Assembly (NCBI GenBank): GCA_938041445.1
Contig: CALISO010000029.1
Coordinates: 81,032-145,031, forward strand
From: an uncultured Saprospiraceae bacterium
GTDB taxonomy: Bacteria > Bacteroidota > Bacteroidia > Chitinophagales > Saprospiraceae
Direction: 5' to 3'
DNA: 64,000 bases
Each line of letters starts with the position of its first letter. Positions within the stretch are counted from its first letter, which is position 1. The translations under genes and the position numbers were made by a program. The notes below the pieces were generated by a model. It did not search any database, was not told the DNA's origin, and worked only from the letters and a program-made list of their open reading frames with translations. Below are positions 1 through 64,000 of the stretch, one piece after another.

Positions 1-1
1 G

Positions 2-1174
2 AAAGGAGATGGAGTATACTCTCTCTTAAGGCAGTATGACTTAGCTGGAGAGCCATGCAATTTCCAACATTTCTACAAGCTCAATAATCTTGATAAAAAT
101 GAGGGGTTGAAGATCAATACTAAGTATCAACTCCCTATACTCATTGTGGATTATAACGGAATAAGTATAAGATCAACTTTAAAAATGGATGACTGGGATA
201 CTGCCGTAGCTATCCAGAATTATAACACCAACATAAAGGATCTTGGAAAAAGAAAGACGCAATACACTGATAGTAATATTCTATGGGTACCGCATCACTT
301 ATATGGATGTGATGGATCTAATGATATCGTAATCGATACACCGGCCGCTGACGAAAAACAATCTGGCTTTTCAACAGAGCCAAGTCCTAAGAAACTAAAT
401 CCAATAACAAATACACCTAGTACAGTAAGCACAAGTTCATCGACAGTAACTGAAAAATTATTTGGAGCAAGTCATCAGACAGTGCCATTGATAGATCAAT
501 CGTTGAAAGGCAAAGTGTATTACATCGTATCAGGTCATGGAGGTATTGACCCAGGCACGATGTGCACAGACTGTGTCCATACTCTATGTGAAGATGAGTA
601 CGCATATGATGTAGCTCTGAGACTCTCACGTTCACTCTTGCAGAAAGGTGCAACTGTACACATCATCACTCAGGATACTGACGGAATCAGAGATGGAAAG
701 TACTTGTCTTGTGATACAGATGAGACGACATTAGGTGGTGCTAAAGTTGCCGCATCTCAAAAGAATAGACTAGCACAGAGGACACATAAAATCAATCAAC
801 TTTATGCTAAGCACAAGGCTGAAGGTGTCAAAGAACAGTATGCAATGTTTGTCCATATTGATGCTAATCACAAAGAAAAGAGAATGGATGTGTACTTCTT
901 CCACCATGAAAAAAGTAAGACTGGACGTAAGTTGGCAGAAAATCTCCAAAGTACATTCAGAGATAAATATGCTCAACACCAAGCTAATCGTGGATATAAT
1001 GGCTCAGTCAGAACTCGGAACCTTTACGTAGTCAAAAACACTCATCCACCTGCAATACTCGTAGAGCTTGGAAATATAAAAAACACTAGTGATCAAAAGC
1101 GAATTATGCTCTCTGGTAATAGACAGGCTCTTGCTGATTGGATGGCAGAAGGTCTTGCAACCTTTAAACCATAG
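2..1174 (+). CDS. N-acetylmuramoyl-L-alanine amidase (Amidase_3 type), 5' end outside the window; LysM-like repeat at the window edge
   Basis: Motifs YYIVSGHGGIDPGT, DEYAYDVALRLSRSL, HIDANHKEKRMDVYFF and ILVELGNIKNTSDQ fit Amidase_3. The frame is open to base 2 (KGDGVYSLLRQYDLAGEPCNFQHFYKLNNLDKNEGLKINTKYQLPI), so the TTG at 107 is not the real start. Confidence 0.85.
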   Translation, partial: KGDGVYSLLRQYDLAGEPCNFQHFYKLNNLDKNEGLKINTKYQLPILIVDYNGISIRSTLKMDDWDTAVAIQNYNTNIKDLGKRKTQYTDSNILWVPHHLYGCDGSNDIVIDTPAADEKQSGFSTEPSPKKLNPITNTPSTVSTSSSTVTEKLFGASHQTVPLIDQSLKGKVYYIVSGHGGIDPGTMCTDCVHTLCEDEYAYDVALRLSRSLLQKGATVHIITQDTDGIRDGKYLSCDTDETTLGGAKVAASQKNRLAQRTHKINQLYAKHKAEGVKEQYAMFVHIDANHKEKRMDVYFFHHEKSKTGRKLAENLQSTFRDKYAQHQANRGYNGSVRTRNLYVVKNTHPPAILVELGNIKNTSDQKRIMLSGNRQALADWMAEGLATFKP

Positions 1175-1274
1175 ATGCAAGAGAATTAAACTTTCTAATG
1201 ATGCGTTTATTTTCAATGAAGGATAATACGTATTTGCATAGTAGCAAATGGTAGAAAAGTCCGACATTTGAGAT

Positions 1275-2195
1275 ATGGGATTTTTAGACAATTACGACTT
1301 AAGACAATTCAACAATCTAGAGCTACTTGCTAAGCAAGTGGTAGAAGGATTTATTATTGGTTTACATAAGTCCCCTTTTCACGGATTTAGTGTGGAGTTC
1401 GCTGAACATAGGGTATGGAATCCAGGTGAAACCACCAAAAACATTGATTGGAAGGTCTATGCACGTACGGATCGTCTCTACACTAAAAAATATGAAGAAG
1501 AGACTAACCTCCGATGTCAATTAGTCATCGATACTTCTTCGTCAATGTATTTCCCTAAGAACATCCCTGGTAAAACTATTAATAAACTTCAATTCTCAAG
1601 TCTGGCAGCTGCATCAATTATGAACTTGCTGAGTAAGCAACGCGATGCTTATGGCCTTTCAATATTTGATGAGCAATTGCTCTATCACACAAAATGTAAG
1701 AGTAGTCAGACACATTATAGGCTTCTACTTTCATATATCGAGAACTTGATTAACGATAATATCCTAAATAAGTCAACCTCAACAGCAAGTTGTCTTCATG
1801 AAATAGCCGAAAGAGTTCACCGTAGATCGTTAGTCATTATATTTAGCGATATGCTGAATCATGAGGATAACGAAGCCGTCTTCTCAGCTCTTCAACACCT
1901 CAAGTATAACAAACACGAAGTTGTCCTATTCCACGTAACAGACCGAGCTTTAGAAATGGACTTTGAATTTGAAGATCGTCCGTATGAATTCATAGATATG
2001 GAGACTGGAGAGAAAGTCAGAGTCCAATCCAATGCTATTAAAGAACACTTCATACCTAAGGCTAAGCAACTAGAAGAAGATTTACTACAAAAGTGTCTCC
2101 AATACAAAATTGATTTTGTACCGGCTGACATTAATGAAGGCTTCCATCCAATCTTAGAAAAATACCTTGTCAAAAGAAAGAAAATGATCACATAG
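1275..2195 (+). CDS. DUF58 domain protein (VWA-like fold)
   Basis: HRVWNPGETTKNIDWKVYARTDRLYTKKYEEETNLRCQLVIDTSSSM is the typical DUF58 core. Confidence 0.85.
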   Translation: MGFLDNYDLRQFNNLELLAKQVVEGFIIGLHKSPFHGFSVEFAEHRVWNPGETTKNIDWKVYARTDRLYTKKYEEETNLRCQLVIDTSSSMYFPKNIPGKTINKLQFSSLAAASIMNLLSKQRDAYGLSIFDEQLLYHTKCKSSQTHYRLLLSYIENLINDNILNKSTSTASCLHEIAERVHRRSLVIIFSDMLNHEDNEAVFSALQHLKYNKHEVVLFHVTDRALEMDFEFEDRPYEFIDMETGEKVRVQSNAIKEHFIPKAKQLEEDLLQKCLQYKIDFVPADINEGFHPILEKYLVKRKKMIT

Positions 2196-2210
2196 AAGAT
2201 CTCATCCCTT

Positions 2211-2972
2211 ATGCAAAAACAAACTACCAATTTAAGTAAGATCAGCACTAAGCCTCCCAAGGACGTTGATAAGAAAAAAATAAAAAAGCAAACAGCAACT
2301 CTCAAAACAGAAATTGCAGATCTAGCGCATACTCTGATGGCTGAAAAGAAGCAATCTATCCTACTTGTTTTACAAGGAATGGATTCAAGTGGCAAGGACG
2401 GTGCAACTAAGAAAGTGTTTTCAATGTGCAGTCCACACGTTGTTAAGGCCTACCCTTTCAAGAAACCGACAGATCTCGAGTTTGCCCATGATTTTCTTTG
2501 GAGGGCTCATAAGATTGCTCCTGCAAAAGGTGAGATTGCCATCTGGACACGTTCTCACTATGAAGACATCTTAATTCAAAGTGTGCATAAGTGGATTGAT
2601 AAGAAGACAGTCAAAGCCAGAATGAAGGCAATTAACGACTTCGAAGAACTCCTTACAGTACACAATAACACGAAAGTTATCAAGTGCTATCTTCACTTAT
2701 CTAAGGAGAGACAATTAGAAAAGCTTCAGGAGAGAATCGATATTCCAGAGAAAAACTGGAAGCATAATGATGGAGATTGGGATGAACGAAAGCATTGGGA
2801 TGCGTATATGAAAGCCTATGAATATGCTATCAATGGATCTGCAATCCCTTGGCATATCGTTCCTGTTGACAGTCGGTGGTATAGAGATCATATCGTTGCT
2901 ACAATTGTTAAAGACACACTTACTGAAATGAATCCACAATATCCAGTACTACCAAAAAAGAATGGAAAGTAA
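2211..2972 (+). CDS. Polyphosphate kinase 2 (PPK2) family protein
   Basis: Walker A LQGMDSSGKDG, FKKPTDLEFAHDFLWRAHK, RSHYEDI and EKNWKHNDGDWDERKHWDAYMKAYE. Confidence 0.9.
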   Translation: MQKQTTNLSKISTKPPKDVDKKKIKKQTATLKTEIADLAHTLMAEKKQSILLVLQGMDSSGKDGATKKVFSMCSPHVVKAYPFKKPTDLEFAHDFLWRAHKIAPAKGEIAIWTRSHYEDILIQSVHKWIDKKTVKARMKAINDFEELLTVHNNTKVIKCYLHLSKERQLEKLQERIDIPEKNWKHNDGDWDERKHWDAYMKAYEYAINGSAIPWHIVPVDSRWYRDHIVATIVKDTLTEMNPQYPVLPKKNGK

Positions 2973-3387
2973 CCGAGTAGATAAATGGCTGTGGACTGTG
3001 AGGCTCTGTAAAAGCAGATCTCTCGCAACTAAATACTGTAAAGAAAGTAAGGTAAGAATCAATGATAAGCCTGCTAAGCCTTCTGCTCACGTCACTATTG
3101 ACGACAAGGTTGAAGTCAAGCGAAATGGTTTCTTATTTACTTATGAAGTTAAAGGCCTATTGAAGAGCAGAGTTTCTGCTACACTAGCAGCTCCTTGCTA
3201 TAATGATGTCACGCCTGAGTCAGAACTTAATAAGTTCAAGTCTTGGTTTATCGGCAAGGCAGGAAGTGAAAAGAGGCTCAAAGGTGAAGGCCGCCCAACT
3301 AAAAGAGATCGAAGGGAATTAGATATACATAAGTGGACAGAACTTTATCTTGAAGATGAACCTGAAGATATAGATGAAATAGAATAA
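2962..3387 (+). CDS. S4-domain RNA-binding protein (HslR/Hsp15-like)
   Basis: RVDKWLWTVRLCKSRSLATKYCKESKVRINDKPAKPS is an S4 domain; basic tail; overlaps the PPK2 3' end. Confidence 0.85.
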   Translation: MESNRVDKWLWTVRLCKSRSLATKYCKESKVRINDKPAKPSAHVTIDDKVEVKRNGFLFTYEVKGLLKSRVSATLAAPCYNDVTPESELNKFKSWFIGKAGSEKRLKGEGRPTKRDRRELDIHKWTELYLEDEPEDIDEIE

Positions 3388-5369
3388 TGAGGATATTTAG
3401 AGACATCAATGCTTTGCCCGCTTTTAAGAATGGGGTTGCTACTATCGGGTCTTTTGATGGTGTACATCTAGGTCATAGACAGTTAATTAGACGCATCGTC
3501 CAAATGGCGAGAGAAATTGATGGTGAAAGTATTATGATTACTTTTCACCCTCATCCAAGAGCAATTATTGACCCAGAAAATGTCAAGCTCCTTACAACAC
3601 TAGACGAGAAAATCCAGATCCTAGAAACGTTGAAAGTCGACAACCTGATTGTGGTTCCATTTGACCTCACCTTCAGCCAGCAACCACCTGAACAGTACAT
3701 TGAGGACTTCCTAATTGGTAAAATCAATCCGACAGGGTTAGTAATTGGATATGATCACAGATTCGGCAAAGATAGAAGAGGCGATATTAATCTATTATTT
3801 GAATATGAATCTCACTTTCCAAATGGTATTAAAGAAATAAGCAAGAAGGAAATACAAAACATCGCTATCAGCTCAAGTAAGGTCAGAAATTATCTTCAAG
3901 ACGGCAGGATAGAAGAAGCAAATAGCCTTCTCGACTACTATTATATGTTAACCGGAACTGTTGTTTCTGGTGATAAAATTGGCAGGGAGATTGGCTACCC
4001 TACTGCAAACATTAAGATTGACTCAAGTCAAAAGTTAATACCATCAACTGGAATCTATGCAGCCAGAGCACAAGTTGATGGCAGTGTGTACAATGGTATG
4101 CTGTACATAGGCACAAGGCCTACAGTTGATGAAACAGAGACAACTAAGATTGAAATAAACCTATTTGACTTTGATCAAAACATCTATGATAAGGAAATGA
4201 CCGTAAGCATCTATGGCTTCATAAGAGAAGATATGCATATGGACTCGCTAGATGCCTTACAAGTCCAATTAGGTAAAGATAAAAGGGCTGCCCTTAATTA
4301 TTTTAGCAAATTAGATAGCTATAGTAGAAAAGAAGTCAGCAAGGTAGCTATCGCTATCCTAGCATATAATAGTAGAGAAAGACTTGAGTCTTTTCTCCCA
4401 TCCATCAGTGAGTCTATGGGAGAAAAATTTGAGACATTCGTCATAGATAATGCTAGTGATGATGATACGGTAGAATTTGTTCAAGAGTGGTTTCCGGAGA
4501 TCCACACAATTCAATTCGGATCTAATTATGGATACGCTAAAGGATATAATAAAGCTATAGAGCAGATAGATAGTAAGTATCTAGTGCTACTTAATGATGA
4601 TGTTATGGTCACTCCCAATTGGCTGACACCCATCATCAATAAAATGGAAGCTGACCCTACAATAGGTGCTTGCATGCCATCAGTCTTAGACTATGAACTA
4701 AAGACTCATTATGAGTATGCTGGAGCAGCAGGAGGCTTGATTGATAAGTATGGCGTCCCTTATTGCAAAGGAAGAATATTCGAGCAAATCGAACGGGTAA
4801 ATCCAAACTACAATTCAGAAGAAGAGATCTTTTGGGCATCAGGAGCAGCAATAGTTGTAAGGTCAGATGTCTTTATTAATCTTGAAGGATTTGATGAATC
4901 GTTCTTCGCTCATCAAGAAGAGATAGATCTATGTTGGAGAATGAAAAATGCAGGCTACAAGGTAATGGTGATGCCACAGTCTATTGTTTATCACGTAGGT
5001 GGGAGTTCGCTAGCGTATGACAATCCAGAAAAGACATACCTCAATGTCAGAAACAACCACTGGATGATCATAAAAAATCATCGAGATAGTCATATTCTTA
5101 CCATTCTGTTACCTCGTATTATTCAGGATAAATTAGGCGCATTATATATGATGCTTACAGGACACTACAAGAAAGGTATCGCAATATTCAAGGGACTAAC
5201 TCACGCCTATCTTTCTATAGGCAAGAAGCTCTCAAAACGGAAGCAAGTAAAACAGCTTGTTGATAAATATGCAATTGCCCAACCGAATAAAAACGGTCGT
5301 TCAAGATTCTCCATTGCCTATCGATACTATGTACGTAACCAACGAACAGTAGAAAAACTTAATACATGA
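3387..5369 (+). CDS. ribF: Bifunctional riboflavin kinase/FAD synthetase (RibF) fused to a family 2 glycosyltransferase
   Basis: N-terminal ~310 aa: IGSFDGVHLGHRQLI, FHPHPR, GYDHRFGKDRRGD, ISSSKVRNYL, GREIGYPTANI. From residue ~319: VAIAILAYNSRERLESFLPS, VIDNASDDDTVEFV, LLNDDVMVTPNWL, FFAHQEEIDLCWRMKNAGYKV (GT2). Confidence 0.9.
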   Translation: MRIFRDINALPAFKNGVATIGSFDGVHLGHRQLIRRIVQMAREIDGESIMITFHPHPRAIIDPENVKLLTTLDEKIQILETLKVDNLIVVPFDLTFSQQPPEQYIEDFLIGKINPTGLVIGYDHRFGKDRRGDINLLFEYESHFPNGIKEISKKEIQNIAISSSKVRNYLQDGRIEEANSLLDYYYMLTGTVVSGDKIGREIGYPTANIKIDSSQKLIPSTGIYAARAQVDGSVYNGMLYIGTRPTVDETETTKIEINLFDFDQNIYDKEMTVSIYGFIREDMHMDSLDALQVQLGKDKRAALNYFSKLDSYSRKEVSKVAIAILAYNSRERLESFLPSISESMGEKFETFVIDNASDDDTVEFVQEWFPEIHTIQFGSNYGYAKGYNKAIEQIDSKYLVLLNDDVMVTPNWLTPIINKMEADPTIGACMPSVLDYELKTHYEYAGAAGGLIDKYGVPYCKGRIFEQIERVNPNYNSEEEIFWASGAAIVVRSDVFINLEGFDESFFAHQEEIDLCWRMKNAGYKVMVMPQSIVYHVGGSSLAYDNPEKTYLNVRNNHWMIIKNHRDSHILTILLPRIIQDKLGALYMMLTGHYKKGIAIFKGLTHAYLSIGKKLSKRKQVKQLVDKYAIAQPNKNGRSRFSIAYRYYVRNQRTVEKLNT

Positions 5370-6088
5370 AGTACCCTCCCATCCTGTTTGAGGATGACTA
5401 TTTTGTCATACTTGACAAACCAGCAAACTTATTATCAACTCCGGATAGATTCAGATCAGAATTACCATCTTTAAAATCGCTAATGCGAAAAAAATATGGT
5501 GAAATCTTCGTGCTTCATCGACTTGATCTCGAAACTTCTGGTTGCATTGCATTTGGTAAAAAGCCAGAGATCCAACAGGTCTTTACTGAGATGCAGATTA
5601 ATAATGAAGTGACTAAACACTACACAGCAATTGTCGATGGGGTCCCACATCAAGAGCAAGGTGTCATTGACTTACCTCTGATCTATGATGGAGGAAAGAC
5701 TTACGTCAATCTGAAGGATAAGAAAGCCAAACAATCCATTACACACTATCAGTTAAAAAAGACGATTGGTCAGTATAGTATAATTGAGTGTAATATCAAG
5801 TCAGGACGTACTCACCAGATCAGGGTCCATCTTGCACATATTGGACTCCCTCTTGCTGTAGATAGGTTCTATGGTCGCAATGAAGCTATCTATCTATCTG
5901 AGTTCAAGAAAAAGAAATATTGGAAAAAAGCAGAGGTAGAAGAGAGACCATTAGTCTCAAGGTTAACGTTGCATGCATCAAATCTAGCCTTTACACATCC
6001 AATAACTAAAGAGCCAGTTACCGTAGGGTCTGAACTACATAAAGATATGCGAGCACTAATACAACAACTTGAAAAAAACTTGGGGTAA
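5366..6088 (+). CDS. RluA family pseudouridine synthase
   Basis: VLHRLDLETSG catalytic motif, SGRTHQIRVHLAHIGLPLAVD; 4-bp overlap with the upstream ORF. Confidence 0.9.
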   Translation: MKYPPILFEDDYFVILDKPANLLSTPDRFRSELPSLKSLMRKKYGEIFVLHRLDLETSGCIAFGKKPEIQQVFTEMQINNEVTKHYTAIVDGVPHQEQGVIDLPLIYDGGKTYVNLKDKKAKQSITHYQLKKTIGQYSIIECNIKSGRTHQIRVHLAHIGLPLAVDRFYGRNEAIYLSEFKKKKYWKKAEVEERPLVSRLTLHASNLAFTHPITKEPVTVGSELHKDMRALIQQLEKNLG

Positions 6089-6113
6089 AAAAAAACCCCG
6101 CCGAGCGGCAGGG
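6087..6113 (-). terminator. Intrinsic terminator reading on the minus strand
   Basis: Minus strand reads CCCTGCCGCTCGGCGGGGTTTTTTTTT: a GC-rich stem with one G-U pair followed by nine T. The plus-strand side lacks a T-tract. Confidence 0.7.
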
Positions 6114-6284
6114 CCAATCATTATAGAACAACTTCCGATACAAATGTAAGGCGTTTGTTAATCTTGTGTAGGAATCTCGGCATTAAAAATATAAGCGGCT
6201 ATTACATAATTTTACTTATAATACATAATCAGTTATATTATAGGTCATAATGTGTTAATTCCCATATAGTTTAATTAGTAAATA

Positions 6285-6887
6285 TTGTTACAAAAAGTAA
6301 AAAAAATAGGTTTAACGGGGGGTATAGGCTCTGGAAAAACACTGATTACCAGCTTGTTTTCATTGCTAAATATCCCTATATTTTTATCAGATATCGAGGC
6401 TAAAAAACTCTACTATAACCCACATATTCAATCAAAAGTCATAAAATTACTTGGTAAAAACAGCTATGTTGATGGCCAGTTAAACAAAGAGTTTGTGGGT
6501 AAATCAGTGTTTGCAGAAGCTACCAAGCTAGAACAGTTGAATCAAATCATCCATCCAGCAGTCCGCCAAAGATTTACAAATTGGGTATCTGAGCAATCAA
6601 CACCCTACGTCATTCAAGAATCGGCCCTCATATTTGAAACCGGTATTGCATCACTATTTGATTACACAATACTTGTAACAGCTCCAGAAGAGATCAGAAT
6701 AAATCGAGTCATACAACGGGACAATACGACTCGTGATCAGGTCATTGCTAGAATGAAGCATCAACTGTCAGATGATGAGAAGAAAGCCCTAGCTGATCAC
6801 ATAATAATTAACGATGGTGTACAATATGTGATTCCACAAATTATTGATATACATAGACAGCTACTATCTATAAACGAATCAAAGTAG
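6285..6887 (+). CDS. coaE: Dephospho-CoA kinase
   Basis: IGLTGGIGSGKT P-loop, IFLSDIEAKKL, IHPAVRQRF, ESALIFETG; TTG start. Confidence 0.92.
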   Translation: MLQKVKKIGLTGGIGSGKTLITSLFSLLNIPIFLSDIEAKKLYYNPHIQSKVIKLLGKNSYVDGQLNKEFVGKSVFAEATKLEQLNQIIHPAVRQRFTNWVSEQSTPYVIQESALIFETGIASLFDYTILVTAPEEIRINRVIQRDNTTRDQVIARMKHQLSDDEKKALADHIIINDGVQYVIPQIIDIHRQLLSINESK

Positions 6888-6933
6888 ATTGTGTAAGTTT
6901 GTGCTTTAGTTAATAATACCTATACACCGCACT

Positions 6934-8229
6934 ATGTCAGAAGTAAGTAATCAACAGCATACATCAGAAAGTTTAATGAAAATGGAGGACCGTTATGGTG
7001 CTCATAATTATCATCCCCTACCCGTAGTATTGAGTAAGGGAGATGGCGTCTATGTGTGGGATGTAGAAGGCAAACGATACTTTGATTTTCTTAGTGCATA
7101 TTCTGCTGTCAATCAAGGTCACTGTCATCCACAGATATTGCAGGCATTACATTCTCAAGCACAATCTTTAACTCTCACATCTCGTGCATTCTACAATGAT
7201 ATGCTAGGGAAGTATGAGAAGTATATGACTGAGCTATTTGCCTATGACAAAATATTACCGATAAATACTGGAGTAGAAGCTGTAGAAACAGCTCTCAAAA
7301 TAGCAAGGAAATGGGCTTATGAAAAGAAAGGAGTCCCTGCAGGAAAAGCCAAAATCATCTTTGCTAGTCAAAATTTTCATGGTCGTACGCTTGCTGTGAT
7401 TAGTGGGTCAACAGACTCAGATAGTCGAGGAGGATTTGGACCATATATGCCTGGATTTGAAATCGTACCATACAATGATATCAAACGATTGGAAGACGAA
7501 CTTAAAGATCCAAATGTTGCTGCCTTTATCGTAGAGCCTATACAAGGTGAAGCAGGTGTGATGGTTCCAGATGATCAATATCTCGTTAAGGCAAAAGAGC
7601 TTTGTGACAAGTACAGTGCTTTACTTATCGCCGATGAAGTCCAAACCGGAATTGCAAGGACGGGCAAGTTACTCGCCACTTGTGGTAATTGTGACTGTGC
7701 AACTTCTACTTGTGAAAGAAAACCTGAAGTAAGACCTGATATCTTAGTATTAGGGAAGGCATTGAGTGGCGGTGTGTTCCCAGTATCTGCGGTGCTTGCT
7801 GATGACCCTATTATGCTTTGTATCAAACCAGGAGAGCATGGTTCTACTTTTGGAGGAAATCCACTTGCTTGTGCTGTTGCAATAGCAGCCTTAGAAGTTG
7901 TTAAAAATGAGGATCTCGCTGGAAATGCAATGAAACTTGGAAAAATATTCAGAGCAAGAATGCAGACCGTCGTTGATTCTTCATCACTTGTGAAGTTAGT
8001 CCGAGGTAAAGGATTGCTCAATGCGATTGTCATTAATGACTCCGAGGAAAGTAAGACAGCGTGGAATATTTGCTTAAAGCTTAGAGACAATGGCCTATTA
8101 GCAAAACCTACACATGGAAATATCATTAGGTTTGCTCCACCTCTTGTAATGACAGAAGATGAGATAAATGAATGTTGCGATATTATAGAAAAGACAATTA
8201 AAGAATTCGAAGCAGAACCGAATGCATGA
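6934..8229 (+). CDS. rocD: Ornithine--oxo-acid transaminase (class III aminotransferase)
   Basis: [87 protein letters not shown]. Confidence 0.95.
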
Positions 8230-8806
8230 TATAGAACCCTATCATAAATGGAGAAATTACTATATCGCATCTGAAGATGAAAAATCTCCATTCTATCGAA
8301 GAGAGTATAGCGAGTTTACATTTACTAATAAGGTCTACAACTATTATATCCATCCACAGTGGGATGACTTTGGGTCATCAACTTTGTATGGAAAAGTCCT
8401 CATTGCTGACTATTCATCAGGTATCGCCTTTATTGAGTTGATAGGTGAATGGAATGACACATTGTATAATGATATCATGACTCTCAAGAACAATGTGATC
8501 AATCCAATGATTGCTCAAGACATCAATAAATATATACTTCTCTGTGATAATGTATTGAACTTTCATGGAGATGACAACAGTTACTATGAAGAGTGGTGGG
8601 ATGATATTAAAGACGATGGAGGCCTTATCTGCTTTGTCAATACAATGTTGCACGTGACGCAGGAGATGGAGAGATCTCAGATTCAATATTACGCTAACTT
8701 TGGAGGGAATCTTGAAGATGTTCTATGGAGAAGATACCTACCTCCTCAAGTATTGACAAAAGTCGTTGACATCATAAACAACAGTACCAAACAACTTGAC
8801 TATTAA
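8222..8806 (+). CDS. Conserved hypothetical protein, 194 aa
   Basis: Long ORF overlapping the rocD end by 8 bp and followed 5 bp later by era; no recognised domain. Confidence 0.75.
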
Positions 8807-8811
8807 CACCT

Positions 8812-9720
8812 ATGCAAGACACACCAAATCATAAATCCGCTTTTGTAAACATCATAGGGCTACCTAATGTAGGCAAGTCGAGCTTGTTGAATGCCTTACT
8901 GGGTGACAAGATGGTCATCGTAAGCCATAAGCCACAGACAACTAGGCACAGGATATTTGGGATCATGAATGGTGATGACTATCAAGTTGTATTCTCAGAT
9001 ACTCCGGGTATCATAATTGAGGAGAGCTATAAAATGCAGAAAGCAATGAATGATGCGGCATTTTCTGTCTTTCAAGATACTGACATATTGATACTGGTCA
9101 TAGATGCTGCTGATCCGCAAATACCTGAAGAAGCACTTGAGAAAAAAATTCAACATCTAGATGTCCCTGTCATCCTAGTCTTTAATAAGATTGACCTGAT
9201 TGATGAAGAAAAGTATCTTCAATTAGTTGACGAGTTTAAGCAACTACATAACTGGACAGAAATCATCAGTACTTCTACTATTAATAAGACAGGTGTGCCT
9301 AAGCTTAAACAATTAATTATTGATAATCTTGAAGAAGGTCCAGCTTACTATCCAAAGGATCAATTGAGCGATAGACCTGAACGATTCTTTATTGGAGAGT
9401 TAATCAGAGAAAACCTATTTCTGTTATATCACCAAGAGATTCCCTACTCTACTGAGGTTGCAGTCACAGAGTTCAAAGAAAGTATCAAGAACGGAGAACC
9501 ATTTGTCCACATCTATGCACTTATTATCTGTATGCGTCGAAGTCAAAAAGGGATCTTACTTGGCAAACGAGGAAGCGCGATCAAACAGCTTGGTATGGAC
9601 TCTAGAAAATCTATTGAAGCTTACCTTGGCAAGAAGATATTCTTAGAGCTACACGTGAAAATTAAAGAAAAATGGAGAGATGATGATACGCTGCTTAAAT
9701 CTTTTGGATATTTGCAGTAA
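8812..9720 (+). CDS. era: GTPase Era
   Basis: G1 GLPNVGKSS, DTPG, NKID; C-terminal KH region with RRSQKGILLGKRGSAIKQLG. Confidence 0.95.
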   Translation: MQDTPNHKSAFVNIIGLPNVGKSSLLNALLGDKMVIVSHKPQTTRHRIFGIMNGDDYQVVFSDTPGIIIEESYKMQKAMNDAAFSVFQDTDILILVIDAADPQIPEEALEKKIQHLDVPVILVFNKIDLIDEEKYLQLVDEFKQLHNWTEIISTSTINKTGVPKLKQLIIDNLEEGPAYYPKDQLSDRPERFFIGELIRENLFLLYHQEIPYSTEVAVTEFKESIKNGEPFVHIYALIICMRRSQKGILLGKRGSAIKQLGMDSRKSIEAYLGKKIFLELHVKIKEKWRDDDTLLKSFGYLQ

Positions 9721-9745
9721 TGAGCAACACAATCGATAACCACAT

Positions 9746-11053
9746 ATGGGACAAGTAGTAGCTATAGTCGGAAGACCAAACGTTGGTAAGTCTACGCTAT
9801 TCAATCGATTGATTGGCGAACGTAAGGCAATCATTGAGGACGTCAGTGGCGTCACTCGTGATCGTATATATGATTACTCTTATTGGAATGGTAAGAACTT
9901 CACTGTCATAGATACTGGGGGATATGTCCAGAATTCGGGTGATGTCTTTGAGGCAGCCATCAGAGAGCAAGCATTGATGGCTATGGAAGAGGCAGATGTC
10001 ATCTTATTTATGGTTGATGTGATGACCGGTATCACTGACCTTGATGAGGATATTGCTAGCATTTTGCGTAAGTCAAAGAAACATGTATTCCTTGTAGTCA
10101 ATAAGGTGGATAGTCCTACTCGTCAACTTATGGCAAATGAGTTTTGGAGTCTTGGATTTGAGAACACTTATTTCCTTTCTTCAATCACAGGTACAGGTAC
10201 AGGTGAAATCCTTGATGCTGTCACAGAATTGATGCCAGAAGAAGACCAGAATTCGAAAGAAGAAGTCCCTAAGATCTCTATCATTGGACAACCTAATGTG
10301 GGTAAGTCTTCATTGACTAATGCTCTTCTAGGAGAAGAAAGAAATATCGTTACAGACATTGCTGGTACTACTAGAGACTCCATCCATACTCCCTATGATA
10401 AGTTTGGTAAGAAGTTCTTACTTATTGATACCGCGGGGATAAGACGTAAGGCTAGAGTTCACGAAAATATCGAGTTCTACTCTGTAATGCGAGCAATCAG
10501 AGCACTTGAAGAAGCAGACATCTGTCTCTTGATGATTGATGCAACTCAAGGAATAGAAGCTCAAGATCTCAACATCTTCAGTTTAGCACAAAAACGTAAA
10601 AAAGGATTAGTCATCCTTGTCAACAAATGGGACTTAATTGAAAATAAAGAAACGAATACAGCCAAAGAGTTCACTGAAGATATCAATCGCAGGATTGCAC
10701 CATTTACAGACTTACCGATCATATTTATTAGTGCTCTAGATAAGACTAGAATATTCAAAGCAATAGATGTTGCGATGGAAGTCTACCACAATAGAAGTAG
10801 GAGAATCAAGACTTCAGAATTGAATGACTTGCTGCAAGATGCAATGATAAAAGTACCGCCACCGGCACATAGAGGTAAGTACATCAAAATCAAATATGTG
10901 ACTCAGCTAGACCTTGCATATCCAGCATTTGTGTTCTTCTGTAATCATCCGAAATTTATCAAAGAATCTTACAAAAACTATCTTGAAAATCAACTCAGAG
11001 AGAAGTATGATTTCAAAGGAGTACCACTCACTCTGTACTTCAGGACTAAGTAA
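9746..11053 (+). CDS. der: Ribosome biogenesis GTPase Der (EngA)
   Basis: Two tandem GTPase domains (GRPNVGKSTLFNRL and GQPNVGKSSLTNAL) and a C-terminal KH-like domain. Confidence 0.95.
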   Translation: MGQVVAIVGRPNVGKSTLFNRLIGERKAIIEDVSGVTRDRIYDYSYWNGKNFTVIDTGGYVQNSGDVFEAAIREQALMAMEEADVILFMVDVMTGITDLDEDIASILRKSKKHVFLVVNKVDSPTRQLMANEFWSLGFENTYFLSSITGTGTGEILDAVTELMPEEDQNSKEEVPKISIIGQPNVGKSSLTNALLGEERNIVTDIAGTTRDSIHTPYDKFGKKFLLIDTAGIRRKARVHENIEFYSVMRAIRALEEADICLLMIDATQGIEAQDLNIFSLAQKRKKGLVILVNKWDLIENKETNTAKEFTEDINRRIAPFTDLPIIFISALDKTRIFKAIDVAMEVYHNRSRRIKTSELNDLLQDAMIKVPPPAHRGKYIKIKYVTQLDLAYPAFVFFCNHPKFIKESYKNYLENQLREKYDFKGVPLTLYFRTK

Positions 11054-11083
11054 GATCTCACACAACAATTAAAAGATACTTAA

Positions 11084-11632
11084 ATGCAAGTCGACAAGAC
11101 TAAATTCAAAGATGTAGTCATTATCACTCCTAATGTATATGGAGATGACAGAGGATACTTCCTTGAGACATTCAACGCTAAGACGTGGGAAGGCATCATC
11201 CCGGACAGACCATTTGTTCAAGACAATGAATCTAAGTCTACGAGAGGTGTTCTTCGAGGCTTACACTTCCAAAAACCACCGTTCACCCAAGCAAAGTTAG
11301 TAAGAGTGGTAGAGGGAACAGTTCTAGATATCATCGTAGATCTACGTAAGTCAGAACCGACTTATGGCCAATCAATAGGTGTAGAACTTAGTGCTGAGAA
11401 TAAGAAAATGTTCTATGTTCCTCGTGGGTTTGCTCATGGATTTGTGGTTTTGAGTGAGAGTGCAATATTTGCATATAAATGCGACAATTTCTATTCACAA
11501 GAGCACGATGGAGGTGTCTATGCACTAGATGACCACCTTGCACTGAATTGGGGTCTTCCTACAGAAGATATTCAACTATCGGACAAGGATAAGAAGCAAG
11601 ATCACTGGGGACAACACTTTATATTTGAGTAA
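11084..11632 (+). CDS. rfbC: dTDP-4-dehydrorhamnose 3,5-epimerase
   Basis: DDRGYFLETFNAKTW, FVQDNESKSTRGVLRGLHFQ, VPRGFAHGFVVLSE. Confidence 0.95.
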   Translation: MQVDKTKFKDVVIITPNVYGDDRGYFLETFNAKTWEGIIPDRPFVQDNESKSTRGVLRGLHFQKPPFTQAKLVRVVEGTVLDIIVDLRKSEPTYGQSIGVELSAENKKMFYVPRGFAHGFVVLSESAIFAYKCDNFYSQEHDGGVYALDDHLALNWGLPTEDIQLSDKDKKQDHWGQHFIFE

Positions 11633-11656
11633 TCACAACTAAGTAAGTTCATCACT

Positions 11657-12520
11657 ATGCCAACAGTTCTCTATAACGGTACTACAGGTCAAGTAGGTCG
11701 TGCAATCCAAGAATTATCATCAGATCACCAATTCGAATGGATAGGAATCTCATCCGCTGATTGTGACCTAACTGATGCTGATGCGATCAAATCCATATTC
11801 GAAAAACATAAGGCTGATTATTTCATCCAAGTAGCAGCTTACACAACTGTAGACAAGGCTGAAGAAGAGCAAGATTTGGCCTATGCGATCAATAGCGAAT
11901 CGACTAAGCAGATAGCACAATTGTGCAAAGAGAATGGAATGACTATGCTCTATGTATCGAGTGACTATGTTTACCATAGTGTAGTGGACCAGCCGATCAA
12001 AGAATCAGATCCATGTACACCACAAGGAATCTATGCCAAATCTAAGTACCAAGGCGAGGAAAATGTACGAGCTACGATACCCGAGCACATAATTATGCGT
12101 ACATCTTGGGTCTACGACAAAGATGGTCACAATTTTGTCAATTCAATGATTAGACTTGGTCAAGCGAGAGAATCTCTGACGATAGTTGCTGATCAATATG
12201 GTGCTCCTACATATGCACCCGACATAGCTGAAGCACTGATCACAATGATCACTCAAATTGAAGCATCTACCCAGAAGTCAGACCTATATGGCACATATAA
12301 CTTTACAAATGGAGGTGTTACGCATTGGGCAGGTTTCGCCAAGGAGATATTCAATATCAAGGAGATAGAATGTACAGTTTCAGAAATAACAACTGAACAA
12401 TTCGGTGCTCCGGCTCCAAGACCAAAATGGAGTGTACTATCAACCGAAAAGTACCAAACAACCTTCAATAAGTCTATCAGGTCTTGGCAAGAATGTCTTA
12501 GAGACTGTCTAAGTATCTAA
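11657..12520 (+). CDS. rfbD: dTDP-4-dehydrorhamnose reductase
   Basis: YNGTTGQVGRAIQEL, AAYTTVDKAEEEQDLAYAIN, SSDYVY, RTSWVYDKDGHNFV. Confidence 0.93.
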   Translation: MPTVLYNGTTGQVGRAIQELSSDHQFEWIGISSADCDLTDADAIKSIFEKHKADYFIQVAAYTTVDKAEEEQDLAYAINSESTKQIAQLCKENGMTMLYVSSDYVYHSVVDQPIKESDPCTPQGIYAKSKYQGEENVRATIPEHIIMRTSWVYDKDGHNFVNSMIRLGQARESLTIVADQYGAPTYAPDIAEALITMITQIEASTQKSDLYGTYNFTNGGVTHWAGFAKEIFNIKEIECTVSEITTEQFGAPAPRPKWSVLSTEKYQTTFNKSIRSWQECLRDCLSI

Positions 12521-12566
12521 AAAGTAATCGGCATACAAAACAGATTTTGTAAATTAGGGTTCTAAG

Positions 12567-15278
12567 ATGATGAACTCTAAGATTATTAGCCAGTTAATTC
12601 AGCTCGGGGCCATATGCATAATGATGATGTATGGGATAGCTGATATATCTGCAACTCATAATAGAGCTGGAGAAATCATCTATGAGCAGACTGGCCCACT
12701 TACTATTAAGGCAACTATAAAAACTTATACTAAGGCATCAAGTACAGGAGCAGATAGAGATAGCTTAGAATTATTCTGGGGAGATGGATTAAGTAATGTA
12801 CTTCAAAGAAGTAATGGCGATGGCGTTACTATACCAGGTACTGACATCAAACTCAACTGCTACGAAGGAGAGCATACCTATGCTTCCAGAGCAACCTATA
12901 CCCTCTCTTTCAATGATCCTAATCGTGTTTCGGGCATACTAAATGTTAATTATCCTAATAGTGTGGATATACCTTTCTACCTAGAGACTACCTTCACCTT
13001 ACTAAATACACAATTTCAAGGACTCAACAATTCAGTTGTTTTACTGGAAGCTCCTCTGGACTTTGCCTGCAGAAACAAAACCTTTATTCATAATCCAAAT
13101 GCATTTGATATCGATGGTGATAGTATCGGATATGAGTTAGTGATTCCTATGAGTGCTGAAAATTTGCCAGTACCCAACTATGCGTTCCCAAATGAAATAA
13201 TCCAAGGAATCAATAACCAGATTTTCTTGGATCCATTGACTGGAGATTTCGTTTGGAATAGTCCACAAGCAGTTGGTGAATATAATATTGCTATCAAAAT
13301 CTCAGAGTTTAGAAATGGTCAATTGATCAGTAGCCTCATTAGAGACATGCAGATATTTGTAGACGACTGCGATGATAACCCGCCAACTGTAGACAGCGAA
13401 TTAGAGATATGTGTAGAAGCAGGTACATTAGTTGATATTCCACTAATTATAGATGATATAGATCCTGATGATCAGGTCAAAATAACTGGAACTGGAGGTC
13501 CTTTCTTAATAGATGGACCAAATGCTATGCTTAATGGCCCTGCTGATTTTGAAAGTATCCCATATAATGCTAGTCTTACTTGGCAGACTGTATGCGATCA
13601 TGCAAGAGAACAATATTATCAAGTAGTAATCAGAGCCGAAGACTTAGTGGGATTAGTCAATATTCATACGATACGTATAAAGGTAATTGCACCAGCACCA
13701 CAGGATCTAACCGTAGAATTCTCTCAAAATTCAAATGTATTATCGTGGCAGCATCCTTATAGCTGCGATGACGAATTTAGTGGCAACTTCTTAGGGTTCT
13801 CTGTTTGGCGAAGAGCTGGTAGTAATCCATTTGAGCTAGACGAGTGTGATCAAGGAATGGAAGGTAGAGGATACAATAGGATTGAATTCTTAACAAATGA
13901 CTTAAATCAAGATCGTTATACTTATGCTGATAATGAGGCTGGCAGTGAACAGGTATTTTGCTATCGTGTCACAGCTGTATTTGCCCGACTCAATGCCAAT
14001 CAAAATCCAGTGAATAGTGTAGAGAGTCAACCAAGTGAAGAGGTATGTATCCTGTCTAATAGAATCAGACCGTTTATGACGATGAATGATGTCATCTCTA
14101 CTGATCAATCCAATGGAGACATAAACATTGCTTGGCTAATGCCCAACGCTGAAGAATATGACACCGTAGAAAACACAGGACCTTATACTGTTGAGATATT
14201 TCAAACAATGCCAACACAAGCGAATCCAATCTCAAGTACAACTTATAATAGCTTCGTAGAGATTCCAGTGTTAGATACATTAATGTTAAGTAATCTGAAT
14301 ACGGCAAATACCCAACATCACTATCAAGTTGACTTAATAAATGGAAATACAGATAGAAATAGTGCCGAATCTGCTTCGTCAATCTTCCTATCAACAATTG
14401 CAACAGATATGGAGGCCCAGTTGTCTTGGTCATCAAGTGTACCTTGGGAAAATATCAATTACATGGTCTATCGAAGTATCAATGGTGGAGTATTTGAATT
14501 GATCTCCGAAACATCTAGTACAACCTATGTAGACCTAGACTTAGATAATGGTATAGAATACTGCTACTTTATCAGGTCGATTGGTACTTATAGTGTAGAA
14601 CCATTCCCAGATCCCATTATCAATAACTCACAAGAAGCTTGCCTCACCCCAATTGATAATGCTGCGCCATGTCCACTTCCATTGGAAGCCATAGGCATTT
14701 GTCAACAACTCGATGAAGGAGCTGTTCTTGATGAGGTATTCAATCAACTAATGTGGAGCAATAATCTCATAGACTGTCCAGAGAATTCTGATATTGCAGG
14801 TTATAACATATACTTTGGTATTGGACTAGAAGCAGACTTTGACTTGATTGATGAAGTCGAAATACCACTCGTCAATTATGAAGATCCTCGATCCAATATT
14901 GTTGGCGGCTGCTACTATATCACAGCAGTAGATAGTGTTGGTAATCAGAGCTTGCCATCTGACACTCTTTGCTTGAGCAGATGTAGCATATTTGAGTTAC
15001 CGAATACAGTTACACCTAATGCTGATGGTGCCAATGACCTATTCATACCAAGAAGTAATCTCTTCGTAGATGAGGTAGACTTTCGAGTGTTCAACAAGTG
15101 GGGCAATCTCATCTATCGCACTTCTGATCCAGAACTCAATTGGGATGGCAAGAATATGAATAACAATGATGTAGATGATGGCACTTACTACTACACTTGT
15201 GAGATATTCCAAGCCAATGAATTAGGCGTCAATGAGTCAGTTGATATCTTAAGTGGCTATATTGAGGTTATCCGCTGA
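12567..15278 (+). CDS. T9SS type-B (gliding motility-associated C-terminal domain) secreted protein
   Basis: Signal peptide, N-terminal module THNRAGEIIYEQTG, Fn3-like repeats, C-terminal LPNTVTPNADGANDLFIP...VFNKWGNLIYRT...WDGK...DGTYYYT. Confidence 0.9.
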   Translation: MMNSKIISQLIQLGAICIMMMYGIADISATHNRAGEIIYEQTGPLTIKATIKTYTKASSTGADRDSLELFWGDGLSNVLQRSNGDGVTIPGTDIKLNCYEGEHTYASRATYTLSFNDPNRVSGILNVNYPNSVDIPFYLETTFTLLNTQFQGLNNSVVLLEAPLDFACRNKTFIHNPNAFDIDGDSIGYELVIPMSAENLPVPNYAFPNEIIQGINNQIFLDPLTGDFVWNSPQAVGEYNIAIKISEFRNGQLISSLIRDMQIFVDDCDDNPPTVDSELEICVEAGTLVDIPLIIDDIDPDDQVKITGTGGPFLIDGPNAMLNGPADFESIPYNASLTWQTVCDHAREQYYQVVIRAEDLVGLVNIHTIRIKVIAPAPQDLTVEFSQNSNVLSWQHPYSCDDEFSGNFLGFSVWRRAGSNPFELDECDQGMEGRGYNRIEFLTNDLNQDRYTYADNEAGSEQVFCYRVTAVFARLNANQNPVNSVESQPSEEVCILSNRIRPFMTMNDVISTDQSNGDINIAWLMPNAEEYDTVENTGPYTVEIFQTMPTQANPISSTTYNSFVEIPVLDTLMLSNLNTANTQHHYQVDLINGNTDRNSAESASSIFLSTIATDMEAQLSWSSSVPWENINYMVYRSINGGVFELISETSSTTYVDLDLDNGIEYCYFIRSIGTYSVEPFPDPIINNSQEACLTPIDNAAPCPLPLEAIGICQQLDEGAVLDEVFNQLMWSNNLIDCPENSDIAGYNIYFGIGLEADFDLIDEVEIPLVNYEDPRSNIVGGCYYITAVDSVGNQSLPSDTLCLSRCSIFELPNTVTPNADGANDLFIPRSNLFVDEVDFRVFNKWGNLIYRTSDPELNWDGKNMNNNDVDDGTYYYTCEIFQANELGVNESVDILSGYIEVIR

Positions 15279-15401
15279 CAATAGTGTTCCTTATCCTTCA
15301 AGATTATCACCTTGTAACAGCATTATACTTTTCAATAACTATTTTTACCTTTCGTTTGTCTACTGTATGTATATTTTGGCAACGTTAAATCAATACAACA
15401 T

Positions 15402-16001
15402 ATGTTTTCAGGAATAGTAGAGACTACAGGATTAGTAAAAGAGATCATAGAAGAAGGAAGCAACATCACATGGTGGGTAGAATGCAACTTTGCAGAAGAG
15501 CTATATATTGATCAATCGATTGCACATAATGGCGTATGTTTAACGGTTACTGAGATTGTGGATAACTGCTACAGTGTTGTGATGATAGCTGAAACATTGA
15601 AAGTCTCGAGTCTTGGAGAAATAGCTATTAATAGTGTTGTCAATCTTGAACGTTGTATCAAAATGAATGACAGATTAGATGGCCATATCGTCCAAGGTCA
15701 CGTCGATAGTACTGGCACTTGTAAGCAGATAGAAGAAAGCGAAGGCAGTTGGTATTTTACATTTATGTATAATGATAACTCGCATCAAGGTCTGGTAGTC
15801 AGTAAGGGCTCTATTTGTATCAATGGAGTGAGCCTTACAGTGGTAAATCCAACAGAGACGACATTCCAAGTAGCAATCATACCATATACTTACGAGCATA
15901 CGCAGTTCCATCAATTGAAAGTGGGACAGACTGTCAATCTTGAGTTTGACATCTTAGGAAAGTATGTCCAACGGAACCTTGCCTATCTCAAGACTTCATA
16001 A
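15402..16001 (+). CDS. ribE: Riboflavin synthase alpha subunit
   Basis: MFSGIVETTGLVKEI, duplicated lumazine-binding domains (GVCLTVTEI, DGHIVQGHVDSTG, INGVSLTVV). Confidence 0.94.
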   Translation: MFSGIVETTGLVKEIIEEGSNITWWVECNFAEELYIDQSIAHNGVCLTVTEIVDNCYSVVMIAETLKVSSLGEIAINSVVNLERCIKMNDRLDGHIVQGHVDSTGTCKQIEESEGSWYFTFMYNDNSHQGLVVSKGSICINGVSLTVVNPTETTFQVAIIPYTYEHTQFHQLKVGQTVNLEFDILGKYVQRNLAYLKTS

Positions 16002-16018
16002 TGTAGCCAACGAAGTAT

Positions 16019-16522
16019 ATGTCAAGTCAATTCCCAGATAGAATATATGATACACTGATCATTCTTGGCTACCCCGCTAAGGATGACGGGACTCCTAGTG
16101 CGATACTCAGAACAAGATTAGACAGAGGCATCGAATTGTATAAGTCGGGAGTTGCTCCTATGATTATCGTTTCAGGTGGAGCTGCACATAACTTCTACAT
16201 AGAAGCTGAAGTGATGCACGGTTACCTCTTAGAAAATGGGATACCAGAATCGAAGGTGATTCAAGATCAAATTTCACTGAGCACAATTGACAATGCAGAG
16301 AATTGTGCTAACCTAATGGAGATGTATGAACTAAAAACTGCCTTGCTTGTCACCTCCAGCTTCCATGCTCCGAGGGCAAAACTGCTATTTGAAAAGCAAA
16401 ATATCGATATCGATACGACTTGTGGAGGAGAATCGCTCATATTCAGAATTATAACGCTTCCTCTCTATCCTATAGAATGGCTTTTGAGACTTATCATCGA
16501 TAAGCGAAATCCATATCTCTAA
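16019..16522 (+). CDS. YdcF/SanA-like DUF218 family protein
   Basis: LIILGYPAKDDGTPSAILRTRLDRGIELYKSG, IIVSGG, STIDNAENC, LLVTSSFHAPRA. Confidence 0.85.
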   Translation: MSSQFPDRIYDTLIILGYPAKDDGTPSAILRTRLDRGIELYKSGVAPMIIVSGGAAHNFYIEAEVMHGYLLENGIPESKVIQDQISLSTIDNAENCANLMEMYELKTALLVTSSFHAPRAKLLFEKQNIDIDTTCGGESLIFRIITLPLYPIEWLLRLIIDKRNPYL

Positions 16523-16577
16523 ACAGACAAGTCAACCTTCTCCCGTAAAAGAAAATCCATTATCTGTGAGTTATCCT

Positions 16578-16585
16578 TAACTTTG
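16578..16585 (+). promoter_or_regulatory. Bacteroidota-type -7 box (TAACTTTG)
   Basis: TAACTTTGC matches TAnnTTTG, 22 bp upstream of the ATG at 16608; no clear -33 TTTG. Confidence 0.4.
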
Positions 16586-16607
16586 CAGCCCAATATCGAT
16601 ACCACTT

Positions 16608-17480
16608 ATGACCAAAGAGACACATTCTGTACCCAAGCTTGACAAACAGCAGAGACTTTCTGACTATGTGGTCGGTATATTCCAAGCAATTACATCTAAG
16701 AAAGGGATGAAAAAAGCCATCACGAAGCAACTAGTGCTAGTAAATGGTGAACCTGGTCATTCAAGTCACTATATCAAAGGTGGAGAGACCATTGTTCTCT
16801 TGCAAGAAGAAGTAAAAGTGCCAATCTCAAACCTTGGAAGTTTAGGTATCGAAGTCTTACACGAAGATGACCACCTTGCAATAGTCTACAAGCCACCTGG
16901 GCTTGTTGTCAGTGGCAATCAAAAACGTACACTATATAATGCGCTACCTAACCTACTCACTCCAAGTACACAGATTGACGTAGCGCCTTTACCTGATCCT
17001 ATTCATCGATTGGACTATCCGACGAGCGGAGTCTTGCTCATAGGCAAAACTCGATCTACGATTACTTCACTTAATAAGCTATTCGAGAATCGAGAAGTGG
17101 AGAAAGTCTACTATGCTGTTACAGTGGGTACTATGAAAAATAAGACTAAAACAATTAAGACTGCAATAAAAGGAAAATCAGCTATATCTAAAGTAAAGCT
17201 GGTAGAATCAATACCTTCGGACAAATACCAAAGCCTAAACTTAGTCAAGCTGATGCCTGAGACTGGTCGCAAGCATCAGTTAAGAATCCATCTTGCTGAG
17301 TATGGTACACCTATCCTAGGAGATCAGATGTATGGAAAAGAAGGAAAAATCTCTGTTGGAAAAGGTCTTTACTTACACGGTTACTCTCTAAAATTCGTCC
17401 ATCCAGTGACATCAGAGACAGTACACATTAAGAAAGCTCCACCAAAGAAGTTTGAGATTAATGGATTACCTACACTCTAA
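16608..17480 (+). CDS. RluA family pseudouridine synthase with S4-like N-terminus
   Basis: PIHRLDYPTSGVLLIGKT, ETGRKHQLRIHLAEYGTPILGDQMYG. Confidence 0.9.
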   Translation: MTKETHSVPKLDKQQRLSDYVVGIFQAITSKKGMKKAITKQLVLVNGEPGHSSHYIKGGETIVLLQEEVKVPISNLGSLGIEVLHEDDHLAIVYKPPGLVVSGNQKRTLYNALPNLLTPSTQIDVAPLPDPIHRLDYPTSGVLLIGKTRSTITSLNKLFENREVEKVYYAVTVGTMKNKTKTIKTAIKGKSAISKVKLVESIPSDKYQSLNLVKLMPETGRKHQLRIHLAEYGTPILGDQMYGKEGKISVGKGLYLHGYSLKFVHPVTSETVHIKKAPPKKFEINGLPTL

Positions 17481-17520
17481 ATGTTGTAGGTAAACTATAG
17501 AAGAAATAAACAAGGTCACA

Positions 17521-20052
17521 TCAAAAATCCACCCTTAATCTAAGACTGAGTCTCCTGCCTGTGAGATTATTTGGTATGGCAAACTGTGTGTTGTAGATCG
17601 TTTTGATCCAAGTATTGGCAGAGACATTGGAGACATTCATCAGATTAAAGACATCGAGGCTAATCCAAGCACTGCGGAATGCACGTAAGAAATGTTCAGG
17701 ATTCTTTGCTCTGACACTGTCGTCAAATATTGAATAAGAGAATCCCATATCTACTCTGTGGTAGACTTTGAATCGGAAGGAATTACGCCGAACAATGTTA
17801 CTCCCGTTCAATCCAAATGGCAATCCACTTCCTACATTAAGATTCATCTGAACTTTAAATCTTTCGTTACCTGGTAGATAATCTTGAAAAAACATCGAGA
17901 CATTGAATCGTCTGTCAGTTGGTCTAGGTACCGTTTTAAGAATCGTATCCGTGGTATCCCCAACTTCTCTGAAAAGGTGTTCTACTCCATCAAGGCTCTC
18001 TCTTGCAGATAATAGAGACAAATTGATCCAACTTTCCGCTCCTGGCACAAACTCACCATTGACTCGCATATCAAGTCCAACTACATAGCCACTTGCATCA
18101 TTATTGCCACTATATCTGATCCTTACATTGTTGATATCATAGCTGATAAGATCATCAAGCTTCTTATAGTAAGCCTCAGCAATAAACTTAAATGGTTTGT
18201 CGCTGATCCGTAACCATGGAAAATTTAGCGTAAGCCCTGTAACTAGATGTATTGATCGTTGAGCATTGATATCTCCAGGATTGAGACTTCCATCTGCAAA
18301 TCTCAATTCACGGTAAAACGGAGGTTGGTAATACACACCACCTGCAAGTTTATAGGATATATCTTTATTGGTATTCAGCGGTTTGTATAACAACTGGAAT
18401 CGTGGACTAACTAAGAATTGATTATTATACGTCCAATGCGAAAATCTCAATCCAGCAGTTGCTCTTACTTCAGATTGATCAGCCTTTATTCTTGTGTAAG
18501 TATCCTGTAGATATGCAGTAGATCGGTATGACTCAATTTCATTTTGAGTGAAGATTGAAGAGTTGAGTAAAACTTGCTCTTGGCTAAATGGTAGACTATA
18601 GCCAGCTGAATCTATACGTTCCCATTCAGCAAGTTCGTCAGAGATCTTTTCAAGTTGAGTTTTTGCACTCCACTGGATGAAGTGTGTATGATTACTCGAT
18701 CCTTCAATTTGATACTCATATCCACCTTTATGTTGGAAGTTATATATCTGACTATTGAGGTAGTTACGAGCATATTGATGCTGTGTACCCACTCCTAGCA
18801 CAGCAATCTCCTCTTGGGTATCACTTGCGAGGTCAGTCTCTACTTGTGCTAATCGATAGAACCCAAGGATATCAAATGTTTCTGACTCAACTGAACTATA
18901 TCCAGAAGCCAAAAACTTTAGGAAGAACGGATTGGATGATCTATTTGGCAAATAAGTTAATGACACACCTCCCATTCCATTCACAAAGGCATCGCGTTGA
19001 CTCCCTTCAAATACTGTAGATAGATTCAGTGCAAATCCAATTAATCCAACTCCAGTACTTCTTGACTGAGGTATAAAATTGTAAGCACTAGTATTGTAAT
19101 TACCTATTGCTGCAAGCTGCCAAGATTCATTAAGGTCATATGTGATATAGGCTTGTCCATCAAAGAACTGTGGTGTATACTCACCTTCCACCTCTAGGGA
19201 GTTGAGTAGATATTGGGTCGTCTTGTATCTTGCTCCTACGAGTATCCTGAGAGCATTCTCCTTACCAAATGGATTGACTTTTCCTTCTAAGTGTGCTGAG
19301 CCTCCTAGAAAACTTGCTGAAGCACTCCCAGCAAACTCCTCAGGACGCTTGTATCTCACATCCAGGACACTACTCATCTTATCTCCATATTTAGCTTCAA
19401 AGCCACCGGAAGAGAATGATAAGTCCCTGATCAAGTCGATATTCGCGAATGTTAATCCTTCTTGTTGTCCTGACCTAATCAGCTGAGGTCTGAATATTTC
19501 AAAATCATTGACGTAAATAAGGTTTTCATCATAGTTACCCCCTCTGACATTATACTGACTACTCAATTCTCCTCCACTCGTTCCAGAAGCTCCCAAGGCA
19601 ATGTGGGGTAACACACTTTCAAGATTACCGGTTGTGGTAGGAAGTTTTTTGAGTTCTTCCATTGATTCACTGATGACTCCGAGGTCTTCAATCTTGGAAT
19701 CTCTGATCACTATCTCTACATCAGACTCGTAAGGCACAAGTGCGGCATTAATAATCCGAGTCCGACCTACGGTGACATTCCTAACAAGGAATTCAGCTTC
19801 ATTATACCCGATTCTGGAAAAGGTAATCTTATGATCGCCATCTATAGAAATTTCAATCTCAAAGAAGCCATCGATGTTTGTCTCAACGGCATTACTTGTA
19901 CCTGTCTCAAAGACAGTGGCAAAGTCTACAGGTTCATTTGTATCGAGATCAGTGACAACACCTTGTACCTTACAGACTTGAGCCTGTAGGCAAATTGTCC
20001 ACAGAACCGAAAGAATCAATATGAAGAGTAATCTAATACTGTAAGTTGTCAA
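17521..20052 (-). CDS. TonB-dependent outer membrane receptor with carboxypeptidase-regulatory-like N-terminal domain
   Basis: Signal peptide, CKVQGVVTDLDTNEPVDFATV, plug YNVRGGNYDENLIYVNDFEIFRP, C-terminal beta-strand ending RLSLRLRVDF. Confidence 0.9.
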   Translation of the reverse strand: MTTYSIRLLFILILSVLWTICLQAQVCKVQGVVTDLDTNEPVDFATVFETGTSNAVETNIDGFFEIEISIDGDHKITFSRIGYNEAEFLVRNVTVGRTRIINAALVPYESDVEIVIRDSKIEDLGVISESMEELKKLPTTTGNLESVLPHIALGASGTSGGELSSQYNVRGGNYDENLIYVNDFEIFRPQLIRSGQQEGLTFANIDLIRDLSFSSGGFEAKYGDKMSSVLDVRYKRPEEFAGSASASFLGGSAHLEGKVNPFGKENALRILVGARYKTTQYLLNSLEVEGEYTPQFFDGQAYITYDLNESWQLAAIGNYNTSAYNFIPQSRSTGVGLIGFALNLSTVFEGSQRDAFVNGMGGVSLTYLPNRSSNPFFLKFLASGYSSVESETFDILGFYRLAQVETDLASDTQEEIAVLGVGTQHQYARNYLNSQIYNFQHKGGYEYQIEGSSNHTHFIQWSAKTQLEKISDELAEWERIDSAGYSLPFSQEQVLLNSSIFTQNEIESYRSTAYLQDTYTRIKADQSEVRATAGLRFSHWTYNNQFLVSPRFQLLYKPLNTNKDISYKLAGGVYYQPPFYRELRFADGSLNPGDINAQRSIHLVTGLTLNFPWLRISDKPFKFIAEAYYKKLDDLISYDINNVRIRYSGNNDASGYVVGLDMRVNGEFVPGAESWINLSLLSARESLDGVEHLFREVGDTTDTILKTVPRPTDRRFNVSMFFQDYLPGNERFKVQMNLNVGSGLPFGLNGSNIVRRNSFRFKVYHRVDMGFSYSIFDDSVRAKNPEHFLRAFRSAWISLDVFNLMNVSNVSANTWIKTIYNTQFAIPNNLTGRRLSLRLRVDF

Positions 20053-20704
20053 GTCCTGTGCTTTTCAATCGAGAGATAGTATCTAATGGATCTTCAGACT
20101 TGAATACAGCTGATCCTGCAACGAGGACATTTGCACCAGCTTGAAGAATTTTTTCTGCGTTATGAAGACCAACACCACCATCTACCTCTATCAACGTATC
20201 TAGGTTACGGGTGATGATTTCGTCTTTGAGTGCTTTGATCTTATGGAGAGTACGATAGATAAACTTCTGTCCACCAAATCCTGGATTGACAGACATAATC
20301 ACTACTAAGTCAACAATCTCAAGCACATCAAAAATCGTCTCTACAGGCGTATGTGGATTGAGTGCTACCCCAGCCTTTGCGCCAGCATCATGTATCATCT
20401 GTATTGTACGATGCACGTGATTAGTTGCCTCAGCGTGAAAAGACACATATTGTGCTCCCAACTCTGCAAACTGCTGGACATATTGCTCTGGTCTATCAAT
20501 CATTAAGTGGACATCTACAACTTTGTCACATTTGGAGGCAACCGCCTTGACTATAGGATGACCAAAAGAAATATTGGGCACAAACTGTCCATCCATCACG
20601 TCTAAATGGAACCATTCGGCTTCACTTTTATTGACTAAAGTGATCGCTTTGTCAAGATGCAAAAAATCTGCTGCTAATAAAGAAGGGGCAATGATGTGGG
20701 ACAT
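20033..20704 (-). CDS. rpe: Ribulose-phosphate 3-epimerase
   Basis: IAPSLLAADFLHL, HLDVMDGQFVPNISFG, VMSVNPGFGGQKFI, IEVDGGV. Confidence 0.95.
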   Translation of the reverse strand: MSHIIAPSLLAADFLHLDKAITLVNKSEAEWFHLDVMDGQFVPNISFGHPIVKAVASKCDKVVDVHLMIDRPEQYVQQFAELGAQYVSFHAEATNHVHRTIQMIHDAGAKAGVALNPHTPVETIFDVLEIVDLVVIMSVNPGFGGQKFIYRTLHKIKALKDEIITRNLDTLIEVDGGVGLHNAEKILQAGANVLVAGSAVFKSEDPLDTISRLKSTGLDNLQY

Positions 20705-20708
20705 AGGT

Positions 20709-20716
20709 CAAATGTA
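20709..20716 (-). promoter_or_regulatory. Bacteroidota-type -7 box (TACATTTG) just upstream of rpe
   Basis: Minus strand TACATTTGACCTATG; the box lies 4 bp from the start codon, with TTTG 11 bp further upstream. Confidence 0.35.
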
Positions 20717-20808
20717 AAACAAAAAGACAAATCTACCTCTTATATCATATGTAGAGGCAATGAATTACGCATATTTGTCGCTGCAATTAAGACTCTAACG
20801 TAACACTG

Positions 20809-21462
20809 ATGTATAAACATATTCTAGACTATTGTCAATCAACCAAAACTACTCTTGTAGCCGTCTCCAAGACAAAACCTATATCAGCGATCAAATCAAT
20901 CTATGATGAAGGGCAGCGTATATTTGGTGAAAACCGAGTAGAAGAGCTTGTAGAAAAGCGCAATGCAATGCCAGACGACATAGAATGGCACTTTATCGGA
21001 ACTCTACAGACTAAAAAAGTTAAGAAATTAATCCCTCATGCTGACCTCATTCACTCAGTCGATAGTAAGAAGCTCCTCGAAGAAATCAACAAGCGCAGTG
21101 AAGCAGCTGATGTAACTACACATATCTTACTCCAACCAAAGATTGCAAAAGAAGAGAGCAAGCACGGACTACACAAAGAAGAACTCAACAAGCTTGTTGA
21201 AGAAATTGCATCGGGCAAATATTCTTCAATCAAATTAAGAGGATTGATGGGTATGGCAACTTTTACAGACGATCAATCAATCATCAAATCAGAGTTCGAT
21301 ACATTGAAACAATACTTCGATCAATATCAACAATTAGATACTCTTACACAATTTGATAAGCTGTCTATGGGTATGTCAGGGGATTATAAACTCGCAATAG
21401 AATGTGGCTCTACAATGGTCAGAGTTGGCAGTTTAATCTTTGGAAATAGGAAGTACAACTAG
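20809..21462 (+). CDS. YggS/PLPBP family PLP-dependent protein
   Basis: LVAVSKTKPISAIKSIYDEGQRIFGENRVEEL, WHFIGTLQTKK, LMGMATF, LSMGMSGDYKLAIECGSTMVRVGSLIFG. Confidence 0.93.
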   Translation: MYKHILDYCQSTKTTLVAVSKTKPISAIKSIYDEGQRIFGENRVEELVEKRNAMPDDIEWHFIGTLQTKKVKKLIPHADLIHSVDSKKLLEEINKRSEAADVTTHILLQPKIAKEESKHGLHKEELNKLVEEIASGKYSSIKLRGLMGMATFTDDQSIIKSEFDTLKQYFDQYQQLDTLTQFDKLSMGMSGDYKLAIECGSTMVRVGSLIFGNRKYN

Positions 21463-22220
21463 ATAGAATCTAAGAGCTCCAGATAAGGCTCAAATTGATT
21501 CAACTTCCCTACTCTTCCGGATGTCAGATATTCGATTTGCAATGCTTCATTTGTTACGCTTGGCTGTATCAATGATCTCAGCCGATTCGCTGTACCAAGG
21601 TTACCATCGATGATCTTAACAGACGGCGGCAAATAGTAGGACATTGCCACCTTGTAATATATGAAATGTGTACATCCCAATACGAGATAGTCAAAATTGT
21701 TCCAATCAACATTCTTGAATGTCTTCTCTAGAATTGGGTAGATACGATCATAGTCAAATACAAAGTCTTCGGCCAGCAGGACTAAGGGTTGCAGCGACCG
21801 TAATTCTACTTTGGCATCTGCATCTAAGTTGGTTATAAGGTTATGCAACTTTGGTTCTTGAATAGTCCTATCAGTAGCACAGACCATTACTTGCTTTTTA
21901 CTGCTTTCTATTGCAGGCTTGACTGCAGGCTCCATCCCAATGATCGGGAAGTCATATTGTGCTCTGAGTTCATTGACGGCAACACTAGTTGCAGTATTAC
22001 AAGCAAGTACTAATGCCTTGAGGTTTCTACTCGCAAGTGATCTAACTGACCTATTGACACAGTCGAAAATTTCTGATTTAGTCTTTGTGCCGTATGGAAG
22101 ATGGTCAGTATCTGCATAGTAAACGTACTGTTCACTCGGCAATTGCTTAATGATCTCGTGAAGCACACTAAGACCTCCAATCCCACTATCAAAGACTGCT
22201 ATTTGTTGTCTTGATTTCAT
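21459..22220 (-). CDS. murI: Glutamate racemase
   Basis: IAVFDSGIGGLSVL, YYADTDHLPYGTK, LVLACNTATSVA, YLVLGCTHF. Confidence 0.95.
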   Translation of the reverse strand: MKSRQQIAVFDSGIGGLSVLHEIIKQLPSEQYVYYADTDHLPYGTKTKSEIFDCVNRSVRSLASRNLKALVLACNTATSVAVNELRAQYDFPIIGMEPAVKPAIESSKKQVMVCATDRTIQEPKLHNLITNLDADAKVELRSLQPLVLLAEDFVFDYDRIYPILEKTFKNVDWNNFDYLVLGCTHFIYYKVAMSYYLPPSVKIIDGNLGTANRLRSLIQPSVTNEALQIEYLTSGRVGKLNQFEPYLELLDSI

Positions 22221-22226
22221 CCTAGA

Positions 22227-24587
22227 TTAGAATGGATAGTTAATGGCGATATTAAAATTGCCTAACCCTTGGTCAGGGATATCTAAGAATCGAGAACCTA
22301 CATCATCCTCAGTAGAATTGAGCACTTTATACCCAAAATCAAATCTTAGAATGAAGTAATTGAAATCAGCACGAAGTCCGTATCCCGCACCAAAGGCTAT
22401 CTGTGTAAAGAAATCTGGACCAAACTGACTCCCGGGTCTATCCACATCATCTAATAGTGTCCACACATTTCCAGCGTCGACAAAGAGTGCCCCTTCAAAA
22501 ATGTAGAAGAGATCAAAACGATACTCAAGATTAAACTCCAATTTAATATCTCCAGTTTGGAAAAATGCAAAATTTGAATTTGGATTGGGATCACTGTACT
22601 TACCTGGGCCCAATTGTCTCGGTTGCCAAGCTCTCAGACTATTAGGTCCTCCCACAAAAAACTGCTTGATAAATGGAACAGATTGATCATTATAGTAAGG
22701 TGCAGCAAGTCCTACAAATGATCTAAATGCGATGACATTCTCATTACTAAGTTGTCGATACCACCTATAATCGAAAGAACCCTTAATGAAATTGGCAAAA
22801 TCAACATCATTGAAAGGATTGCTGTCAGATCCATTGACTATCCAAGGTGAAGATGGCCTTACCAAGACATTGGCTAATGCGATTTCAAGACCTGAAGTCT
22901 CAAAACCAGCGCTTATTCTAGTGGATACCCCAAATGAGTTCTTTGGTTTCGTCCAGACTACATTGACCTCATTGAACAATATTCCAGTCAAAAAGACATC
23001 ACTCAAACTATTTAAAATAAATTGATTGTTCTCAACTAACATCCTGAATCTAGGGTCAAGATCATATAGAAAAAGTCCTACCCCAAACTGCTTAAAGATT
23101 ACTTTTCTATTCTGAGTTTCGATATCAAACCCATATGATCCTGTGATAGATGTTACGTCAAAATTGTTAACCAAAATCTGGAGTCCTAAACCAAGAGATA
23201 ACGATGTAGTCGCATTTCTAACAACATTACGATACCCTTTTTCAGAGAGCAACCTTAGACCTCTAAGTACTTTGAAAGTACGGGTGACATCTACCAGTCT
23301 AGGAATCGTCAATGAATTCTGAAGACCTAAGGTGATTGCATTCGTCCTGAGTGGAACCCCTAATTGGAATTCCCAACCTGCATCAGCACTTAATTTGTAT
23401 GTCTCTGCACCACCTAAGAAATTACGTCCTAGCAAATTTCCATTGAGTGATAGACCTAGTTGATTTCGAGATACGGTATTGACTGTGCTATAGTAAATGT
23501 CGTTACCTACATCAGCAGTCCACTTATATGTATGTGGAGTCAAGAAAATATTGTAGTCTATGACGTTAGTCCCTTCTTCTGATACAACTTGATTAATCTT
23601 GACAAACTTATAAGTACTCAGTGTACCTAACGCTTTTAAAGTTTGATTGTACTCTTCCCTACTGTATAGGTTTCCACTTTTAAAGTAAATATTTCGTCTG
23701 ATGATTTCAGGTCGCACTAGAAATGATGGTGCATTCCTATAAAAACTAAGATCCTCTTTTATCAAGCTATCAAGTTCACTGCCGTAACTAAGATTAGACT
23801 GGTCAAAATCAGTGTAGACCTTAATCTTGCCTACAGTATACTTTTGATGCTTGCTACTGCCTTGTGGATTATCAATCTCAACAAATACCTCTACTTGTTT
23901 TCCAAATAGTGTACTGTCGCCTTTAATCTTGATATAATTATTATTAAAGTCTGCATAGCCATTATTTTGTAGAATTCGGATGATCCGTTGTCGCTCAATA
24001 TCAAAGTCTATCGCATCTAGAGGATCACCAGCTCTAATTTGGGTCTCAGCTTTAGTGGCTGCTAATAACCTGATGACCTCGTCATCATCACCTATATAGA
24101 TCATTGACTTTGTCCGATACGCCTTACCTAGGTCTATGAGATATTCTACGAAAGCATAGTCATTACGAACTTTGGTTTCGTATGAGACAGTGGCATCATA
24201 GTAACCCTTCTTGTTATTGAGAAATTGCTGAATATTTGAAGCTGTGAGTCTGGCATCATCATCATAGTAGATTGCTGGTTCTTCAGCAATATTTTTCTTT
24301 ATCCACTGCTTTACCTTTGAAGTATCACCTGGTGATTGATTGCGGTAGTAATAGTAACGACTTGGGACAAAAAAGTACTTAGAATTAGGCTGTTCTTCTA
24401 CCAGAGACTGGACTTCATACTCGAGTAATCTAACATCTCTAGACTTCTCTGACTGGATAAAAGTGAATGTATTCTTACGGAGAAATTTCTGGTCATCTTC
24501 AAGATACTTGGTCGTATTACAACCTATAGATAGACTGAGCCCTAGAAGGACAAGAATGTAAAAGCTATATCTTTGGATCAGGGTAAT
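22227..24587 (-). CDS. BamA/TamA-like outer membrane lipoprotein assembly factor; start proposed at ATT 24587 (ORF track starts at 24104)
   Basis: C-terminal barrel (FVGGPNSLRAWQPRQLGPG, FVDAGNVW, FGAGYGLRADFNYFILRFDFGYKV). Upstream in-frame codons are open to a stop at 24606-24608 and encode LIQRYSFYILVLLGLSLSIGCNTTKYLEDDQ, a lipoprotein signal. Confidence 0.8.
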   Translation of the reverse strand: MTLIQRYSFYILVLLGLSLSIGCNTTKYLEDDQKFLRKNTFTFIQSEKSRDVRLLEYEVQSLVEEQPNSKYFFVPSRYYYYRNQSPGDTSKVKQWIKKNIAEEPAIYYDDDARLTASNIQQFLNNKKGYYDATVSYETKVRNDYAFVEYLIDLGKAYRTKSMIYIGDDDEVIRLLAATKAETQIRAGDPLDAIDFDIERQRIIRILQNNGYADFNNNYIKIKGDSTLFGKQVEVFVEIDNPQGSSKHQKYTVGKIKVYTDFDQSNLSYGSELDSLIKEDLSFYRNAPSFLVRPEIIRRNIYFKSGNLYSREEYNQTLKALGTLSTYKFVKINQVVSEEGTNVIDYNIFLTPHTYKWTADVGNDIYYSTVNTVSRNQLGLSLNGNLLGRNFLGGAETYKLSADAGWEFQLGVPLRTNAITLGLQNSLTIPRLVDVTRTFKVLRGLRLLSEKGYRNVVRNATTSLSLGLGLQILVNNFDVTSITGSYGFDIETQNRKVIFKQFGVGLFLYDLDPRFRMLVENNQFILNSLSDVFLTGILFNEVNVVWTKPKNSFGVSTRISAGFETSGLEIALANVLVRPSSPWIVNGSDSNPFNDVDFANFIKGSFDYRWYRQLSNENVIAFRSFVGLAAPYYNDQSVPFIKQFFVGGPNSLRAWQPRQLGPGKYSDPNPNSNFAFFQTGDIKLEFNLEYRFDLFYIFEGALFVDAGNVWTLLDDVDRPGSQFGPDFFTQIAFGAGYGLRADFNYFILRFDFGYKVLNSTEDDVGSRFLDIPDQGLGNFNIAINYPF

Positions 24588-24617
24588 AAGACTTTCTAAT
24601 TTATATCAATAGAATCA

Positions 24618-25346
24618 ATGCTATCGAATAATTTCAAAAAATACATCAAATCACTTCATCAAAGGAAGTTTAGGCAAAAGTATAATAAAATTCAAGTAGA
24701 CGGTTCTAAATCTTGTATGGAAGTTGCCTCACAGATACCTAACGCTATCGATACCATCATTTGTACTCAATCTTGGTTAAATTCTCTTAACATTTCACTA
24801 CCAAATTGTGAACTCTTAATCACCTCACCGGACGAAGTCAAAGCCGTCTCCCAGCTAGATCATAATACCCAGGTATCTATGATCATCACGATGGACTATT
24901 CTATCACCAGTAATTATAGTGACCAATGGTCGATCTACCTCGATGATGTCCAAGATCCGGGTAATGTAGGTACGATTATCCGACTAGCTGATTGGTATGG
25001 AATCAGTACTGTATATAGTTCCCCTCACAGCGCCAAAGTAGATAACCCTAAGGTGATTCAGGCGTCTATGGGCGGATTTACAAGAGTGCAGTCTAGCATT
25101 TTATCTCAAGCTGAACTGTTAGCTAATCATAACAAGCCTATAATAATCGCGGATCTAAATGGCAATCCAATCAAAAACCTTGAACCAATGTCTGAAGGGA
25201 TACTTGTCATAGGTAATGAAGGCAAAGGTGTATCATCTATTTTCGATCAATCTAAATCTGTCATTGTGACTATACCTGGATATGGTCGAGCTGAATCCTT
25301 AAATGCCAGTGTGAGTTGTGGAATTATTCTTAGTCATTTGTTGTAA
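24618..25346 (+). CDS. TrmH/SpoU family RNA 2'-O-methyltransferase
   Basis: LDDVQDPGNVGTIIRLADWYGI, VIGNEGKGVS, IPGYGRAESLNASVSCGIILSHLL. Confidence 0.93.
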   Translation: MLSNNFKKYIKSLHQRKFRQKYNKIQVDGSKSCMEVASQIPNAIDTIICTQSWLNSLNISLPNCELLITSPDEVKAVSQLDHNTQVSMIITMDYSITSNYSDQWSIYLDDVQDPGNVGTIIRLADWYGISTVYSSPHSAKVDNPKVIQASMGGFTRVQSSILSQAELLANHNKPIIIADLNGNPIKNLEPMSEGILVIGNEGKGVSSIFDQSKSVIVTIPGYGRAESLNASVSCGIILSHLL

Positions 25347-25389
25347 GCAACTATAAAACTCAATACATCGTTATTCTACTGTATGTAAA

Positions 25390-25935
25390 TTGCTAATCTA
25401 TTTTATGAATCATTTATATCAATCGTTATTAGTACTTATTCTTTGCCTTGTATCCTTATCAGTATCATCACAAAACAAAGTTGAGTGGCTATCTTGGGAT
25501 GATGCAATCAGTCAGCACAAGCAGAATCCAAAAAAACTCTACATTGATATCTACACTGAATGGTGTGGATGGTGCAAAAAGATGGATAAGTCAACATTTA
25601 CAGATCCAGGCATCGTAGAACTGCTGAATACAGAATACTACCCAATCAAGTTTGATGCTGAACAATCTCAAACGATACAATTCAATGGGCACGAATTCAT
25701 CTACAGGCCCAATGGTAAGAGAGGCGTTCACGAGTTAGCTATCTCTCTGACTAATAGTCAATTGACCTATCCTTCATTTGTGATGTTAGATGAGACGTTT
25801 GCAAGGATTCTTATCTCTCCCGGATACAAAGATGCAGATGGAGTTATGAAGGAATTACTATTTGGAGTGGATGAGGCGTATAAGCATAGTTCGTTTGAAG
25901 ATTACAAGCCATTATCAAGAAATAAAGTAGATTGA
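25390..25935 (+). CDS. Secreted thioredoxin-fold protein
   Basis: Signal peptide; KLYIDIYTEWCGWCKKMDKSTF (WCGWC active site). The upstream ATG at 25405 (MNHLYQ) may be the true start. Confidence 0.85.
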   Translation: MLIYFMNHLYQSLLVLILCLVSLSVSSQNKVEWLSWDDAISQHKQNPKKLYIDIYTEWCGWCKKMDKSTFTDPGIVELLNTEYYPIKFDAEQSQTIQFNGHEFIYRPNGKRGVHELAISLTNSQLTYPSFVMLDETFARILISPGYKDADGVMKELLFGVDEAYKHSSFEDYKPLSRNKVD

Positions 25936-25938
25936 TAG

Positions 25939-26385
25939 TTAACCTCTGAGTTTATCAAGCAATTTGGTCAAAGTCTTCATTTCCTTCTCATTCAAGTTGA
26001 TCACATCTCGCAACTGATCTAGTACATTAGATAGTTCACTCAGAAGTTTTTTGCCCTGTTTGGTTATTGTGATATTGACCTTTCGCTTATCATCCTTACG
26101 TTGGATTTTTTCAATCAACTTCTTATTGACTAGACGATTTATTAATCTAGGTACATCAGACATAGACTCTATCATTCTATCACTTATCTGATGTGTGGAG
26201 AGAGGGGCTTTACTGCCGTTAACTATTCTTAGAATATTGTATTGCTGTGAAGTGAGGCCATATTTCTTAAATCCATTAGCGTAGTGCTTTGAGATAAAGT
26301 TTACGGTGAACCTTAAATTTACAATTACTTCATCACGTTTATCAGCAAAAGGTGTCTTTTGCTTAATCTCGCTAAGAATATCCAT
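25939..26385 (-). CDS. MarR family transcriptional regulator
   Basis: GLTSQQYNILRIVNGSKAPLSTHQISDRMIESMSDVPRLINRLVNKKLIEK winged helix. Confidence 0.9.
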   Translation of the reverse strand: MDILSEIKQKTPFADKRDEVIVNLRFTVNFISKHYANGFKKYGLTSQQYNILRIVNGSKAPLSTHQISDRMIESMSDVPRLINRLVNKKLIEKIQRKDDKRKVNITITKQGKKLLSELSNVLDQLRDVINLNEKEMKTLTKLLDKLRG

Positions 26386-26447
26386 ATAAGAGTACTAATC
26401 ACGTATGGCAGGATAGCCTCGTAAGGAGTAAATAGGAATTAGACAAG

Positions 26448-27269
26448 TTATGATTCTAACAATTCCTGCATTTTAGTTTGAATAGCCTTAGCTTTCAATC
26501 CTGCGGCTTTTGCAAAGTCATAATTGTTTGATGCAAATATAATTCCTCTTGATGAATTTATCAGCAGGCCAACTTTACTATTATTACCATATTTGTAGAC
26601 TGCTTCTAGATCACCCCCTTGAGCTCCTACACCTGGTACTAAAAGGAAGTGGTCAGGAATAATTGTTCTAATTTGTTCAAAGAATTCAGGCTTTGTTGCT
26701 CCGACAACGTACATCAGTTGATCAGTACTGCCCCATTGCTTTGAAGTATTGAGCACAGTCTCGAAGAGGGGAACATTCCCTTCATTACTTTGTATCATTT
26801 GAAAATCCTGAGACCCAGCATTTGACGTAAGTCCAAGAATAATAGTCCACTTATCTTGATAAGACAAAAAAGGTTCTACTGAATCTTTACCCATATATGG
26901 CGCTACAGTAATGGCATCGCAATCTAATGTATCAAAGAATGCTTTGGCATATTGAAGGCTTGTATTACCGATATCACCACGTTTTGCATCAGCGATAATC
27001 AAATGTGTAGATGGAATGTAATTAATTGTCTTCTGTAAGGATAGCCATCCTTTGACACCAAGACTTTCATAAAATGCAGTATTGATCTTGTAAGCAACAC
27101 AGTATTCCGAAGTATGATCTATAATCTCCTTATTAAACGTAAATACTGGATCTTCTTGACTAAGGACTGAGGCCGGCAATCTTGTAATATCTGAATCTAA
27201 ACCAACGCAAAGAAAACTACGTGTTTCTAAAATGCGTTGGTGCAACCAATCGCTATGCTTAATAATCAT
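26448..27269 (-). CDS. pyrF: Orotidine-5'-phosphate decarboxylase (type 2)
   Basis: FLCVGLDSDITRLP, FNKEIIDHT, YKINTAFYESLG, IIADAKRGDIGNTS, LVPGVGAQGGD. Confidence 0.94.
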   Translation of the reverse strand: MIIKHSDWLHQRILETRSFLCVGLDSDITRLPASVLSQEDPVFTFNKEIIDHTSEYCVAYKINTAFYESLGVKGWLSLQKTINYIPSTHLIIADAKRGDIGNTSLQYAKAFFDTLDCDAITVAPYMGKDSVEPFLSYQDKWTIILGLTSNAGSQDFQMIQSNEGNVPLFETVLNTSKQWGSTDQLMYVVGATKPEFFEQIRTIIPDHFLLVPGVGAQGGDLEAVYKYGNNSKVGLLINSSRGIIFASNNYDFAKAAGLKAKAIQTKMQELLES

Positions 27270-27526
27270 ACACCAACTCCGTTAACGGCGATTATTTCTT
27301 TGATTTGTGGGACTTTAGTTTTGATGGTCTGCTCTACTCCAGCTCGCATTGTCATTGCTGACATAGAACAAGTCTCACAGTTACCTAGCCACTTCACTTT
27401 GACTACGAAATCATCAGTGACTTCGACAATTTCGATATTGCCACCATCCACCGCCAAGTGTGGTCGAATTTCATTCAATGCAGCGTCAACTGCGTCTGTA
27501 AGTTTCTGTTTTTCAAGTGATGACAT
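27266..27526 (-). CDS. NifU C-terminal-like Fe-S scaffold protein
   Basis: RPHLAVDGGNIEIVEV and LGNCETCSMSAMTMRAGVEQTIK with CxxC; overlaps pyrF by 4 bp. Confidence 0.93.
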   Translation of the reverse strand: MSSLEKQKLTDAVDAALNEIRPHLAVDGGNIEIVEVTDDFVVKVKWLGNCETCSMSAMTMRAGVEQTIKTKVPQIKEIIAVNGVGV

Positions 27527-27528
27527 AT

Positions 27529-27536
27529 AGCAAATG
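27529..27536 (-). promoter_or_regulatory. Bacteroidota-type -7 box (TACATTTG) immediately upstream of the NifU-like gene
   Basis: Minus strand TACATTTGCTATATG matches TAnnTTTG a few bp from the start codon. Confidence 0.35.
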
Positions 27537-27590
27537 TACGATTTATATTTATTAGAGTCTTGAAATAAAGCTTGGGATGCTACAACAGTT

Positions 27591-28676
27591 CTATGTGACC
27601 GTAATCTTCACCATTTGTGTCTCAGGCAAGTCTTTTTGACGAATTGCCAATTGTCCAAGAAATCCATCAGTAGCATTCTCTAAATAACCCTTTGCAACAT
27701 TTCCATCTTGTATCATCGCTGGCTTGCCTTGATCTGCACCCGATCCGACACCCATTACTAGAGGAACTTGACCGAGTAACTGTGTCTCCCCTAACTGAGC
27801 AAGTCTCTCTCCGCCACCACTGCCAAATAATTCATAACGATTATCAGGTAGCTCTTCAGGTGTGAACCAACTCATGTTCTCGATGACACCAAGTATTGGC
27901 ACATTGACATTAGGCAGTCTGAACATATTCATTGCTTTATGTGCATCAGCAACAGATACTTGCTGTGGAGTAGTAACCATCACTGCTCCTGTAAGCGGTA
28001 GTGACTGTACCAGTGTCAATTGTATATCGCCAGTTCCTGGTGGCAAATCGATAATCATAAAATCCAACTCAGGCCACAACGTATCATAGATAAACTGCTT
28101 AATAATTCCTGCTAGTCTTGGACCTCTGAGAACAACCGCTTGTTCTTCTTCTATCAGATAGCCTAGAGATATCGTATGAATACCATATTGCTCAATTGGA
28201 ATCATCTTTGCCTTCTCAGCGACCTTTCTGATTTGAGGTTTGGAGTCTTTCAACCCTAGCATTGTAGGCATAGACGGACCATACAAATCTGCATCCATAA
28301 GTCCGACTTTATACCCTTTTTGGCTAAGAGCAATAGCTAAGTTGGAAGATATAGTAGACTTGCCAACTCCTCCCTTTCCAGATGCAACTGCTATCACATG
28401 TTTCACTTGTGGCAATGGCGATGTAGCAGCGTGCTGTTGCTTCTTAAAATTGATCAACACTTGAGCATCAGGATATTCTTCCTGAACTACTTTTTCTGCC
28501 TCTGCTGAGTATAGCATCTTGAGATTATCCTCAGAAGGATGTAACACTATTGTAAATGTGACTCGGTTATCTTTGACTTGGAAGTCAAACATCTTACCAT
28601 CCTCTACGATGTTCTTAGAAGTATTAGGATTGATGACTTTACGAAGTAAAGACAGTACTTTATTATTATCTAACAT
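27591..28676 (-). CDS. Mrp/NBP35 family P-loop ATPase (Fe-S carrier type)
   Basis: VASGKGGVGKSTISSNLAIALSQKGYKVGLMDADLYGPSMPTMLG, LDFMIIDLPPGTGD, N-terminal DUF59-like region. Confidence 0.94.
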   Translation of the reverse strand: MLDNNKVLSLLRKVINPNTSKNIVEDGKMFDFQVKDNRVTFTIVLHPSEDNLKMLYSAEAEKVVQEEYPDAQVLINFKKQQHAATSPLPQVKHVIAVASGKGGVGKSTISSNLAIALSQKGYKVGLMDADLYGPSMPTMLGLKDSKPQIRKVAEKAKMIPIEQYGIHTISLGYLIEEEQAVVLRGPRLAGIIKQFIYDTLWPELDFMIIDLPPGTGDIQLTLVQSLPLTGAVMVTTPQQVSVADAHKAMNMFRLPNVNVPILGVIENMSWFTPEELPDNRYELFGSGGGERLAQLGETQLLGQVPLVMGVGSGADQGKPAMIQDGNVAKGYLENATDGFLGQLAIRQKDLPETQMVKITVT

Positions 28677-28815
28677 TAGGTATTATTGAATCCATTAAAA
28701 ATGTCGCATTCTTGAGAGTTTCGTTATGATCAACTCAAAACCTAGACTATACACAATCTACGTAAGCGATAAGTTCTTGCACGAGCCAAAATATTTTAAA
28801 TCATTATAAAAATGA

Positions 28816-29619
28816 CTATCCCATATCACTTACCTCCATCATCGCATCTTCTACCTGGTGAACAAGTTGAGTGTAGAGAGGGTCACGCTTAGTCTCCTTA
28901 GTTCTCACAAGAGGAAGGTTGACAGGTATATGCTTGACAAATTGGGAAGGTGCTGACTTCATAATGTAGATGTCATCAGCCAGAAATACTGCTTCAGGAA
29001 TATCGTGGGTCACAAAGATTACTGTACTTTGAAACTTGTTCCAAACATTTGAGAGAAGCATCTGCATATTGAGTCTAGTACGTATATCTAATGCTCCAAA
29101 TGGCTCATCCATTAAAATGATGGAAGGATTAGCAATGATACTTCTTGCAATGGCTACCCGTTGCAGTTGACCTCCTGACAATGTTGGATACTGGGCATAC
29201 TTCCATTCGTGTCCTTTTAATCCTACTAGTTCTATCAATTCCCTTGCTTGCTCTTCGCGTTCTTGCTTAGGTACTCCTTTGAATTTCAGTGCAAGTGAAA
29301 CATTCTCAAGTACTGTCATCCAGGGTAATGATGAATACTGTTGGAATACCATACTAGCACGATTGGTCTTGTCTGGGGGATTACCATTCAGCAAGACCTT
29401 GCCTTCTGTAGGTTGTTGTAAACCAGCAATATATCTGAGTAACGTGGACTTACCACAACCAGACATTCCCAAAATTACTATAAACTGCCCTTGATCAGGT
29501 TTGTCCTCAATCAGAAACTCTAAATCTTTGATTATGAATGACTCACCTCCATCATAGCTTTGGCCAATGCCCGTTAGCTCGACTATATTATTTAATGTTG
29601 TTTCTGGGAATATACTCAT
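28816..29619 (-). CDS. ABC transporter ATP-binding protein (NitT/TauT type)
   Basis: Walker A GMSGCGKSTLL, signature LSGGQLQRVAIARSI, Walker B IILMDEPFGALD. Confidence 0.93.
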   Translation of the reverse strand: MSIFPETTLNNIVELTGIGQSYDGGESFIIKDLEFLIEDKPDQGQFIVILGMSGCGKSTLLRYIAGLQQPTEGKVLLNGNPPDKTNRASMVFQQYSSLPWMTVLENVSLALKFKGVPKQEREEQARELIELVGLKGHEWKYAQYPTLSGGQLQRVAIARSIIANPSIILMDEPFGALDIRTRLNMQMLLSNVWNKFQSTVIFVTHDIPEAVFLADDIYIMKSAPSQFVKHIPVNLPLVRTKETKRDPLYTQLVHQVEDAMMEVSDMG

Positions 29620-30773
29620 GTTGTTGCTACAGATTTAGCCCTTCCATTGATCATTGGTTCTACGAGTTCTTTGACTTTGTATGCGATGATACCAACAAAA
29701 ATGACATGAATCACCCATAATGTATCACCAAACAAATAGCTGAGTAACTTAAGGTCAAGAAAGTTGAATATCTCATCAAGTGCCAAGATGAGATATGCTC
29801 CAAGACATACCCATATCAGTGCTTTTATAGCAAAGTCGATCAACAACTCTACCATTGACTCCTTTTTTAGTTCTGATGAGTATTGTTCTGTAACTTGATA
29901 CTTATGTGGAAAGAATTTCTTATCTAAATACATAAATAAGCGATCCTGAAGTATTCCAATCAAAATAAAAATGATCAGTATTGCAAACACCTTGTCTGGT
30001 CTTCCAAATCGCTTACTCGTCCAAATGATTGTTCCTAATCCTCCTTGATTTGCCATTCCTTCTGCAACAATAATATATGTCCAACTGATTGCAGTCAATA
30101 CCCTGACATCATCCATCAACTTAGATAAGACTGATGGGATATAGACAGATCTGATTGTTTGCCATTTAGTCGCTCCAAGCGTATAGACAGTCTTAACATA
30201 TACATCATCAACGTCCTTGATTCTCTGAATAATGACAGGAACCAAGTAGATCATAATACCAAATGCTAAGAAGTTGATTTTCATATTTGCACCAAGACCC
30301 CATACCAATAGGAATAGACTCGTCACAGCTGTCAATGGTACGAACCGATAGGCATCAATCTGAGATTGAAATAAAGCATTGAATAAAGGAATCAATCCGA
30401 TTAAAAATGCAATTGGCAATGACCAAAGAATAGCCTTGAGGTACCCACCTAGATTAAAACCCATTGATAAACAGAAGTTCTTAATCAAGTCATTATCACG
30501 AAACATATCTGAAAATGCGCAACCGAACACTGAATTCACTTTTTGATCTCGTTGCTCCACCACTGTCTTACCATCAGTACCTTGATATGATACATCGATG
30601 GTATGCGTATAGCATTCACCAAAAGGTCGGGGCAATAGATTTCTAGGAGCAATAGGATCATCTCCCGCTGTCACGGCAACCCATATCAGCATTATCAACC
30701 CAAAACCTATGATACCAAAGATGGTTCTTTGACTTTTAGATACCGGGCCCCTCAATTCAAACATCCAAGACAT
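29616..30773 (-). CDS. ABC transporter permease (NitT/TauT type) with extra C-terminal TM region
   Basis: BPD-like core TLGATKWQTIRSVYIPSVLSKLMDDVRVLTAISWTYIIVAEG; 4-bp overlap with the ATPase gene. Confidence 0.9.
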   Translation of the reverse strand: MSWMFELRGPVSKSQRTIFGIIGFGLIMLIWVAVTAGDDPIAPRNLLPRPFGECYTHTIDVSYQGTDGKTVVEQRDQKVNSVFGCAFSDMFRDNDLIKNFCLSMGFNLGGYLKAILWSLPIAFLIGLIPLFNALFQSQIDAYRFVPLTAVTSLFLLVWGLGANMKINFLAFGIMIYLVPVIIQRIKDVDDVYVKTVYTLGATKWQTIRSVYIPSVLSKLMDDVRVLTAISWTYIIVAEGMANQGGLGTIIWTSKRFGRPDKVFAILIIFILIGILQDRLFMYLDKKFFPHKYQVTEQYSSELKKESMVELLIDFAIKALIWVCLGAYLILALDEIFNFLDLKLLSYLFGDTLWVIHVIFVGIIAYKVKELVEPMINGRAKSVATT

Positions 30774-30779
30774 AGGCGA

Positions 30780-32420
30780 TTATCCTGGGATTAATTCGAA
30801 ATCTGTCCTTCTATTTTTTGCTTTACACTCGGCAGTAGCATTGGACTCACATCCTGCAACTGGCTTATTCGGTCCATTACCTAAGATCACAAACCTGTTT
30901 CTATCTAGACCATATTCTTGTTGTAGATAGCTTGCTACTGACTGTGCTCTTTTTTCCGAAAGGGTGATATTGTTTTGTAATGATCCAGTACTATCTGTAT
31001 TTCCTTCAATACGAATTTTTGTACCTGCAAATGCTTTTGCCACTTCAGCAAACTGCAGATCGATTATTGTCTTTGCATTAGCAGTCAATTGATGTTGCCC
31101 TGTTGCAAAACTTATACTTACTGGCTTAGTTGCAATCGGTGCTACAACCTTATCCTTAGGAGACGCAGGAGTAAATACCTTACTCTTTTCTGCTGCATAC
31201 TTAGATCCTTGAAGCTCACTAGCATTTTGTACAGCTCCAGTGTAGATCACAGACCTCCAACTTGGGGCTGTCTTAGTCGCATCTCCAGTCTTCACAAAGT
31301 TCTTAGACATCTTGGTGTATAGTTCTTTACCTGTCATCCCTTTATAACTTGGATTAAGGCCAAAGAAGTTGACATTATCACCGTGTGAAGTCCACTTTAC
31401 AACAGACATCATTCCAAGTGCATCATCAGTAGACACACCATTTAGTTCGGCTAGATACTTTGCAGCTTTCTCTTGGTTAGACTTATTATTAAGTTCAGCA
31501 ACACCTTTCATCCAACCCTCGTAGAAATCATTAAACATTTGTCTCTTTCCGTCGATTACGTCTTGTGTTGCTACCATAATGTCGGCAATGACATTAGTTT
31601 GACTCTCTGTATTCAGTAGTATTGATGAACCAGGAACATCTCTAGTTGCGATAATATCATCTGGACTCCAAACGACAGCCGCATCTACATCATTAGTTCT
31701 GAATAACTCTGCAGCTTTCAGGTTATCTGTAGTTTTGATGACCTTGACATCGTTATAATTCAGTCCTGCTGCTTCCAAAGATGTAATTAGCAATGTTTGA
31801 GCTGGTGAAGGAACTGCAACTGCAATTGTCTTACCCTTCAGGTCATTGACTGACTTGATTCCTCTCTTTACAATAATCGCATCTCCACCTCTAGACCAGT
31901 CAACCTGCATAAATGCTCTTGGATTGGCTGCATTGATCTCATCAGGTGCTGTATACAATGGAAATGCATCAGCAGTCTGCACGATGACGTCATACTCACC
32001 TGCCAACCACGCGTCCATTGCTACAATCAAGTCATTTTCTAGTTTGAAGTCAACTTTAAAACCATACTCTTTATAGAAACGACTTCTGAGATTTGCTTCA
32101 GCACCTTCATTGAAATATAATCCTGGTGCATATCCACCCCAACTTACAAGTTGGACTCTTAATGTCTCATCGTCACCTCTCGATGTAGAGTTAGCTGATT
32201 TTCCAGCGTTGGTATTTTTACTCCCATCACTATTCTTGCCTAGGATTGTTGTTTTATCTCCATTCGTTGAAGTTCTAGTTTCTTCTGTTTTGTCAGCAAC
32301 GTTGATTGAGCCATCCGGATTAACGAATTTTTCTTTCAATTTCAGAAAGCCAAATGCCAATATCGCTAGTATGATAGCGGTGATTAATAATTTTGAAAAT
32401 GTGGTTAGACGCTTTGCCAT
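30780..32420 (-). CDS. Substrate-binding protein (NitT/TauT/SsuA-like) fused to C-terminal OmpA domain; N-terminal TM anchor
   Basis: N-terminal TM LLITAIILAILAFGFLKL; SBP segments GYAPGLYFNEGAEANLRSRFYKEYGFKVDF and GKTIAVAVPSPAQTLL; C-terminal ISFATGQHQLTANAKTIID...RIEGNTDSTGSLQNNITLSEKRAQSVASYL...NRRTDFEL. Confidence 0.9.
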   Translation of the reverse strand: MAKRLTTFSKLLITAIILAILAFGFLKLKEKFVNPDGSINVADKTEETRTSTNGDKTTILGKNSDGSKNTNAGKSANSTSRGDDETLRVQLVSWGGYAPGLYFNEGAEANLRSRFYKEYGFKVDFKLENDLIVAMDAWLAGEYDVIVQTADAFPLYTAPDEINAANPRAFMQVDWSRGGDAIIVKRGIKSVNDLKGKTIAVAVPSPAQTLLITSLEAAGLNYNDVKVIKTTDNLKAAELFRTNDVDAAVVWSPDDIIATRDVPGSSILLNTESQTNVIADIMVATQDVIDGKRQMFNDFYEGWMKGVAELNNKSNQEKAAKYLAELNGVSTDDALGMMSVVKWTSHGDNVNFFGLNPSYKGMTGKELYTKMSKNFVKTGDATKTAPSWRSVIYTGAVQNASELQGSKYAAEKSKVFTPASPKDKVVAPIATKPVSISFATGQHQLTANAKTIIDLQFAEVAKAFAGTKIRIEGNTDSTGSLQNNITLSEKRAQSVASYLQQEYGLDRNRFVILGNGPNKPVAGCESNATAECKAKNRRTDFELIPG

Positions 32421-32473
32421 TTTATTATGGTATGTATTTGTGATTGAATGTTTTGACGTATTGTGTTGACTTC

Positions 32474-33487
32474 CTAAAAGAAGTCATCATATTCATTGTT
32501 ACCAGATTGTTCTTTGACCTTTTCAATATGTGAATCGAGTTCTAGTATATCCTCTTTCTCAACATCATTGAGAATATCTTGCTTGGCAGCTCCCAATATC
32601 AGGGAATCTGACTTGGCTTCCCACTCCTCAAGCATTTTCATTCCTTTCTCTTCAAAGATACCGTTTTGTATATCTATAGAATTCATAAAATCTTCTGACA
32701 TATCCATAAAATTCTCCATCTCTCCTACCTTCAATGATACATCATCAGTGATTACTTCCATTGCTTGATCAAACATTGCTTTCTTATCCTTATCCCCTTT
32801 GATGATATTCATTGCAGACTTCATCGCACTATGACTTGCGAGAATTGCCTTTTGCTCTTGTGACTTAATCTTTACCTGATCTTCAATATCCTCGATTAAG
32901 ATGTAAGAATTGTCCGACATCTTTGTCAAGACTCGCTGCATTACTTCCATCTTTTTCAGCAACGTTTCAAGCTTCACATTACTCTCTTTAAGTCTTCCAG
33001 CCTTCCGAGTCTTAAGGATGAGCTGTTTCTCATTGTTATTGACTTTTGCCTTGGTTGCAATGTTCATATTTGACTTGATCTCCTCACTGTTATTGAATAT
33101 CATCTCCATCAACTTGTGCTTTTCTTTACGCAACTTGCCAATTTGGATATTCATTTTTTTGAGGTTATACTTTAGGTCATCGACATATCCATTAAGGATG
33201 CTCATCGGGTCAATCTTGACAAAGATTCCAGTAATCCACCGCATCAATGATTGATACATATAGCCCACAACAGACCTTGTACGTGAATCTAATGCCATAA
33301 ATACAATGAGCCCAACAGTAATCAAACCTACTGCCATACCTATTGGTGTCACTAGTGCACCGGCTAAGACTGTGAAAAACTTAATAATAAAGAATGTTGC
33401 AAGACCAAGTGACCCTAGGAGAAATAGACCTCCAACGATTCCTTCAGGCTTTTGCCAAAATGACTTAGTGAGTCGCTTTCTTGCCAT
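32474..33487 (-). CDS. Membrane-anchored coiled-coil protein (PspA-like layout), function unknown
   Basis: Two N-terminal hydrophobic segments followed by a long Lys/Glu-rich helical region (VDDLKYNLKKMNIQIGKLRKEKHKLMEMIFNN...). Confidence 0.7.
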   Translation of the reverse strand: MARKRLTKSFWQKPEGIVGGLFLLGSLGLATFFIIKFFTVLAGALVTPIGMAVGLITVGLIVFMALDSRTRSVVGYMYQSLMRWITGIFVKIDPMSILNGYVDDLKYNLKKMNIQIGKLRKEKHKLMEMIFNNSEEIKSNMNIATKAKVNNNEKQLILKTRKAGRLKESNVKLETLLKKMEVMQRVLTKMSDNSYILIEDIEDQVKIKSQEQKAILASHSAMKSAMNIIKGDKDKKAMFDQAMEVITDDVSLKVGEMENFMDMSEDFMNSIDIQNGIFEEKGMKMLEEWEAKSDSLILGAAKQDILNDVEKEDILELDSHIEKVKEQSGNNEYDDFF

Positions 33488-33605
33488 AGAGTTTTAATGT
33501 GTGTAGAGTACAAAAGTACGAATCTATAACGAGATATGGAGTAAGATAAATTCCAACCTTGTTATGTAGTTAGTCTAAGAAAACAGACTGTTTATCTATA
33601 CAGGC

Positions 33606-34286
33606 CTAAGAACTATGTTGTTTGATCATATCAAGGTCTTTCTGTATCTGGTCTACAAGGATGTGGTAAGCACCATAGAAGCCATCTTTGGTTGCAGCGA
33701 CTTTTGCAGAAGCCTTACTTGACGATTGCTTGATTTGCTCTAAATCTGCCTTAAGTTTCTCAACTTCTTGTTGCAGTTCAACAATACGATCCTCTCTATC
33801 CTTAATGCCCTTGACGTGTGCCTTCAGTTTTTCTTCACGTTTTTGCACACGGTTTGTTTGTTGATTATCAAACGCTACCTGAAATTTTTGCTCTTCTGAA
33901 AGTAGAACCGCTAAATACTTATCACCCGATTGCACTAAACTTTTAGGTGTAGCACCCATCGTTTTTGCCATCGCTAAAGCTGACTTATATCGAGTAGCAT
34001 CGTCCATATCAACATTACCAAGACTTTGTAGTGATTGCTTGAATTCTAAATAATCAAAGCCCTCAATGTTGTTCTTCTCTATCGCCTCCAGTAATTTATT
34101 GATAAATCTCTCACTTGGTTGAGCATCCGCACTAGGCCGTGGCACGTCTTTACTAGTTGGAGCAGTAGTCTGCGGCTTAGGCTTAGGATTTGAGGTCGGC
34201 TTGACTTTATTACTTTCCTTGGCCTCAGGAGTACCATCTTTAGCACCTTCGTCAACGATGAATAGGTTTTTGATCTTATCGAGCAT
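33606..34286 (-). CDS. Hypothetical protein with Pro/Lys-rich linker and C-terminal coiled coil
   Basis: Linker KVKPTSNPKPKPQTTAPTSKDVPRPSADAQ; coiled coil REDRIVELQQEVEKLKADLEQIKQ; same strand, upstream of the SBP-OmpA operon. Confidence 0.7.
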   Translation of the reverse strand: MLDKIKNLFIVDEGAKDGTPEAKESNKVKPTSNPKPKPQTTAPTSKDVPRPSADAQPSERFINKLLEAIEKNNIEGFDYLEFKQSLQSLGNVDMDDATRYKSALAMAKTMGATPKSLVQSGDKYLAVLLSEEQKFQVAFDNQQTNRVQKREEKLKAHVKGIKDREDRIVELQQEVEKLKADLEQIKQSSSKASAKVAATKDGFYGAYHILVDQIQKDLDMIKQHSS

Positions 34287-34346
34287 AGAGATTTTTTATG
34301 AATGTCAACGTCCAAGTTACAACTTGTAACAATTATATACAATGGC

Positions 34347-34805
34347 TTAAACGTATCCTTTTGGAAAATTGAACATTTGGTGGTAACTATCATCTTGCCC
34401 TTGAGAAAAGATGTAGTTAGTTCTGCCATTAGTAACCCAGCAATACGGAAATTGGAGTTTCAGATTGTAGCGAGCGATTTGATTGAATACACTTTGGTTG
34501 ATTGGCTCCGTCCAAGCCTTGCATTCTACGAGTAAAAATGGTTCTCCACCATTATAGACAACGATGTCTGATCGCATTTCTCCTAGCACATGATTATTAG
34601 ATTCAACCTCTATTGACTTAATTCTAATAGATTCAACTTTAACCAAGTAGCTGATGACTAATTGCCTAACCATTTCCTCTGGTTGCTGTACAAGCCATTT
34701 GTGTCTTACTGGACAGTATATGTGTGGTATTGAGTCAATCTCTTTCACTCTAAGCTGTGCTTGATATGTCAATAAATCAATCTCCCAAGCTTGCATGTAG
34801 TACAT
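34347..34805 (-). CDS. Stand-alone HsdR N-terminal-like (HSDR_N_2) nuclease-fold protein
   Basis: MRSDIVVYNGGEPFLLVECKAWTEPINQSVFNQIARYNLKLQFPYCWVTNG: D...ECK of a PD-(D/E)xK-like core. Start may be Met4. Confidence 0.8.
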   Translation of the reverse strand: MYYMQAWEIDLLTYQAQLRVKEIDSIPHIYCPVRHKWLVQQPEEMVRQLVISYLVKVESIRIKSIEVESNNHVLGEMRSDIVVYNGGEPFLLVECKAWTEPINQSVFNQIARYNLKLQFPYCWVTNGRTNYIFSQGQDDSYHQMFNFPKGYV

Positions 34806-36420
34806 CTTTAATATTTGCCATCTTCATCATACTATTCGTATAAGTTAACTCGACATTAATAATACCCAGACCCAGTCTTTGCATAGCCTCTATAATCTGA
34901 GTTTGGAATATCCAATCAGACACTGTTTCAACATCGAGTAGGTAGCCATATGTGATGATATGTGTTGTCCTACTTTGATCTACAAAACACTCCATTAAGC
35001 TATCACTCATTGAATTAATAGTCAATTGTTCAAATTCATTAATGTGCAACCAATCCAACACATAACTATCTGAGAGAATCCTAGAAGAAATCAAAATATG
35101 CTCTTTATTAAGAAAGATATATACTTGTGGCAGTCTATCAGCTAGTACAGTCGACAGCAACCTAGCATTGTGAACAAGCTCAGTATCAGTCAGTCTTTGC
35201 TTGAATATCATACCATCAAGACGAGGATATCTTGTAGAACTTGGTGCTACTTGATAGTTAACGACTTTATTATCAGTAGAATGACTAAAATTAACTGGTA
35301 AGATATAGACAAACTCTTCGTGTTTGCCACTGATATCTACATCTGAAGAAATGAACAATCTTTCGTTTAGATTTCCGATATATGACCTGAGATAGAACAA
35401 TGCATCCCTATAAGCAACTTGACTTGCAGAATAGTCTATCCTCTGAGTGTAAGCACTAGCAATATAAAATTGCAACACTCCACTCCAAGGTGTATGAATA
35501 TTGTAGATGGCTAATAGTCGAATTAGTTCTTGGCTTATTGGATGACAATTAACAAAAGCATCTAACCAATTCAAAACCTGTTGATCTTTAAAGACATAGA
35601 GTACTTGTCGAGCATCTATCAATTGTTGATCAAGGAAGTCAATTAATTGTGCCGCATTTAGAGGATTCTTATCACTGGATATGCGCAATAATTCTAGCAT
35701 TTTCAACTCCTCTTGATAAGTGACTTTGGCCGAGAACAGATGGAGAACTTGTGGGTCGCCAGTCTTATTATTCTGCCGCTTTAGTTCACCATCAGTTAAC
35801 CCAAGTGCCTTTACTCTTGAGACATTCTCTTCAATCTTGTTTACGGCCTTCTTCAGACGAATCAAATCTTCATTTAACCATTGTTGATTATAATCTGTGG
35901 CATCTATATGTTGAAAAAGCCATTCATAATCTAGCAAGCCAACCATAAAAGATTGGATACTTTCCACCTCCTGAATGATGGGCTCCCTTAGGGCAAATGG
36001 AATACTCCTTAATAATTGATGTATTGGCAGGTAAGTGCTGCTACCATCATCCATCAAAGTATGGAGTATAGATTTTTTATTTATTTCTTCGCCAAGAACT
36101 AGGTATTGTTGACCAAGTTTGATTGCTTTCTGAGATGGATAGAAATCATCAGACCAGTTTCCTTTTAAGGCTCTAGAAGGTTCAGAATACTGCAAGTCTA
36201 TATTGAGAGATGAACAAGCTGCCTTTATTCCTTTTAGAATCTCAGCATCATCAATATGAACTGATACTTTGCGTCCACTTTGTATAAGGGTCAATGCATA
36301 GTCAACCAATATATAGCCTAGAGTAGACTTAATTGGGTCTGTAATCAGTGAATTCTTGTCAGAAGAAACATTGACTAAGAAGCGAGAAACCCTATGTGGG
36401 ATATGAGGTAGCTTCTTCAC
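34777..36420 (-). CDS. Hypothetical protein, 547 aa, no recognised domain
   Basis: Long uninterrupted ORF in a same-strand run; 3' end overlaps the start of the HSDR_N_2-like gene. Confidence 0.75.
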   Translation of the reverse strand: MKKLPHIPHRVSRFLVNVSSDKNSLITDPIKSTLGYILVDYALTLIQSGRKVSVHIDDAEILKGIKAACSSLNIDLQYSEPSRALKGNWSDDFYPSQKAIKLGQQYLVLGEEINKKSILHTLMDDGSSTYLPIHQLLRSIPFALREPIIQEVESIQSFMVGLLDYEWLFQHIDATDYNQQWLNEDLIRLKKAVNKIEENVSRVKALGLTDGELKRQNNKTGDPQVLHLFSAKVTYQEELKMLELLRISSDKNPLNAAQLIDFLDQQLIDARQVLYVFKDQQVLNWLDAFVNCHPISQELIRLLAIYNIHTPWSGVLQFYIASAYTQRIDYSASQVAYRDALFYLRSYIGNLNERLFISSDVDISGKHEEFVYILPVNFSHSTDNKVVNYQVAPSSTRYPRLDGMIFKQRLTDTELVHNARLLSTVLADRLPQVYIFLNKEHILISSRILSDSYVLDWLHINEFEQLTINSMSDSLMECFVDQSRTTHIITYGYLLDVETVSDWIFQTQIIEAMQRLGLGIINVELTYTNSMMKMANIKDVLHASLGD

Positions 36421-36427
36421 CTAAGAA

Positions 36428-37228
36428 TTACACATTAATTTTTTGATAGACGAATAAGCACCACTTCACAGTGCCTTTCTCTAGAAGCTTAATCTTCTTT
36501 TCGTAGATATCTATATGTTTATCAGCGCTGCCCTTACCGAGCTTCTTATCAACTTTAGCAGTATTCTTTTTGACTACTTCAATAAGATGAGTATAATATC
36601 CTATCAATTCAGGACTGAAGTCTTTACTATATACCTTTTGTAGCCCAGACTTGTCGGTTAACTTTTCTGCATCCAATTCGGTCCAAAGAGAAAAATCTTC
36701 ATAACCAAACAACTCATGCCCATCCTTCTTGAGTCCGCTTGTAGAGAAGAAATCAGTAACTACTAACCTGCCTTCAGCCATAAGACTTGCATGGTACACA
36801 ATGAACATCTTACGTTTATCCTCTACTCTAGAGATGATCTCTTGAGACATAAGAACATTATAGTTATCGGTTTCAGTGGGTAGATTTTCAATGGTATCAG
36901 TGAGTTGCGGATACAACTTCTTTTGATATTCTTTCTTTTCTATCTCCTTATTTAGCGGTGCAATCGAAGACTTATCTGTGGTGACAGAATCAACTCTGCA
37001 TAAGTGCTTATCCACAATTGACATAGCTGTACTACCATGACCACTCCCAGCAACTAAAAACTTAGTTTTCTTAGCAATCTTTGGCACCAGTCTTAGTATA
37101 CGGTCAAGCATCAAACTCCTAGCTTCGACTATATCTATATCGTCTGACTTAAAATAACCGATATTTAGATCATCATTCTTATATATGACATTTAGTAAAT
37201 CATACTCTCCTTTATGGCCTTGTCTCAT
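36428..37228 (-). CDS. Class I SAM-dependent methyltransferase-like protein
   Basis: Motif I-like FLVAGSGHGSTAMSIV, acidic loop DSVTTDKS, YNVLMSQEIISRVEDKRKMF...LMAEGRLVVTDF. Confidence 0.6.
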   Translation of the reverse strand: MRQGHKGEYDLLNVIYKNDDLNIGYFKSDDIDIVEARSLMLDRILRLVPKIAKKTKFLVAGSGHGSTAMSIVDKHLCRVDSVTTDKSSIAPLNKEIEKKEYQKKLYPQLTDTIENLPTETDNYNVLMSQEIISRVEDKRKMFIVYHASLMAEGRLVVTDFFSTSGLKKDGHELFGYEDFSLWTELDAEKLTDKSGLQKVYSKDFSPELIGYYTHLIEVVKKNTAKVDKKLGKGSADKHIDIYEKKIKLLEKGTVKWCLFVYQKINV

Positions 37229-37394
37229 CTAGTCCTGTTCTAATTGTTTTCGATATTGTTTTGTAAGATATTTGATATATGAATTTCACATATATTAAAT
37301 AAAAAATGCAAGGTACAAAAAGTTTGCTTCTACAAGATTAGAGTAAAAAAATGGAGTAAATTGTCGAATAATTCCAAAAATCTCCTCTTACCAT

Positions 37395-39470
37395 ATGGAA
37401 AAACTCATCCCAATACGCCACCGAGATATCAGCTGGTTACAATTCAATTACAGAGTTCTACAAGAGGCAAAAGATCCAAGAGTTCCACTATTCGAACGGA
37501 TAAAGTTTCTCGCCATATTTAGTTCGAATCTTAGTGAATTCTTCAAAGTGAGAGTTGCTAACCACAGAAACATCGTAAGGGCAGGTAAAAAGACTGCAAA
37601 AAACCTCAATTTTGAACCGGAGAAGGTCCTAACTCAACTGTTAAAGATGGTCAAAGACCATCAAAAAGAGTTTACAAAAATATTTGAAGAATCAATCATT
37701 CCAGACTTAGAGAAAGAGGATATCTATCTAAGGCAGATTGAAGATTTGAAAGATCACCAAATTGAGTTTATTGAGTCATATTTCAAGGACACTTTACAAC
37801 CGTTTATTCAACCAATCATTTTACTGAAGAAAAAGGTTAAGCCTTTCCTCAGTAATGCATCGATTTATTTAGCATTTGAGCTTCTGGATAAAGAAGACAA
37901 AAAAACTATAGTATCCTTGATGCGAATCCCATCACCTGAGACTGAAAGATTCGTAGTCATTCCATCCAGTAAATCTAAAAACAGAGAGATCATTCTCCTT
38001 GACGACATTGTAAGGCAATGTGCCAAGATGATATTCCCTGGATTCAAAATATTGGGAGCTTATTCTATCAAGTTGACCAGAGATGCAGAACTCTACATCG
38101 ACGACGAATATTCAGGTAATCTAATAACAAAGGTCAAAAAAAGCCTTGAAAAACGAAAAGTTGGTGTAGCAAGTCGACTAGTATATGATAGAAAAATCCC
38201 AAAAAAGATGCTTAAGTATCTGATGGAAGTGTTTGATCTTAATGAATATGACCTATCACCAGAAGGTCGACAACATAACAACTCTGACTTCTTTGGCTTT
38301 CCAAGATTTAGCTTGAACAACCTTGAGGACAAGGACCTCAAGCCTCTTCCCTACGGTAAACTTGAAGATCTCAAGTCTATCTACTCAGGCATATCTAAAC
38401 AAGATCACATCATTCATGTACCCTATCAAAGCTATGAATCTGTCATAAGGTTCTTTGAAGATGCCGTTGACAATCCATTTGTCAAAAAAATCTCTATTGT
38501 CCAATACAGAGTAGCGAAGAAGTCAAGGATTATGAATGCTTTGATTAATTGTGCTCGTAAAGGCAAAAAAGTTTTTGTGTTTATAGAAATCAAAGCAAGG
38601 TTCGATGAAGAAGCGAATCTCATATGGGGAGAGAAACTTGAACAAGAGGGTATCAAAGTGAGATATAGTATGCCTGGTCTCAAAGTACACAGCAAACTTG
38701 CGGTAATAACCACGGAGGTCGATGGTGTAAAAACTGACTATGCATATTTTAGCACAGGAAACTTTAATGAAAATACTGCTAAACTATATACAGATCTTTG
38801 CTTCTTCACAAGTGATGAGAGATTGACATCAGAGGCTCAAATACTACTAAACTTCCTAGAGAATCGTAAGGAAATAACTTCAGAATTTATTCACTTAGGA
38901 GTAGGACAACATAACCTCAATAGTAAAATTGACAATTACATAGATTATGAAATTACTCAAGCTAAAAAAGGCAACAAGGCTGAAATCTTCCTAAAGCTCA
39001 ATAGCATCCAAGATAAACGCGTCATCAAAAAGCTATATCAAGCCTCACAAGCAGGTGTAAAGATTAGGATGATAGTCAGAGGTATTTGTTCTCTTGTACC
39101 TGGAGTAAAAGGAATAAGTGATAATATTGAAATTATTAGCATTGTAGACCGCTTTCTGGAACATTCAAGAATCTACTACTTTCATCATGGAGGTGAAAAA
39201 CTGACTTATCTATCATCGGCTGACTGGATGGTCAGAAACCTCAGACATAGATATGAAACTATGATTCCTTTGTATGATCAAGGAGTCAAGAAGACAGTCA
39301 AAGAAATTATGGAGCTGCAATGGTCTGACAACGTCAAAGCTCGTATCGTATCAAATAACGAGACTAACGAATACAGAACTGAATCCAACAGTAAAGTGGG
39401 AAAGCTCAGATCACAAATTGAGTCTTATAATTACTTTAAGGATAAAGACGAGGTAGAACGATGGTCTTAG
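37395..39470 (+). CDS. ppk1: Polyphosphate kinase 1
   Basis: RDISWLQFNYRVLQEAKD, LKVHSKLAVI, YFSTGNFNENTAKLYTD, RFLEHSRIYYF. Confidence 0.95.
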   Translation: MEKLIPIRHRDISWLQFNYRVLQEAKDPRVPLFERIKFLAIFSSNLSEFFKVRVANHRNIVRAGKKTAKNLNFEPEKVLTQLLKMVKDHQKEFTKIFEESIIPDLEKEDIYLRQIEDLKDHQIEFIESYFKDTLQPFIQPIILLKKKVKPFLSNASIYLAFELLDKEDKKTIVSLMRIPSPETERFVVIPSSKSKNREIILLDDIVRQCAKMIFPGFKILGAYSIKLTRDAELYIDDEYSGNLITKVKKSLEKRKVGVASRLVYDRKIPKKMLKYLMEVFDLNEYDLSPEGRQHNNSDFFGFPRFSLNNLEDKDLKPLPYGKLEDLKSIYSGISKQDHIIHVPYQSYESVIRFFEDAVDNPFVKKISIVQYRVAKKSRIMNALINCARKGKKVFVFIEIKARFDEEANLIWGEKLEQEGIKVRYSMPGLKVHSKLAVITTEVDGVKTDYAYFSTGNFNENTAKLYTDLCFFTSDERLTSEAQILLNFLENRKEITSEFIHLGVGQHNLNSKIDNYIDYEITQAKKGNKAEIFLKLNSIQDKRVIKKLYQASQAGVKIRMIVRGICSLVPGVKGISDNIEIISIVDRFLEHSRIYYFHHGGEKLTYLSSADWMVRNLRHRYETMIPLYDQGVKKTVKEIMELQWSDNVKARIVSNNETNEYRTESNSKVGKLRSQIESYNYFKDKDEVERWS

Positions 39471-39485
39471 TCTACTAGCGAAAGC

Positions 39486-39839
39486 TTATTTGAATACTTT
39501 TCTCTCTTTAATCTTAGCTTTCTTACCTACAAGATCTCTCAAATAGAAAAGTCTAGCTCTTCTGACCTTACCTCTTTTATTCACTTCAATGTCAGCAATA
39601 TTAGGTGAGTTTATTGGAAATATTCTCTCAACACCTATGCCATTAGATATTTTACGAACAGTGAATGTCTTAGTAGCACCCTGTCCTTTGACTTGAAGAA
39701 CGTCACCTTTGAACTTTTGAACTCTCTCCTTAGCTCCCTCCTTAATTGTATAAGATACAGTAATGTTGTCTCCTGCTTTGAAAGAAGGGAATTCGTTAAC
39801 CTTAGTTAACTCTCCGTGTATATAATTCAATAGTTCCAT
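39486..39839 (-). CDS. rplS: 50S ribosomal protein L19
   Basis: [70 protein letters not shown]. Confidence 0.97.
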
Positions 39840-39861
39840 AACGTAGTATTTTTTGCGACTG

Positions 39862-39869
39862 CAAAGGTA
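39862..39869 (-). promoter_or_regulatory. -7 box TACCTTTG (followed by CA) upstream of rplS
   Basis: Minus strand TACCTTTGCA matches TAnnTTTG, 22 bp upstream of the rplS start. Confidence 0.5.
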
Positions 39870-39889
39870 GTAATAAATTGAATAATAAA

Positions 39890-42205
39890 TTATCTCAATA
39901 AGATAATTTTTCCTTGCCCTTCAACTTGATCCCCTCGACCCGATAAATAGTTGTAAGTGTAGATATATGTTCCCTCTGGAGAGTTAGTACCTTGGTTATT
40001 CTTTGTTCCGTCCCATCCATCGAAAAGATTGTCAGTTTCAAAGATTAACTCTCCCCATCTATTCCACACATTAAGCTTATAATCGACAAAGCCTTCTACC
40101 AATCCAACAGGCTTGAAATCGTCATTCTTGCCATCATTATTAGGTGTAAAGGCATTAGGGAAATATATGGCATTCAAAGGAGCTACATCAATGATCTTAG
40201 TCATTGTATCTGGGCATCCACTAGCATGGATAGCTACAAGATTGATCTCATAGATTCCGGTATCAGGAAACGTGAAAGTCGGATTCAATTGATCGGAAGT
40301 TCCTACACCAGGTATGATCCATTGCAATCGTTCAGCAAATGTGGATCTATCAGATAGAAATATCTCATTTTCTATTGTATTGAATTCTTCAGGTGTACAT
40401 TCAAAATCTGCAATTGGACTTGGTCTCACTTGAATTAATCCATTGAAAGTCCGATCATTAGCACAACCTATTGGTGAAATCACCTCTAGTGTTACTGTGT
40501 ACGTCCCTTCTACTTCATAAAGATGTGCAGGTGATAACTCTTCACTAGTACTTCCATCTCCGAAGGTCCAAATAGTGGTATAGTCTTCATTAATAGGATC
40601 TGAAAGGTTATCGAATTGAATCGTTGCCGGTACACAGCCTATAAAGCTACTAGGTGCTGTTATTAATGTCTCCGCAACTGGAAAGTATGGAAGATTAATA
40701 GTCTTTGATGCTTCGCAATTGTTTACGTCAGTGACAGTGAGTGTCACCTCTTTATCTCCGGGAGTTGGATACTCAAATTCCGGATTCTGCATCGTTGAAA
40801 ATGTATCCAAATCTGGCTCTCCAAAATCCCAATTATACAAGACAATTCCTGCACTTTGAGTCATACTCAAGTCACCAAGAAAATTAACAGGACCAGGGAC
40901 ACAAGTATCATAGTCAAATTCAAAGTCAGCAAAAGTACCAGGAAAGACATCTATTGTGATAAACGCTGTATCTGTACATTCAAAACCACCGTTGAGAACC
41001 ATTGTTCCAGTATACTGCCCTTCTGTAGGAAAAACGTAAGATGCATCCTCAGTAGTTATCGTATCAGTAATTCCGTTGATATCGATAGCCCACTCATAGG
41101 TTTCAATCTTATCTTCTTGGATACTTAGATTTTCGATGTCTAGTTCATTCTCACCACATAATTTATAGTAAAATTGCTTAGGACCAGTAATCTCAGCTCC
41201 TGCCAAATTAGCAATAACCACAGGGTCACATTCCACAACATTGAATTGAAAGTCTCTGACAATTTCACTAATTAGAACACCATTTCTAAATGCCTGAACA
41301 CAGACACCTACTACATATTGGCCAAGTTGCTCTGGTACTCCAGTAATAAATCCTGTATTCGGATTGATAGATACTGTGGGGTTACCTGCCAAAGGCTCAG
41401 CCCAAGTGAATCCACCGACGGTATTTAATGGGTCTAAATACACTACATCTTCAAATGGTGGCGTACAATTAGATGGATCAGGTGTCACTCCTGTGCATGA
41501 AGTAGCATTACCACCTGACATATTTGTCCCATCTGTGCCACCAGCTGACTTAGGTGGACAAAAGCTATATACAAGCACATCTCCTTCCGCATCCGATGCT
41601 GAGTGATCTACTTGCAATGATTGATTTTGACAAATAAATATTGGTGGAAACTCATCAAACACTGGACTATTGTCACATGAAACTTGTGCCTGTGGAGTGA
41701 TCTCAATGAAGAATGCTGCACCAGTATCCCCTGGGGTTTGAATATTATTAATTGTAGAGTTTCGACAACATCGTTGATATGCAATCATATAGTTACAATC
41801 AGTAATTGGTAAGGCGACATTGAATACATAGGAATATCTTTCCGTCCCAACATTATCAGGTATGTCAACACATGGATTTGAATCATCAAATCCTATATCA
41901 GTTCTATCTTGAAAGTTCTGGTCTGGTATATCATCCACAAATACCCAATTACCTGGGCTTGTTTCCTTATAAATTCCAAAATCAGCATCTGGATCTGGTT
42001 CTGCTCCTCCGGAAACTAAATCTCTAAAAACCGTAGTTCTGATTTCAAATATGACAGTATTGTCTGTTGGGTCGGGATCAATACACTCATATGTCATTTG
42101 CCCCCCAACAATATGAGCTGCCTGAACACCATATGTGATGCACACGAATAAGCAAAAACTTGAAATAATCTTTAAGCTAAAATTCATAGAAGTTTGGGTA
42201 AACAA
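39890..42205 (-). CDS. T9SS type-B cargo protein with PKD domains
   Basis: Signal peptide; [14 protein letters not shown] module; PKD repeats ([31 protein letters not shown]); [20 protein letters not shown]...[12 protein letters not shown]...GTYIYTYNY. Confidence 0.92.
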
Positions 42206-42323
42206 TTAATTGTCGTTAAAAGATGATAATAATACGAATCAAAAAGGTGTTTGGTATGTTATCAACTCACTTATTGATTAACATCATTCAAAGTAAGCTA
42301 ATTAATATATACTTTCTGTAACT

Positions 42324-42896
42324 ATGATGCTGCCTGACCAAATAGACGACATTGTCACACGACTCAAATCTGGAGACATTACCTTGATACCAACTGATTC
42401 AATCTGGGGAATATCTTGTGATGCATTTAACGAAAGTGCCGTCCAAAAAATCGCCAATCTCAAACAAATTGAAGGGAATCACCAATACATCTTGCTTGTA
42501 AGCTCGATTGAGATGCTTAATGGATATATCGAAATGATGCATCCAAGGATCGAGACTTTGCTATCCCTGCACAAAAAACCTCTCACTTTAATCCATACAT
42601 CAAAAACAATACCTCCATACTTGGTATCCTCTGACGGTACGATTGGGATCAGGGTAACCCAACATCCACTAAGTGTTGCGATTATTGAAGAGCTAGGACA
42701 TCCAATTATATCAACAAGAGCTTGCTTAGATGGTCAAGACTATCCTAAGAAATTTGAAGATATCTCCAATGCAATTAAAACTGGTGTTGATTTTATCCCA
42801 GCCTATCCAGTAAGTATTCTGAACAAGAAATATTCTGAGTTATCGGTTATTGCCAAATATGATAAGGATGGAGAACTCGTCTTTATAAGAACGTAG
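42324..42896 (+). CDS. Sua5/YciO/YrdC family (threonylcarbamoyl-AMP synthase-like)
   Basis: LIPTDSIWGISCDAFNESAVQKIANLKQ, IGIRVTQHPL, GHPIISTRA. Confidence 0.88.
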   Translation: MMLPDQIDDIVTRLKSGDITLIPTDSIWGISCDAFNESAVQKIANLKQIEGNHQYILLVSSIEMLNGYIEMMHPRIETLLSLHKKPLTLIHTSKTIPPYLVSSDGTIGIRVTQHPLSVAIIEELGHPIISTRACLDGQDYPKKFEDISNAIKTGVDFIPAYPVSILNKKYSELSVIAKYDKDGELVFIRT

Positions 42897-42905
42897 ACAA
42901 CTAGC

Positions 42906-44357
42906 CTATTTCTGGCTTAATACCTCCCGTAGAGGTTGACCTAGCAACGCAATTGTTTCTTGTACGATACTCTCTTCTTTCAATTGTAAAAAGGCTGCTT
43001 CACTGTCTGCCATGCTTCTACGATTGATCATATATTCAATATCCTGACGATAACTATCGATGCAGCTATCCAAATTGAAGATATTATTCTGAGCTAGTAG
43101 TTTACTTAACTCTTGATCGTCATTTTTATGAGAGTCAAGTAGTTGTATGGATGCTAACGTAAGATCAAGGTAATTTGCTTGACAAGCTGAATCATCAATG
43201 ACAATATCTGGTATTACTCCGCTGCATTGACTGAGTGTCCTTCTATACTTTAATGATTTGAAATGATCAATGGGTAGACTATCACAGTCTTCATTACTCA
43301 TACCTATATCTTTCCATTTTTGAATAGATCTACCAGTTGGCAAGTGATAAGATGACACAGTTAACCGCAGCTTTCCTCCAGAAGTTAGATCAAATTGTTC
43401 TTGCACCAGCCCTTTACCGAATGTTGTCTGTCCTACGATAATCCCAATATCTAAGTCTTGAACAACTCCTGCCAATATCTCACTGGCGCTTGCAGAATTT
43501 TCATTGACAAGGATGGCAATATTTTCAATTTTGAAGAAATTTTTTGCCTTAGAGAAGTACTCGTTTTCATTACCATCTCTATCTCTTGTAGATAGAATTA
43601 GTTGATCTTTCTCAAATATCAATTGATCAAGAATCCTTGTGACTTGAGGGAGAAATCCTCCTGGATTGTCACGTACATCTATGATGAGATTAAGGTCTTG
43701 AGACATACTGTCTAGATTCTCCAGAGAAGTCATAAACTGCTCATAAGTCCTAGAATTAAATTGCTTTATTTTAATAATGCCTACATCATCGGTTAACATT
43801 CCGTGAATAGTAGCATCATCATTCTCTATAGTTCGATTGGTTAGAGTCACATCTTTTACCTCAGCAGTCTGATAATCTAGAAAGGTCAATAGACAACTAT
43901 CTGCAGATACAATTTCATTTCTTAGAATATCGTAGGTGATACTATCTCCTACCATTGACTTCCCATTTACTGCGAGTATAACATCTCCTTCGTTAACACC
44001 TGCCTTTCTTGTATCGCCATCATAGATAGAATGCGTAATGTGGATGGAATCACCTTTTTGAAACATCTCAATCCCAATACCGACAAAATCTGTTGAAAGG
44101 CTTGCGTCATCACCTTCTCTGAATTCCGGTGAAACATATCTACTATAGACGTCCAGTTGATCAAATGCAGAATGAATAGCTGCATCAACCATCTTCTTAC
44201 GGTCAATCTTATTGAGGTATCGTTTATCTATGAGGCTGATCACAGTCTCAATCTCTCCTACACCATAATTTTCTTGAGTGCTATCATCACCATATCGAAT
44301 CAATCGACCTTGATCTTTACTGAAGTATGTATACCCTATCAATACGCCTAACGACAT
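42906..44357 (-). CDS. S41 family (C-terminal processing) peptidase with PDZ domain
   Basis: N-terminal TM; GVNEGDVILAVNGKSMVG; LIIDVRDNPGGFLPQV; VNENSASASEILAGVVQD; GQTTFGKGLVQEQFDL. Confidence 0.94.
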   Translation of the reverse strand: MSLGVLIGYTYFSKDQGRLIRYGDDSTQENYGVGEIETVISLIDKRYLNKIDRKKMVDAAIHSAFDQLDVYSRYVSPEFREGDDASLSTDFVGIGIEMFQKGDSIHITHSIYDGDTRKAGVNEGDVILAVNGKSMVGDSITYDILRNEIVSADSCLLTFLDYQTAEVKDVTLTNRTIENDDATIHGMLTDDVGIIKIKQFNSRTYEQFMTSLENLDSMSQDLNLIIDVRDNPGGFLPQVTRILDQLIFEKDQLILSTRDRDGNENEYFSKAKNFFKIENIAILVNENSASASEILAGVVQDLDIGIIVGQTTFGKGLVQEQFDLTSGGKLRLTVSSYHLPTGRSIQKWKDIGMSNEDCDSLPIDHFKSLKYRRTLSQCSGVIPDIVIDDSACQANYLDLTLASIQLLDSHKNDDQELSKLLAQNNIFNLDSCIDSYRQDIEYMINRRSMADSEAAFLQLKEESIVQETIALLGQPLREVLSQK

Positions 44358-44431
44358 AGATAATCCGATACAAAAAGGTACCCAGAAATAAAGGTTTGTA
44401 TTTCTTGAAGAATTAATAATAGAGGATATCT

Positions 44432-45313
44432 CTATTTGCCTTCACCGAGGTAGTGTCTAAGCAATTTACTTCTACTCGCTGACCTTAGCTTATTGATGGC
44501 CTTATCTTTAATCTGTCTTACTCTTTCTCTGGTAAGTCCAAATTTCTCACCAATATCCTCTAAAGACATTGGGTGCTCTATACCTAGACCAAAATAAAGC
44601 TTAATAACATCCATTTGTCGTTCTGATAGTGTATTGAGTGATCGTCCAATCTCTCTTCTAAGAGAGTCCATATACTCAAGTTGACTATCAGTACTAGGCG
44701 TTCCGCCATTTTCGAGCACATCTAGCAGTGAGTTATCTTCTCCATCAACAAATGGTGCATCCATAGATACGTGTCTTGAAGCAACGCCTAAGGTAGTTGA
44801 TACCTCATCAGCAGAGATTTCCAATAGATCAGCCAATTCTTCTGCAGAGGGCTCTCTCTCGAACTCTTGCTCTAGTTCTGAAAATGCTCTATTAATCTTA
44901 TTAAGTGATCCGACCTTATTGAGCGGTAGTCTTACGATACGTGATTGTTCCGCGAGAGCTTGTAGGATCGATTGTCTAATCCACCATACAGCGTACGATA
45001 TAAATTTGAATCCTCTAGTCTCATCAAATCGCTGAGCGGCCTTGATAAGTCCTAAGTTACCTTCATTAATTAAATCAGATAAAGAGAGTCCTTGGTTTTG
45101 GTATTGCTTAGCAACTGATACGACGAATCTTAAGTTTGCCTTTGTTAACCTTTCAAGGGCATCTTGGTCTCCAGCTTTAATCTTTTTGGCTAAATCCACT
45201 TCTTCTTCTGGAGTCAATAGGTCTACTTTACCAATCTCCTGTAAGTATTTTTCCAGAGACTGACTTTCTCTGTTTGTAATGGATTTGGTAATTTTCAGCT
45301 GACGCATTCCCAT
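44432..45313 (-). CDS. rpoD: RNA polymerase sigma-70 factor (RpoD/SigA type)
   Basis: [114 protein letters not shown]. Confidence 0.95.
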
Positions 45314-45387
45314 ATATCAAGGTCTTTTGTAGTGGTTATTTTAGAAACTATATTCTAAAGTTGGATTCATTGTTCTGTTAAGGAAGA

Positions 45388-45410
45388 CAAAAATACGACA
45401 ACTTTTCAAA
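45388..45410 (-). promoter_or_regulatory. Putative promoter upstream of the sigma-70 gene (TTTG-N11-TATTTTTG)
   Basis: Minus strand TTTGAAAAGTTGTCGTATTTTTG: TAnnTTTG box at 45388-45395, TTTG at 45407-45410. The spacer is shorter than the usual range. Confidence 0.35.
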
Positions 45411-45516
45411 TGATGTAGGAACAAAAATAGTTCAAAGGAACTTATATTATAAAATAAAATGGTTTTATTTGTGGGCATCAGATGATTGCCTAGTTAAAAC
45501 ACCCTCACGTACAAAC

Positions 45517-45894
45517 ATGAAAAGATCCAAAATTGATCTGGAATTTATCTTCAGAGCTTCTCCAGAAATCTTATATAAGTTTCTCGTTCTTCCTGAATGC
45601 CTAGTCAGATGGTTTTGTGATTCTGTAGACATCACTGGTGACCAGTTTGTCTTTGAATGGGACGGTGATGAAGAAAACGCTGAACTCGTAGATGATATCG
45701 AAGCTGAAAGACTACGATTCAAGTGGGAAGATTCTGAGGACGGAGAACATCTAGAATTCAGAATGTATAAGTCTGGAGTCACAAATGAGACAATCCTTGA
45801 GATTACAGACTACTGTGATGAAGGTGAAGAAGACCTACAGTCAGACCTATGGGCATCTCAAATCTCAAAACTTAGAAAGGAAACTGGAGGATAG
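45517..45894 (+). CDS. START-like domain protein (Bacteroidota type)
   Basis: KIDLEFIFRASPEILYKFLVLPECLVRWFCDSVDI...FEWDGDEENAELV. ATG at 45517 preferred over the TTG at 45469. Confidence 0.85.
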   Translation: MKRSKIDLEFIFRASPEILYKFLVLPECLVRWFCDSVDITGDQFVFEWDGDEENAELVDDIEAERLRFKWEDSEDGEHLEFRMYKSGVTNETILEITDYCDEGEEDLQSDLWASQISKLRKETGG

Positions 45895-45964
45895 AGTAAC
45901 CAATTACCTTCCAAAGGCTTGTTAAACTCATCTTTCTTTTACTTAGCCAAATCATACTGTTCAT

Positions 45965-47347
45965 ATGACATTGATCAAATCGATCTCTGGTATTCGAGGA
46001 ACAATAGGCGGTCGATACGCTGATAACCTCACGCCACTTGATATTGTAGAATGTGTATCAGGTTACGCATTTATGTTAAAACAAGAAACGAAGATACCTA
46101 CGGTCGTCACTGGAAGAGATGCCAGGATATCTGGGGCTATGGTCTCTCAGATAGCTATAAACACTTTAATCTCTTGTGGGGTCAATGTCATAGACCTTGG
46201 TCTTAGTACCACTCCGACAGTTGAAATGGCTGTCACACATCACAATGCTCAAGGAGGCATCATCTTCACTGCAAGCCATAATCCTAAACAATGGAATGCG
46301 CTGAAGTTTCTAAATGGGACTGGAGAATTTATTTCTGCGGCACAAGGTGAATCAATCTTGGAAAGTATCAAGACTAAGGATTGGGAGTACTCAGATGTGG
46401 ACTCATTAGGTACTGTATCTGAAGATCCAGATGCCGTAGACAGACATATTGATGCCATCCTCTCTCTACCTTATATAGAGGTGAATGCGATCAAGGCTAA
46501 AAACTATTCAGTAGTGGTCGATTGTATCAATAGTACTGGAGCAATGAGTATTCCGCCATTACTAGACAAACTGAACTGTAAGTACTCCTTGATAAATAGT
46601 GATATGACAGGAGACTTTGCGCATAATCCTGAACCCTTGGCAAAAAATCTCATAGATCTATGCAATAGCGTGAAAACGTATCGTGCAGATCTTGGTATTG
46701 CCGTCGACCCTGACGTAGACAGATTAGCCTTGATTGATGAGAAAGGTCAACTTATTGGCGAAGAGTACACATTGGTGTTGGCCGCTGATTATCTTCTACC
46801 AATCATTGGGGGGACTACTGTAAGCAATCTATCCTCAACGCGTGCTTTAGCGGATATTGCAAGTAAACATAATACCACTTATCATGCATCTGCTGTTGGT
46901 GAGGTAAATGTAGTCAATACAATGAAGGCGAATGGTGCTAACATCGGTGGTGAAGGGAATGGTGGAGTCATACTTGGTGACTTACATTATGGAAGAGATT
47001 CCTTAGCAGGTATTGCTATCACTTTATCTAAATTGGCAACAAGTGGTGAATCACTATCAAGTATCAGAGCATCTTATCCTGATTATACGATTATCAAAAA
47101 TAAAATTCAGCTTACGCCTGAGATAGATATTGATAAATTGATTCAGTCACTTGAGCAAGAGTATGCAGATGAATCACTCAACAAGGTTGATGGGCTCAAA
47201 ATTAATTTCAAGCAAGGATGGGTGCACTTACGAAAGTCTAATACTGAGCCAATCATCAGAGTATATGCTGAATCGAGCAGTAGTGAAGCTGCTGAGTCTC
47301 TCGCAAGTAAGGTAATGAAGAGTGCGGACCGCATCATTAATAGCTAA
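45965..47347 (+). CDS. glmM: Phosphoglucosamine mutase/phosphomannomutase family
   Basis: SISGIRGTIGG, GGIIFTASHNPKQWNALKF, VDPDVDRLALIDEKG, GEGNGGVI, RKSNTEPIIRVYAES. Confidence 0.92.
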   Translation: MTLIKSISGIRGTIGGRYADNLTPLDIVECVSGYAFMLKQETKIPTVVTGRDARISGAMVSQIAINTLISCGVNVIDLGLSTTPTVEMAVTHHNAQGGIIFTASHNPKQWNALKFLNGTGEFISAAQGESILESIKTKDWEYSDVDSLGTVSEDPDAVDRHIDAILSLPYIEVNAIKAKNYSVVVDCINSTGAMSIPPLLDKLNCKYSLINSDMTGDFAHNPEPLAKNLIDLCNSVKTYRADLGIAVDPDVDRLALIDEKGQLIGEEYTLVLAADYLLPIIGGTTVSNLSSTRALADIASKHNTTYHASAVGEVNVVNTMKANGANIGGEGNGGVILGDLHYGRDSLAGIAITLSKLATSGESLSSIRASYPDYTIIKNKIQLTPEIDIDKLIQSLEQEYADESLNKVDGLKINFKQGWVHLRKSNTEPIIRVYAESSSSEAAESLASKVMKSADRIINS

Positions 47348-48012
47348 TGTCCATCCCCAACATAGATTGTTATCATACTATTGATCAAGTTTATAGTGGT
47401 GAATACAAGGCTAAGGGTAGCAAGTTTATCTGCTACTTAATGCCTACTGATTCTATTGATACATTCCAAGAACACTTGAGTCAAGTCAAAAGAGACCATT
47501 TAAAAAGTAGACATTATTGCTATGCCTATCGTTTGGGATATCAAGGAGAAGTTTATCGGATTAATGATGATGGAGAGCCCTCAGGTACTGCTGGCAAACC
47601 TATTTATGGTCAATTAATCAAAAACGAACTCACAAATGTCTGTGGTATCGTGATTAGATATTTTGGTGGTACGAAGCTAGGTACTAGTGGACTGATCACA
47701 GCCTACAAATCATCCACTGAGGAAGCCATTAAACAAGCTAACATTCTTACTAAAACTAGGATGGGACAAGTCAGGATAGCATTTGACTATAGTCTAATGG
47801 GTAAGGTAATGCAAGTCATCAAAAATGCTAAACTTGATATCGATACGACAGATTTTGGTGTAAGTCCAAGTTTGATATTGACTTGTCCATATTCCACTAC
47901 AGATGCGACTGTTGTTAAATTTAAGGCAACTTATTTGGACAGGGTGATTGCTGATATTAAGGATACCGATGACCTTGATGGCATTCAAATTGATCTCATC
48001 GACACACCTTAA
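47347..48012 (+). CDS. YigZ/IMPACT family protein
   Basis: KGSKFICYLMP, HYCYAYRLG, RINDDGEPSGTAGKPIYGQL, VIRYFGGTKLGTSGLITAYKSST. Confidence 0.94.
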   Translation: MSIPNIDCYHTIDQVYSGEYKAKGSKFICYLMPTDSIDTFQEHLSQVKRDHLKSRHYCYAYRLGYQGEVYRINDDGEPSGTAGKPIYGQLIKNELTNVCGIVIRYFGGTKLGTSGLITAYKSSTEEAIKQANILTKTRMGQVRIAFDYSLMGKVMQVIKNAKLDIDTTDFGVSPSLILTCPYSTTDATVVKFKATYLDRVIADIKDTDDLDGIQIDLIDTP

Positions 48013-48103
48013 CGATAAAATCGTCAATAAGAAAGAACTTAATCAAAAAGGAGTCGTTAACTCTACTTAATACTATTCTCCAAATCGGAGGAAAAACAAA
48101 TAT

Positions 48104-49573
48104 ATGAGCAAACCAAAAATTACCACCCTAGGTGCCCTAAAGAAATCAGGCTATTCTCCCAAGTCTATTAAAGAAGAACTAAGAGAAAATCTACTAGCTA
48201 AAATGAAAAAAAAGGAGCCGTTATTCGAAGGAATTCACGGATATGACTCGACGGTTCTACCTGACTTAAAGCGATCAGTATTGAGTAGACATAACATCCT
48301 CTTATTGGGGTTAAGAGGACAAGCCAAAACTCGTCTTGCACGAATGTTAGTAAACTTTCTTGATGAGTACATTCCAGTTGTAGAAGGATCAGAAATCAAT
48401 GACGACCCGATGCAACCAATCTCAGTATTTGCAAGAGAGCTGGTAGGTGAGAAAGGAGATAAGACACCCATAAGTTGGCTACATAGAACTGAGAGATATA
48501 TAGAAAAATTGGCTACTCCAGATGTAAGTATCGCTGACTTAGTAGGTGATGTAGACCCAATCAAGGCTGCAACATTGAAGTTGCCATTCTCTGATGAGAG
48601 AGTGATTCACTTTGGCCTAATCCCAAGAGCCCATAGGTCAATATTTGTGGTGAATGAGTTGCCTGACTTGCAAGCAAGAATTCAAGTATCACTATTTAAC
48701 ATCCTACAAGAAGAAGACTTGCAAATACGAGGATTTAAATTGAGATTACCTCTGGACATTATGTTTATGTTTACTGCTAATCCAGAAGATTACACTAATA
48801 GAGGTAGCATCATCACTCCACTAAAAGATAGAATCGAGAGTCAAATACTTACTCACTACCCGATTAATCTTGAAGACAGTGCAAAGATTACGCTACAGGA
48901 AGCGAATATTTCTAAGGACCAAAAGTCAGCAATCGATGTCACTGAAGACCTATTATTCCTTATAGAAACATTTGTAGATAAAGCACGGAACTCGGAGTAT
49001 ATCGATGATAAAAGTGGTGTATCTGCGAGATTGGCTATCTCTGCCTATGAAAATCTGTATAGTAGCGCCGAACTCAGACTCATTCAGAATAATGAGAAAA
49101 AGACACAAGCTAGGATATCAGATATGTGGGGTATTATCCAGTCATTTACTGGAAAAGTAGAACTAGTCTATGAAGGTGAACAAAAGGGTCACTACAACTT
49201 AGCACTGGAATTAATCAATGAGGCAATCAAAGAGAACTTCTTGTACCTCATTGAAGACTTTAAAAAACTTCAAGAAAATAGAAATTACAAAATCATCTAC
49301 ACTTACTTCGAAGCGGGTAATACTATCAATCTTCTACTCAATGATAAAGACAAAGAGTATAAGAAAGCCTTAAGTGACGTGCCAGGCCTAAGTGAATTAG
49401 CAAAGGATATTGCACCAGATGCAACTTACCATAATTACTATATGGAATTGATTCTGCACGGTATGGCCTCAATCGACATTATCTCTAAGTCGTATATGAC
49501 TGACAAGGTTTCGTTTGGCAGTTCGCTTGGAGACTTATTGGAAGACTTAGATGATGATATTTCGTTTAATTAA
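48104..49573 (+). CDS. AAA+ ATPase of magnesium chelatase/MoxR-like type
   Basis: NILLLGLRGQAKTRLARML, FVVNELPDLQARIQVSLFNILQEEDLQIRGFKLRLPLDIMFMFTANPEDYTNRGSIITPLKDRIESQI. Confidence 0.88.
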   Translation: MSKPKITTLGALKKSGYSPKSIKEELRENLLAKMKKKEPLFEGIHGYDSTVLPDLKRSVLSRHNILLLGLRGQAKTRLARMLVNFLDEYIPVVEGSEINDDPMQPISVFARELVGEKGDKTPISWLHRTERYIEKLATPDVSIADLVGDVDPIKAATLKLPFSDERVIHFGLIPRAHRSIFVVNELPDLQARIQVSLFNILQEEDLQIRGFKLRLPLDIMFMFTANPEDYTNRGSIITPLKDRIESQILTHYPINLEDSAKITLQEANISKDQKSAIDVTEDLLFLIETFVDKARNSEYIDDKSGVSARLAISAYENLYSSAELRLIQNNEKKTQARISDMWGIIQSFTGKVELVYEGEQKGHYNLALELINEAIKENFLYLIEDFKKLQENRNYKIIYTYFEAGNTINLLLNDKDKEYKKALSDVPGLSELAKDIAPDATYHNYYMELILHGMASIDIISKSYMTDKVSFGSSLGDLLEDLDDDISFN

Positions 49574-49600
49574 AAGCGAATGACATCTACACAATCTACA

Positions 49601-49636
49601 AAGACTTACTTGGGGTTACCCAAGTAGGTCTTTTTT
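49601..49636 (+). terminator. Strong intrinsic terminator between convergent genes, overlapping the 3' end of the DUF697 gene
   Basis: AAGACTTACTTGGG-GTTA-CCCAAGTAGGTCTTTTTT: 14-bp stem with one G-U pair and a T-tract. Confidence 0.85.
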
Positions 49637-50254
49637 CATTTGCTTGAATTCTGACTTAGATATAATCTTATCTTCAAGTAGCTTGCCTAGTTGTTGTAGT
49701 TTTTCGATTTTGTCTCCTGTTGTAATAGGAGCTTCATCTGGTAAGTCATCTGTCATATCTGCGATAATTACCTCTTCGAAGTTTTCTGTGGAGCTACCTT
49801 CTTTGTTTCTATGATCTGACTCCATATCCTTAGCCATAGACTTACCTTGTTCAAACTTCTCCTTATAAAACTGTGTGAACTTATCAATATCTAGGTCTAC
49901 GATATCTCCACCGGATGAAAAGTGGTTTTTGAACACCTCGCCTATTGCATAAGTAGATGCTCCAGAGAGTACTGACATTGTAACTCCACCTAAGATTGTT
50001 CCTATCACTGGTATGACCTTAGTCATACCTGCAGCTAGTCTAGCAAGACCCGCTCCAGTCAAAGCAGAAACAATAGCCTTTGCTTGATTCTTCTTAAAAT
50101 CTACGTGGTAAAGATTAGCTAATTTCTTGATCATATCTAACTGTATGCCAGTCACAGCGACAAAGTCCACCACAGGGACAGGAATCAATCCAGCCCCAAC
50201 AGCTAGGTACATATGATTACTGACTATCTCGTTAGCTCTTGATTTTACGTCCAT
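49616..50254 (-). CDS. DUF697-like membrane protein with C-terminal SHOCT-like motif
   Basis: AVGAGLIPVPVVDFVAVTGIQLDMIKKLANLYHVDF; C-terminal KIEKLQQLGKLLEDKIISKSEFKQMKKDLLG. Confidence 0.8.
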   Translation of the reverse strand: MDVKSRANEIVSNHMYLAVGAGLIPVPVVDFVAVTGIQLDMIKKLANLYHVDFKKNQAKAIVSALTGAGLARLAAGMTKVIPVIGTILGGVTMSVLSGASTYAIGEVFKNHFSSGGDIVDLDIDKFTQFYKEKFEQGKSMAKDMESDHRNKEGSSTENFEEVIIADMTDDLPDEAPITTGDKIEKLQQLGKLLEDKIISKSEFKQMKKDLLG

Positions 50255-50351
50255 AACTACTTCTTGTTTCTATTGATAAAAATATTCTAATCTGATAACC
50301 CAAGTATAAGCACTCTAGTTTCATTGATGCCATAATCATCTACAGACAATC

Positions 50352-53300
50352 TTAATCATCCGACAAAGGTCCTGCTTTCACCTTACCATCGACATCATAG
50401 GCAGAAAATTCTGGGACGTAGAAGCTCTGTACTTCTGCTAGACCACTGCTCACCTCTCCACTCTGCAGTACTTTCACACTATATTCAAGTGTATGTACCC
50501 CTTTAGGAAGTGTCTGTACGAAAAACTCTTGCCCTATGTCGCTTGGACTTTGATAAAGATAGAGACCGTTACGATAATCGTGTCCACTGATCCTATCTGC
50601 TGGTTCAGTATTCGCTGGACGGACGTCTGAGATATACACGTATTGCATTCTATCAAATGCTTCAATCTCAAGTCTAATCGTCAACTCATCGCCTACTGAC
50701 ACATCTCCCTCAGCTATAGGCTCAAAGATGACTTTGTTATCCTTCATTTGCTTGACATAAATAGACTTCTTTATAGAAAGGTTCTTTCCTGACTGATGCT
50801 GCTTGATAGATTCAAGAGGTTGAAAGAATTGATGATAAACTCCTCCAAATACGGGATATTGCTCTCCATTATTCACAGTGATTGATAACTCTCCTGAATA
50901 ATCTCTAGGCTCAAGGTCAATCGTATGGAATGTCAAAGATTTTTCCATATCCAATCGATTTCCGTTAAGGCTTATAACAATATTAGGTGTTTCGTACATC
51001 TCAGTGCCATAAACTTTATAAAGCATCTGTACCACATCTGCAGTTGCTCGATCATTGTACCATTCATTACTGCGCTTATTAGCAAGTAACCACTGTACAG
51101 CCGAGTCTATAAGTGTTGCATCAGCCTCAGCCGCTTTCATAAATGAAATGACTAATGCCTGAGTACCATAAGCATTGGTGTAGGCATAGTATTCATTAAT
51201 CCCTCTCCAAAAGATCGTGCCATCATCTCTAGTAATGGCTCTTTCTTCAAGCGAAGTCTTGACAGCTGTTGCACTGTCGTTCATTCCCTCCTTTAAAAAT
51301 ATAAGTCCAGCTAGTGCTTGCTCATTAATCTGCAGGTTCGACCATTTCTGTTCAAGTGTAGATAACCATTGTTTATGATATGAAGGTGATTGATAATTAT
51401 CACCCAATATGGCGTGCAGGTATAGATCTTGTAACATCAACATATTGACACTATCCTTAGTCCAATTCTTTCGGGATTTTCTGATTTCAGAATCGATATA
51501 ATCAAGTGCCCGCTGGGTTGAGGCTCTATCAACGATAATCTGATCTGAAATAGTCATCTCATATAGTCTAGCTAAATCCAACAAGATTCGCTGAGTCGTG
51601 TATAATGATGATCTCCCCCCTTGAATCCAACTGTATCCGCCATCACCATTTTGAAACATCTTGAGTTTTGCCTTGAGTTGCTTGAGACGTTCTGTAGACT
51701 CATTGGCATTAAAGTACTTGGCAAAATCAGCAGTTCTCGTTTCAGCTCTAGCTGACTGCCTCACCCAAGGAGTCGAATTCAACTCTTGGACTTTGACATC
51801 GTTGTTGCGACTAAGACCGGTCTTCTCAGAGGTGATAGCCTTTGAGGCAAATGCACGTTCTACAGAAGGAAAGTCAGTCACAATTTGATTCGCTACTGAT
51901 TCGATGTATATATTTTCTGATACATTAGTAGAGACTTTCATATTGCGATCACTGAGCATCGGGAAACTTCTTGCAACTAACCAAAATGGATTTGACACCA
52001 ACTCAATTCTCAACGAAGTTGTCTCTTGGTCAGTCGATGGATTGATGATAAGTTCTTCATACATATTTGGGCCAGCCCATATTGGATGACCTGCTGTCAA
52101 AAACTGCTCAGTAGTCAAAACTGGTACTACCCTCGCCTCTGCATCGCTACCAATACTACTCTTAAATGCTGTGACGATCTCTATCTGATCTTTAAAATTG
52201 TTAGGGACGACTAGTCTAAAAGTTTGATTCTGGCTTCCCATCCCATCAATTGACATAGACACATCTGCATCTGCAGTGATAAACTGATCAGTGATGTCTT
52301 CTTGAGTGAGATAAGACTTGATCGAAATTGATGCTTGACCTTCTACTATCCTATCTGTACTGTTTTGGACAGTGATTGGCCATTCAATTTTGTCACCTTC
52401 ATAGAGTAATCTTGTTGGTGTTTGGATGATTTGGATGTCTTTCTTTGTTCTGATAGTTTTCTCTGCTAATCCGTATCGCATCTCCTTATCATGAACAAAA
52501 GCAAGTACCTTCCACTTAGTCAGTGCATCATTTGTCTTGAATGGAAGTGAATATTCACCCTTATTGTCCATCTTGCCGTCAGTGATAAAGAACACCGTCT
52601 CACCAAAATCTGAACGAGGTACTGGCGGAGTATCGATAGAGCTATCGTCATCTTGTGCTGTGGAATATCCAGTAGCAGTATTCTCTGCCATATTTGTGTC
52701 AGCTGCCATCTCTGCTGCTTGTGGAGCTGATGCATCCATCGTCTTAGCCATTCTGGGTGATGCACCAGATCTTGTTGCAGATAGATAATTAATGTTTCTT
52801 CCAGATAGATGGGCAATGCCATACCATTGGGCACGAGGAATTACTTCTAGCTGTATATATGAATTATATCTTGTGTTATTCTGATATCTTCCAATATAAT
52901 GTACCTGACCCCTTCCAGTTCCTATATCACTGAAGTAGAGGTTGGAATAAAAGGAAGGATAAAAGCTAGCAGACCATTGATGAGGATAAATTTCATCTAA
53001 TGCTGCATCGTACATTACCAAGGTTACGTTGCCATCTTTCAAAGGCTTGCCATCTACAGTGGCTATCGCATCTATATTATAATCTGTCCCCGGCATTAAT
53101 ATACTATCAAGCTTAAGGTCAAGGTTCGCATAGGTATCAACATATGGTACATCGACATTGATACGGACATTCTCAACATCTCCTTTTAGTGCTGCAGAGA
53201 AGTGTAAGGTAAACCCTCCTTGATCACTGGTTGCAATCTTGAATTGCAGCTTTAAGGCTTCTTTTCTACTTAGCCAACCTTCTTTGATGATTGTATTTTT

Positions 53301-56288
53301 GCGGAGCTTGAAATAATATACTTGACTTACTTCAGGGTGAAATAAAAGGTTAGGTTTATATGTCGAACCTACTTCTGATTGTTGTTGATTAGCGTCAGTA
53401 TAGAGTAACTTACTTGGAGACACTCGATCATCTTTAGTAACAAGACAACGGTGCAATTGCTTGACTTCTTCACCTTCATAATCTGCAACTATCTCAAATT
53501 GAAACTCGCCTGATGGTAAATTCTTAACAGTTTCTAGTAGATCTCCAACATCAACTGTCATCATCTCAAAGGATGGATCAAAAGACTCCTCAATACTCGA
53601 TGGTTGAAAGAAAGTCTTATAACCTTGAAATTGCTCTTCTGTGTACAGTAGATGATCAAGTTTGTAGCTGCGATTCTTGAAGTATTCAGAAGGGACCAGA
53701 TACTTTTTGATAAGAATCTTACTATTGACTTCGACAGGATTATTATCAAAATTGATCCCAGTAATTGACAATTTATTAAAATCTGTATCAAGAGATAAGA
53801 CTTGTGGAATTGTATGCTTTACCCTGTAGATCGCTGGAGTCAAGTGGATAGTTTTAGTCAGGCTCAATGACTCCCCTCCTTGGTCTGTCACATCTAATCT
53901 GATGATGTACGTTTTACCTTTTTGATAAGACTTCATATTGTTAGTGTCTGTCCCAACGGACACTGTAAACTTTCCAGCTTCATCAGTAACAGTTTGACCA
54001 GATCCTACGACCTTAGCCGCTGATTGATATGGCGGATACCATCTTGATGACCACCCACATCCCCTCCATACAATGTAGGCTTGCTCAGAGATCGTATAAT
54101 GGACTTTGGCTCCTTGCGAAGGAAATCCAGACATTGATCGAATGATACCAGAGATATCTACAGTGTCACCTAGCTTCTTATAGTCTGATGAAGAATCAAT
54201 CAGACCTTCGATCGTGGGTCTCCGATATTCTTCTACTTGGATATGGGTTGAAGCAACTTGGGAATTCTGATGGCTTATCTCAATCGTACACCTCCCTTTG
54301 AGACCAGAACTCGGAATTTCAAACCTAAATTCACCAGCTCCAGAGTCATTAATATCGATAGACTTAGTACTGATGACTTGGTAGTTCGCATCTTTAAGGA
54401 TCAGTTCGATACTTGTATTAGATAGAATATTGGGTTTACTTTTTTGGTCATAATTGATTAGCAAGACTTTCCCTTTAGCAGTCTGTCCAGGACGATAGAT
54501 TGATCTATCCATAAATGTATATGCTTGCACTCTAGATCGAGAAGAATCATAATAGTTGTTTGGATAGAATTGTGATACCAGTTTATCTTCACCAATCGTA
54601 GATAACAAACGTTGATTTCTTCGATTTTTCTTTGATGAGTTTATCTTAATCTTACCAGCGTTGTCCGTAGTTAACGTGGTACTTGACTGAGTCACATCTT
54701 GATTACCATAGTATACTTCAGTGATTTCGACATTGACATTCTCCAGTGGGTTGCCTTTTGACTTGTTCAAAATCTGGATTGTGTTTCCTTCTATAGTTGT
54801 CCAATTTCTTAGATGCTGGTTGCTGACTTGGAATAATGCATACTTCGCAGTTTGTCCATTCTCTGGTTTGAAGTTGGCATTTTCTCCAATGAATAACACA
54901 TATTGGCCAGATTCGAGACCTTTCATCACATATTCTGTGCTGTGTCGTTGATAATCTTGAGCAATATCAAGGCTTACAGTCCATTCTCTAACTGATTGCT
55001 TTCTAAGGAGGGCATTTCTGTTCTTATCTTTATCTTGACCGTAATTGATAAAATACTCAATGTACTCATCCACGTTAAGTTTGGTAAGCTTAAAATGTAG
55101 GTTAGTGACATTCTTGAAGTCCACTTTGACAGGAAAGTCAACGTTTGGAACCACCACTTCATCTATCGTTAACTCGATATTGGCAATTGTCATCTGATAG
55201 ATAAGTCCATCAATCGAATTCTTTATCTTTTTATCATTTGGAGCTAAGGTCTTAAGAAGATTGTACGCTTTGAGATTGAAGCCACTGTAATCAGCATCGT
55301 AATTCCGTGCATAACTATCCCCTATTTGCATATATGCACTTGCCAAATAGTATCCATAAATTGCTTTTTGATCGCCATTTTTCGCAGTAGCATATGCACG
55401 ATCTAGTGACTCTGTATAAAGGTCAGTCGTTACATTAGATTCTTGCCCTTGCAAATATTTCTGTCTTGCGTATTGCAATCGCTGGATATCCATCTTCGAT
55501 TGAATAAAGACTTCGTTCTTGTAATATGAGAGTAGTTTTTGGTACAGGATAATCACATTGTCCTTTCGCCTTGCTCTCTGTAGTTTGCTATCAATATTGT
55601 CCTTTACAAAGTCATATACTGGTCTAAATGCAGTTGCTTGATCTATGATGCTTTCATCTACAACAGATGACATATAAGAAATGTCATTTTGAAAGAAGTA
55701 GATGCCTTGTTGGATCAAATATGGATGTAGTGAGATGAAATCGAGATCGGTTTCTTCAACTAAACCATAATCCTGGAGACTACGATCTTTGACATCTGTC
55801 AAGTCTAATGAAGATAGCATTAACTCATCTGCTCTAGCCTCAATATCTGGGATTGACCATAGAGATTGATCTTCGGGTAGTGTGCCTAAGGTAATCCTAT
55901 CGTTAAGTCTATAATAGTTCTGTTGGAGATAATACAAGTACATACTAGCTGTCGCACTTTGTAAGCAAGCCTGGACTTGACGATTAGTAACACTTTCTAT
56001 ATCAGCCTCCATTCGTTGGATAATGTCCGCAATCTCAACCTCCTCTATCATCGTTGCAATCCGATTCTGAGTGATGATACTTCTAAGAATATGAGGTTCT
56101 GCTTCATCTTTTTTGGCTTGATCATAAATCTCTAAGACCACATCAAGCGCTGATTGAGGCTGTTGCTTGGCTAGATAGGTGTCAACCTTCTTCCAATACT
56201 CAGTGTAAGGAAAATCCCCACTACCGAATGAAAACAAACCAAAAGAACACAATCCCAACATACTAATGCCTATCAAATACTTAATCAT
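50352..56288 (-). CDS. Alpha-2-macroglobulin/MG2-domain family protein, 1978 aa
   Basis: YTFMDRSIYRPGQTAKGKVLLINYD (MG2), GETVFFITDGKMDNKGEYSLPFKTNDALTKWKVLAFVHDKEMRYG, GDGGYSWIQGGRSSLYTTQRIL terpenoid-cyclase-like domain. Confidence 0.9.
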   Translation of the reverse strand: MIKYLIGISMLGLCSFGLFSFGSGDFPYTEYWKKVDTYLAKQQPQSALDVVLEIYDQAKKDEAEPHILRSIITQNRIATMIEEVEIADIIQRMEADIESVTNRQVQACLQSATASMYLYYLQQNYYRLNDRITLGTLPEDQSLWSIPDIEARADELMLSSLDLTDVKDRSLQDYGLVEETDLDFISLHPYLIQQGIYFFQNDISYMSSVVDESIIDQATAFRPVYDFVKDNIDSKLQRARRKDNVIILYQKLLSYYKNEVFIQSKMDIQRLQYARQKYLQGQESNVTTDLYTESLDRAYATAKNGDQKAIYGYYLASAYMQIGDSYARNYDADYSGFNLKAYNLLKTLAPNDKKIKNSIDGLIYQMTIANIELTIDEVVVPNVDFPVKVDFKNVTNLHFKLTKLNVDEYIEYFINYGQDKDKNRNALLRKQSVREWTVSLDIAQDYQRHSTEYVMKGLESGQYVLFIGENANFKPENGQTAKYALFQVSNQHLRNWTTIEGNTIQILNKSKGNPLENVNVEITEVYYGNQDVTQSSTTLTTDNAGKIKINSSKKNRRNQRLLSTIGEDKLVSQFYPNNYYDSSRSRVQAYTFMDRSIYRPGQTAKGKVLLINYDQKSKPNILSNTSIELILKDANYQVISTKSIDINDSGAGEFRFEIPSSGLKGRCTIEISHQNSQVASTHIQVEEYRRPTIEGLIDSSSDYKKLGDTVDISGIIRSMSGFPSQGAKVHYTISEQAYIVWRGCGWSSRWYPPYQSAAKVVGSGQTVTDEAGKFTVSVGTDTNNMKSYQKGKTYIIRLDVTDQGGESLSLTKTIHLTPAIYRVKHTIPQVLSLDTDFNKLSITGINFDNNPVEVNSKILIKKYLVPSEYFKNRSYKLDHLLYTEEQFQGYKTFFQPSSIEESFDPSFEMMTVDVGDLLETVKNLPSGEFQFEIVADYEGEEVKQLHRCLVTKDDRVSPSKLLYTDANQQQSEVGSTYKPNLLFHPEVSQVYYFKLRKNTIIKEGWLSRKEALKLQFKIATSDQGGFTLHFSAALKGDVENVRINVDVPYVDTYANLDLKLDSILMPGTDYNIDAIATVDGKPLKDGNVTLVMYDAALDEIYPHQWSASFYPSFYSNLYFSDIGTGRGQVHYIGRYQNNTRYNSYIQLEVIPRAQWYGIAHLSGRNINYLSATRSGASPRMAKTMDASAPQAAEMAADTNMAENTATGYSTAQDDDSSIDTPPVPRSDFGETVFFITDGKMDNKGEYSLPFKTNDALTKWKVLAFVHDKEMRYGLAEKTIRTKKDIQIIQTPTRLLYEGDKIEWPITVQNSTDRIVEGQASISIKSYLTQEDITDQFITADADVSMSIDGMGSQNQTFRLVVPNNFKDQIEIVTAFKSSIGSDAEARVVPVLTTEQFLTAGHPIWAGPNMYEELIINPSTDQETTSLRIELVSNPFWLVARSFPMLSDRNMKVSTNVSENIYIESVANQIVTDFPSVERAFASKAITSEKTGLSRNNDVKVQELNSTPWVRQSARAETRTADFAKYFNANESTERLKQLKAKLKMFQNGDGGYSWIQGGRSSLYTTQRILLDLARLYEMTISDQIIVDRASTQRALDYIDSEIRKSRKNWTKDSVNMLMLQDLYLHAILGDNYQSPSYHKQWLSTLEQKWSNLQINEQALAGLIFLKEGMNDSATAVKTSLEERAITRDDGTIFWRGINEYYAYTNAYGTQALVISFMKAAEADATLIDSAVQWLLANKRSNEWYNDRATADVVQMLYKVYGTEMYETPNIVISLNGNRLDMEKSLTFHTIDLEPRDYSGELSITVNNGEQYPVFGGVYHQFFQPLESIKQHQSGKNLSIKKSIYVKQMKDNKVIFEPIAEGDVSVGDELTIRLEIEAFDRMQYVYISDVRPANTEPADRISGHDYRNGLYLYQSPSDIGQEFFVQTLPKGVHTLEYSVKVLQSGEVSSGLAEVQSFYVPEFSAYDVDGKVKAGPLSDD

Positions 56289-56400
56289 AATATATCTAAA
56301 TCACTGAAGCCTGTAATAACCAAAATGGCCCTTACAAATAGGTAACTCTCAAGCAAGTATGAATAGTTTAATAATATCCAACTTTTACAAATAATTGAGA

Positions 56401-56429
56401 TTTGTAGTTTTTACTTATCGTTACCTTTG
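56401..56429 (+). promoter_or_regulatory. Bacteroidota-type promoter TTTG-N17-TACCTTTG
   Basis: TTTG 56401-56404, 17-bp spacer, TACCTTTG 56422-56429, 5 bp before the ATG at 56435. Confidence 0.6.
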
Positions 56430-56434
56430 CTATA

Positions 56435-57688
56435 ATGGGTATGACCGAAAAAGAACACATCATCAACATTAGTGATCATCTTTATGATGCTTCTAAGTCC
56501 ATCAGGATATTGCGAAATATCAGTTGGCCAAGTAGTGTGAGAGAGGATTTTTTCCGCAAAGGAGCTGATGCACTTCCACAGGTAACTTACCCAAAGATCG
56601 ACATCACTGAGACACTGGAAAAGGTCAAGATTGCTCGTAAGCAAATACCAACCGGTTTTAGATTTGAGAATTGGGGAAATCAGATTGCTCAAGTATTAGA
56701 GGATAGCGCTTTAATGTTATCAAATCTAGGTACTGCGGAGTTCTATACGTACTCTGAGCGACTCTATGGTTGCCCATCAGCCAAGTTGCCAGACAAGGAT
56801 AATACAACTCTTGACCTAGCGAACTATTTTGAAGAGATGTATATCAATATTCAAAAGCTAGACCTTGGGGCGATTAGTCAAGCTGAATTTGATGCTTCAG
56901 CAATGCAATCCAAGATTTTAAAGGAAGTCACTGAGATGTTTGGCGATGATGCTCCAGAAGTGATCATTGATACAGAAGTATCTTCTAAAGTTATCGCGGG
57001 TCGTAGAAGGATCAGAATCAGAGAAGGTGCAACTTTTTCAGATATGGACTTAAATCAGCTGGTACATCATGAAGCCTTTGTCCATGTTGCCACATCACTT
57101 AATGGCTACAAGCAACCTCACCTAAAAATTCTATCAGCGAGTCATCCCGGCACAACTAAAACCCAAGAAGGTCTTGCTGTTTTTGCAGAATACATTACTG
57201 GTAATCTCGACCTAGATCGCTTGCGACGATTATCAGATCGGGTCATCGCAATTCAGATGGCTATTGACGGTGCTGACTTTATAGAGCTTTATCGATTTTA
57301 CCTAACCAAAACTGATATCAAAGAGCAAGCCTTCGAAAATGCCCGCAGAGTATGTCGTGGAGGATTGATTACAGGTGGTGCCCCATTCACTAAGGATATT
57401 GTCTATCTAGATGGTCTACTCAATGTCCATAACTTCCTTAGGACAGTTGTAGGGGACGGTCGAGCAGATTTACTACCATTGTTATTCGTAGGAAAGTTGA
57501 ACATTGAAGATCTAGGAGAGATGGTACATTTCAAGGAACTAGGTTTATTAGAAAGTCCCGTCTATTTACCACCTTGGATTAAAGATATTAGATTCTTACT
57601 GACCTATCTTGCCTACTCTTCTTTCCACAATCAACTCAAGTTGGATGATATGCGAGATCATTATCGAAAAATGTGCTACACTATTTAA
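56435..57688 (+). CDS. DUF1704/QEGLA-motif metallopeptidase-like protein
   Basis: HHEAFVHVATSLNG (HExxxH) and TKTQEGLAVFAEYITG (QEGLA). Confidence 0.9.
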   Translation: MGMTEKEHIINISDHLYDASKSIRILRNISWPSSVREDFFRKGADALPQVTYPKIDITETLEKVKIARKQIPTGFRFENWGNQIAQVLEDSALMLSNLGTAEFYTYSERLYGCPSAKLPDKDNTTLDLANYFEEMYINIQKLDLGAISQAEFDASAMQSKILKEVTEMFGDDAPEVIIDTEVSSKVIAGRRRIRIREGATFSDMDLNQLVHHEAFVHVATSLNGYKQPHLKILSASHPGTTKTQEGLAVFAEYITGNLDLDRLRRLSDRVIAIQMAIDGADFIELYRFYLTKTDIKEQAFENARRVCRGGLITGGAPFTKDIVYLDGLLNVHNFLRTVVGDGRADLLPLLFVGKLNIEDLGEMVHFKELGLLESPVYLPPWIKDIRFLLTYLAYSSFHNQLKLDDMRDHYRKMCYTI

Positions 57689-57792
57689 GTAAATGATATT
57701 CTTCAGATTTCGGACTAGATTGATTGTCTATATTTGAGCCGTAGAGAGTATACCTTTAAAACTATAATTCAATAACAATAGAAACTCATTTT

Positions 57793-58887
57793 ATGAATCT
57801 TATCACCAAGCAATGTTTTTCCATAATTACAATTGCGTCAATTATAATCGGTAAGACATTTTTGCTGTCTAGTTGTCAAAATTCACAATCTAATTCTACT
57901 GATGAAATTAAGTCTAAGTCTGTAGACTCTTCTTCAGCTTCTGCAAAAAATGAGATGTTCCCGAGTGATGTGATTCCTTTTATGGATCAGTTCAAAGTGC
58001 TTCTCGGAGATGGATCTAAATCTAGCAAGCTTGTTGGATTCAAAAATGATGACTTCTTCTACACAGCAAAAGAAGGTGGTAAAGACTACATCGTGTACAA
58101 AGCTCCTAATAGTGGTGTCACATCTAAGAATTCTAGTAATACTCGATCAGAGTTGCACCAAAAGAAATACTGGAAGGCAATGGAAGGCGGCAACCTGACT
58201 GGTACACTGAAGGTACAACATGTATCTACCTCTGGTGATGCAAGAGTAGCAGCGTCATATTCTGTGGTTGTAGGTCAGATACACGGAGCTGACGGACATG
58301 AGAACGAGCCAATCAAGATCTTTTACAAGAAGTATCCAGGACACGAGAAAGGATCAGTTTTTTGGAATTATGAAATCAATACAGCTGGAGAAAGTAACTC
58401 TGGAAGATGGGATTACTCGTATGCGGTATGGGGTGATGATATGGCAAATATTGGTTCAAGCCCAAATGAATATCCTGCAGAACCAAAAGATGGTATCAAA
58501 CTAGGAGAAGAATGGAGCTATGAGATCAATGTGTACGAAGGTATAATGACAGTTAATTTTTCTTCTGAAGGTCACGAATCCAAGACTTTTACAAAGAACT
58601 TGATCAAATCAGAATACACCGAGAAGTCTCACATTCCAGATCAGACAAAGAAACTTTTCGTCCCTATGGGTCAAGATGGAGTAGAGAGACCAGAAGGATT
58701 TGCAGGAGAGGATATGTACTTCAAGCAAGGCTCTTACAACCAGACTAATGGAAAAGATCCATCAAAAAATATGGTCTGGTGTACTGGCGCAGAAGTTTAC
58801 GGAGGAGACATCCAAAAGCAATATGCTAATGGAGATTATGCCGAGGTATGGTTTAGCAAAGCAACTGTAGGACCAGGTAAACCATGA
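57793..58887 (+). CDS. Polysaccharide lyase family 7 (alginate lyase-like) lipoprotein
   Basis: Lipobox FLLSSC; NTRSELHQ, VVGQIHG and MYFKQGSYNQTN correspond to the three PL7 signature regions. Confidence 0.85.
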   Translation: MNLITKQCFSIITIASIIIGKTFLLSSCQNSQSNSTDEIKSKSVDSSSASAKNEMFPSDVIPFMDQFKVLLGDGSKSSKLVGFKNDDFFYTAKEGGKDYIVYKAPNSGVTSKNSSNTRSELHQKKYWKAMEGGNLTGTLKVQHVSTSGDARVAASYSVVVGQIHGADGHENEPIKIFYKKYPGHEKGSVFWNYEINTAGESNSGRWDYSYAVWGDDMANIGSSPNEYPAEPKDGIKLGEEWSYEINVYEGIMTVNFSSEGHESKTFTKNLIKSEYTEKSHIPDQTKKLFVPMGQDGVERPEGFAGEDMYFKQGSYNQTNGKDPSKNMVWCTGAEVYGGDIQKQYANGDYAEVWFSKATVGPGKP

Positions 58888-58904
58888 CAAAATAAAGGAT
58901 TGGC

Positions 58905-60350
58905 TTAAAACCATTTAATAGTCAAGTCAATCAATCGCTGTTTAAAGTCATTGTAAGGTGGTGTAAGTAAATCAAGTGCATTTGGCAGGTGCTGCTGAAA
59001 GACTGCACGAGCATTTGAAAATGCTTTAAACCCTTCATAACCATGTGCCTTGCCAATCCCACTATTATTCGATCCACCGAACGGAAGATTGGAATTGAAG
59101 AAATGCGCAGCATTATGATTGATGCATGTGCCACCTGCACGAGTATTGTTCATGACGTGATTGATATTCTTCTGCTTCTTGCTGTAGATATATAACGCCA
59201 GTGGTTTTTCTCTTGCATTGATCTCGTTAATCACTGCATCTACGCTAGCATATCCATAGACAGGTAAGACAGGTCCAAATATCTCTTCAGTCATCAAAGT
59301 AGAATCCTTAGCAACATTGGTCATCAATGTCGGAGCGATAAAGTCCTTACTTTTGTTAAATGTACCACCAACTTCTATCTTAGCACCCTTACTTAATGCA
59401 TCATCTATGTAGCCCTTAATCCTGCTGTAATGTCGTTGATTCACTATACGTGCATAGGATACTTCGTTAGCTGCGTCGTTGTTGTAGAAGTTCTTTACTT
59501 GCTTCTTAAACTCTGTAATAAACTGCTCAAGCTTACTTTCATGAACGTAGAGATAATCAGGTGCAATACACACTTGACCATTATTGACATACTTGCCCCA
59601 AGCTATCCGTCTTGCTGCCATTGAGATATTGGCAGATTCATCCACAATTGTTGGTGACTTACCTCCTAATTCAAGTGTTACAGAACAGAGGTGCTCGGCA
59701 GCAGCCTTCATCACAATCTTACCGATACTCGGAGCACCAGTGAAGAAGATATGATTGAATGGTAACTTTAGTAGCTCAGTTGATGTCTCTACCCCACCTT
59801 CAACTAACACTGCTTCACTTTCATTGAATACTTCAGCTATCATCTCCTTCATCAACGAGGAAGTGTGAGGAGTCATTTCTGATGGCTTGATGATGACCGT
59901 ATTACCCGCTGCAATTGCTGACACGAGTGGCCCGAATGTTAAGTTCACAGGAAAATTCCAAGGTGAAATTATCAACACTACCCCCTTTGATTCATATTTT
60001 ATCCTAGAACTTGATCCCATCATAGCAAATGGAGTCTTGACACTTTCTCCTCTCATCCAAGACCGAAGATGTGCTTTGGTATGCTTGAGTTCACTTGTAA
60101 TAGGATAGATCTCAGTGAGGTCCACTTCGCTAGGATGCTTACGATAATCCGCGTAGAGTGCTTCTTTGATTTGGGGCCTGTACTTTAATATCAGATTGTG
60201 TAATTTATTTAACTTATCTAGTCGCTGCCTTGCTGTCGTATTTCCAATGTGATATTGATTCTCTACTTGCAGATTAAACACTCTAGATAGCTCAGAGACA
60301 TCAGTCTCAAATTGAGTTGGAGGTAATATCGTACTTGCCATATTCAACAT
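58905..60350 (-). CDS. Aldehyde dehydrogenase family protein
   Basis: ISPWNFPVNLTFGPLVSAIAAGNTVIIKPSE, FFTGAPSIGKIVMKAAAEHL, LELGGKSPTIVDE, NNGQVCIAPDY. Confidence 0.95.
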   Translation of the reverse strand: MLNMASTILPPTQFETDVSELSRVFNLQVENQYHIGNTTARQRLDKLNKLHNLILKYRPQIKEALYADYRKHPSEVDLTEIYPITSELKHTKAHLRSWMRGESVKTPFAMMGSSSRIKYESKGVVLIISPWNFPVNLTFGPLVSAIAAGNTVIIKPSEMTPHTSSLMKEMIAEVFNESEAVLVEGGVETSTELLKLPFNHIFFTGAPSIGKIVMKAAAEHLCSVTLELGGKSPTIVDESANISMAARRIAWGKYVNNGQVCIAPDYLYVHESKLEQFITEFKKQVKNFYNNDAANEVSYARIVNQRHYSRIKGYIDDALSKGAKIEVGGTFNKSKDFIAPTLMTNVAKDSTLMTEEIFGPVLPVYGYASVDAVINEINAREKPLALYIYSKKQKNINHVMNNTRAGGTCINHNAAHFFNSNLPFGGSNNSGIGKAHGYEGFKAFSNARAVFQQHLPNALDLLTPPYNDFKQRLIDLTIKWF

Positions 60351-60554
60351 TATTTGTTAAAATTCTATTGTAAACTGAGTCCTTTGATAGAAGTCTGAAA
60401 CAAGATAGTAAAGTTAAATAAGACATTACTACAAGCACACTAATGAACAAAGTTTCAAATTTATCGCTGAATAACTGAACAAGTCCAACACTTATCAGTA
60501 GTATGAGTAATTACAAGGCGTGATTATGTAGTCATTTGAATCAAATAACTATCA

Positions 60555-61094
60555 TTGACCATTTCAACCTATAAAAACATTAGAGATATGAAAATGACAA
60601 AATTTAAAGAGCTCTGTAAGGCTTATTCAAAAGCGCAATCAGATTTTGAGGACTTTCGAGATGAAAGCCATGTATTTGCTGTAGCTATGGTTGATAGATT
60701 GAAGTCATATTTCGAAATTCCAGAATCTCAATTTTCACTCTATAGCATTGGACAAAATAATGAATTCACACTTGTTCATCCTGAAATAATTAATGCGATT
60801 TCGCTTAGACCAGATTCCTTGTGGCAACTTGGCATAGGTCTGACTGTATGTAAGGCACCTGAGACTCTACCTCAAGAGCTTATTCTCCTGCACATCCTGA
60901 TACGAAGAGATATAAATGGGGTCTTCTACTTGAAGTATGGCGATGATAATCTAGAGCATAAAGTTGAAAAGTCTGAAGAATGGGACTTCATTCCATTCTT
61001 TGATTTTCTGCATAATAAGATCATTGAAACATACCAAGATCAATTGACACAATTTATTGATGGGGATTCAACGAGAAGAAAGATTGGATATTAA
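60555..61094 (+). CDS. Hypothetical protein; ATG at 60588 or 60594 may be the true start
   Basis: ORF of up to 179 aa, no recognised domain. Confidence 0.6.
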   Translation: MTISTYKNIRDMKMTKFKELCKAYSKAQSDFEDFRDESHVFAVAMVDRLKSYFEIPESQFSLYSIGQNNEFTLVHPEIINAISLRPDSLWQLGIGLTVCKAPETLPQELILLHILIRRDINGVFYLKYGDDNLEHKVEKSEEWDFIPFFDFLHNKIIETYQDQLTQFIDGDSTRRKIGY

Positions 61095-61316
61095 AACATG
61101 TTAGTCTAATGTGATAAATTGGGAAATACTCAAGGATGAATTTTACTAACATAGATCTCAATTAATAGTAGAACAGATGTCTAAATTTCATCGATATTAT
61201 GCGGCAATCTTATGACCTATCACAATTAATATAATCAAGCACTTTGTGTATAAATCTAACTATTATAAATCGAACAATCTGTAGTATCATTGCGTAGTTT
61301 TAGAAAATTTAAAGAG

Positions 61317-61589
61317 ATGAACATTATTGAAAGTATTGCAGAGTTTTTCAGAAAAAGCACAGAAGCAACAATCGGAACAACACCTGAAGGTCTATGCCCA
61401 AATTGTTGGGGCACTCAAGAATATGACACTACCATCAGAGAACTCTACAAGGACCATCAGATCGATATAAATAATCGTAAACACCACTATGCCTTCATCC
61501 AAAAATTTGTGGTAGACAAAATTGAAGGTATTCAAATCAAGAAAGGTGATAGTGCTGGGACTTGTCCAACTTGTGTTTCGAAAATGTAG
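61317..61589 (+). CDS. Small zinc-ribbon-like protein
   Basis: Paired cysteines GLCPNCWG...GTCPTC; ATG at 61317 preferred over TTG at 61290. Confidence 0.7.
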   Translation: MNIIESIAEFFRKSTEATIGTTPEGLCPNCWGTQEYDTTIRELYKDHQIDINNRKHHYAFIQKFVVDKIEGIQIKKGDSAGTCPTCVSKM

Positions 61590-61636
61590 TAGAAGAATAC
61601 AGAGTGGTTATCTTGTGCTAAAACTCACTAAGCCAT

Positions 61637-62860
61637 ATGGAAGCTTACTCTCTTCTCGAACTCAATAACTATATCAAACGTGTTATTGCTCTTAATTTTG
61701 AAGAAGCAATATGGATAGAGTGTGAGATCAGTAGTGTAAGTGAGGTCAGAGGTCAAGTCTATATCGATCTCGTACAGAAAGATCCAGATACTCAAGTTAT
61801 TGTGGCTCAGTCTAGAGCAGCGATATGGTACAAGGCAAACCTATTCATCAAGAAGAAACTCAAGGACCTATATGACTCTATACTGACCCAAGGTATAAAG
61901 ATTAAGTGTAAGGTTGAAGTGACATTTCACGAGCGATATTCGATGAGCCTATCAATTGTCGATGTAGACGCATCTTACACTCTGGGCAATCTGGAGATGG
62001 AGCGGCAGAAGATTATATCCGAGCTTAAGGCACAAGGATTATTCGAAACTAACAAAGAAGTACCACTGACAAAGACAATCAGAAATGTTGCGGTCATTAG
62101 TTCTTCAACCGCAGCTGGGTACATCGACTTTACTAACCAATTGAGCAGTAATGTCTATGCATACAAGTATCAAGTATCGCTGTTTCAATCAGCTATGCAA
62201 GGAGCTAATACTGAGTCCGATGTTTGTGATGCTCTCTATAAGATCCAAAATGGTTATACACAATACGATTGTATCGTGATTACAAGAGGTGGAGGATCAA
62301 AATTAGATTTATCATTCTTTGACAGTAAAAAAATTGGGGAGGCAATAGCAACATCCACTATTCCAGTCATTACAGGTATTGGGCATGAGATTGACTTATC
62401 AATTGCTGACTTAGTAGCTCATACCTCTCTGAAAACACCTACAGCGATTGCCAATTTCATCATAGATCGAACATTGATGTTTGAGTCAGAATGCTTATCT
62501 GTATTTGCTAGTATCCTCCAACAAGCTCAGGGCAAACTCAAGGAAAAGAATAATGAAATCGAAACAGCATCTAAGACTCTCAACTATCTTACTCAGCGAC
62601 GTGTACTAAGAGCTGAGCAGCAACTAAAGCAGCTAGAACATACGATACACAGCTCTACAAAGCATAAACTATCTACACTACACCAACAGTTAAACAATGT
62701 AGATACACTGCTCACAAGTTACGATCCGAAGTCTGTATTAAAAAGAGGATATGCTATCGCTAGTCAAGGTGGCAAGACTAAGGTTACAGCAAAATCTATT
62801 AAGAAAGGTGAGTTACAAATCCAGTTTCAAGATGGAATTGTTGATGTTATTAAAGGTTAA
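61637..62860 (+). CDS. xseA: Exodeoxyribonuclease VII large subunit
   Basis: OB-fold EEAIWIECEISSVSEVRGQVYIDLVQ, VAVISSSTAAGYIDF, CIVITRGGGSKLDLSFFDSKKIGEAIATSTIPVITGIGHEIDLSIADLVAHTSLKTPTA. Confidence 0.94.
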   Translation: MEAYSLLELNNYIKRVIALNFEEAIWIECEISSVSEVRGQVYIDLVQKDPDTQVIVAQSRAAIWYKANLFIKKKLKDLYDSILTQGIKIKCKVEVTFHERYSMSLSIVDVDASYTLGNLEMERQKIISELKAQGLFETNKEVPLTKTIRNVAVISSSTAAGYIDFTNQLSSNVYAYKYQVSLFQSAMQGANTESDVCDALYKIQNGYTQYDCIVITRGGGSKLDLSFFDSKKIGEAIATSTIPVITGIGHEIDLSIADLVAHTSLKTPTAIANFIIDRTLMFESECLSVFASILQQAQGKLKEKNNEIETASKTLNYLTQRRVLRAEQQLKQLEHTIHSSTKHKLSTLHQQLNNVDTLLTSYDPKSVLKRGYAIASQGGKTKVTAKSIKKGELQIQFQDGIVDVIKG

Positions 62861-62870
62861 AATCAGTGCT

Positions 62871-63338
62871 CTAACAACAACCTCCTCCAGGTGTGCAGCT
62901 TTGTCCAGCAGCCAAATCGCCTAGTGATACAAATACTTTCTCAGTTGGCACTTCACATTTGTCCTTAGCTAAGCAGTCAGTCTGCTTAGTGGTCATCTCA
63001 AATGCCTCACCATTGAAAGCCAGTCCAAACTTTTGGATAGTCTGCCCTTGATATTCAACTTCTACTTCGTGATCACCAATATTCAATTTTTCTTGTGAAA
63101 GTTTGATGATATTGACCAATTTTTCTGGGTGCAACCTATGATCATAATCATCAGCGTTCCAAAGTTGAAAACTTACGACTTCTTCATTTCTAAGTGTCCC
63201 ACCACAATCGATAAATTGCTTAGTAATCTTCCCTACCTCAGTTACGTGAAAGTGAGACGGTACAAACGATCCATCTGGCAATTGAAAATTGAGGGTCTTG
63301 AGATTACCAAGAATAGACGTTACTTCTGAAAGTTTCAT
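62871..63338 (-). CDS. DUF6428-like protein with Cys-rich C-terminus
   Basis: LKTLNFQLPDGSFVPSHFHVTEVGKITKQFIDCGGTLR; C-terminal SCTPGGGCC. Confidence 0.8.
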   Translation of the reverse strand: MKLSEVTSILGNLKTLNFQLPDGSFVPSHFHVTEVGKITKQFIDCGGTLRNEEVVSFQLWNADDYDHRLHPEKLVNIIKLSQEKLNIGDHEVEVEYQGQTIQKFGLAFNGEAFEMTTKQTDCLAKDKCEVPTEKVFVSLGDLAAGQSCTPGGGCC

Positions 63339-63444
63339 AGGGATAAGTTAATTGAATTGAGTGAATACGCTATCACCCAAAATTAACTCAATCCAACTCA
63401 GAAGTCAAGTTCCTATCGGAATATTTCAACTTGCATTTTGAGAA

Positions 63445-63834
63445 TTAATACTCAACTTGCACTGTGATAGTATACTCTTCTACATCTAACATTTGATTGA
63501 TGTTTGGGATTGGTAATAGTGATTCTAGAGTTATTGTTGTATTGAGAATAGTTGTATCGACGGTGAGATTTTCATTTTCAAGAGCAACATCAATTGTACT
63601 CAGTGTAAATGTTGCAGCCTCGCTTTCATTCTCAATACGCATATCTACAGATGCATACCCTTCCCAAACACAGACAGCATCAGCAGGACACCTTTGCTCG
63701 TCAACATTGGTCACATATAATTGAGTAGCCTCATCATCAAAGATCTTAACTTCACCTCCAGAAGATTTGCTGCAGCTAGCAAAAACACATAATAAGAAAA
63801 TGAATGCAAGGATACATAATGAATAATTTTTCAT
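63445..63834 (-). CDS. Small secreted lipoprotein, hypothetical
   Basis: Signal MKNYSLCILAFIFLLCVFASC with lipobox; RCPADAVCVWEGYASVDMRI. Start taken at the internal Met (MKNYS). Confidence 0.65.
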   Translation of the reverse strand: MKNYSLCILAFIFLLCVFASCSKSSGGEVKIFDDEATQLYVTNVDEQRCPADAVCVWEGYASVDMRIENESEAATFTLSTIDVALENENLTVDTTILNTTITLESLLPIPNINQMLDVEEYTITVQVEY

Positions 63835-64000
63835 AATTGTTTGTATTGTAAAAGTGAACATAATGTATGCTAGATATAACTAACATCTGATTATAAAGAC
63901 GAATAAATTTAGACATCCGTTGGGTCAACATCTAAAATATAATACTTGAATACTAAATTGCTGAAGACATATTACGATTTTATTATATTCGTATTATGAG

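Follow-up and report, generated by a model that had tools for sequence, protein, structure and literature searches.

Five consecutive genes on a Saprospiraceae chromosome may constitute a conserved envelope-maintenance module that pairs a wall-tethered ABC sensor/importer with an ESCRT-III-like membrane protein; we regard this as the best explanation of the locus and hold it with about as much doubt as confidence. That Saprospiraceae bacteria share the five-gene set with some phages that rank among the largest known suggests that such an envelope-maintenance module is portable. In the window (the whole stretch of 64,000 nucleotides that was analysed), the genes are arranged as follows:

Gene A: 33606..34286, minus strand, 226 aa, helical/coiled-coil protein, first in transcription order
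Gene B: 32474..33487, minus strand, 337 aa, two transmembrane (TM) helices and a coil, 118-bp gap to A
Gene C: 30780..32420, minus strand, 546 aa, TM helix, TauA-type substrate-binding protein (SBP) and OmpA domain, 53-bp gap to B
Gene D: 29616..30773, minus strand, 385 aa, permease, 6-bp gap to C
Gene E: 28816..29619, minus strand, 267 aa, ABC ATPase, 4-bp overlap with D

All five open reading frames were confirmed at these coordinates, where the initial annotation had placed them as consecutive minus-strand genes, and the tight packing that it described for C, D and E is borne out by the gap and overlap given above. Pfam assigns E to ABC_tran, D to BPD_transp_1 and C to NMT1 plus OmpA, and A and B have no family match in Pfam, NCBIfam or PHROG. 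No terminator-like sites were seen inside the five-gene stretch, promoter-like sites within it occur at background level, and the set includes no regulatory gene, which tells against an envelope-maintenance module; nor did a Pfam scan within the window find an AAA+ ATPase among the genes around the operon. Chance adjacency was considered and ruled out, since these reading frames and their order are conserved across dozens of genomes.

Among bacterial loci with enough flanking sequence, all five genes occur together in 40 of 50, and the corresponding figure for viral contigs is 24 of 25, with gaps mostly below 100 bp. SBP-OmpA operons consistently without the two coiled-coil genes, which had been named as evidence against the initial reading, are not what the gene neighbourhoods contain: B lies upstream of C at 61 of 64 bacterial loci and A at 55 of 64, and each does so at 25 of 25 viral loci. 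The genome scan for relatives covered the best 80 of 350 relatives. The set is nevertheless not indivisible. B is present in 189 of 200 Saprospiraceae genomes and C in 131; many genomes carry A-B pairs, or B alone, without the transporter, and in two of them A-B is paired with a TM-anchored Ppx/GppA-like protein whose N-terminus resembles that of C. The greater frequency of B, the occurrence of A-B or B without the transporter and the pairing with the Ppx/GppA-like protein are counted for A-B as the core of the module. Against the module reading, one nearly closed genome (G538) has A, C, D and E, with B not detectable.

The initial annotation likened the layout of the 337-aa protein B to that of PspA, a likeness that now appears to be more than superficial. 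Hydropathy places TM helices at residues 17-35 and 48-66, followed in the predicted structure by an amphipathic-type helix (68-90), a long helical hairpin (94-149/153-229) preceded by an Asp-Pro motif (D93-P94), and further helices at 234-270 and 280-311. Alignment of B with PspA in hhalign gave a probability of 88% (E 2.9e-6, 185 columns), against 7-13% for control comparisons of A with PspA and of A with B. Reciprocal HMM searches connect the B and PspA families and, against a background of 3158 ORFs from the loci examined, the best matches of the B profile outside B itself are PspA proteins (3e-12). The structural comparison with PspA, Vipp1 and ESCRT-III that had been proposed also found similarity, with Vipp1 or ESCRT-III accounting for each of the first 14 Foldseek matches in the PDB, although the E-values, from 0.025 upwards, are weak, matches between long helices come easily and the model of B is of middling quality (pLDDT 74.7, pTM 0.50). 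B itself has no match to PF04012 (PspA/IM30) at E<=0.1 and does not reach the Pfam gathering threshold, a sequence search against the PDB gave no meaningful match, and a B paralogue scores 28.9 bits against PF04012, under the 33.9 cut-off; a gut-phage fragment (L028) has, in the position of B, a protein above the PspA_IM30 cut-off (42.4 versus 33.9 bits). Profile and structural similarity, together with an alpha0 helix followed by a long alpha1/alpha2-3 hairpin, are the features by which the superfamily was defined here, and B combines them. Profile comparison, helix order and Foldseek place B in the PspA/Vipp1/ESCRT-III superfamily as a remote homologue.

Its partner A is a cytosolic protein, with no TM helices by hydropathy, that comprises a variable N-terminus rich in Pro and Lys, a conserved helical region (FDYLEFK...Y.SA.A.A...G) and a C-terminal coiled coil. 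Homologues occur in Saprospiraceae, Lak phages and the 735-kb phage, and A aligns with its counterpart in operons of the phage-G type at 96.6% probability (E 5.7e-10, hhalign). Whether A might be a second PspA relative was also considered and ruled out by hhalign controls (probability 0.6-8%).

The claim that C is tethered at both ends is supported by its architecture: a single TM helix (8-26) with no lipobox seen, a disordered linker (about 42-81), an NMT1/TauA-type substrate-binding domain (about 85-400) and an OmpA-like peptidoglycan-binding domain (about 430-545). OmpA-domain residues D476 and R491, which we take to be the conserved Asp and Arg of the OmpA diaminopimelate site, do not vary among 43 of 43 proteins of the Bacteroidota type, a sample that includes those from phages. 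Judged by that residue pair, the domain is of the peptidoglycan-binding kind, and from its sequence C looks to be anchored to both inner membrane and cell wall. Such a topology, with one TM helix, a linker and an OmpA domain, resembles that of MotB, and together with the invariant OmpA positions it invites the reading that C is a tension or spacing sensor like MotB or Pal, with D-E signalling like FtsEX and transporting nothing. This we consider highly doubtful. Residues of the binding domain such as N104, S176-R177-G178, D180, P253, D255 and D280 are invariant in the same 43 proteins, conservation equal to that of the OmpA positions, which argues for a ligand, and position 476 is mostly Asn in C proteins of the phage-G type.

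In E, a NitT/TauT-type ATPase, the Walker A, signature and Walker B motifs and the switch His are all intact, and nearly all viral copies retain these motifs. Both embellishments attributed to D were seen: two extra C-terminal TM helices (307-325 and 346-364, by hydropathy), which alignment finds in Saprospiraceae permeases and not in phage permeases, and a Cys-containing insertion after TM1, confined to D of the window and three congeners and absent from all other permeases aligned. D and E resemble a competent ABC importer of type I, and the locus has the constituents of a NitT/TauT importer, namely an NMT1/TauA-type SBP, a BPD_transp_1 permease and an intact ABC ATPase; the best NitT/TauT subfamily scores fall far under the equivalog cut-offs. 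A somewhat unlikely alternative is an ordinary importer of the NitT/TauT family with its SBP immobilised near the permease, in which A and B serve as a scaffold for clustering or stabilising the transporter and the phages carry the genes as a nutrient-uptake auxiliary set. The match of C, D and E to taurine/sulfonate-type importer families speaks for it, as do the binding-domain residues shared by bacterial and phage proteins, and the intact transporter motifs fit ordinary import equally well. It is harder to reconcile with the many genomes in which A-B or B occurs without the transporter, in two cases beside a different anchored protein, and with the phage-G type, where the PDD motif of C is replaced by PYL while A and B are kept, suggesting that the ligand can change and A-B stays.

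Lak megaphages (540-552 kb) and a 735-kb phage carry the five-gene set. A second arrangement, D-E-A-B-C, is that of Bacillus phage G (497 kb), and 20 of 22 contigs of the phage-G type have it too. Related operons, on Vibrio megaplasmids and in a 595-kb phage, join vWA to SBP-OmpA proteins and an ABC transporter, and those of the plasmids also have TelA. In the tree, the phage copies of the Bacteroidota type fall into a single group and do not look like scattered captures, and phage copies equal or exceed in diversity the bacterial ones sampled, the bacterial sample leaning to close relatives; for these reasons the set looks like an old phage function and not a recent acquisition. A limited literature search found no published report of phage carriage of such operons. 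It is worth noting that misfiled bacterial DNA is an unlikely source of the viral contigs as a whole, although individual contigs may still be misfiled: 8 of 30 and 7 of 13 viral records contain a terminase, 7 of 30 give weak matches to sheath proteins, two contigs without terminase matches have genes for phage replication and baseplate, and several contigs have no hallmark at all.

That many contigs of large phages carry the set, as do some of the largest among named phage genomes, could also indicate a device for superinfection exclusion or against competitors, altering the host inner membrane or wall against injection by other phages, with bacterial copies put to immunity or defence use. 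Such a role has been proposed for sub-membrane Ter/TelA proteins of jumbo phages (Iyer 2021, PMC7824862), membrane-localised proteins of huge phages have been suggested to affect susceptibility to other phages (Al-Shayeb 2020, PMC7162821), and the Vibrio megaplasmid and 595-kb phage operons add the vWA and, on plasmids, TelA genes mentioned above. We nonetheless think it quite improbable, as presence in 131 of 200 Saprospiraceae genomes is nearer to a housekeeping than to a patchy defence-system distribution and the genes flanking the operon are conserved within genus.

Under the envelope-maintenance reading, A and B would form an assembly on the cytosolic side of the inner membrane and stabilise or remodel it, whilst C, fixed to membrane and wall, would inform D-E of ligand, of the distance between wall and membrane, or of both. 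By hydrolysing ATP, whether or not ligand is imported, E may then control A-B assembly in the role of the AAA+ ATPase of related operons, and huge phages may use the module so that the host envelope stays whole, or shut to competitors, in long infections. Mirror-tree analysis gave moderate correlations, with shared history as a confounder, and no evidence of interaction is drawn from them. A bolder form, to which we give a low probability, is a portable ESCRT-III-like machine under AAA+-like ATP control by a wall-tethered ABC importer complex, carried by several of the largest known phages, whose hosts include Gram-negative as well as Gram-positive bacteria, and holding the host envelope intact in long infections. 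If right, the envelope-maintenance reading would connect three subjects that are mostly investigated separately: ESCRT-III-type bacterial membrane proteins, ABC transporters as sensors and the membrane genes of huge phages that still lack an explanation. According to Ravi et al. (PMC11237479), it is unknown by what means PspA homologues that have no AAA+ ATPase regulate assembly; an operon with an ABC ATPase as the neighbouring ATPase opens that question to testing.

Known systems resemble the locus in part. Ter/TelA systems (PMC7824862) and the terD/pspA-like operons of Jug phages (PMC12363816) share with it phage-borne sub-membrane proteins, but Ter and TelA are absent from the window set and from its five-gene counterparts in Lak phages, the 735-kb phage and phage G. 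B is like PspA/Vipp1 (PF04012) and ESCRT-III in helix order, in the Asp-Pro before the hairpin, in profile and in top structural matches, and differs from PspA/Vipp1 by two added N-terminal TM helices. NitT/TauT importers of the TauABC/SsuABC type are alike in binding-domain fold and in permease and ATPase families; C departs from them in its own TM helix and OmpA domain and in the motif WSPDD (WAPAV in TauA, WDPYY in SsuA), and the window set adds two companion coiled-coil proteins. Similar in composition are the PspA/Snf7-TM operons (e.g. OGG56892.1) described by Ravi et al. 2024 (PMC11237479), which contain an AAA+ ATPase, an ABC ATPase, a permease and a PBPB-OmpA protein; these authors already suggested a link between membrane remodelling and solute transport; the initial annotation overlooked both this precedent and the huge-phage distribution. 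Compared by their published description, the window set shares the TM-bearing PspA/Snf7 protein, ABC ATPase, permease and PBPB-OmpA protein. It differs in that no AAA+ ATPase is adjacent, A is present as a distinct gene, the order of the five genes is fixed in Saprospiraceae and huge phages carry the set.

All five consecutive ORFs reported in the initial annotation are present on the minus strand, with the 4-bp overlap and 6-bp gap it described, and gaps of 53 bp and 118 bp make up the remaining intergenic spacing. In transcription order they encode proteins designated here as A (226 aa), B (337 aa), C (a substrate-binding protein, SBP, joined to an OmpA domain), D (permease) and E (ATPase). 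The source is a Saprospiraceae (Bacteroidota) chromosome whose nearest named relatives are Saprospiraceae MAGs. The operon lies downstream of an HSDR_N-type gene and upstream of Mrp/NifU-type genes, a neighbourhood retained within the genus and varying on its upstream side:

28816-34286, minus strand: five-gene operon A-B-C-D-E
34347-34805: stand-alone HSDR_N_2-domain protein, 152 aa, directly upstream of gene A
34777-36420: 547-aa gene upstream of the operon, without a Pfam family

The 547-aa gene keeps its place across the genus at merely 22-26% identity, marking it as fast-evolving.

The window B protein has no PspA match in Pfam, and its paralogue in the same genome has a sub-threshold PspA_IM30 match (28.9 vs 33.9 bits). 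Profile-profile comparison aligned B with Bacteroidota PspA over 185 columns (probability 88%, E 2.9e-6), placing the invariant D93-P94 of B onto the PspA Asp-Pro motif; such comparisons gave probabilities of 7% for A against PspA and 13% for A against B. When 3158 ORFs were searched, PspA proteins were the top non-B matches of the B profile (3e-12), and B proteins were among the top non-PspA matches of the PspA profile. The predicted structure of B (pLDDT 74.7) comprises two TM helices, then helices 68-90, 94-149, 153-229, 234-270 and 280-311, and its first 14 Foldseek matches in the PDB were all Vipp1 or ESCRT-III chains, with weak E-values (0.025 and up). Profile alignment, reciprocal searches and Foldseek thus bear out the PspA-likeness proposed for this protein as a remote relationship, and B is taken here as a distant member of the ESCRT-III superfamily that carries two extra TM helices and falls outside PF04012. 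Separately, at L030:5904-8041 the B paralogue overlaps by one base the lipoprotein gene that follows it, which looks ApbE-like by eye; the pair may thus form a two-gene unit. In several Bacteroidota (L068-L078), PspA is followed by another short ORF that also matches the PspA profile, down to about 3e-12.

Pfam domains identify E as ABC_tran, D as BPD_transp_1 and C as NMT1 plus OmpA. In NCBIfam the transporter parts match subunits of the taurine, sulfonate and nitrate types, but in every case so far under the equivalog cut-offs that no substrate can be named; TauA and SsuA are the top PDB matches of C by Foldseek. C is modelled with good confidence (pLDDT 89.6) as a TM helix, disordered linker, two-lobed binding domain and OmpA domain. 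In an alignment of 43 C proteins of the Bacteroidota type, to which viral contigs contributed 22, OmpA positions D476 and R491 are invariant, as are N104, S176-R177-G178, D180, P253, D255 and D280 of the binding domain. No lipobox is visible in C, and a single N-terminal TM segment is predicted in 76/80 bacterial and 24/26 viral copies, so the sequence gives good backing to the idea that the binding protein is anchored at both ends. In nearly every copy, E has intact Walker A, signature and Walker B motifs, and the switch His is kept in 60/61 bacterial and 21/25 viral copies.

The grouping of coiled-coil and transporter genes extends to relatives: B lies upstream of C in 61/64 bacterial loci, and the complete ordered set occurs in 40/50 bacterial loci with enough flank. 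B was found in 189 and C in 131 of 200 genomes in a Saprospiraceae survey; a phylum-wide Bacteroidota draw yielded close relatives of C in 4/399 genomes and of B in 13/399. Other Bacteroidota families have divergent versions of the five-gene set (L215, L216, L220). In many genomes a further A-B pair, or B by itself, stands without a transporter, and at two loci a different gene follows A-B:

L213:7330-8397 and L214:9348-10433: 355-361 aa, replacing the SBP-OmpA gene; C-like N-terminal TM, weak Ppx/GppA-like domain

This protein is TM-anchored and its start resembles that of C. The nearly closed genome G538 (L217) keeps A, C, D and E, with no detectable B. Taken together, this distribution suggests that A-B is a core able to work with differing anchored partners.

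Full-length C relatives also occur in Lak megaphages (540-552 kb), a 735-kb phage and Bacillus phage G (497 kb), whose viral identity comes from published genomes, and a more divergent relative in a 595-kb phage. Lak and the 735-kb phage have the entire A-B-C-D-E order, and 24/25 IMG/VR contigs with enough flank carry all five genes. A second arrangement, D-E-A-B-C, is found in phage G and 20/22 long contigs, which include the IMG/VR record of phage G itself. Its A matches the A family (probability 96.6%, E 5.7e-10), and its B matches PspA (96.9%, E 1.6e-10) and B (94.6%), with all A/B cross-comparisons under 8%; at the B position of one gut-phage fragment, Pfam recognises a genuine PspA_IM30 protein. 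Viral identity is further supported by terminases in 8/30 and 7/13 records and by phage replication and baseplate genes in two more contigs. In the C tree, whose root is not fixed, the 27 phage sequences of the Bacteroidota type cluster together (89/91), with two bacterial sequences alongside. Phage G has a tandem pair of SBP-OmpA genes (gp249 and gp250; L026:9881-13086), in both of which the wall-binding Asp of the OmpA domain is replaced. Related operons in Vibrio megaplasmids (L203, L204) and the 595-kb phage (L027) represent an enlarged version of the module, in which two SBP-OmpA proteins and a further SBP accompany an ABC ATPase, a permease and a vWA protein; the Vibrio operons add TelA.

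What the analysis shows is limited to the parts list, the topology and the conservation; the assembly, its coupling to the transporter, the ligand and any gain for the phage are inferred. Most likely, A and B would assemble on the cytosolic face, stabilising or remodelling the membrane, and C-D-E, tied to both membrane and wall, would act on that assembly when triggered by a putative ligand or by membrane-wall spacing, with E as the ATP source. A solute importer of the usual kind, with A and B as scaffold proteins, is a serious rival to this reading.

In their main text, the huge, jumbo and Lak phage papers searched make no mention of ABC transporters or OmpA proteins of the C-D-E kind; Iyer 2021 treats Ter/TelA proteins of jumbo phages, and in Jug phages terD adjoins a pspA-like gene. 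Ravi et al. 2024 (PMC11237479, section 18) report operons in which PspA and TM-bearing Snf7 homologues, with an AAA+ ATPase, occur together with an ABC ATPase, a permease and a PBPB-OmpA protein, and they propose that membrane remodelling and solute transport are linked. Their operons include the AAA+ ATPase, whereas none of the genes surrounding the window operon encodes one; they are nonetheless its closest precedent, and the window operon is less new for that.
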